Shown here in pieces: positions 1 through 39,504 of a DNA stretch of 39,504 bases. A program made the position numbers and the translations under genes. The stretch spans positions 1 to 39,504 of the forward strand of contig CAMVEA010000006.1 of assembly GCA_947166405.1 (NCBI GenBank), given 5' to 3'. Origin of the DNA: an uncultured Candidatus Saccharibacteria bacterium (GTDB lineage: Bacteria > Patescibacteriota > Saccharimonadia > Saccharimonadales > Saccharimonadaceae). The notes beneath the pieces are model-generated. The model was not told where the DNA came from. It was given only the letters and a program-made list of their open reading frames with translations, and made no database searches. Within the stretch, counting starts at the first letter, position 1. The number at the start of each line of letters is the position of its first letter.

Positions 1-151
1 CAGTAATGCGACCCTGATTATTCTTACCCGCCTGTTGCTTCTTGGCACGAAGCAATGATTTCATCGGCTTATTCGTCGTAATCTGATCATAATCCTCAGT
101 CGTCTTCTGACGTTGTGCCGGCGTAATCGGGCGATATGCTTTAATAGCCAT
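1..151 (-). CDS. rplB: 50S ribosomal protein L2, N-terminal part (runs off window)
   Basis: Minus-strand reading MAIKAYRPITPAQRQKTTEDYDQITTNKPMKSLL...; TAATG overlap with the rplW stop; position after rplC-rplD-rplW. Confidence 0.9.
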   Translation of the reverse strand, partial: MAIKAYRPITPAQRQKTTEDYDQITTNKPMKSLLRAKKQQAGKNNQGRIT

Positions 152-570
152 TATTCATTCTCCTTCCCTGCATTCTTGTCAGCCTTAGCAGCTTCCTTGG
201 CGGCCTTCTTCTCAGCCTTCGCCTCTGCCTTAGCTTCCTTTGCGCTGGTCTTATTATCTTCTTCAGGCTCATCAAATACTCGGATAGAGTCACCCTGCTT
301 CAAACGCACATAGGCAAACTTCTTATCTTTACGATGTGTAATACCAGGATAAGCGTGCTTGCCCTTACTATACTTCGTCTTCTTACCCTTACGAATCAAA
401 GTCTTCACGTCTGTAACAGTCACATTGAATTCTTTCTCGACCATCTTAGCAATCTCTTGCTTGGAGCTAGAAAGCTCAACTGGGAATACATAAATTCGAT
501 TAGTCTGTTCCAAGTAGCTTTTCTCGGTCGCCCTCGGTTCCAAGAGGTTTAATTTTACTGCTTCTGCCAT
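151..570 (-). CDS. rplW: 50S ribosomal protein L23 with Lys/Ala/Glu-rich C-terminal tail
   Basis: LLEPRATEKSYLEQTNRIYVFPV...VTVTDVKTLIRKGKKT typical of L23; operon position. Confidence 0.95.
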   Translation of the reverse strand: MAEAVKLNLLEPRATEKSYLEQTNRIYVFPVELSSSKQEIAKMVEKEFNVTVTDVKTLIRKGKKTKYSKGKHAYPGITHRKDKKFAYVRLKQGDSIRVFDEPEEDNKTSAKEAKAEAKAEKKAAKEAAKADKNAGKENE

Positions 571-571
571 C

Positions 572-1171
572 TTACTTCTCCTCTCCGATTAACCATTTTT
601 CCGTAACTTTGAGGGCATCCTCCGAAAATACAACCACATCCGCGTTCATAATATCAAACACGTTAAGGTAAGTAGCACGTACTAATTTGACATTTGGCAA
701 ATTGTTGGTTGAGCGAAGCACCTCCGGAGTCTTTTCAGCTACCACAGCAAGCACATTCTTACCCTCGAGCTTCATATCCCTTAAAACCTTAGCTGCAGTC
801 TTCGTCTTACCATCCATCTTGACAGCCTTATCAAATACCAATACGGCCTTATCAGCGTTCTTCATTGACAACGCTTGCCTTACAGCTAACTGCTTAGAGC
901 TGCGCGAAATCTTCTTGGTAAAGTTCTCATTGCCAGTGCGACCAAATGCCACACCACCATGCCGCCAGATTGGGTTACGAGTCGAACCGAACCTAGCTCT
1001 ACCAGTACCCTTCTGCCTCCATGGCTTCTTACCACCTCCCCTAACTTCACCACGCTTCAAAGTCTTAGCGTGTGAACTTCGAGAGTTAGCAAGATAAGCA
1101 TCGTAAGCCAACTTTACTAATTCATGATTTTCAACGTTTAGATCAAATATATCTTTATTCAAAGTCGCCAT
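572..1171 (-). CDS. rplD: 50S ribosomal protein L4
   Basis: RGGGKKPWRQKGTGRARFGSTRNPIWRHGGVAFGR motif of L4. Confidence 0.97.
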   Translation of the reverse strand: MATLNKDIFDLNVENHELVKLAYDAYLANSRSSHAKTLKRGEVRGGGKKPWRQKGTGRARFGSTRNPIWRHGGVAFGRTGNENFTKKISRSSKQLAVRQALSMKNADKAVLVFDKAVKMDGKTKTAAKVLRDMKLEGKNVLAVVAEKTPEVLRSTNNLPNVKLVRATYLNVFDIMNADVVVFSEDALKVTEKWLIGEEK

Positions 1172-1172
1172 A

Positions 1173-1793
1173 CTACTCCTTTCCCTCTACGCTTACAATA
1201 CCCTTACGAGGACCAGGCACTGCGCCCTTGAGACCAATCAGATTGTTCTCAGCGTCAATGTATGCTACTACCAAGTTCTTAACGGTAACTTGATCATGCC
1301 CCATCCGGCCAGGCATCTTCTTACCCTTCCACACCTTCTGAGGATACATCGAACCAATCGAACCAACCCGACGGATATTCCCCTTAAATCCATGAGTATT
1401 ACGCGATTCGTTAAAGTTATGACGCTTCACTGTACCAGCAAAACCTTTACCTTTGCTCGTACCAGTTACCGTCACCTTATCGCCTAATTTGAAACTTTCG
1501 ACCGTGAGGCTATCCCCAAGTTTCATACCTTCTGGAACCTCAGAAACTCTAAATTCCTGAAGAACCTTAGGACTAATATTTTCACCGGCCTTCTTAACGT
1601 GGCCAGCAACCGACTTGCTCAGATTCTTACCCTGACCGTAGCCCACTTGCACAGCATTATAACCATCGGTATCGATAGTCTTTATCTGAGTCACCGTGCA
1701 CGGACCGGCTTGGAGGATAGTTACAGGCGTAACTACGCCATCTTCGCCGATAATCTGGGTCATACCAATTTTGGTGCCGAGAATGACTTGCAT
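1173..1793 (-). CDS. rplC: 50S ribosomal protein L3
   Basis: GTKIGMTQI...GKGFAGTVKRHNF...GSIGSMYPQKVWKGKKMPGRMG signature. Confidence 0.97.
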   Translation of the reverse strand: MQVILGTKIGMTQIIGEDGVVTPVTILQAGPCTVTQIKTIDTDGYNAVQVGYGQGKNLSKSVAGHVKKAGENISPKVLQEFRVSEVPEGMKLGDSLTVESFKLGDKVTVTGTSKGKGFAGTVKRHNFNESRNTHGFKGNIRRVGSIGSMYPQKVWKGKKMPGRMGHDQVTVKNLVVAYIDAENNLIGLKGAVPGPRKGIVSVEGKE

Positions 1794-2061
1794 CCTATTC
1801 CTTTCCTTTATTTATAGAGTTTTGCCTCTGATCATCAGGCAAAACCACTTTTATTATTTCCGCCTACCTCTAGTAGGTTATCTCAGACGTAATTTTACCT
1901 CTGTACACCAAGTAAAATTACCTCTATAACACAGTTCTCACCCTCCACAGGTAAAACTGCACGTTTAAAACTAGACTTTTGACTGGTTTCCCTAATTCGG
2001 GACCTTGTCTCATGCCTAGATGTAACTACCTCATTATACCACACTTTCCCCACCTTGTGAA
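1794..2061 (-). promoter_or_regulatory. rplC operon promoter plus about 230-nt structured 5' leader
   Basis: Minus strand: -35 TTCACA (2056-2061), 17 nt, -10 TATAAT (2033-2038). Leader hairpins at 1932-1959, 1889-1921 (GTAATTTTAC/GTAAAATTAC) and 1819-1845 (GTTTTGCCT/AGGCAAAAC). Confidence 0.6.
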
Positions 2062-2106
2062 CCCCCTAAATTACTCTAAAAATCACAAAATCTACAAAAC
2101 AGAAAA

Positions 2107-2132
2107 CTCCCCGACCACATTCGATCGGGGAG
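2107..2132 (-). terminator. Intrinsic terminator downstream of the 2161-2736 ORF
   Basis: CTCCCCGA...TCGGGGAG followed on the minus strand by TTTTCTGTTTT. Confidence 0.75.
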
Positions 2133-2160
2133 TAAAATTAGAAAATAGGTCAAGCTGTGG

Positions 2161-2736
2161 TTACTTAACGGAAATACAACGCACTCGATAAGCTTCTTCT
2201 GCAGTCGTACCGCATACGCCTACATACTCGCAACCGTAAATAGGATCCCGCTCCTTCAGATAATAAAAATACCGATTGAACGGAGCATCGCTACCACTAC
2301 GGCAAGCAGAATGAGCAGAAGAATCAACCGAAGCGTAGCAACCGCTACGTTCCAAGTTATGTACAAGGCCAGGATCATGAGGATAACAATTGTAATCGTC
2401 GACATTTTCTTCCTCCACATAGCCACCATAGGATAAGTTGAGCTGCTCGACTAAGAAGACAAGGTCAGTCTCACCATCCCTAGTGCCAAATTCGCCTAAG
2501 ATGGCCAGCCACTCATCATCAGACGGCAAACGCCAGCCATTAGGCTTCAACACATTCTCTTCAAACGGCTTGAGGGCCTGAGGGTTGAAATACTCCCACT
2601 TATCGCCGTCAAAGATTATAAACAGGTCTTCTGGAGCAATCAATGCTTCAAGCCGTTTGGAGTAGACCCCATCTTGTTTCCATGTCTCAAAATCTGGCAA
2701 TATCACTTCGCCTATATCCAATTTTTCAACGTACAT
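2161..2736 (-). CDS. Hypothetical protein with FISUMP-like segment
   Basis: NGWRLPSDDEWLAILGEFG and C-terminal YRVRCISVK resemble the FISUMP C-terminal pattern (GWxLPsxxEW ... FSVRC). Confidence 0.6.
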   Translation of the reverse strand: MYVEKLDIGEVILPDFETWKQDGVYSKRLEALIAPEDLFIIFDGDKWEYFNPQALKPFEENVLKPNGWRLPSDDEWLAILGEFGTRDGETDLVFLVEQLNLSYGGYVEEENVDDYNCYPHDPGLVHNLERSGCYASVDSSAHSACRSGSDAPFNRYFYYLKERDPIYGCEYVGVCGTTAEEAYRVRCISVK

Positions 2737-2873
2737 AAGGTTCTCCCCCTTACAATAGTTTTCTCACCGAAGCAAGATATCATTATTGTAACACATTTAC
2801 CACCAAAAATCAAACACCCTAGCTATATACTTTGCAATAAACAAACAATCAATCCAAAAAACACACTCAATTC

Positions 2874-3944
2874 CTACCCCTCCAACCACGCCTCCATAAA
2901 CCCTTCAATCTTCCCATCCAGCACCCCATCCACATCACTGGTCTCATATCCTGTCCGCGTATCCTTCACTAATTTATACGGCTGCATCACATAATTCCGT
3001 ATCTGTTGCCCCCATCCTGCCGATTCACCAGCACGCAAATCCGCCAAGCTCGCCGCATGCTGCTCCATTTGCATCTGCGCCAGCTTTCCACGCAATATTT
3101 CCATCGCCTTCTCCTTATTCTGATGCTGGCTCCGCTCATTCTGAATCGCCACCGCTATGCCAGTCGGCAAATGCGTAATCCTCACCGCTGAATCCGTCGT
3201 ATTCACACCCTGCCCGCCATGACCCCCAGCATGATACACATCTATACGCAAATCTTTCTCTTCGATCACCACCTCATCATCCGCCTGAATCACTGGCAGC
3301 ACCTCCACCAGCGCAAAAGACGTCTGCCGTTTCTGATCCGCATTAAACGGCGACAACCTTACCAATCGGTGTACCCCATGCTCCGACTTCAACCACCCAT
3401 AAGCATTAGTACCAGAGATTTCATACACCGCCGTTTTGATTCCAGCTTCTTCCCCCTCCACTCGCTCAATCCGAACAGCCCTAAACCCCTTCTTTTCACA
3501 AAATCTCAAATACATCCGCTCCAGCATTCCTGCCCAATCCATCGCCTCAACTCCTCCAGCCCCAGAAGTTATCCTAAGAATCGCATCATCTCCATCATAT
3601 TTTCCAGTAAATCTAAGCGCTTTCTTTAGCTCATCATACTGCCTCTCCATCGCCTCAATCTGCCCAGTAATCTCATCCTTCAGATCCTCTCCCCCAATTT
3701 CCATCAATTCCTTCAAATCCTCAATCTGTGTCCTCAAAAGCTCCCACGGCTCCACTTCCTCGTTCAACCGTGCCAACTCTTGATTCTTCTCTGTCGCCAA
3801 CTTCACATCCCGCCAAATCTCCGGCTCCGCCACCTCGCGCTCCAACTCTGCGACCTGCTCAACTTTCTCCGCAATCTCAAGCTTCTCATAGCTCTTCAAA
3901 AACTCCCCCTCAAGACCACTTAATCGCTTTTCAAGCTCCTGCAT
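2874..3944 (-). CDS. prfB: Peptide chain release factor 2
   Basis: GGHGGQGVNTTDSAVRITHLPTG (GGQ) and RLVRLSPFNADQKRQTSF (SPF motif); uninterrupted ORF. Confidence 0.95.
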   Translation of the reverse strand: MQELEKRLSGLEGEFLKSYEKLEIAEKVEQVAELEREVAEPEIWRDVKLATEKNQELARLNEEVEPWELLRTQIEDLKELMEIGGEDLKDEITGQIEAMERQYDELKKALRFTGKYDGDDAILRITSGAGGVEAMDWAGMLERMYLRFCEKKGFRAVRIERVEGEEAGIKTAVYEISGTNAYGWLKSEHGVHRLVRLSPFNADQKRQTSFALVEVLPVIQADDEVVIEEKDLRIDVYHAGGHGGQGVNTTDSAVRITHLPTGIAVAIQNERSQHQNKEKAMEILRGKLAQMQMEQHAASLADLRAGESAGWGQQIRNYVMQPYKLVKDTRTGYETSDVDGVLDGKIEGFMEAWLEG

Positions 3945-4016
3945 ATAACTACATTATAACACAACAACAATCTCATCTCGAATACACAAATCATATCACA
4001 AACTATCAGTTTATTA

Positions 4017-4045
4017 TTGACATTTTGGCATAAGTGTGTTATTAT
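4017..4045 (+). promoter_or_regulatory. Promoter of the 4080 ORF
   Basis: TTGACA (4017-4022), 17 nt, TATTAT (4040-4045); later SD-like GGGGG before ATG. Confidence 0.55.
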
Positions 4046-4079
4046 AGTAGTATAGTTTCACTCATAAGGGGGTAACGAG

Positions 4080-4415
4080 ATGGAGCCAATTAGATTTGAG
4101 GACGCCAAATTGCAACTGTTCTATAGAAGAGCTTGCGATAAGGCGCTCAAAGAAGTTCACGCTATGGGAATAATTCCCGAGCCGTTAAGAGTACACATAG
4201 AAAGAGACGACCTTTTACGCAACACACTTAGTTGCGAACTAGCACTTTTCGTATTTAATAATAGAGTACTACTTCGTAGATATTGGACAAATGAAGGGAC
4301 GGTAAAATATAATCACCTCACCCTTACCAACTTCAAAGAGATGGAAAAAAATGCTCCAAAATCAGTGGAGCAAATGAAACGAAATGCACTCAATATCTTA
4401 AGCGGTCCCAACTAA
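4080..4415 (+). CDS. Hypothetical protein, 111 aa
   Basis: Open frame with promoter, SD and downstream terminator; no family recognised. Confidence 0.6.
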   Translation: MEPIRFEDAKLQLFYRRACDKALKEVHAMGIIPEPLRVHIERDDLLRNTLSCELALFVFNNRVLLRRYWTNEGTVKYNHLTLTNFKEMEKNAPKSVEQMKRNALNILSGPN

Positions 4416-4428
4416 GGGGCCGCCTTTT
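4402..4428 (+). terminator. Intrinsic terminator overlapping the 3' end of the 4080 ORF
   Basis: GCGGTCCC-aacta-AGGGGCCGC followed by CTTTT. Confidence 0.55.
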
Positions 4429-4528
4429 CCTTCCACAATAAATAATCAATTCCAAACATCATTCAACAAAAAACCTCTCTTCCTTCCACAATAAACAATC
4501 AATTCAAAACGACACTCAACAAAAACCT
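4427..4528. repeat. Imperfect tandem duplication, about 50 bp x2
   Basis: TTCCTTCCACAATAAATAATCAATTCCAAACATCATTCAACAAAAAACCT (4427-4476) vs TTCCTTCCACAATAAACAATCAATTCAAAACGACACTCAACAAAAACCT (4480-4528). Confidence 0.8.
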
Positions 4529-4557
4529 GCACCCCCACGACAGATTATCAGCCCCAA

Positions 4558-5307
4558 CTAACCGTCCAGTCCCTTCAACTCATCAAGCGCTATAACCATA
4601 ACTTTTTCCAGCTCCCCCTCCTTCTTATATCGATGATCCGCCCCTTCTACCGGATATAATCTACACCCATGTTCACGAGCAAACTCCTCCGAATCACCAA
4701 ACGGCACCAAATCATCAGCCGTTCCATGAATAATCGACACATTTTCCAGACGCTCCTCACCATATAAATCCAACACGTCATATTTCTTCAAATCGTCAAG
4801 AAACTCATTAGTTATCTCCATCTTGCGCTCAAATCCATATACAAAATAGCCTTTCTCATCCAATTCCTCTCTGATATCAGGATTGATTATACTATCATAC
4901 ACCACCTTGCGCATCTGAATCGCCGGACTCCGCAAGATAATACATCTAAAATCATCTCGATGATAATAATTATATAGCAAAGTAACATACCCGCCAAAAC
5001 TAGTCGCAAATGCCACCAAATCCGCCTCAGGATAACGCTCCTTCAGATATTCAACAACCGCCTCCAAATCTTTTATACAATTCTCAACCCGAAAACTAAA
5101 CCCATCCACTTCGCTTTCACCATGCCCAGGCCAATCGAATCTCACAAGCCCCACCCCAATCTCACCTACTCGCTCTTCTAGCAGTTTGATACAGCTACTC
5201 TCCTTATCACCACAAAACCCATGCATTGCTACAACAATAGTTTTAACCCCCTTCGGTATCGACATCTCACACGGAATACCATATCCATTTTTTCCAACTA
5301 TTATCAT
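4558..5307 (-). CDS. Alpha/beta hydrolase
   Basis: VVAMHGFCGDKESS, VRFDWPGHGES, FATSFGGY nucleophile elbow, IIHGTADDLVPF and ADHRY. Confidence 0.85.
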   Translation of the reverse strand: MIIVGKNGYGIPCEMSIPKGVKTIVVAMHGFCGDKESSCIKLLEERVGEIGVGLVRFDWPGHGESEVDGFSFRVENCIKDLEAVVEYLKERYPEADLVAFATSFGGYVTLLYNYYHRDDFRCIILRSPAIQMRKVVYDSIINPDIREELDEKGYFVYGFERKMEITNEFLDDLKKYDVLDLYGEERLENVSIIHGTADDLVPFGDSEEFAREHGCRLYPVEGADHRYKKEGELEKVMVIALDELKGLDG

Positions 5308-6341
5308 CCTATTTTCTCCTCATACACATCCTCTTCAAATTCCCTCTTAGGCTTCATAGCAAGACTCGCCTCATACAACGGTTCAAGAGTCTTAGCAATC
5401 GCTTCGTCCAGGATTCTTTGTTTTTCAGGATTCATTGATTTTTCGCTTAGCTCAATCCTCGGGTCACTCCCGTCCGACTGCTCTTCAAATAAATTCATCC
5501 TGCGCGCCTCTTCACTTTCAGGTGATATAGTAATACTCTCAATTGGTTTACGTACCAATCCATCCGGCTTCCCACTAAAGAAATCATCAAAAATTGGCGA
5601 TTTCCCCGTCTCAGGGTCAAATTTATTCTGACAATAATCTTCATCCGGAACAGCATAACGAATACTTACCTGATAAGCAGTCAGATTAAACTGTTTTTCC
5701 GGATTCGAGCAACTACGTTTACGCTCTGGATCCAGTATTTTAACATTACCGTCAGTATCGCGATAAGCCGTAACATAATGCGCCGACAATCCGCGCTTAT
5801 TCAATCTCGAAATCACCGGCGCCGCCTCATATCCATACAAATCGAGTAGCGAGCAACAAGTTTCACCAAAACCAATACAGTTCGACCCCTTCTTATCTCC
5901 ACATAGTAAACTATAAGCCGTCCTAGTAGTAATATCCGTATAAGCCCTGCTGAATTTGTAAGTATCCTCATCCTCCGCCAGAATCGTCTCAATCCTTTCC
6001 GGAACCGAAAGATCCTTATGTTCAGTCTCAACCCTCTGCATCAACCCTGCCATCGCCGAGTATAACTCCTTAAGCTTTTCCTCAGTATAAAAAGGCTTGC
6101 CATCCGCAGTCTCAAACTTAAAAGCAGGGTGTGAAACAGCATTGCGTATAGTTTCCTTTTGTCGATCGCTTAAAAGCAGCTCACCCGCAGTCTCTGTCCT
6201 AACATGCGACATATCAGGATTATCCCTACCAAAGCTCAACGCTTTATTGGCCATACTCTCAGCCATATCATTCCAACGCTTGTAAGCATCATCTTGTCCA
6301 TCAATAGGTTTAGCCAATGCTTCGACCATAATTGCCTCCAT
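5304..6341 (-). CDS. Hypothetical protein with possible transglutaminase-like (Cys-His-Asp) core
   Basis: GSNCIGFGETCCSLLDLYGYEAAPVIS...SAHYVTAYRDTDGNVKILDPE; ATGA overlap with the hydrolase ORF. Confidence 0.5.
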   Translation of the reverse strand: MEAIMVEALAKPIDGQDDAYKRWNDMAESMANKALSFGRDNPDMSHVRTETAGELLLSDRQKETIRNAVSHPAFKFETADGKPFYTEEKLKELYSAMAGLMQRVETEHKDLSVPERIETILAEDEDTYKFSRAYTDITTRTAYSLLCGDKKGSNCIGFGETCCSLLDLYGYEAAPVISRLNKRGLSAHYVTAYRDTDGNVKILDPERKRSCSNPEKQFNLTAYQVSIRYAVPDEDYCQNKFDPETGKSPIFDDFFSGKPDGLVRKPIESITISPESEEARRMNLFEEQSDGSDPRIELSEKSMNPEKQRILDEAIAKTLEPLYEASLAMKPKREFEEDVYEEKIG

Positions 6342-6423
6342 TATTATCTTATCTACAATTATATATCTATTTTAATATCTACGCAAAATAATTTTTCTAC
6401 TACATCCTATCCCAGCCCTACTA

Positions 6424-6930
6424 TCATCTATCCACCAGCCCCCACATCGCAATCCCTGCCGCTACCGACACATTAAACGACTCCTTCTGCCCCCTCATCG
6501 GTATCTCCACAAACAGGTCAATTATATCATATAACGAATAATTAATCCCATGCACCTCCTCACCCAATATCAGCACCACCTTATCCCCCAACCGCTCCAA
6601 TAAGCGTTTATCATCTAGCCGATACAGCCTATCATCGTCAATATTATTCTCTAATCCAACTATCTGATACCCCTCACTTTTTAGTCGCATCAACTCTGTC
6701 ATTATATCATCACACGAATAAACATCTAACATATCCTCCGCCCCTAGCGCCGTTTTATGTATCTCACGATCCAGCTTATCGCGTAAATGCGGCAACAAAT
6801 CAGCATCGTGTACCCTCGGTGTATACCCCGACATAATCACCTTAGAAATACCAAACCCCTCCGCCGTACGCAGAATCGCCCCCACATTATACGTCGACCG
6901 AATATTATCAAGCACTAAAACAAGTTCCAT
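6424..6930 (-). CDS. SpoU/TrmH-family RNA 2'-O-methyltransferase
   Basis: LVLDNIRSTYNVGAILRTAEGFGI and VVLILGEEVHGI...IPMRGQKESFNVSVAAGI. Confidence 0.92.
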   Translation of the reverse strand: MELVLVLDNIRSTYNVGAILRTAEGFGISKVIMSGYTPRVHDADLLPHLRDKLDREIHKTALGAEDMLDVYSCDDIMTELMRLKSEGYQIVGLENNIDDDRLYRLDDKRLLERLGDKVVLILGEEVHGINYSLYDIIDLFVEIPMRGQKESFNVSVAAGIAMWGLVDR

Positions 6931-6986
6931 ATCAACATATTATACTACACTTGCCCCAAAGACAAAAATATGGTATCATTGCACTA

Positions 6987-8030
6987 ATGAATATCTGGGA
7001 ACAACTACCAACCCCCTTTACCGTCCTAGCGCCCATGGAGGGCGTCACGGATGTGGTTTTTCGCCAAATCATCGCCCATGCAGGTCGCCCCGACCTCTTC
7101 TTTACCGAATTTACCAACGTCTCAAGCTATGCCTCCGACAAAGGCCGCGCTAACGCCCTAGAACGTCTTCAAGTCGCCCCTACCGACCCTCCAATCATCG
7201 CCCAAATCTGGGGCAAGAACCCAGAGCATTTCGCTGAATGTGCCGCCGCACTCCAATCTCTGGGCTTTGCAGGAGTAGATCTTAATTTTGGCTGCCCTGA
7301 CAAGCATGTCAACAAAGCTGGTGGCGGCGCCGCCATGATAAAGACCCCCGACCTCGCCGTCGAATGCTACCGCAACGCCACAAGCTCCACAGCCCTCCCC
7401 GTATCCATCAAGACTCGCCTCGGCTGGTCCGACCCCGAAGAATATCAAACCTGGCTCGCCACCTTGCTACAAGAGCATCCCGCCGCCCTCACCGTCCACC
7501 TCCGTACTAAGAAAGAAATGTCCAAAGTCCCCGCCCACTATGAGCTCGTTCCCGAGATCATCAACCTCCGCAACCAAATCAGCCCCACCACCAAGCTCGT
7601 CATTAACGGCGATATCAAGAACCTCGCCCACATCCACGAACTCCACACCAAATACCCCGAAGCAGACGGCTTCATGATCGGACGCGGCGTCTTCACCAAC
7701 CCCTACTGCTTCACCGACATTCGCCCCACCCGCGACGACTTGATGAAGCTTTTGAAGCTACACCTGAGATTATACGAAGAATATGAGAATAGCGCTTCGA
7801 GGAGCATATTTGCCGACGGGGCAAATACGAAGCGACCGAGCCCCGTAACGACGGGAGCGAGGGAGCGTTCCGAGAAGCGCTATTCTCATATTCCTTACGA
7901 CAACCTCAAGCATTTCTTCAAAATCTACATCAACAACTTCCCGGGCGCAGCCGACCTCAGAGCCAAACTCATGGAGACCCACTCAGTCCAAGAAGCCTAC
8001 GCTGTTTTAAAGCAAGCCGGGGAGCTCTAA
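6987..8030 (+). CDS. dus: tRNA-dihydrouridine synthase with an in-frame palindromic insertion
   Basis: LAPMEGVTDVVFRQI, LNFGCPDKHVNKAGGGAAM, IKTRLGW, MIGRGVFTNPY. Start set at the internal ATG after TATCAT-N7. Confidence 0.92.
   Translation: MNIWEQLPTPFTVLAPMEGVTDVVFRQIIAHAGRPDLFFTEFTNVSSYASDKGRANALERLQVAPTDPPIIAQIWGKNPEHFAECAAALQSLGFAGVDLNFGCPDKHVNKAGGGAAMIKTPDLAVECYRNATSSTALPVSIKTRLGWSDPEEYQTWLATLLQEHPAALTVHLRTKKEMSKVPAHYELVPEIINLRNQISPTTKLVINGDIKNLAHIHELHTKYPEADGFMIGRGVFTNPYCFTDIRPTRDDLMKLLKLHLRLYEEYENSASRSIFADGANTKRPSPVTTGARERSEKRYSHIPYDNLKHFFKIYINNFPGAADLRAKLMETHSVQEAYAVLKQAGEL
7779..7893. repeat. Palindromic element inside dus (20-bp perfect inverted repeats)
   Basis: GAATATGAGAATAGCGCTTC (7779-7798) and reverse complement GAAGCGCTATTCTCATATTC (7874-7893); inner hairpin TATTTGCC/GGCAAATA (7807-7827). 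Confidence 0.85.
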
Positions 8031-8629
8031 TGCGAAACCACCTATTGTCTCAACATTTTCTCAAGTCTCCACGCCTCGCCCTCACCCTAATCGGTCACTC
8101 CAATCTTAAAAAGCGCGACCTCATTATCGAAATCGGCGCCGGCTCCGGAGTCATCACTAGCGCCCTCTCTCACCGCGTCAGGCATGTCATCGCTATCGAG
8201 CCAGACCATTCCACCGCCGCCAAGCTTCGCGCTAATCTTGCCAAGCGAGGCATCGATAATGTCACCATCCTCGAGCAGGATTTTTTAAGCGTAAGCCTCC
8301 CAGATGAACCATACAAAGTCTTTTCCAACCCTCCATTTCATCTAAGCTCCGCCATCCTTCACAAGCTCATCGACGCCACCAATCCACCAGACTCCATCTA
8401 TCTCATCCTCCAGAAACAATTCGCCCTTAAGCTCCTCAATAACACCCGCCACTACACCTCCAAGCTAGGCTTCGCCCTCACGGCAAAATACGACACCAAA
8501 ATCAAACTCCCCCTAAAACCCACCGATTTTACGCCGCCCCCAGCTGTCCCCTGTGTCCTTTTTGAAGCCAAAGCCAAATCCCCCCTCCAAGCTCACAATT
8601 CCGAGCCCTTGTCGACTTTTCCTAAGTGA
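8030..8629 (+). CDS. Erm/KsgA-family rRNA adenine methyltransferase-like protein (short)
   Basis: SQHFLKSPRLALTLI, IIEIGAGSGVITSAL, VIAIEPDHST, SNPPFHLSSAIL, LQKQFALKLL. Distinct from the rsmA at 20.3 kb. Confidence 0.8.
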   Translation: MRNHLLSQHFLKSPRLALTLIGHSNLKKRDLIIEIGAGSGVITSALSHRVRHVIAIEPDHSTAAKLRANLAKRGIDNVTILEQDFLSVSLPDEPYKVFSNPPFHLSSAILHKLIDATNPPDSIYLILQKQFALKLLNNTRHYTSKLGFALTAKYDTKIKLPLKPTDFTPPPAVPCVLFEAKAKSPLQAHNSEPLSTFPK

Positions 8630-8637
8630 TATATAAT
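8609..8637 (+). promoter_or_regulatory. Promoter of the 8783 ORF
   Basis: TTGTCG (8609-8614), 17 nt, TATAAT (8632-8637). Confidence 0.55.
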
Positions 8638-8643
8638 AAAATT

Positions 8644-8782
8644 ACTCATACCATACTTCGGTCCCTGGTAATGAGAAAAGTTTAAGGTTGTAGCTATCGT
8701 CATTTATGGCTGCAACTATGAGCCAATAAAACAGAGGCTCACATAAATGACTCTTAAATTAAACATAATCAAGGAGTCTTTT
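8644..8782 (+). promoter_or_regulatory. Structured 5' leader with candidate H-type pseudoknot
   Basis: CTCATACC/GGTAATGAG; GTTGTAGC/GCTGCAAC; loop GTCATTTATG (8699-8708) complementary to CATAAATGAC (8742-8751); GAGCC/GGCTC hairpin inside; then AAGGAG SD. Confidence 0.5.
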
Positions 8783-9034
8783 ATGAAAAACTTTAACAAA
8801 ATCCAAACAGAAAAAGTCGAAGTCATGGCACTTTTCGGCTACGAAATGACCCCCTGTCAGCCACTAACTTTTAGGCGACGAGGCGAAAGCGAGACCGAAG
8901 TGTCCGAACTCCTGCAAACCCACGTACGGTTTGTCAGCGGAGTAGCTCTTCATATTTTCGACATTCTGGTTGGTCGGGAAAAAATGACGCTTGAGTTCAA
9001 CTCTCGCGACCTTTCCTGGTACCTCACACAATAG
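8783..9034 (+). CDS. Hypothetical small protein, 83 aa
   Basis: AAGGAG-N6-ATG start MKNFNKIQTEKVEVMALFGYEM; own promoter and terminator. Confidence 0.55.
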   Translation: MKNFNKIQTEKVEVMALFGYEMTPCQPLTFRRRGESETEVSELLQTHVRFVSGVALHIFDILVGREKMTLEFNSRDLSWYLTQ

Positions 9035-9038
9035 AATC

Positions 9039-9058
9039 GCCCCCCATGGGGGCTTTTC
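9039..9058 (+). terminator. Intrinsic terminator
   Basis: GCCCCCCATGGGGGC followed by TTTTCT. Confidence 0.75.
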
Positions 9059-9076
9059 TATGATATAATATATTGT

Positions 9077-10321
9077 ATGAAAATCGCACTACTAGGTTAC
9101 GGCAAAGAAGGCAAGTCTGCCGAACAATATTTCAAATCACATTACAAAAACGCCATAATTGATATTTTTGAAAATTTCGATTACGAAGATATCAAACAGA
9201 GAGATTATTCATCCTATGATATAATTCTCCGCAGTCCTTCCGTCCCACCACTTCATCTTAGCAATGAGTCATCTGTTACTAGGTATTTCTTCGAGCATTG
9301 CCCCTGCCCCATTATCGGCGTCACCGCCACCAAAGGCAAAGGCACCACCTGTTCATTCATCAAATCATTGTTGGACGCCCACCACGAGAACGCCTACCTC
9401 GTAGGCAACATCGGCGAACCCGCTATCGATAGCCTCGACCAGCTCACCAAGGACTCCGTCGTCGTCTACGAAATGTCTAGTTTCCAGCTCTGGGACCTCG
9501 ACAAATCCCCACACATCGCCGTCATCGGCCAACTAGAGCCCGATCACCTCAACGTCCACAAGGATTACGACGATTACCTCACTGCCAAATCCAACATCAC
9601 CCGCCACCAGTCCGCCGACGATTACTGTATCTATTATTCCCACAACTCCGATTCTACCAAGCTCGCCAGCACTTCTAAAGCCCACAAGATTCCCTACCCA
9701 TTCGATATCCCAGCCGACATCAAATCCGCCATCACTATCCCAGGCGAACACAACAAAAACAACGCCATTGCAGCCATTGCCGCCGTAGCGAGCTACTACA
9801 ATATATCACCAAGCGAATATTTAAGCAGCAAAACTTCCGAAATTATCGAAGGCCTCAGCAATTTTCACGGCCTTCCTCACCGCCTAGAATTTCTTCGCGA
9901 ATTAAACCACGTCAAGTACTACGATGACAACTTTTCCACCAACCCATCATCTACTCGCGTAGCAATTAATGCTTTTCCGAATAACAATGTCGTAGTCATC
10001 ATCGGTGGCCGCGACAAGACCGACAACGCCGATCTCCCCGAAATCTACGAAATACTCCAATCCCCCCAAGTCGTAAAAATCATCCTCCTCGGCGAATCCG
10101 GCCACGCCCTCGCCGACAAATATCCGAGCGATCCACGATTTACGCTAGTCGATTCACTGCAATCTGCTGTCACTACCGCCCGCACCGCCGCCGAGTCCAT
10201 CGCCACCCCCGACAGCCCCACCATCCTTCTCATGTCTCCTTCAGCCGCCAGCTTCGATATGTTCAAAAACGTCTACGACCGCGGCGCCCAGTTCCAATCC
10301 CTCGTCAAATCATTAAGGTAA
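9077..10321 (+). CDS. murD: UDP-N-acetylmuramoylalanine-D-glutamate ligase
   Basis: GVTATKGKGTTCSFI P-loop, GNIGEPAID, LEPDHLNVHKDYDDY, HRLEFL, YYDDNFSTNPSSTRVAI, IIGGRDK. Confidence 0.9.
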   Translation: MKIALLGYGKEGKSAEQYFKSHYKNAIIDIFENFDYEDIKQRDYSSYDIILRSPSVPPLHLSNESSVTRYFFEHCPCPIIGVTATKGKGTTCSFIKSLLDAHHENAYLVGNIGEPAIDSLDQLTKDSVVVYEMSSFQLWDLDKSPHIAVIGQLEPDHLNVHKDYDDYLTAKSNITRHQSADDYCIYYSHNSDSTKLASTSKAHKIPYPFDIPADIKSAITIPGEHNKNNAIAAIAAVASYYNISPSEYLSSKTSEIIEGLSNFHGLPHRLEFLRELNHVKYYDDNFSTNPSSTRVAINAFPNNNVVVIIGGRDKTDNADLPEIYEILQSPQVVKIILLGESGHALADKYPSDPRFTLVDSLQSAVTTARTAAESIATPDSPTILLMSPSAASFDMFKNVYDRGAQFQSLVKSLR

Positions 10322-10338
10322 AATCACTTAGCTTATCA

Positions 10339-11979
10339 TTATCTAAAATGTATATAATTATACTGCGAGGCGTACCGCGCCGGTATCGTCATTAATCCGT
10401 AATCCCATCCATGCCCATTTCCCGAATACGCTTTTGTCGACTGCCAATCATTATAATCTGATATCACTATCGAGCCATCTTTATTTACATGCTCTACCCA
10501 AAACACATGACCATAATAACCGTCGTCAGTCTGCCCTACTGCTCCAGCCTCTGGCGTATGATTTATAGTATAACCCGCCGTCCTTGCATTGTCGTCCCAT
10601 GTATTAGCATTACCCCAATTTGCAAGTACTCCATAATTACTGTAAACTTTCCACGCCGCATAGCTCACACATTCACATACATACCCACCCAGTTTTCGAA
10701 CACCATTCGGTGTATTTACGGTGGTTAAGAAAGTATCCGCTTGCGAAGGGCAAACATTCTGCCAAGGATAATCATTAATCGGCACATACGAGACATTACC
10801 GATATTCTCTAATTCTCTCTTTTTTTCTGCTTCTTCTCGCGCCAAACGTTCCGCTTCCTCTCTTGCTTTCCGCTCTGATTCTTCCTTTGCTTGCTTGTCG
10901 GCTTCTTCTCTCGCTTTTTGTTCCGCTTCTTCCCTAGCTTGTCGCTCCGCATCTTCACGAGCCTGTTTTTCCGCCTCTTCTCTTGCTTTTCGCTCCTCTT
11001 CTTCCTTAGTTTTTCGTTCCTTCTCGTCATTGGTCTGTTGTTCTGTTTCCCCTTCAATCTGTTGCTCTGTCTCTTTACTGGCCTGTTTCTCAGCCTCTTC
11101 CTTTGCCTGTTGTCCTGACTTCTCATTCTCCTTCAGTGCGTTTCTTTCTTTTATATCCACAGATATATTAGTATCATTCACAAGCCCATTCGTAGCAGTA
11201 GAATCCTCTTTACCTGTAATTTCATTAGATTGTGACTCCTTGTTACTCTCTTCCTTTTTACCGTCACTGTCTGTGGCCGTCTCATTATCATTGCCTCCAT
11301 CATTTATAGTCTCCGAATCATCCTTATTGCCTTCGTCATCCACAATCTCATCATTATTCTCAGCAGCAACGCCATTAACTACAGAATCATCATTCACCTT
11401 CTCAGTCTCAGCCTTCGCTATCTCCTCACTTTCATCATGCTTAGGTGTTTCATTCGTTTTTTTATTATCTTGTTCTTTGGCCTCCTCATCATTCTGTATC
11501 GCTTTCTGAATTCTGCCATTCTCATCTATCGCTAATTCTATTCGTTCCACCGCACCGTCACTGCTCACCGACACCACCTGAACAGAATTCACCGCCACCG
11601 TATCATTATTACTTGCTTCTTCCTGTGTCTCCACAGCAAGTTCCCCACCAAAGAGCATCGTCGTCCCACCTCTCGGCGCATCATTAGTTATCATCGAGCC
11701 GTAGCTAATACCACCATAACTAATCTCACCGTCATTATTAGCGTTTTCTGCTGACGTAGGAAAAGTCTTTTCCGACACCCCCTTCGGCTCTGCCTTCGAC
11801 TCTTTGGCATCATCATTATTGCTCGCCACGCCAGCATCCCCATTCGGCACCGCAAGACTCTCTCCCCCAGTAATATTATCATTGTTCTCCCCCATCACAG
11901 CATAAGTCGCTGCCCCTACCCCTATCAGTAGCGCAAGTGCTACCATCATTTTTATTTTTGTTTTATTATCATTCCACAT
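10339..11979 (-). CDS. Membrane-anchored protein with acidic and coiled-coil repeats and C-terminal CHAP domain
   Basis: N-terminal TM (MMVALALLIGVGAATYAV), (K/R)AREEAE-type repeats, C-terminal YVCECVSYAAWKV ... GYYGHVFWVEHVNKDGSIVISDYN (CHAP Cys/His). Confidence 0.85.
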   Translation of the reverse strand: MWNDNKTKIKMMVALALLIGVGAATYAVMGENNDNITGGESLAVPNGDAGVASNNDDAKESKAEPKGVSEKTFPTSAENANNDGEISYGGISYGSMITNDAPRGGTTMLFGGELAVETQEEASNNDTVAVNSVQVVSVSSDGAVERIELAIDENGRIQKAIQNDEEAKEQDNKKTNETPKHDESEEIAKAETEKVNDDSVVNGVAAENNDEIVDDEGNKDDSETINDGGNDNETATDSDGKKEESNKESQSNEITGKEDSTATNGLVNDTNISVDIKERNALKENEKSGQQAKEEAEKQASKETEQQIEGETEQQTNDEKERKTKEEEERKAREEAEKQAREDAERQAREEAEQKAREEADKQAKEESERKAREEAERLAREEAEKKRELENIGNVSYVPINDYPWQNVCPSQADTFLTTVNTPNGVRKLGGYVCECVSYAAWKVYSNYGVLANWGNANTWDDNARTAGYTINHTPEAGAVGQTDDGYYGHVFWVEHVNKDGSIVISDYNDWQSTKAYSGNGHGWDYGLMTIPARYASQYNYIHFR

Positions 11980-12241
11980 ATGCCTACATTATAACACGTT
12001 TATTCCAAAATCAACCCCAAAATTCAAAAATTTTCTTTCCTTCTACTTCAGCGATTCAACCAACAACAAACACACCACCCAAATAAGCCCCACCACACCA
12101 GAACAATGCAATATTCTATATATTATACCTAACAATCAAATTGTTCACCTCACTAAACAATTCACATCAAACTCCACAAATTGTTCACTTTTCAATTGCA
12201 TATTCTAATTGATTTAAGATGATATCTACCTAGGGGACGAA

Positions 12242-14092
12242 CTACTGCGCTAGGCAGCGGACGCTAAATCCGAAGCCCTTATTGCCGTAGTTGGACGGGC
12301 TGACGAGGCTACTGTTGAAGTCCAAGTAGTACGCGCCGTTGCTACTGTCCGCAGACTTAGACCAGTAACCGCCGATGCTGCCTCGAGTGACGACCGACGA
12401 GCCGAGGAAGAGGCCGGAGTAGAGGAAATTGTTCGGGTAAGTACGAAATGCAATAGAAGCATTTGAACCCTCAGGAGAACCTATCCAGGATGGTCTAGTT
12501 TCGTTACCGTAGTTAGCTGGAGTGGATAATCCAAGTGATAAGCCTAGTTTGTAGAAGTTATTCTTCTCGGCTGCCATATTGGTCTTATCTCCACTTTCTG
12601 GAAGAGTCCATCCAGTTGGACAAATGTCACCTGCAGTGACAGAGTTATTTGTACTAGTACTATATTTACCATTACCGGCTGTAGCAGAATACCAGTTGTA
12701 GTAGTTGCCATATGAGTAGATATTGGCGTCAGTTGCCGTGTTTGTTCCTCTTTCTGTGGTATTGCCAGTGTATAGCATGGATTGGTCAAAGCAAGCAGCA
12801 GAATTGGTCGTACACCATGCAGTAGAAGTTGGGTTAGTTGAAGCAGAGAGGTGGTTGGAGGTAGTTGGATTTGTTGCGTCATATATGTTTGTGAGTGGGA
12901 GTGAAGGACTATTGGTGTTGGTGGCTGATAGTTCTATATCATTATTGCTGCTGTCTTTATCAGCTAGACGTAAGTTTTCAATCATCCAGCATTTACCGTC
13001 TGCGAGCTTGGCAATGGCGTAGGTGTTGTTGTCACGCTGATCTGTGAGAGCGGAGACTGAGGAGAGGTTGGCAGTGCCGTCTATTGGTGCCAGAGTGAGA
13101 GAGCTACATACGCTAGCTACTTTGGTTGAGTCTTGGAGATTACCCTGGCTCTTTACCCATACAGCGTAGAGCGAGAGGCCGGGGTTAGTGCCAGTGTAGT
13201 CAGCAGTGTTTAATGTAATGGTTTCCATCGGACCATAGAACTTAGCCTCAGGATTCGTGGCATAGTCAAACTTATCACTCCAGCCAGCGAAGCCATAGCC
13301 AGTACGGCTGAAGTTGGATGGGAGGAGCATTACAGAAGCGGCGACACTTTGCTCTGCCATAGTGCCTTGGTAATCTGATACGTTGGCATAGTATTTAATC
13401 TTTCCTGACTCTGTAGATTGTGGCGTTATTGGAGCTGGCTCTGTGGATGGATGAACGAGGGTGTATTTGACTTTGCCGGTGTAGGTATCGGCTGGTTGGG
13501 AGAGACTGGCGTAGACGGCGTAGGTGGTCTCCAGGCTACTGCCAGTACCGCCCTCGGCATCGGTGGTGTTGCCATAGGTAGCGACCTTGGTATATGTATC
13601 TGGTACTATATGATAATTAGTGAAATCTTCGGTATCGTTAGTGCCATCCATAATAGTAGGAGCATATGTACCAGCTACGGCTGATAACTTCATAGCCCAG
13701 CTTGATACGTCTGTGGTGCTGGTACCAGTAGTGAGTCCTGTGGAGATGGTATTGGTGGCAGTATTGCCGACCAGCTTGGTGTGGTTCTCGCCTGAATACT
13801 GATCACCAGTAAATCCTATCGCATAGATGCTAAAGCCACCTGGGTCATTACAGTAAGTCGTAAGGGTAGTCTTGCCGATTCCTGATTCATAAGTACCAGG
13901 TTGAAGAGAGGTAGTATGCTCATCTCCTTCAATGATAGTACCACCCATTGTGCAGGCTGTAGGAATGGTGATATTAATCTCATCCACGACATCGTCAGCA
14001 CTAGCATTTATAGACGCTGTTGCTACACCAGCAATCATCGTCATGCTTAATAATCCCCCCGTAATAATATAGTCTACATGTAGTTTATCCAC
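12242..14092 (-). CDS. Secreted FISUMP-domain surface protein (candidate DGR target 1)
   Basis: Signal peptide; YGFAGWSDKF...LSLYAVWVK InlB-repeat-like segment; TDQRDNNTYAIAKLADGKCWMIENLRLAD, CPTGWTLPESGD, GFSVRCLAQ. Confidence 0.85.
   Translation of the reverse strand: MDKLHVDYIITGGLLSMTMIAGVATASINASADDVVDEINITIPTACTMGGTIIEGDEHTTSLQPGTYESGIGKTTLTTYCNDPGGFSIYAIGFTGDQYSGENHTKLVGNTATNTISTGLTTGTSTTDVSSWAMKLSAVAGTYAPTIMDGTNDTEDFTNYHIVPDTYTKVATYGNTTDAEGGTGSSLETTYAVYASLSQPADTYTGKVKYTLVHPSTEPAPITPQSTESGKIKYYANVSDYQGTMAEQSVAASVMLLPSNFSRTGYGFAGWSDKFDYATNPEAKFYGPMETITLNTADYTGTNPGLSLYAVWVKSQGNLQDSTKVASVCSSLTLAPIDGTANLSSVSALTDQRDNNTYAIAKLADGKCWMIENLRLADKDSSNNDIELSATNTNSPSLPLTNIYDATNPTTSNHLSASTNPTSTAWCTTNSAACFDQSMLYTGNTTERGTNTATDANIYSYGNYYNWYSATAGNGKYSTSTNNSVTAGDICPTGWTLPESGDKTNMAAEKNNFYKLGLSLGLSTPANYGNETRPSWIGSPEGSNASIAFRTYPNNFLYSGLFLGSSVVTRGSIGGYWSKSADSSNGAYYLDFNSSLVSPSNYGNKGFGFSVRCLAQ
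12272..12418 (-). other. Candidate DGR variable region VR1 (C-terminal coding segment)
   Basis: 147 bp colinear with 35696-35842. 29 differences, 27 at codon positions 1/2 of NNY codons. Followed by 45 bp (12227-12271) identical to 35651-35695. Confidence 0.8.
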
Positions 14093-14192
14093 CTTGAACT
14101 CCTTTTATGTTACCATAATATCACGATTATTAATTCAGCACAAGCGTTTTGTTAAAGTTACAGCGTTATTAAATAAATAATTAATTAAAATC

Positions 14193-14308
14193 ACTAAATC
14201 AGCTATTAATTATAGTTTTAGGAGCAAACCCGATTAAAAACCTGACTGAAATTCATGTTTCTAATCAGGCGTAAGCGAAAGTTAACTATAATTAATAGCT
14301 GATTTAGT
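14193..14308. repeat. 25-bp perfect inverted repeat with 66-bp spacer
   Basis: ACTAAATCAGCTATTAATTATAGTT (14193-14217) and its exact reverse complement (14284-14308). Confidence 0.85.
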
Positions 14309-14397
14309 AGGCTGAATGAATTATTCAAGCTCCTATTGAAGAGTTTTGAGCGTTGTTAATAATACAACAAGCGTATTACAACTTTAATAGCCCAGCA

Positions 14398-15669
14398 TCA
14401 AAAATTCAATCGCGCCTCTAAGCCATTTATCACAGCCTTCTCCACCGACGACACTGCCGCAAATCCCTTCACCCCCGACCCTGCAAACTCCCGTGCCAGC
14501 TCAATCATCCGGAATTTATCGATTGATTTAATCAAATTAGGCATATTATCATATCGCTCCACTGCCTCATTCGTAAAGTATCCCTCCGCATAATAATCCG
14601 CAATCTGCCCTACCGTCTGCGCCCCCATCTGAAATCTACCAAGCGCGTACGATTTCGCCGCCAGAAAGTCCATATCCATAATCTCACCATTCAATGTCTT
14701 CATTAACTCCGTCTGAATCAATTCAAACAAGGCCTCCGCATTTTCCACATTTACCTCCCCATCAAAATCCCAATATGAATTATGCGCATTGCTCGCTACC
14801 GAAGACCCCATCCCGTACACCAACCCCCGCTTCCTCGCCGCTCCAAAAATCTTCGAATTCGTCGTTCCATTCAATATATGATTAAGGCAACTCATCGCAA
14901 ACACTTCACTCGGCTCCAAATGTCTCGGCGTCACTAGAGAAAACCCAAACGTAATATTCGATGCATCCTTCCGTCGAATCGACACTGCCTCCGACGAGTG
15001 TAAATCAGTCAACGGTATTTCGAACTTTCGCCCCTCTTTGAGATCCCACTCCTCAAGCATCTTCATTATTTTATGCTTACGCCCTTTAAGCCGCCCCACA
15101 ATTATAAACATCATATTCTTCGCGGTATGCGTCCGTCGATAATGCTCACGAATGTCCTTCAACTCAATATTTGAAATCGTCTTCAATCGCTCCGGCAAAT
15201 CCAAAATATCCTCCCCCACCGCTTGCTGCACTCTCGGCCACAACAAACGATAATAATCATTCATATATCCAGTAAGCTCGCTTCGCACATTTGCCTTCTC
15301 AGATTTCAGCTCATCTTCATTAAATCTCGGCTCGCATATCGACACTCGTTGCAACTCCATAATCCGCTCCCACTCAAAATCCGCACACTCCGTCTCATAG
15401 CATACCGAAATATCCGAAGTCCATGCATTATGATATGCCCCATTTTTCGTAAATTCCGCCTCAAAAGCCTGCTCGTCACGATATTTCGCATTCGCCCCAA
15501 ACGCCAAATGCTCGACCAAATGCGGAATTTCATACACATCTTTCTTCTTAGCATACATCATACCTGCCCTGAATTGTATCCTAGTAGCCATCACGCTAGC
15601 CCCAGGCACATCAACAAGAAGCCCCTTCGCCCCATTCTTCAAAGTAATTTCTTCAACTGAATGCTTCAT
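14398..15669 (-). CDS. M16-family zinc metallopeptidase
   Basis: IPHLVEHLAFGAN (HxxEH) and overall insulinase-type layout. Confidence 0.88.
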   Translation of the reverse strand: MKHSVEEITLKNGAKGLLVDVPGASVMATRIQFRAGMMYAKKKDVYEIPHLVEHLAFGANAKYRDEQAFEAEFTKNGAYHNAWTSDISVCYETECADFEWERIMELQRVSICEPRFNEDELKSEKANVRSELTGYMNDYYRLLWPRVQQAVGEDILDLPERLKTISNIELKDIREHYRRTHTAKNMMFIIVGRLKGRKHKIMKMLEEWDLKEGRKFEIPLTDLHSSEAVSIRRKDASNITFGFSLVTPRHLEPSEVFAMSCLNHILNGTTNSKIFGAARKRGLVYGMGSSVASNAHNSYWDFDGEVNVENAEALFELIQTELMKTLNGEIMDMDFLAAKSYALGRFQMGAQTVGQIADYYAEGYFTNEAVERYDNMPNLIKSIDKFRMIELAREFAGSGVKGFAAVSSVEKAVINGLEARLNF

Positions 15670-15704
15670 GTATACCTCCTGTCACACCACCCTAATACCT
15701 AAAG

Positions 15705-18521
15705 TTACTTCCGCTTCGACTTCTTCTTTTTCTTCGTATTGGATTTCTTCTTCGAACTACCATGCTTCAATACAGCTCCCCTAGCCATCCCAGCCCCAGG
15801 TGTCTTTTTCTTAAACTCATCATCCAGATTCTTCTCTCCAGCAGAAATCTCATTCACGCCTCGTTCTGTCTGCGACTCCGCCATCTTAGTAAGCTCTGAT
15901 TCATACTCCTCACCATCCATCACGTCATCATCAGCCGCCTCCGAAGGAGTAATCGTGAGTAATATCTTCAACACTTCTTCACGCAAGTTCCTCTGTAATC
16001 CATCAAAGAGCTTCTGTGATTCCGAACGATACTCCACCAATGGATCTCTCTGTCCCACGCTCCGCCAGTGAATCCCCTCGCGCAGATGCTGCATATTCTC
16101 AAGATGCTGCATCCACAGCGTATCAAGCACCTTAAGATAAACCTCACGCTCCACTTTTCGCATTATCTCAGAGCCAAACTTCTCCTCTTGCTTAGCATAG
16201 GCAGATTCTACCGCCTCCAACGCATGCTTATAACGTTCCTTCTCTTTCCGCATCACTCCAATCCCATGAATCAAATCATCGTCAAAATCAAATACAGCCT
16301 TGAATTCCTCATCAAATTTCTTATTGACTCGCGATGAGAACTCAGTTAAAGTCTTTACCTCCTCACGCATCAAGCGTTTAATTTCCGGTTCGATATTTTC
16401 ACCCTCAAGAATCTTTCGTCGTATCATATATACAACTTTACGATGACGATTGATAACATTGTCGTACTGCACTACATTTTTACGCGAATCAAAGTTAAAT
16501 CCCTCAATTCTCTTCTGTGCCGCCTCCAAGGTCTTAGATATCGAACGTGTCTGTATCGGCATATCATCCGCTACTCCTAACCTCGTCATCAACATCTTAA
16601 CTCTGTCACCTTGGAAAATCCTCATCAAATCATCTTCACAACTCACAAAGAATTGTGTCGTGCCAGGATCGCCCTGTCGTCCACCACGACCACGAAGCTG
16701 ATTATCTACTCGCCTCGAGTCATGTCGCTCCGAGCCAATCACTACAAGTCCACCAAGCTCCTTCACACCTTCACCGAGCTTAATATCTGTACCACGACCC
16801 GCCATATTCGTAGCCAGCGTAATCGCTCCCTTCTCGCCAGCTTTCGCGACAATCGCTGCCTCACGCTCATTATTTTTTGCATTCAAAATCTCATATGGCA
16901 ACCCAAACTGATCCAAATATCTCGCAATCTCCTCATTATTCGCAATAGAACCAGACCCCACAAGCACAGGCTGCCCCTTCTCATGATATTTTGCTATCTC
17001 CTCAGCAATTGCTTTTAGCTTCGCCTCTTTTGTCTTATAAATCAAATCATCCTTATCTACACGCGCAATTGGCTTATTTGGTGGAATCTGAATCACATCT
17101 AACGCATATATCTGCTGAAATTCTTCCGCTTCCGTAAATGCCGTACCAGTCATACCAGACAACTTCTTATAAAGCCGGAAAAAATTCTGAAACGAAATCG
17201 TAGCAAGCGTCATCGATTCTTGCTTTACTGCCACACCTTCCTTCGCCTCAATAGCTTGATGTAGCCCCTCGTTATAACGTCGCCCTTGCATCAATCGTCC
17301 AGTATGCTCATCCACAATAATCACTTCACCAGAATTCGTCACCACATAATCCTTGTCACGCTTAAACACAACCTCCGCTCTAATCGCCTGTTCCAAATGA
17401 TATACTAGTGGCGTATGCTTAGTCGAATATATATTATCTACGCCGAGTATATCTTGCACTTTTTCAATACCCTTATCCGTCAACGTCACCGAACGTCGCT
17501 TCTCATCAAAGATATAATCATCTGGCGTCAACCTTGCTGCCACCTTTGCAAATTGATAATACTGTTCAGGATTATCACCCGCTGGAGCTGAAATAATCAA
17601 TGGCGTCCTCGCTTCATCAATCAAGATAGAGTCTACCTCATCCACAATTGCAAAATTTAATTCTCTCTGCCTCAAATACTGCACCTCAGAAGCCATATTA
17701 TCACGCAAATAATCAAAACCAAATTCATTATTAGTACCATAGGTAATATCAGCCGCATAAGCCTCTTTCCTCGTACAAGGCTTCAAATGACGGAACCGCT
17801 CGTCTTCATGCTCTTCATTCTCATACTCTGCATCATAAATATACGACGCCTCATTAACTATCACGCCGACAGACAGTCCCAAGAAGTCATATACTGGACC
17901 ATTCCATCCCGCATCGCGTTGCGCCAAATAATCATTCACTGTCACTACATGTACTCCACGCCCAGTCAAGCCATTAAGATACGCAGGCAACATCGCCACC
18001 AAGGTCTTACCTTCACCAGTCTTCATCTCAGCAACAGCACCTTCATTAAGCACCATGCCACCAATCAATTGCACATCATACGGCCGCATCCCAAGCACAC
18101 GCTTCGAAGCTTCCCTCGCCACCGCAAATGCTTCCGGCAAAATCTCGTTCAAGATTTTCGTGTCATCCGCCACCTTTTTCTTTTTGCGACCAGCCTTACC
18201 GCTCACTTTCGCTTCCCCTTCATCGTTCCGAACTTGCTTTAATGCTTTATCAATCCGCTCCTTAAATTCCACTGTCTGTGCCTTAAGCTCATCGTCACTC
18301 ATCGCCTCATACTTCGACTCCATTTTCGCAATCTCTTGAGCCCTCTTCCAAAGTCTCCGTAGGATTTTCTTCTGCGCATCACCGAACACCCCCTGCAAGA
18401 ATTTTTGCAAAGCAGTCCTATCCGCCAACTTATCGGTTGGCTTCTTTTCTTTCTTTACTCTTGGTTTTTTTGCATGAGCATCAGCCTTCACAGCCGCATC
18501 AGCCTTATCGGTTTTTTTCAT
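15705..18521 (-). CDS. secA: Preprotein translocase subunit SecA
   Basis: MRPYDVQLIGGMVLNEGAVAEMKTGEGKTL, YGTNNEFGFDYLRDNM, VDEVDSILIDEARTPLIIS, TNMAGRGTDIKLG, RQGDPGTTQFF. Confidence 0.98.
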   Translation of the reverse strand: MKKTDKADAAVKADAHAKKPRVKKEKKPTDKLADRTALQKFLQGVFGDAQKKILRRLWKRAQEIAKMESKYEAMSDDELKAQTVEFKERIDKALKQVRNDEGEAKVSGKAGRKKKKVADDTKILNEILPEAFAVAREASKRVLGMRPYDVQLIGGMVLNEGAVAEMKTGEGKTLVAMLPAYLNGLTGRGVHVVTVNDYLAQRDAGWNGPVYDFLGLSVGVIVNEASYIYDAEYENEEHEDERFRHLKPCTRKEAYAADITYGTNNEFGFDYLRDNMASEVQYLRQRELNFAIVDEVDSILIDEARTPLIISAPAGDNPEQYYQFAKVAARLTPDDYIFDEKRRSVTLTDKGIEKVQDILGVDNIYSTKHTPLVYHLEQAIRAEVVFKRDKDYVVTNSGEVIIVDEHTGRLMQGRRYNEGLHQAIEAKEGVAVKQESMTLATISFQNFFRLYKKLSGMTGTAFTEAEEFQQIYALDVIQIPPNKPIARVDKDDLIYKTKEAKLKAIAEEIAKYHEKGQPVLVGSGSIANNEEIARYLDQFGLPYEILNAKNNEREAAIVAKAGEKGAITLATNMAGRGTDIKLGEGVKELGGLVVIGSERHDSRRVDNQLRGRGGRQGDPGTTQFFVSCEDDLMRIFQGDRVKMLMTRLGVADDMPIQTRSISKTLEAAQKRIEGFNFDSRKNVVQYDNVINRHRKVVYMIRRKILEGENIEPEIKRLMREEVKTLTEFSSRVNKKFDEEFKAVFDFDDDLIHGIGVMRKEKERYKHALEAVESAYAKQEEKFGSEIMRKVEREVYLKVLDTLWMQHLENMQHLREGIHWRSVGQRDPLVEYRSESQKLFDGLQRNLREEVLKILLTITPSEAADDDVMDGEEYESELTKMAESQTERGVNEISAGEKNLDDEFKKKTPGAGMARGAVLKHGSSKKKSNTKKKKKSKRK

Positions 18522-18562
18522 TAATAGCCTCCAAACAGAATTATTTCCCCTATTATAGCATA

Positions 18563-18925
18563 TTATCCCCGTTTTCGGAAGATATTTTTCAGACTTCTTT
18601 TTTGGCGATGTGGCTGCACTTCAAGCTTATACCGCCTTATCTGCCCCATTAGCTTCGCCTCCACAAGATCCACCCCAGCAAACACATTCGTACATTCGTC
18701 TCGAGCCGCAATCACTTTACCCCCAGTTAATTCCATCGCTGCCGACACTTCGTACTTCTCCCCCTTACTCTTACCAATCGACTCCACTACAATATTACAC
18801 ACTACATCTTTCTTAAAACCCTTCGGCAAATATCTATCGAGCTTTCCAACACGCTTCTCGACATATTTTCGCAAAGGTTCCTCTACCTTATAATCATTTC
18901 CTGTTATTTCAATTTTTTCTATCAT
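18563..18925 (-). CDS. hpf: Ribosome hibernation promoting factor / RaiA family
   Basis: MIEKIEITGNDYKVEEPLRKYVEKRVGKLDRYLP...; about 120 aa. Confidence 0.85.
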   Translation of the reverse strand: MIEKIEITGNDYKVEEPLRKYVEKRVGKLDRYLPKGFKKDVVCNIVVESIGKSKGEKYEVSAAMELTGGKVIAARDECTNVFAGVDLVEAKLMGQIRRYKLEVQPHRQKRSLKNIFRKRG

Positions 18926-18934
18926 TTTCCTCCT

Positions 18935-20179
18935 TTATAATTCTTGTTTACCATTTAAATACGGCCGCAATGCTTTCGGCACTCTAAACTTCCCATCTAC
19001 AGTAGCAAAATTTTCCAACATCACCACAAGCGCTCGCGCCAGCGGAATCGCCGTCCCATTCAGAGTATGCACAAATTCCACCGTCCCATCCTTGCGCCGT
19101 ACCCTCACATTGCAAGCTCTCGCCTGAAAATCAGTACAGTTACTGCACGAAGTAATCTCTTGATACTTCTGGTTTACTGGAGACCAATACTCCATATCAT
19201 ACTTCTTCGCCGCCGGCGCACCAAGGTCTCCCGCTGCAATGTTAATCACATGATAAGGCACCTCAAGCCCCTGCCAAATCTCCTCTTCAATCGCTAGAAT
19301 CTTCTCATGAATCTCCTTACTCTGCTCTGGCAAACAAAACGCATACATCTCCAACTTATTAAACTGATGCACTCTAAATAATCCTCGCGTATACTTACCA
19401 GCCGCCCCAGCTTCCTTCCTAAAACACGGCGAATACCCCGCATAAAACAATGGCAACTTATCCTCATCGATAATCTCATCCATATGATATCCCGTAAGAG
19501 GCATCTCCGCCGTCGCAATCATCGCGAGGTCCTCGCCCTCAATAAAGTACTCGTCCGACTGCTCCGAGCTACGCGGATTAAACCCACAGCCTTCAAGCAC
19601 TCTACTCGACACCATATCTGGCACCGTCATAAATGTAAACCCATGCTCGAGCACCTTCGATAATCCATATTGAAGCAGTGCATTCTCAAGCAATGCTAAA
19701 CCATCTTTCAAATAATAAAACTTCGCTCCTGCTACCTTCGCACCCCGCTCAAAATCCACCCAATCCCGACTCGTAGCATAATCCAAATGGTCTACGCCCT
19801 TAGTATGGTTCTTGCCCCACTTCTTTACCTCCACCGAACATTCCTCACCCCCTAGCGGCACATCCTCAAAAATAACATTCGGAACTCGTTTAAGCAACTC
19901 ATTCACCTCTGCCTCAGCCGAAGCAAGCGCCTGTTCTTTCTCCGATAATTCCTCTTTTACCGCCTTCCCTTCAGCTATCAGCTTATCAGACGGCTTACCT
20001 CCCTTCATCTTACCTGCAATTTCATTACGCCTCCGCCTCAAATCCTCGACTTCCACCAAGATAGCCTTCCGCTTATCATCCAGCTTCAAAAGCTCCTTAA
20101 TATTAATATCATACCCCTTTTCTTTTGTTGATTTCTCCACCAAATCAACATTTTCACGTATAAATTTCACATCTAACAT
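18935..20179 (-). CDS. serS: Seryl-tRNA synthetase
   Basis: MLDVKFIRENVDLV coiled-coil arm; ATAEMPLTGYH, SPCFRKEAGAAGKYTRGLFRVHQFNK, ITSCSNCTDFQARACNVR, HTLNGTAIPLARALV. Confidence 0.97.
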   Translation of the reverse strand: MLDVKFIRENVDLVEKSTKEKGYDINIKELLKLDDKRKAILVEVEDLRRRRNEIAGKMKGGKPSDKLIAEGKAVKEELSEKEQALASAEAEVNELLKRVPNVIFEDVPLGGEECSVEVKKWGKNHTKGVDHLDYATSRDWVDFERGAKVAGAKFYYLKDGLALLENALLQYGLSKVLEHGFTFMTVPDMVSSRVLEGCGFNPRSSEQSDEYFIEGEDLAMIATAEMPLTGYHMDEIIDEDKLPLFYAGYSPCFRKEAGAAGKYTRGLFRVHQFNKLEMYAFCLPEQSKEIHEKILAIEEEIWQGLEVPYHVINIAAGDLGAPAAKKYDMEYWSPVNQKYQEITSCSNCTDFQARACNVRVRRKDGTVEFVHTLNGTAIPLARALVVMLENFATVDGKFRVPKALRPYLNGKQEL

Positions 20180-20319
20180 ATTACCCCAATTATATCATTT
20201 TTTCATTAAAAACGTCTAAAAATTAACCATATTTATACTCTATACACCAACCCACCCCTATTTTACACATATCACATCACCAGAGCATTCAATAATCACA
20301 CAGTCCCAAAAGCCATGCT

Positions 20320-21108
20320 CTACCGCTCAAGTTTTTTGTACAAATTATCCCAATCCGTCAACCCCAAATCTCCAGGCCTCGCATCCACCAATACGCCAAT
20401 CTCCCCCATAATCACCTTCAATCTCTCCACATCAGCCATCCCCGCCAAATTATGCACAAGCTTCTTCCTCGGACTAGCAAATCCCCTTCGAATCAGCTCA
20501 AACACCTCATCACTCACCACCGGGCCAGTAACAAACGGCTCCATCACCACCACTTGCGAGTCTACCTTCGGTGGCGGCGTAAATTCATGTGCCGGCACAA
20601 TAACCCCCGCCTGTACTCTCGCCCGATTTTTCACAAATAACGACAACACTGTCTCCTTATTCGACACAATCCTCTCCGCCACTTCCTTCTGTATCAAAAT
20701 CACCACCCTATCAGGTAGTCGCTCTGCCGTCAACACCTTCTCGATTATCGGCGATGTTATATAATACGGGATATTTCCAGCCACCACATACGGCTCATTC
20801 AGACGCGAAAAATCATATTCCAAAATATCGCCATGCACCACTTCCAAATTCGTCCCAGGAAATGACGCCGGCAAATTCTTCGCCAACCTATCGTCATACT
20901 CTATCGCTATCACCTTATCAAATCGCCGAAGTAGCGATGTAGTCAAATATCCAAGCCCCGGGCCAATCTCCACGCAAAGCGGTCTTTTTTCCAAGCCTAC
21001 CCCTGTTTTTTCGGCGATTCCATACGCGCTATAATCAGCGATTTTCTCCAAAATTTCACGGTTTTTCAACCAATTCTGCCCAAGAGATTTTTTGTTTTTT
21101 AAGCCCAT
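20320..21108 (-). CDS. rsmA: 16S rRNA dimethyladenosine transferase
   Basis: KKSLGQNWLKN, VEIGPGLGYLTTSL, VIAIEYDDRL, VAGNIPYYITSPI; GGAGGAATTATTATG start. Confidence 0.95.
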   Translation of the reverse strand: MGLKNKKSLGQNWLKNREILEKIADYSAYGIAEKTGVGLEKRPLCVEIGPGLGYLTTSLLRRFDKVIAIEYDDRLAKNLPASFPGTNLEVVHGDILEYDFSRLNEPYVVAGNIPYYITSPIIEKVLTAERLPDRVVILIQKEVAERIVSNKETVLSLFVKNRARVQAGVIVPAHEFTPPPKVDSQVVVMEPFVTGPVVSDEVFELIRRGFASPRKKLVHNLAGMADVERLKVIMGEIGVLVDARPGDLGLTDWDNLYKKLER

Positions 21109-21183
21109 AATAATTCCTCCACAATCATAAACCAAAACGAACGCCCTCGAATGCGTTCGAAACAAGTATTAACATATCCCCCA

Positions 21184-22221
21184 TTAGTACCATCCATGCG
21201 AATACCACCAATTAGCGGCCTGGCTCCACCCTCCATATCGTCCATTAACATAACCAATCATCCACTTAATCTGCGTAATAGGGTTCGTCTCCCAGTCAGC
21301 TCCATAGGCCGCCATCTTAGTGCCAGGCAATGCCTGCGGTATTCCATACGCTCCCGAATGAGCGTTTCGCGCATCTACTCTACAGCCACTCTCGTGATAT
21401 ATCAAATCCACCGCTGTAGCGAGATCAGCCTCGCTCACTCCCGCTTGACGAGCCCAATCCGCACAAGTACCCGAAGCCGGTGGCAAAGACCTCTTCGCTC
21501 CCACTGCAGTAACACGCGCCACAGGCTCGCGCACCACTTCTTCCTTAACCGCCTCGCGTGACACCTCAACATTGTCTACATACAACACATTATAATATAC
21601 ACGCTTCATACCCACTTCACCTAATTGACGAATCTCAGATTTGCCATTTTCCATTGCTTCATCCTTAACCGTTTCCTCAGTATAAGGTATCTCCACTTCC
21701 TCAGTTATTGTCCGTCCACCATTGCGAGTAAGCTCATACACGGTCGCTGCGCCATTCTCCAAAAACCCAGCATTCGGCACCATTGCCACTTCATCACCAT
21801 CATATACAGTCAATCCTGCCTCCTTAGCTATCACCTTAGCATCATAGCTTGCCGTCATCAAATACTTATCAACTAATCCATCCTTCACTACCACAGGTCG
21901 TGCACGATATATATTTATATGGTAATTATCAGCATTAATATCAGTCTCAATACCTGGGTCCACAATATCACCATCCCCCACTTCAATTCCAGCCCTCTCA
22001 AGAGCCTCGCCCACAGTGTGTGCTTCAGTCTTGACAGTTAACTTATCTCCACCATCATGAAAGGTTACATATTTAGCTTCCTCAACCACAAAACTCTCAT
22101 CTTCATCTCCCTGAGCATAAGTAGTCATATGCTTCGACATCACAAAACAAGCAACTATTAATAACAAACTAGCCACTGCTACACAAATCATAGCTTGATC
22201 GAATCTTCTCGAAAGCTTCAT
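21184..22221 (-). CDS. YabE/Rpf-like cell-wall protein (DUF348, G5-like, transglycosylase-like C-terminus)
   Basis: N-terminal TM; VTFHDGGDKLTVKTEAHTVGEALERAGIEVGDGDIV (DUF348); ITEEVEIPYTEE (G5-like); LIYHESGCRVDARNAHSGAYGIPQALPGTKMA lytic domain. Confidence 0.85.
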   Translation of the reverse strand: MKLSRRFDQAMICVAVASLLLIVACFVMSKHMTTYAQGDEDESFVVEEAKYVTFHDGGDKLTVKTEAHTVGEALERAGIEVGDGDIVDPGIETDINADNYHINIYRARPVVVKDGLVDKYLMTASYDAKVIAKEAGLTVYDGDEVAMVPNAGFLENGAATVYELTRNGGRTITEEVEIPYTEETVKDEAMENGKSEIRQLGEVGMKRVYYNVLYVDNVEVSREAVKEEVVREPVARVTAVGAKRSLPPASGTCADWARQAGVSEADLATAVDLIYHESGCRVDARNAHSGAYGIPQALPGTKMAAYGADWETNPITQIKWMIGYVNGRYGGWSQAANWWYSHGWY

Positions 22222-22245
22222 ACATACAATTATACCATACATAAC

Positions 22246-22450
22246 CAAAATATAAAAGCCTCATTTTACAATAAGGCTCATATACACATTTTCTAGGTGG
22301 CAGAAGCAAATATTAACCAAAATAACTCTACACTCTCCACCCAGTCATTTATCCTACCGATAAACGATTTTACACACTTCCTCGATTCAGACTTCTCTCA
22401 ATGCAAGTCCGAACCTACTTTTATTTTAGCATAGCCATATTGTTTGTCAA
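22246..22450 (-). ncRNA. Candidate structured RNA with own promoter and terminator (sRNA or attenuator)
   Basis: Promoter TTGACA (22445-22450) - 16 nt - TAAAAT (22423-22428); stems GGTTCGGACTT/AAGTCTGAATC, CGTTTATC/GATAAATG, GGTGG/CCACC; terminator AGCCTTAT-tgtaaa-ATGAGGCT-TTTTATATTTT (22246-22278). Confidence 0.5.
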
Positions 22451-22629
22451 TATTGTTTTTTTACTTTTTTTATTATTTAATAGTTTTCCACAAGCAACCC
22501 CATACAACAGAGGTAAGTTTACAAAAACCGAACACAATAATCTTGACAAACCACAATAATATTGTAATCTAATAGTCATAATTATAATAAAATCCATTTT
22601 GCATTAAAAAATATGATATAATACTAAAC

Positions 22630-23367
22630 ATGAATTGGAGGAAATGGTTAGATGGTTTCGTGCTTGCAGGCAAAGGCATCCTGCTCGCCACCAAAGAAAA
22701 GCGCTTCTGGTACGGTTTTGTCCCAAGTTTTCTATTCTTCGGATTACTGATGAACCTACTCGCCGGCGGCTTTAGCAAATTCGAGCTAATGGGTATCTTA
22801 GGCTTCCCCCAGAACCTCCAGATCATCGGTAGTAGTTTTCTTGCAATTTTCGGCATTGGCCAGCCATTTCTTGACTGGTTACCAATCTTCGCTATCTGCA
22901 TCCTGCAGGGAGCTCTAATCGGACTAATTACCCTACTCTGGAACAAGAAACGTCAACAAAGCACCGATTCCACCAACGCTGCCAACCTCGAGAAAGCCGG
23001 CATCATTACAGGCCTAATTGCTCTTGGCGCCGGATGTCCTACATGTGGCACCACCCTCCTTACCCCACTTCTAGGCGCGATTTTCTCTACCGGAGGCCTC
23101 GCAGTCACAGGCGCTATATCAGTTACTGTCACAGCACTTGCAATCACAATAGCCATTTTATCTCTTAAGCGCCTCGGCGAAGAGACATATGTTATAATAA
23201 TCAATGAAAAATACCTTGCCCGTCATCGAGCACCTCAATCATCCAGCACTCCTCAGCCAGCCAAATCTTCCAAGCCCAATCAATCATCACATCAGCCAAC
23301 CACCCACCGCAAATCTAAATCTAAAAAAACTACAACTAAAAAGGAGAATCATGAAAAAAACCTTTAG
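22630..23367 (+). CDS. Multi-pass membrane protein with CPTC motif
   Basis: Several hydrophobic segments; GAGCPTCGTTLLTPLLG; 3' end overlaps the DsbA-like ORF. Confidence 0.75.
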   Translation: MNWRKWLDGFVLAGKGILLATKEKRFWYGFVPSFLFFGLLMNLLAGGFSKFELMGILGFPQNLQIIGSSFLAIFGIGQPFLDWLPIFAICILQGALIGLITLLWNKKRQQSTDSTNAANLEKAGIITGLIALGAGCPTCGTTLLTPLLGAIFSTGGLAVTGAISVTVTALAITIAILSLKRLGEETYVIIINEKYLARHRAPQSSSTPQPAKSSKPNQSSHQPTTHRKSKSKKTTTKKENHEKNL

Positions 23368-24040
23368 AATTATTGGAATAATCGCAATAGTTGGTGTCCT
23401 ATTCGCTGCCATCGTAGCCAGTATGAGCAGTAAGCCCACCAACGCCGAAATTGTCTGGGATGACAAAATGACTATCGGCAATATCGACGCCAAAAACTAC
23501 TTCATCATCTATTCCGATCTAGTCTGCCCTTATTGTGTAGCGTTCGAGAATGCCATTGTTGAGCACGAAGAAGAGTTTCAAAATTATATCAAAGAAAACG
23601 ACATCCTTGTCGAGATTCGTCTTTCTGATTTTCTCTATGAATTTGGTGAATCTCGCCCAATTAATTCACGCTATTCCGCCGTTGCTACCTATTGTGCCAA
23701 AGATGAAGGCAAATTCTGGGACTATTACAATAAAGCCATCTCAACAGTCTGGAATGACTTCTTTAAAAATGCCGGCAAAAGTGCCGTCAAGACTATGTCG
23801 ACTCTCGACAAATCCTACTGGATCAAAATCGGCGAAAAAGTCGGTCTTGGCGACTCTTTCAAATCATGCGTCGAGAACGATGACCCCATCGAAGAAATCC
23901 AGAAAAACGCCGCCAAATCAGCCAAGCTAGCAAACGGCATGCCATATTTCAAATTCAATAACTACACCAGCTCAGGCTTCGACCTCTCTTGGGGCTGGGA
24001 TTACGTCCAAATGTACTTCAAAGCCGGCCTAGATAGCTAA
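23351..24040 (+). CDS. DsbA-like thioredoxin-fold protein
   Basis: Start MKKTFRIIGIIAIVGV after AAAAGGAG; YSDLVCPYCVAFENAI active site. Confidence 0.82.
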   Translation: MKKTFRIIGIIAIVGVLFAAIVASMSSKPTNAEIVWDDKMTIGNIDAKNYFIIYSDLVCPYCVAFENAIVEHEEEFQNYIKENDILVEIRLSDFLYEFGESRPINSRYSAVATYCAKDEGKFWDYYNKAISTVWNDFFKNAGKSAVKTMSTLDKSYWIKIGEKVGLGDSFKSCVENDDPIEEIQKNAAKSAKLANGMPYFKFNNYTSSGFDLSWGWDYVQMYFKAGLDS

Positions 24041-24093
24041 CAGTACTTTCTCACTCCTCCAAACACCATCATCCCTGTTTTATTACGCTTATT

Positions 24094-24122
24094 CTTGACA
24101 TTTTTAACAAAGTATGCTATAA
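24094..24122 (+). promoter_or_regulatory. Promoter of the 24168 ORF
   Basis: TTGACA-17 nt-TATAAT; coordinates approximate. Confidence 0.6.
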
Positions 24123-24167
24123 TGTTATTAATCTCACAGAGATGCACATTAAAAGGAGGAATCCCAA

Positions 24168-24806
24168 ATGAAAAAGACTGCTATCATGATTTTCCTGATG
24201 ATGCTGTTAAGCATTCCGACTTATGCCAGCGCCAGTACCGCGGACCTCTTCGGTCCGAACGACAACACCGACGCCGGAAACTACATCAATCTCGCCACTG
24301 ACACCAGCATCGACGACAACGGCATCAATGACGATGGTAGCACCGACATCATCGAACCCAACAATCAACCCAACGATACCGATGCCATCGACGACACCAC
24401 CGACATCAACGGCCAGCCCGACCCCTTCGACGATAGCCATAATCACATTCAAATTCAGGTGGCAGACGAACACCTAATAATAGTTGAAACCTGGACGAAA
24501 GATACCAACGCATATATCATTATCGCAGTTTACGATGAAAGCGGTAGGCAAATCGGCATCAACCTCACGCCTATTTCCACCATGGAAAAAGGTGGAAGAA
24601 ATAGCTATGCCACACCCGAGGTTACGCCCGCCAAAGCTTCAAGTATAAAAGTTATGCTGGTAAACGAAAGCTTCCAGCCACTCTGTGAGGCTACAACCTC
24701 AAAAATCGAACTGTTAGAAAACTACGAACTCGAGCCGTTCTACTGTGGCACTCCCGAGCTCGAGCAGGAGGCCGAACAAAGCCTCATCTCGGTCGAGGTC
24801 CATTAA
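24168..24806 (+). CDS. Secreted hypothetical protein, Asp/Asn/Thr-rich
   Basis: Signal peptide MKKTAIMIFLMMLLSIPTYASAS; AAAAGGAGG SD. Confidence 0.7.
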   Translation: MKKTAIMIFLMMLLSIPTYASASTADLFGPNDNTDAGNYINLATDTSIDDNGINDDGSTDIIEPNNQPNDTDAIDDTTDINGQPDPFDDSHNHIQIQVADEHLIIVETWTKDTNAYIIIAVYDESGRQIGINLTPISTMEKGGRNSYATPEVTPAKASSIKVMLVNESFQPLCEATTSKIELLENYELEPFYCGTPELEQEAEQSLISVEVH

Positions 24807-24816
24807 GAATCCTCCT

Positions 24817-24840
24817 AAGCGCCCCCAGGGGCGCTTTTCC
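24817..24840 (+). terminator. Intrinsic terminator
   Basis: AAGCGCCCCCAGGGGCGCTTTTCC. Confidence 0.75.
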
Positions 24841-24949
24841 CTTTTGTCTCGCTTTTTACCTTTATCCAACCAGCATAGCACTTCAATCCTAATAGCACAC
24901 AGCACCTAGCCCAACAATCAAAATACAACCATTCAGCCCGCAGCCACCC

Positions 24950-26134
24950 CTACTTCTCATTCCCCCATATCTTCTCGTCACGAATCGCATCCGGCAAATA
25001 ATTCTTATCGAGATGAAATCCCGCTTCCCATTTCTGCCCTTTGCCATACCCCAAATCCTTCATCAATTTAGTTGGCGCATTCCGAAGCCACACCGGCACC
25101 GGCTCACCTCGCGTCTTACGCGCCAAATCCAAAGCCTTATACCACGCATCCGTCGTCGCCCGTGACTTCTTCGACAACGCCAAAGCCACGCAGGTATGCG
25201 CCAACATCAATCCCGATTCTGGCATCCCAACCCGCTCCACCGCCTGAAAACACGCCGTTGCAAGCGACAATGCCCCGTTCCCAGCCAAGCCAATATCTTC
25301 CGAAGCAAATATCACCATTCTCCGTGCTATAAACTTCGGATCCTCCCCCGCCTCTACCATCCGCGCCAAATAATAAAGCGCCGCATCCACATCCGATCCC
25401 CGCATTGACTTTATAAATGCTGAAATCGTATCATAATGATTATCACCCTTCTTATCATAGCCAGGCAGCTTCCGCCCCGCCGCTTCTTCCACCACCTTCT
25501 CATCTACCTTCTCCGCTAGCGATAATGCTAACTCCAAATCCCCCAAAGCCGACCTCGCATCGCCCCCAGACAATTCCGCCAGCAATTCTATTGCCTTTTT
25601 GCTCACCCGCTTCCCTGCTACCTCTTCTTTAATCGCCCGCTTCAGCACTGTAATAATCGCATCCTTTGACAACGCCGACACCACCACAACTCGCGACCTC
25701 GAAAGCAGTGGCGATATTACCTCAAACGAAGGATTCTCCGTTGTCGCCCCAATCAACGTAATCAACCCCGACTCCACATGCGGCAAAAACGCATCCTGCT
25801 GCGCCTTATTGAATCGATGAATCTCATCCACAAACAACACCGTCCTAGTTCCCAAGTTCCAGTTCACTCTCGCACGCTCCACCACAGCTTCCACATCCTT
25901 CTTTCCCGCCGTCACAGCCGAAATCTCCACAAAATCAGCTTCAAACTCCTTCGCCATAATCCTAGCAAGCGTAGTCTTACCCGTCCCAGGCGGCCCCCAG
26001 AAAATCAGATTCACCGGCTCACCCTTCCGTACAATCTCCGTTAAAATCCTCCCCTCCCCAATAATCTCATCCTGCCCCACCACTTCCGATAGTTTTTGTG
26101 GGCGCATCCTTTCCGCCAATGGTACTCTATTCAT
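24950..26134 (-). CDS. rarA: Replication-associated recombination protein RarA/MgsA (AAA ATPase)
   Basis: LAERMRPQKLSEVVGQDEI, FWGPPGTGKTTLARI, LFVDEIHRFNKAQQDAFLPHVE, GATTENPSFEV. Confidence 0.95.
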   Translation of the reverse strand: MNRVPLAERMRPQKLSEVVGQDEIIGEGRILTEIVRKGEPVNLIFWGPPGTGKTTLARIMAKEFEADFVEISAVTAGKKDVEAVVERARVNWNLGTRTVLFVDEIHRFNKAQQDAFLPHVESGLITLIGATTENPSFEVISPLLSRSRVVVVSALSKDAIITVLKRAIKEEVAGKRVSKKAIELLAELSGGDARSALGDLELALSLAEKVDEKVVEEAAGRKLPGYDKKGDNHYDTISAFIKSMRGSDVDAALYYLARMVEAGEDPKFIARRMVIFASEDIGLAGNGALSLATACFQAVERVGMPESGLMLAHTCVALALSKKSRATTDAWYKALDLARKTRGEPVPVWLRNAPTKLMKDLGYGKGQKWEAGFHLDKNYLPDAIRDEKIWGNEK

Positions 26135-26287
26135 ATCAATTATTATACCATCTTTATCTTATTATACAAACATCGCTCGACATATCCATAATCTCCCCTT
26201 CCCCTATTTCATTTTTTCCATAAAAACTTTACATATTTCAACATATTATGGTAAAATAATAATAACATTAACAAAAGGAGTTATAAA

Positions 26288-26800
26288 ATGCTAAGCAACG
26301 CATTGCAAAATCTAACAAACTTTGCCGCCTATAATAATTCAAGTCTGTTTGACGATTCAGACTTCAATGAGTTCATGAGCGGACTCAACACAAGCAGTAG
26401 TAGTGCTGACATGATGGCCGGCTTCGGCATCTGGACTATTATCGCCCTAATCCTTGCAATCATTGGTGGTGTTTTAATTTATTTCCTCTTCGTCAACGCC
26501 AAGACTACCCCTAAAGGCAAATTCGCCAAATGGCTCAAAGATTTCCTTTCTTTCAAAATCATGTGGATAGAGCCAATCCTAAAAGTAATCTACTACATTA
26601 CCACCATTTATGTAGTCCTATTCTCGTTTAACTACTTAGGCATGATGGGTATGCTTGGAGGCACTGCTTTCCTTATGTTCTTACTTACTCTTGTCTTGGG
26701 ACCAATCCTGGTTCGCGTCGTCTACGAGTTCACCATGATGCTCATTATGATCTGGCGCAATACTCGCGATATCGCCGCAAACACCGAGAAGAAGAAATAA
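26288..26800 (+). CDS. Small integral membrane protein
   Basis: Hydrophobic segments IWTIIALILAIIGGVLIYFLFV and LGGTAFLMFLLTLVLGPILVRVVY; AAAAGGAG SD. Confidence 0.65.
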   Translation: MLSNALQNLTNFAAYNNSSLFDDSDFNEFMSGLNTSSSSADMMAGFGIWTIIALILAIIGGVLIYFLFVNAKTTPKGKFAKWLKDFLSFKIMWIEPILKVIYYITTIYVVLFSFNYLGMMGMLGGTAFLMFLLTLVLGPILVRVVYEFTMMLIMIWRNTRDIAANTEKKK

Positions 26801-26812
26801 TACCATTACTAG

Positions 26813-26839
26813 AAAATCCCCTCTCTGAGGGGATTTTTT
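26813..26839 (+). terminator. Intrinsic terminator
   Basis: AAAATCCCCTCTCTGAGGGGATTTTTT. Confidence 0.75.
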
Positions 26840-26903
26840 AGAGTCTTTTGTAGGATAAACGAACATATGAAAATTACTTCTTAACCCGCTTTATCTTATA
26901 TGC

Positions 26904-26999
26904 TTATAGATATTGTTTTGGTGGCATATAATCAAGTGGCCTCATAGGGCGATTATTGGTTCTATCTTGATGTCTTTTTAGTCGTCTTTTGAAGTTTTT
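26904..26999 (-). pseudogene. C-terminal remnant of an rve-type (IS3/IS481-like) transposase
   Basis: Minus translation KNFKRRLKRHQDRTNNRPMRPLDYMPPKQYL*, matching the conserved YNxxRPHxxLxYxxPxxYL end. Confidence 0.6.
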
Positions 27000-27001
27000 A
27001 A

Positions 27002-27035
27002 ATGCGAGCGCAAGCGAAGCATCAAGTTCTGGTGG
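27002..27035. repeat. Dispersed repeat copy R1 (R2 29058-29091, R3 29125-29159)
   Basis: ATGCGAGCGCAAGCGAAGCATCAAGTTCTGGTGG; the copies near tRNA-Phe differ at a few positions. Confidence 0.8.
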
Positions 27036-27168
27036 TGGGGGCGAATTGTCCAGACATTAACAATCTATAAAGAAGAAAGTAGGATTAAATTAATCGAATA
27101 CTACAAAAAGAAGCTCCTGCGGTAGGAGCATACTGCCCCGTGCAAGAACTTCATTACATATAATTTTA

Positions 27169-27567
27169 TCAAACTAATGATTTAATGTCAATAATTTGAC
27201 CGCGTTTTGTAATAAAAATAAGTTCGCCAATTTGTTTTTGTTCCTTGGCTTTTTTGGTTAAAAACCGTCGAAGATTATCATCTCGCATATTTTTTATTCT
27301 AGATGAATCAAAGATGATATTTTTAGATTGTTTTAGTCCACGCTTAATATTGCGTTCTAATTTATCTGGTTTATTAGTAAAGGGAGATTTCATTTCATAT
27401 TCAACGCCATCTAGTAAAACATCGGCGGTACTTATATTTGATTCTGGTAAAAATTCGATATTGTGTCCAGCCATTGCTAGAATACTAGCAATACGAAGCT
27501 CATGTGGCCATGGCTTACGACCACCTGGGATTATAATTCTGCCTCGCTTTATATTTTTGCTGTTCAT
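27169..27567 (-). CDS. CdiA_C-like tRNA nuclease toxin domain protein
   Basis: KPWPHELRIASILAMAGHNIEFLPES...ADVLLDGVEYEMKSPFTNKPDKLERNIKRGLKQSKNIIFDSSRI; D...ExK core. Confidence 0.65.
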   Translation of the reverse strand: MNSKNIKRGRIIIPGGRKPWPHELRIASILAMAGHNIEFLPESNISTADVLLDGVEYEMKSPFTNKPDKLERNIKRGLKQSKNIIFDSSRIKNMRDDNLRRFLTKKAKEQKQIGELIFITKRGQIIDIKSLV

Positions 27568-27701
27568 CCTCTATATTTTATCACAGAGGTCGTACCTTGT
27601 CGATACTGGTAAATGAGGGGAGGGCGAATTGTTCAGGTATTAACACTATATAATCAAAGTATGCGAGCAAAACTAATCGATGAATATGCTATAATTAAAG
27701 T

Positions 27702-35665: not shown

Positions 35666-37405
35666 CTACTGCGCTAGGCAGCGGACGCTAAATCCGGCGT
35701 ACTTATTGTAGTAGTCGGACGGGCGGACGCCGCTACTGTAGAAGCTCAAGTAGTACGCGAAGTAGCTATTGTACGCAGACTTAGACCAGTAGCTGCCGTT
35801 GCTACCTCGACTGTCGACCGACGAGCCGTAGACGATGCCGGGGTAGAGGAAATTATTTGGATAAGACCGGTAGGCGGCAGACATAACAGTGCCAGTAGGA
35901 GTAGTACTAGAGCTAGATGTTGAGCCAGTACCACCAAGTGCTATGTCAAGCAAACCAAAGTTCATACTTGCACTTCCACTAGTTGGAAGTGTCCAACCTG
36001 TAGGACATAGGTCACCAGCCGTATTACCACTAGACTTGGAATAAGTACCATTATCAGCAGTAGCAGAATACCAGTTGTAGTAGTTGCCATAGGAATAGGT
36101 ATTAGCAGAAGTTGCTGGGTTTGCTCCTCTTTCTGTGGTATTCCCAGTGTATAGCATGGATTGGTCATAGCAAGCAGCATCTGCACTTGTACACCATGCA
36201 GTAGAAGATGGGTTAGTTGAAGCAGAGAGATGGTTAGAGGTAGTTGGGTTAGTTGCATCGTATATATTGGTAAGTGGTAATGATGGATTGTTGGTGTTAG
36301 TAGCTGATAGTTCTATATCATTGTTACTGCTGTCTTTATCAGCTAGGCGTAGGTTCTCAATCATCCAGCACTTACCGTCTGCGAGTTTGGCGATGGCATA
36401 GGTGTTGTTGTCACGCTGGTCTGTAAGGGCGGAGACGGAGGAGAGGTTGGCAGTGCCATCTATTGGAGCGGTAGTGAGGGAATTGCAGACACTGGCTACT
36501 TTGGAGGAGTCTTGCATGCTGCCAGCGGAGCGGACCCAGACGGCATAGAGAGGCATACCAGTGGAGCTTAGATCATCAGTAGTAATAGTCTCGTTAGGAC
36601 CATAGATTTTGCCACTGCCATCCATGGTGGTACTCCAGCCAGCGAAGCCGTAGCCAGAACGAGAATAGTTAGAAGCCATAAGGGTGACTCTAGAGTTACT
36701 TGAAGCAGTTTGCTCGGCCATGGTGCCTTCTGAATCTAAGGCGTTCTCGGAGTAGCAAATCTTGCCAGCATCGCAAGTGATGGGCTGTGGTGTAGGCTCG
36801 GGGTTGGCTACTGCAGTGAAGTTGATAGTGTTAGTATAAGCGCCAGAGGCTTGGATAGTGGAAGCTTTGGCGGCAATCTTGAACTGGACTGGCGTGGAGC
36901 CTGAACCGTCATTGTTGATTAGCTCTGCACCAGAGGCAGCGGTGTAGAGAGGGAGACCAGAATAATTAGACCAGCTAGTACCAGAGTTGGTAGAGTAGCT
37001 ATAGCCCCAAGTGTTGTCGGTAGTGAGACTAGCTAGGCTAGCATCGGTGGCTAGGCTGGTGAAGAGTTTGGTATCATCTACAGTATTGACTAGATTAGTG
37101 CTGGCGTTGGTGGTGTTGCCGGCGGTGGCAGAGAGAGTATAGCCGTACATGTTGTTAGTACCGACATTAATCGTGATAGTATTGCTATCTGCGGAGTTAC
37201 CTGGAGTGAGGTTGTCAATAATAAGATCAGCCGAGGATAGTGAGATGCGGATAGTGGGGTTCCAGGTAAACTGCAGTTCTACATTATCTTGGTAGGTGAG
37301 AGCATATGAATTGCCAGAGAAGCTAGACAAACCATAGATACAAACAAATCCCAACGCAATCATTGCCGAGATTTTTATAGTCTTCTTGCCATTTTTTGCC
37401 CACAT
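35666..37405 (-). CDS. Secreted FISUMP-domain surface protein (candidate DGR target 2)
   Basis: Signal peptide; paralog of 12242-14092 with identical TDQRDNNTYAIAKLADGKCWMIENLRLADKDSSNNDIELSATNTN and GFSVRCLAQ end. Confidence 0.85.
   Translation of the reverse strand: MWAKNGKKTIKISAMIALGFVCIYGLSSFSGNSYALTYQDNVELQFTWNPTIRISLSSADLIIDNLTPGNSADSNTITINVGTNNMYGYTLSATAGNTTNASTNLVNTVDDTKLFTSLATDASLASLTTDNTWGYSYSTNSGTSWSNYSGLPLYTAASGAELINNDGSGSTPVQFKIAAKASTIQASGAYTNTINFTAVANPEPTPQPITCDAGKICYSENALDSEGTMAEQTASSNSRVTLMASNYSRSGYGFAGWSTTMDGSGKIYGPNETITTDDLSSTGMPLYAVWVRSAGSMQDSSKVASVCNSLTTAPIDGTANLSSVSALTDQRDNNTYAIAKLADGKCWMIENLRLADKDSSNNDIELSATNTNNPSLPLTNIYDATNPTTSNHLSASTNPSSTAWCTSADAACYDQSMLYTGNTTERGANPATSANTYSYGNYYNWYSATADNGTYSKSSGNTAGDLCPTGWTLPTSGSASMNFGLLDIALGGTGSTSSSSTTPTGTVMSAAYRSYPNNFLYPGIVYGSSVDSRGSNGSYWSKSAYNSYFAYYLSFYSSGVRPSDYYNKYAGFSVRCLAQ
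35696..35842 (-). other. Candidate DGR variable region VR2
   Basis: Colinear 147-bp counterpart of VR1; changes almost entirely at codon positions 1/2 of NNY codons. Confidence 0.8.
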
Positions 37406-37694
37406 AGTCTACCTCTCTTATGTATTATCGTTTATAGTAGCTCCTTGCAGAAAGTTGAAAACCATACAAAATCATATTTCCACAAGGAGCAGTGCAATAA
37501 CTTCACGCAATCCTTTTTGTATCAATCTAAAGATGATTACAATTATGAAAAGGCCATACAGATCATAGTGTTAGGATTACGCTTAGTATTACTGTTCCAT
37601 TGTATCACAGTTTTGATAAAATAGGGCAAATACATGAAATTCCATGAGATTATGAAGCCGTAAGACATTGGCAAAAATGAGGAATAGACAATCC

Positions 37695-37742
37695 ATTATA
37701 ATCACGACGTTCACCCCTTAAGATAGACGCCGTGATTATAAT
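37695..37742. repeat. Palindrome in the divergent intergenic region between the FISUMP gene and hisS
   Basis: ATTATAATCACG (37695-37706) / CGTGATTATAAT (37731-37742), extendable by ACG/CGC with one mismatch. Confidence 0.75.
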
Positions 37743-37838
37743 ATGCAATAGAAGTATCTGCAACTGTCATAATCGTTTCCATTCATTTTTATCATGATAC
37801 AACAAACAATAGATAGCCAAATATGGTATAATAAACCC

Positions 37839-39176
37839 ATGAAAAGAATAAATACATCCAAAGTCTCCGGCGCTCAAGAACTCCTTCCAGGAGCCCAAGC
37901 CGTTTTCAATAATCTCAAGCAACTCGTATCCGACACCTACCGCTCCCATGGCTATCAAGAGATTGAGACCCCCACCATCGAACGCACCGAGATTCTCCTA
38001 GCCAAAGCCGGCGGCGACACCGAGAAACAAATCTACAAGCTCATCAAGACCGGCGATAAATCCATTGAGTCAGCCGACCAAGCCCTCCGTTTTGACCATA
38101 CAGTTCCCCTCGCCCGTTATGTCGTCGAGCACGAGAGCGATCTAGCCTTCCCATTCAAGGTCTCCCAGCTAGGGCTTAACTACCGAGGTGAGCGCGCCCA
38201 GAAAGGTCGTTTCCGCGAGTTCTATCAGCTCGACATCGACGTCATCGGCCGCACCGAGCTCCCGCTCGCCTACGATGCCGACGTCATTTCTACACTGCTC
38301 TCTGCGCTAAACTCATTCAACCTCGACACTCCCATACTCGCCCGCATCAACAACCGCAAGATTCTCACCGGCCTCCTCGAATCGCTAGATATCGGCGACA
38401 AGACCGCAGAAGTCATGAATATCATCGACCACGCCGAAAAAGTCACACCCGAGAAAACCAAATTCGATTTTGAAACCCTCGGCCTCGACAAAGCCACCGT
38501 CAAAACCCTCCTCAATTTTATAGAGCTAAGTGGTGATCGCTCCACCGTCATCACTACGCTCAACAACCTCGGAATCGACAACCCCACCTTCATCCAAGGC
38601 GTCACTGAGCTCGATCAGGTACTCTACCTCCTCGAATCAGCCAATTTACAAGACCAAATCTGCGCCGACATGAAAATCATCCGCGGCCTCGACTATTACA
38701 CTGGCACCGTATTCGAATTCATCCTTCCCGAGCACAAGAACATCGGCTCCATCGCCGGAGGCGGTCGTTACGACAACCTCACCAAGCACTTCTCCGATCA
38801 ATCCTTCCCAGGCGTTGGCGGTTCCATCGGGCTAACTCGCCTATTCTTTATACTAAGCGAATCCAATCTCCTCGACCCAGTTACCGACAGTCTTCTCGAC
38901 TACGCCATCATTCCAGTATCCGAACACGAATACGACGAGAGCATCAATGTTGCCGACAAACTTCGCGCCAAAGGCCACAAAGTCACCATAGTCTACTCAG
39001 CCAAAAAACTCGGCGACAAACTCTCTTATGCCTCCAAATTAGCCAAAAACGGCATCGTCATCGGCGAATCCGAAATCGCTTCCAAATCTTTCCAAGCTAA
39101 GAATTTCCAAACCGGCGAAATTACCACCATCAACATCGACGTAGTCTCCAATCCAGAAGATTTTTGGGCCGATTAA
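37839..39176 (+). CDS. hisS: Histidyl-tRNA synthetase
   Basis: SGAQELLPGAQAVFNNL, YQEIETPTIERTE, LRFDHTVPLARYV, GRFREFYQLDIDVIG, IIRGLDYYTGTVFEF, IAGGGRYDNL, VGGSIGLTRL. Start at ATG after TATAAT-N6. Confidence 0.96.
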   Translation: MKRINTSKVSGAQELLPGAQAVFNNLKQLVSDTYRSHGYQEIETPTIERTEILLAKAGGDTEKQIYKLIKTGDKSIESADQALRFDHTVPLARYVVEHESDLAFPFKVSQLGLNYRGERAQKGRFREFYQLDIDVIGRTELPLAYDADVISTLLSALNSFNLDTPILARINNRKILTGLLESLDIGDKTAEVMNIIDHAEKVTPEKTKFDFETLGLDKATVKTLLNFIELSGDRSTVITTLNNLGIDNPTFIQGVTELDQVLYLLESANLQDQICADMKIIRGLDYYTGTVFEFILPEHKNIGSIAGGGRYDNLTKHFSDQSFPGVGGSIGLTRLFFILSESNLLDPVTDSLLDYAIIPVSEHEYDESINVADKLRAKGHKVTIVYSAKKLGDKLSYASKLAKNGIVIGESEIASKSFQAKNFQTGEITTINIDVVSNPEDFWAD

Positions 39177-39210
39177 CCGAGATTAACCGAGATTAATCGA
39201 GATTAACCGA
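39171..39210. repeat. 10-bp tandem repeat x4 overlapping the hisS stop
   Basis: GATTAACCGA GATTAACCGA GATTAATCGA GATTAACCGA; the first copy contains the last codon and TAA. Confidence 0.9.
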
Positions 39211-39234
39211 TATCAACCAATAATTCACTAATCC

Positions 39235-39504
39235 CTACTCATCCAAGAACGCACCACTCTGCCTAGACCACAGCTTTGCATAAGCGCCGCCAGTGGCCAA
39301 CAACTGCTTATGCGAGCCCTGTTCCACAATACGCCCATCCGAAAGCACAACAATCTCGTCCAACCCCGCAATTGTCGACAACCGATGCGCTACCACGATT
39401 GACGTCCTACCTTTCATCAGATTCGTCAACGCTTCCTGTATCAGCGCCTCCGACTCTGAATCAAGAGCAGAAGTCGCCTCATCGAGCACCAGTATCGGCG
39501 CATC
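39235..39504 (-). CDS. ABC transporter ATP-binding/permease C-terminal part (runs off window)
   Basis: [21 protein letters not shown]...[34 protein letters not shown]. Confidence 0.92.

Follow-up and report, generated by a model that had tools for sequence, protein, structure and literature searches.

Two FISUMP-domain genes in the 39,504-nt stretch of DNA analyzed here (the window) end in blocks that align without a gap and differ chiefly at the first two positions of their codons. What process could vary gene ends in this way? The window is contig C6 of a 1.08-Mb genome (G000; 95 contigs, 97.9% complete, 0.51% contamination) that belongs to a tiny, probably host-dependent Saccharibacterium. 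Saccharibacteria depend on other bacteria, and their recognition of changing hosts is an open question. For comparison we used 60 genomes of the genus, one per species and including the window's own.

Two variable gene ends and a template on another contig

On the coding strand, the first block (VR1; 12272-12418) aligns with the second (VR2; 35696-35842) over 147 bp with no indels and 29 differences. Codon position 1 accounts for 16 of these, position 2 for 11, and position 3 for only 2, a departure from an even distribution with p = 0.005 by chi-square. These counts exactly reproduce those of a first-pass annotation made from the window alone (29 differences, 27 at positions 1 and 2). The differences sit in NNY codons that alternate with fixed codons, and the C-terminus is identical in both proteins. 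Homology to a template repeat found elsewhere in the genome (TR_A) makes the blocks somewhat longer than first noted, carrying them past the stop codon to CCTAGG. The features concerned are as follows:

12229-12427, minus strand: VR1, homologous to template TR_A (C29:6138-6350), from the 3' end of target gene 1 through its stop codon to CCTAGG
12242-14092, minus strand: target gene 1, a FISUMP-domain protein of 616 aa from GTG with a C-terminal VR (TIGR02145 and PF09603)
12251-12997, minus strand: FISUMP (Fib_succ_major) domain of target 1 (PF09603, residues 366-614)
35601-35646, minus strand: left arm and central GC hairpin (GAGCCC..GGGCTC) downstream of VR2, a candidate cis-acting retrohoming element
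35653-35851, minus strand: VR2, homologous to template TR_A (24 substitutions relative to TR_A, 22 at template A)
35666-37405, minus strand: target gene 2, a FISUMP-domain protein of 579 aa with a C-terminal VR (TIGR02145)
35675-36376, minus strand: FISUMP domain of target 2 (matched by PF09603 at residues 344-577 with a score short of the Pfam cut-off, and by TIGR02145 with a score exceeding its own)

Both genes match TIGR02145 above its cut-off (E 1e-15 for gene 1 and 2.5e-14 for gene 2), as target gene 1 does PF09603. Sequence searches gave no PDB match to the FISUMP target domain, and an AlphaFold model of the FISUMP C-terminal domain built from a three-row alignment reached a pLDDT of only 28 and was discarded; the target fold was not obtained. 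A C-type-lectin fold, to which the first-pass annotation had linked FISUMP-like domains, is thus no more than a conjecture for these targets. Terminator and promoter scans at VR1 gave chance-level results only.

The template and the reverse TRANSCRIPTASE both lie on contig C29, with TR_A directly downstream of the RT gene and on the opposite strand; the RT search of the genome's contigs gave no match on C6. Nearly all variable codons are AAC or AAT in TR_A, relative to which VR1 has 28 core substitutions, 25 of them at template A, and one in-frame codon fewer. The C29 RT scores above the RVT_1 cut-off and carries the motifs IGNLTSQ and YVDD, which fit the (I/L/V)GxxxSQ and YxDD of the DGR lineage. 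In the PDB it is closest to 8ub7 (E 1e-26), and the part of 8ub7 that aligns is found within the brt of BPP-1 (L234). The C29 RT and the BPP-1 bRT both match phrog_1423. The assignment was made without a full RT phylogeny.

The first-pass annotation had read VR1 as a DGR-type variable region at the C-terminal end of a FISUMP gene in a CPR host, and had predicted that an A-rich template copy with a DGR-type RT near it would act on the window in trans. It held that a genome containing no such RT or no such template copy would refute the reading. That outcome did not occur: both were found in the same genome, adjoining each other on C29, and in both targets the VR spans the stop codon. The genome was also searched with the annotation's proposed codon skeleton, which was recovered at C29:6151-6339 (minus strand) with A at the N positions, beside the RT. 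The match departs from the prediction in one extra in-frame AAC codon and in an AAC in place of the second TAC of GCGTACTACTTG. A CPR host is supported as well: the RT search returned two named genomes, one from sheep ileum and one from the rumen of a roe deer, and both are Candidatus Saccharibacteria.

Our reading, to which we assign a probability of about 0.96 on the strength of sequence comparison, is that VR1 and VR2 are variable repeats of a DGR whose machinery is encoded in trans, on C29 of the same Saccharibacteria genome. In the mechanism we propose, the TR, antisense to and converging on the RT gene, would be transcribed, and reverse transcription of its RNA would place random bases opposite the adenines. 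The resulting cDNA would then replace the 3' end of FISUMP-domain genes, these ends being recognized most likely through their constant 3' end and, for efficiency, an inverted repeat. That the RT and an accessory protein perform this transfer is inferred, without experimental retrohoming data.

Could the adenine pattern instead be an artefact of assembly or binning, in which VRs of several strains or species were mixed? In favor of this, the assembly is in 95 contigs, some of which end inside VR genes. However, VR1 and VR2 share a single 39.5-kb contig with SecA and histidyl-tRNA synthetase genes, contamination is 0.51%, and the same RT family occurs in 38 of the 59 other genus genomes. We give this possibility next to no weight.

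Elsewhere in the window, near target gene 2, an EcoRI-type adenine methyltransferase gene lies beside a GmrSD_N/HNH gene (31895-34166), a candidate restriction or defence locus.

Adenine-specific substitution across the target repertoire

Many gene ends in the genome match the same template. TR_A has 19 complete matching VRs, the window's two among them, and one more that is truncated where contig C5 ends. Across the 19, 421 of 499 core substitutions (84%) fall at A, against the 32% expected from the composition of the template, in which 60 of 189 positions are A (binomial p about 1e-130). The products at template A are G (194), T (163), and C (64), in agreement with the rank order published for DGRs, in which G is the commonest and C the rarest (PMC3521204). 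Change relative to TR_A affected 52% of adenines in AAY codons, 29% at silent positions (the third positions of CGA and GGA), and 3.5% in structural codons (Tyr, Ser, Lys), rates that fit a broad mutation of adenines whose products are then sifted by selection for protein folding. Only two sites make up the silent class, which gave 0/12 in the smaller B set. Owing to the 21 AAY codons of the template, each event draws one of 15 residues, and never a stop, at ∼21 positions, which gives each VR a space of roughly 15^21 (5e24) possible proteins.

The VRs also resemble one another more than their surroundings do. In pairs whose upstream 300 bp are <75% identical (mean 62%), identity at the non-A sites of the VR is still 94%; for A sites the mean over all VR pairs is 53%. 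This local homogenization, combined with divergence at A sites, is the trace that repeated retrohoming from one template leaves. Genes with different VR types (A-type and B-type ends) have N-terminal modules in common, often at >90% identity, which means that recombination has exchanged them.

Might such a pattern arise in a surface-protein family without any reverse transcriptase, from the usual duplication of genes, conversion among paralogs, and positive selection? The targets do form a large paralogous family with freely exchanged N-terminal modules. Moreover, FISUMP genes are present in 60 of 60 genus genomes, whereas this RT was found in 39, so FISUMP genes are not DGR targets by definition: all 21 genomes without the RT have them. 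But conversion and selection do not pick template A, and 84% of the substitutions sit on the adenines of a separate A-rich copy beside an RT, while non-A positions of the VRs remain nearly invariant despite diverged upstream DNA. We consider an origin without an RT highly improbable.

The repertoire of the DGR-type ends extends beyond TR_A, with 42 VR-like gene ends in the genome in total. Two further TRs, on C7 and C37 (98% alike), have six and two VRs, respectively, assigned by their 3' ends. No TR in the assembly matches, at non-A positions, another 15 VRs of the same gene family, of which seven form group B2, five form group C, and three stand alone. Group C comprises C4:4845, C4:6921, C34:1824, C37:7359, and C44:6350, along with a fragment, C42:6559-6609, cut by a contig end; its members have one skeleton in common. 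Forty-one of its 50 variable columns fall at positions where TR_B has A. The VRs at C4:4845 and C34:1824 have upstream 400-bp regions that are 99.2% identical, yet differ at 25 template-A sites. Together, the column bias and this pair suggest that a further template probably existed recently and is either missing from the assembly or lost. A search of the assembly for the group C template found merely VR-like copies and the one contig-end fragment, and among the 60 genus genomes nothing exceeded 77% identity over the whole stretch. Since the assembly breaks inside VRs, as at the end of C5, more VR copies are suggested to be missing from it.

Cassette layout and the inverted repeat beside the variable repeats

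The genome contains three full-length RT genes with open frames (C7, C29, and C37). We examined 44 cassettes across the genus, in the order target, accessory protein of ~260-350 aa, RT, and in 39 of them a TR could be recognized by mismatches biased toward A. All but two of the 39 have it just downstream of the RT and antisense to it; one (L159) was counted among the 37 by choice between two equally scoring TR copies. The exceptions are L186, with the TR on the strand of the RT, and L178, with the TR upstream of the accessory gene.

Target and RT are separated in 44 of 44 cassettes by an ORF, in most cases of 250-370 aa and in a few only partial. In our genome and its nearest relatives the encoded protein has an N-terminal helix-turn-helix (HTH), outside which no convincing Pfam family was found. 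No relation to Avd was detected with hhalign against the single BPP-1 Avd sequence (probability 0.3%). We do not claim the protein to be Avd-like or MutS-like; in Pfam scans of 39 members, only HTH matches rose above background. An AlphaFold model from two rows (pLDDT 41) merely suggests a helical C-terminal half. The HTH gene of the window (29765-30775) was considered as a stray accessory gene and rejected (hhalign probability 0.3%).

A second element is found on the VR side only. Downstream of most A-family VRs come TTCGTC-CCCTAGG and an extended inverted repeat built around the hairpin GAGCCC-NNAA-GGGCTC; several VRs have the whole repeat and others its left half only. Searching the genome, we found it only directly downstream of A-family VRs or at the contig-end VR of C5, and it is absent at TR_A. 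BPP-1 requires a comparable GC hairpin 3' of its VR, outside the TR homology (PMC3240598), though the Saccharibacteria hairpin loop is not the published GRNA. At least five A-family VRs do not have the inverted repeat (VR1, C34:3772, C15:5937, C49:3462, and C15:136), and for want of this hairpin VR1 may now be inactive. At C5:39910-40013 (L259) the inverted repeat lies at the contig end, where the VR is cut.

On the minus strand of contig C80 (L155), an RT remnant (GDLKEWKELPVSKSLFYQPEGLGVVIGNLT, then a stop) directly follows a FISUMP gene whose end is NNC-rich; this locus is a decayed further DGR cassette.

The DGR could also be a thing of the past, with the VRs as its frozen survivors: VR1 is without the inverted repeat, orphan VR groups are without a TR in the assembly, and the C80 cassette has decayed. 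We find this unlikely, though less so than the two alternatives above, as the three full-length RT genes keep open frames and several VRs show few or no non-A differences. All 13 substitutions of C29:3373 relative to its TR are at A, as are all 20 of C7:14552, and the group C pair with near-identical flanks is already 25 A sites apart. For the DGR acting in trans, ongoing transfer is an inference, there being no reads or strains to draw on.

Comparison with described systems and significance

The system has in common with the DGR of BPP-1 (mtd/avd/TR/brt) its RT relationship, the A-specific TR-to-VR transfer, and a target protein that carries its VR at the C-terminus. It differs in the TR, which is downstream of and antisense to the RT, and in the accessory protein, which is two to three times longer and not detectably Avd. 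BPP-1 has one target in cis, whereas the Saccharibacteria TR has 19-20 targets, nearly all in trans. The Treponema denticola DGR, in which one TR serves up to seven targets (PMC4891356), is similar in combining one RT and TR with several remote targets and in leaving relict targets in RT-less genomes. It has far fewer targets than the 19-20 of our TR or the genome's 42 or so VR-like ends, and its targets are not FISUMP proteins. The 7.95-Mb genome of Thiohalocapsa PB-PSB1 has nine DGR loci, 21 VRs, and 15 target genes, its targets being tied to NACHT-type conflict systems (PMC10907252). There too, several DGR loci occur in one genome, some loci are degenerate, and action in trans is inferred; our genome, by contrast, has only 1.08 Mb, with three intact cassettes and some 42 gene ends that are VR-like. 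The "inverted" DGRs of DiGReF (PMC3521204) also have RT and TR on opposite strands, but in those TR, VR, and target together oppose the RT, whereas almost every cassette of this genus has only its TR inverted relative to the RT. Roux et al. (PMC8144416) describe a CPR clade 2, which is similar in having CPR hosts.

The published counts that we found reach four VRs per DGR (PMC3521204), seven targets per TR (PMC4891356), and 21 VRs per genome (PMC10907252); one survey gives larger counts for some TRs, for example, 21 merged VRs within a single gene (PMC6642488). Of the papers searched, none mentions FISUMP, and none treats DGRs together with Saccharibacteria and reverse transcriptase. Genomes with multiple DGRs, targets remote from the RT, and inverted RT/TR arrangements have each been described on their own (PMC3521204, PMC4891356, PMC10907252); our system is set apart by its number of targets, its TR orientation, its accessory protein, and its FISUMP targets.

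We are evenly divided on a wider model, in which the genome would maintain a variable-antigen system of about 40 FISUMP surface proteins that are interchangeable. Its DGR cassettes, at least three in number, would each serve their own subset of genes, defined by the unvarying VR end and the VR-side inverted repeat, with the TR transcribed against the RT. The accessory proteins would form a new family whose N-terminal HTH, in this species and its near relatives, could regulate or target the process. Surface display of the targets, and an effect of their variation on binding to host cells, neighbors, or phage, are inferred. In a very small genome, about 40 surface-protein genes subject to direct mutation take up tens of kilobases, an outlay that points to recognition, whether of hosts or in evading phage, as a dominant pressure. 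Because the arrangement is multi-target, it also supplies 19 natural replicates of one template. Sequence alone then suffices to measure the spectrum of mutations, the selection acting on the fold (by comparing silent with structural adenines), and the cis-elements used in retrohoming.

One relative (G038) has two TRs and 45 FISUMP matches, with only about six closely matching VRs. Another, 97% complete (G003; L215-L230), has 27 FISUMP matches and no detected RT; differences within its closest paralog pair fall mostly at codon positions 1 and 2 (16, 15, and 8 at positions 1, 2, and 3), as if a DGR had been lost.

Follow-up and report, generated by a model that had tools for sequence, protein, structure and literature searches.

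The 39,504-nt window examined here, which is contig C6 of a 1.08-Mb Saccharibacteria genome, carries two large FISUMP genes on the minus strand whose 3' ends differ largely at amino-acid-altering sites and close on the same 45 bases. The question raised by this arrangement is whether one element, located elsewhere in the genome, diversifies both ends. The organism, a tiny and probably host-dependent gut bacterium, is represented by a MAG of 95 contigs with an estimated completeness of 97.9% and an estimated contamination of 0.51%, and reading of the translations places the core genes secA, serS, and hisS within the window. The features upon which the argument depends are as follows:

12242..14092, minus strand: putative target gene 1, a FISUMP paralog (open reading frame; TIGR02145, E=1.1e-15)
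35666..37405, minus strand: putative target gene 2, 579 aa (open reading frame; TIGR02145, E=2.5e-14)
12224..12427, minus strand: VR1, block homologous to the template repeat TR-A (85% identity)
35653..35851, minus strand: VR2, block homologous to TR-A (87% identity)
35696..35842, minus strand: variable zone of VR2, with nearly all adenine-site differences inside
12227..12271, minus strand: invariant 3' tail of VR1, IMH-like, identical to 35651-35695
35651..35695, minus strand: invariant 3' tail of VR2, stop codon included, IMH-like, identical to 12227-12271

Putative target gene 1 encodes 616 aa when read from a GTG and 600 aa when read from the ATG at 14044. Putative target gene 2 comprises a hydrophobic N-terminus, a List_Bact repeat-like segment, and a C-terminal FISUMP domain ending in VR2; its matches to PF09603 and PF09479 are both weak.

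The first-pass annotation had proposed that VR1 and VR2 agree in length and frame, that both are followed by 45 identical bp including the stop codon and 15 non-coding bp, and that an upstream stretch differs between the paralogs by silent changes only, all of which has been borne out. Specifically, the tail consists of 27 coding bases, TAG, and 15 non-coding bases, and it occurs exactly twice, both times on the minus strand, where chance predicts no occurrence. The upstream stretch, 60 aa running from APIDGTANLSS to SATNTN, is identical in protein between the two genes and contains 18 synonymous codon differences, the counts at codon positions one, two, and three being 1, 0, and 17. The claim that the ends alone change at amino-acid-altering sites also survived the codon-position comparison along the paralog alignment that had been named as its refutation: differences within the VR block (62 codons) are distributed 16, 11, and 2, whereas those in the FISUMP region upstream of it (205 codons) are distributed 29, 34, and 78, with the switch falling at the VR border (Fisher p=7.6e-7). 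Synonymous and non-synonymous codons number 1 and 20 in the VR block versus 55 and 42 in the upstream FISUMP region (p=6e-6).

No RT gene is present within the window. Elsewhere in the genome, three cassettes (contigs C29, C7, and C37) each contain a gene for an HTH protein, a DGR-type RT gene, and a template repeat, the three RT genes corresponding to PF00078 matches at three loci. In all three cassettes the HTH-protein gene is followed by the RT gene and then by a directly adjoining repeat on the opposite strand:

L025:6138-6339, strand opposite to the RT: template repeat TR-A (contig C29)
L026:1594-1785, strand opposite to the RT: template repeat
L027:9302-9507, strand opposite to the RT: template repeat

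The first 161 bases of TR-B1 (C37) and TR-B2 (C7) are identical. The RTs carry YVDD and IGNLTSQ motifs, as in the 376-aa RT next to TR-A, the SQ lying inside the latter motif, and the best match of the RT profile among solved structures is 8ub7 ('Reverse transcriptase', E=1e-26), the Bordetella DGR RT, with RTs of group II introns and retrons matching far less well. Together, the motifs and the best structure match place these RTs, as judged from sequence, within the DGR lineage. The conserved partner is the HTH protein, and no match to an Avd-type accessory protein was found in Pfam, NCBIfam, or PHROGs; Avd is not present in all DGRs and is not a strict requirement. The closest RT relatives among named genomes are those of gut and rumen Saccharibacteria, including Candidatus Nanosyncoccus alces (57% RT identity), while relatives in IMG/VR are distant (identity of 43% or less). 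Since each template repeat is antisense to its RT, the template RNA would need a promoter of its own, and no single transcript would hold both, as is also the case for the inverted DGRs (PMC3521204).

Comparison of the VRs with their templates reveals a strong specificity for adenine. Of the 61 TR-A adenines compared, 23 are changed in VR2 and 26 in VR1, whereas in each VR only 3 of the 141 remaining bases differ (p=4e-11 for VR2 and p=6e-13 for VR1). The same pattern holds when the 19 TR-A loci are pooled (440 of 1170 adenines changed versus 115 of 2685 other positions) and when the 16 TR-B loci are pooled (382 of 988 versus 172 of 2046). Individual loci are cleaner still: the local target on C29 has 14 adenine changes and none at 142 other positions, the core of the remote target on C58 has 27 and none, and the mutated core of VR2 has 22 and one. 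Codons in the variable zone of VR2 are mostly NNC where the template codon is AAC, and positions one and two of AAC are changed in 59% and 47% of cells scored, respectively. The varying adenines sit in AAC and AAT codons, while those of AGC, AGT, AAG, and TAC are almost constant, a contrast that reflects selection, template context, or both. The target ORFs are intact and stay open through the VR, which forms their 3' end, and the changes are carried by the AAC and AAT codons.

These data strongly indicate, with a probability of roughly 0.95, that VR1 and VR2 are remote (trans) targets of the DGR whose RT, HTH protein, and TR-A lie on another contig, the link between RT and targets being a sequence match across the 95-contig MAG. 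RNA of TR-A would be copied by an error-prone RT that places random bases opposite template adenines, and the cDNA, retrohoming in trans, would replace the homologous 3' terminus in target genes whose ends match. Rewriting mostly at positions one and two of AAC would allow 15 possible residues and never a stop, and would affect the C-terminal ~60 residues of a FISUMP protein that is putatively secreted, presumably a surface-exposed and perhaps ligand-binding segment.

Half of the B loci have in common fixed non-adenine differences from TR-B, and thus probably descend from a related template absent from the assembly; no template for the divergent VR groups (half of B, and C) was found there. 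Two sets of VR-like ends with such common differences were noted (C37:7444, C4:4930, C4:7006, C34:1901, and C44:4421 and 6435; C9, C22, C45:2797, C28:7463, C21:13661, C10, and C17), and together they look as though one or two additional TRs, missing from the assembly, had served as their templates.

The shared tail had been interpreted as an IMH-like segment, a reading that stands in part. The tail lies within the TR/VR homology, with 44 of its 45 bases common to TR-A, and its identity in the two genes thus mainly reflects copying from the template. The single difference, near the 3' edge, is an A in TR-A and a T in almost every VR whose tail is intact, and is consistent with the distinction between IMH* and IMH. 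A second proposal, that CCTAG...CTAGG within the tail forms the hairpin of a DGR target, must be discarded: this element lies inside the homology, is broken at C5, C47, and C45, and is also present in TR-A, hence is not target-specific. Beyond the homology, 3' of VR2, a different candidate was found:

35596..35620, minus strand: GC-rich hairpin ATGGTGAGCCC-CAA-GGGCTCGTCGT, candidate target-site stem-loop (p=0.02 versus shuffles)

This hairpin is degraded relative to those of other targets, retaining the core only. Approximately 11 TR-A targets display GAGCCC and GGGCTC separated by TTAA, CCAA, CAA, and similar loops, 45-50 bp past the stop codon and outside the homology, and at C29 and C21 (L025:3559-3670 and L039:11340-11473) this core is extended into a very long imperfect hairpin, with whole-flank fold z values of -8.3 and -6.1, respectively, versus -1.25 for VR2. 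A strong downstream hairpin is present at five of the 19 TR-A targets (C29, C21, C5, C56, and C15:6029, the last strong but of unrelated sequence); none is found at TR-A, and no clear one at VR1. Likewise, relatives have a strong downstream hairpin at about 10 of 34 VRs and at none of their TRs. In BPP-1, efficient retrohoming depends on a structure of this kind lying outside the homology (Guo et al., PMC3240598). Group B tails display an extra short stem around the stop codon (e.g., L027:6700-6760, L026:1750-1790, and L034 near 1092), the sides of which (TAGCAAG/CTTGCTA, GGTAA/TTACC, TTGATG/CATCAA) show apparent compensatory changes by eye.

The state of the hairpins bears upon the alternative that survives best, namely that VR1 and VR2 are former targets, once diversified and no longer rewritten, with a few other loci still active. 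Each is one AAC codon shorter than the present TR-A, as are 13 of the 19 VRs in all, as though an outdated template length had been retained, and neither is among the five targets with a strong hairpin; given this shortfall and the weak hairpins, both loci may be retired, or used only rarely. The length difference could, however, have arisen by slippage in the AAC run, and the presence in the VR2 core of 22 adenine changes and a single change elsewhere argues for little time since the last rewriting. Hairpin strength, moreover, was rejected as a predictor of recent rewriting, for it shows no significant correlation with non-adenine changes (rho 0.34, p 0.16). Retirement of both loci is less likely than not, though well short of negligible, and they may still be rewritten at present.

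That one element diversifies several targets, as the first-pass annotation had argued, is supported by the matching template and the DGR-type RT on another contig, and has proved an underestimate. BLAST of VR2 against its own genome returns 32 places; 19 loci can be assigned to TR-A and 16 to TR-B, with up to 9 others of similar sequence, such that up to 44 ORFs, covering 72 kb or 6.7% of the assembly, end in a TR-like block. By sequence assignment, about 35 surface-type protein genes across the genome would be DGR targets of TR-A or TR-B. In eight congeners, each searched with its own templates, about 1-8 targets were found per genome. So high a count might be an artefact if the bin mixed several strains or species that contributed a few targets apiece, and the 95 contigs and a size of 1.08 Mb, compared with about 0.7-0.9 Mb for most congeners, are features expected of such a mixture. 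Estimated contamination is low, however; two TR-A targets lie on one 39.5-kb contig together with core genes; and contigs C20, C45, C28, C21, and C15 each bear targets of both TR-A and TR-B. No pair of target upstream regions is at least 96% identical over 300 bp, which rules out strain duplicates as the source of all targets but one pair: C15:231 and C49:3558, whose downstream flanks are 98.8% identical, may be one duplicated locus and hence not independent. A mixture of genomes is accordingly an improbable explanation for the target set.

Upstream of the VRs, the target genes follow a different pattern. When the stretch 900-1700 bp upstream of the VR is compared, its best match among the paralogs carries a VR of the same group 14 times out of 30 (14.4 expected with shuffled labels); when the FISUMP domain is compared, this holds 31 times out of 32 (15.8 expected). 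Targets thus exchange their N-termini freely but keep a FISUMP domain that corresponds to their template group. One chimeric target, L051:820-1647 (C10:954), joins an upstream FISUMP part of TR-A type to an end of TR-B type. Congeners G047, G051, G018, and others contain many FISUMP genes and have no DGR RT match, which indicates that FISUMP expansion is independent of the DGR. Ordinary divergence of FISUMP paralogs by diversifying selection or gene conversion, with no retroelement involved, could draw upon this recombination among shuffled scaffolds and upon the expansion of FISUMP genes in most congeneric genomes, some lacking any RT match, but is highly implausible given that the changes track template adenines rather than codon function, that AGC, AAG, and TAC hardly change, and that TR-A and its RT exist.

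An AF2 model of the VR2 FISUMP domain built with relatives included reached pLDDT 72 and pTM 0.76, most of the VR part scoring above 90; pLDDT was 31 when the paralogs alone were used. A fold search of the model against the PDB gave no significant match, and the putative C-type lectin fold of the domain is consequently taken from its family, 4 of 47 members of which also match Lcl_C (formerly DUF1566). The best viral matches are FISUMP domains, and no FISUMP relatives were found in IMG/VR.

One tentative reading, for which the odds are somewhat below even, is that the system resembles an immune-receptor repertoire, in which three cassettes hypermutate the binding ends of ~40 secreted FISUMP proteins and recombination, acting independently, swaps their N-terminal scaffolds, for use in tracking or switching host cells or in escape from phage. 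If this is true, a reduced epibiont would possess diversity both combinatorial and targeted. Host attachment is a likely use of target diversity in an organism that probably depends on another cell. Regardless of use, a single cell with two templates and ~35 natural targets would make the basis of target choice (tail, hairpin, orientation, distance) directly testable; for orientation, an effect is reported in PMC12875486.

Several comparisons place this system among known DGRs. As in the BPP-1 DGR (mtd, Avd, bRT), TR-to-VR changes are adenine-specific, the VR is 3'-terminal, the tail is IMH-like, and, here at a subset of targets, a candidate hairpin lies just past the TR/VR homology (PMC3240598); the RT profile likewise matches 8ub7. 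Unlike in BPP-1, targets are many and mostly non-adjacent, the partner is an HTH protein with no Avd match, the TR is antisense to the RT, and the downstream hairpins are longer and mostly without a GRNA loop. Dispersed paralogous trans targets, several cassettes per genome, and 3'-terminal VRs are features in common with the DGRs of Trichodesmium erythraeum (18 TR/VR loci; PMC8867640), Thiohalocapsa PB-PSB1 (15 targets with 21 VRs, called unusually high; PMC10907252), and cyanobacteria (76 remote targets across 21 genomes; PMC7517822). Those cellular DGRs diversify signalling or conflict-system proteins, whereas the targets here are FISUMP, putatively secreted proteins, and the ~35 assignable targets (up to ~44) in 1.08 Mb seemingly make up the largest single-genome DGR target set when set against the published genomes compared (at most 18 loci or 21 VRs).

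By host type, the system can be likened to the CPR/Patescibacteria DGRs (clade 2), a group in which DGRs are enriched in small, probably episymbiotic bacteria (PMC8144416). The method of Roux et al. (2021) was unable to detect remote targets, and the CPR targets reported were mostly without recognisable domains (PMC8144416), unlike the FISUMP domain recognised here; surveys confined to the RT neighbourhood would miss nearly all of the present target set. RT and TR occupy opposite strands in the 'inverted' DGRs of Shewanella, Vibrio, and Photobacterium as well (PMC3521204), but there TR, VR, and target lie on one strand and the RT alone is inverted, while here RT and local target lie on one strand and the TR alone is inverted. 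This antisense-TR layout may be among the 122 patterns of PMC6642488. In most Saccharibacteria RT loci scanned the TR follows the RT on the opposite strand, whereas in Bacteroidales relatives it is upstream and in the same sense. Of the 39 closest RT loci of other genomes (L095-L133), 35 yielded, under a mechanical test, a local TR/VR pair whose differences favour adenines, again with the TR antisense. Both remote targets and the occurrence of DGRs in candidate-phyla bacteria are already known; new here are the large number of trans targets for so reduced a genome, the inversion of the template, and the shuffling of scaffolds.

Two further observations concern the window itself. Beside putative target gene 2, at 31895-34166, a DUF262/HNH-like ORF and an EcoRI-type methylase-like ORF, recognised by eye, look like a restriction or defence pair. 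The stretch at 29157-31617 holds three tRNA genes and two near-identical 65-nt repeats (31368-31432 and 31553-31617), of which the first overlaps the 3' end of a tRNA, and is possibly an integration remnant.
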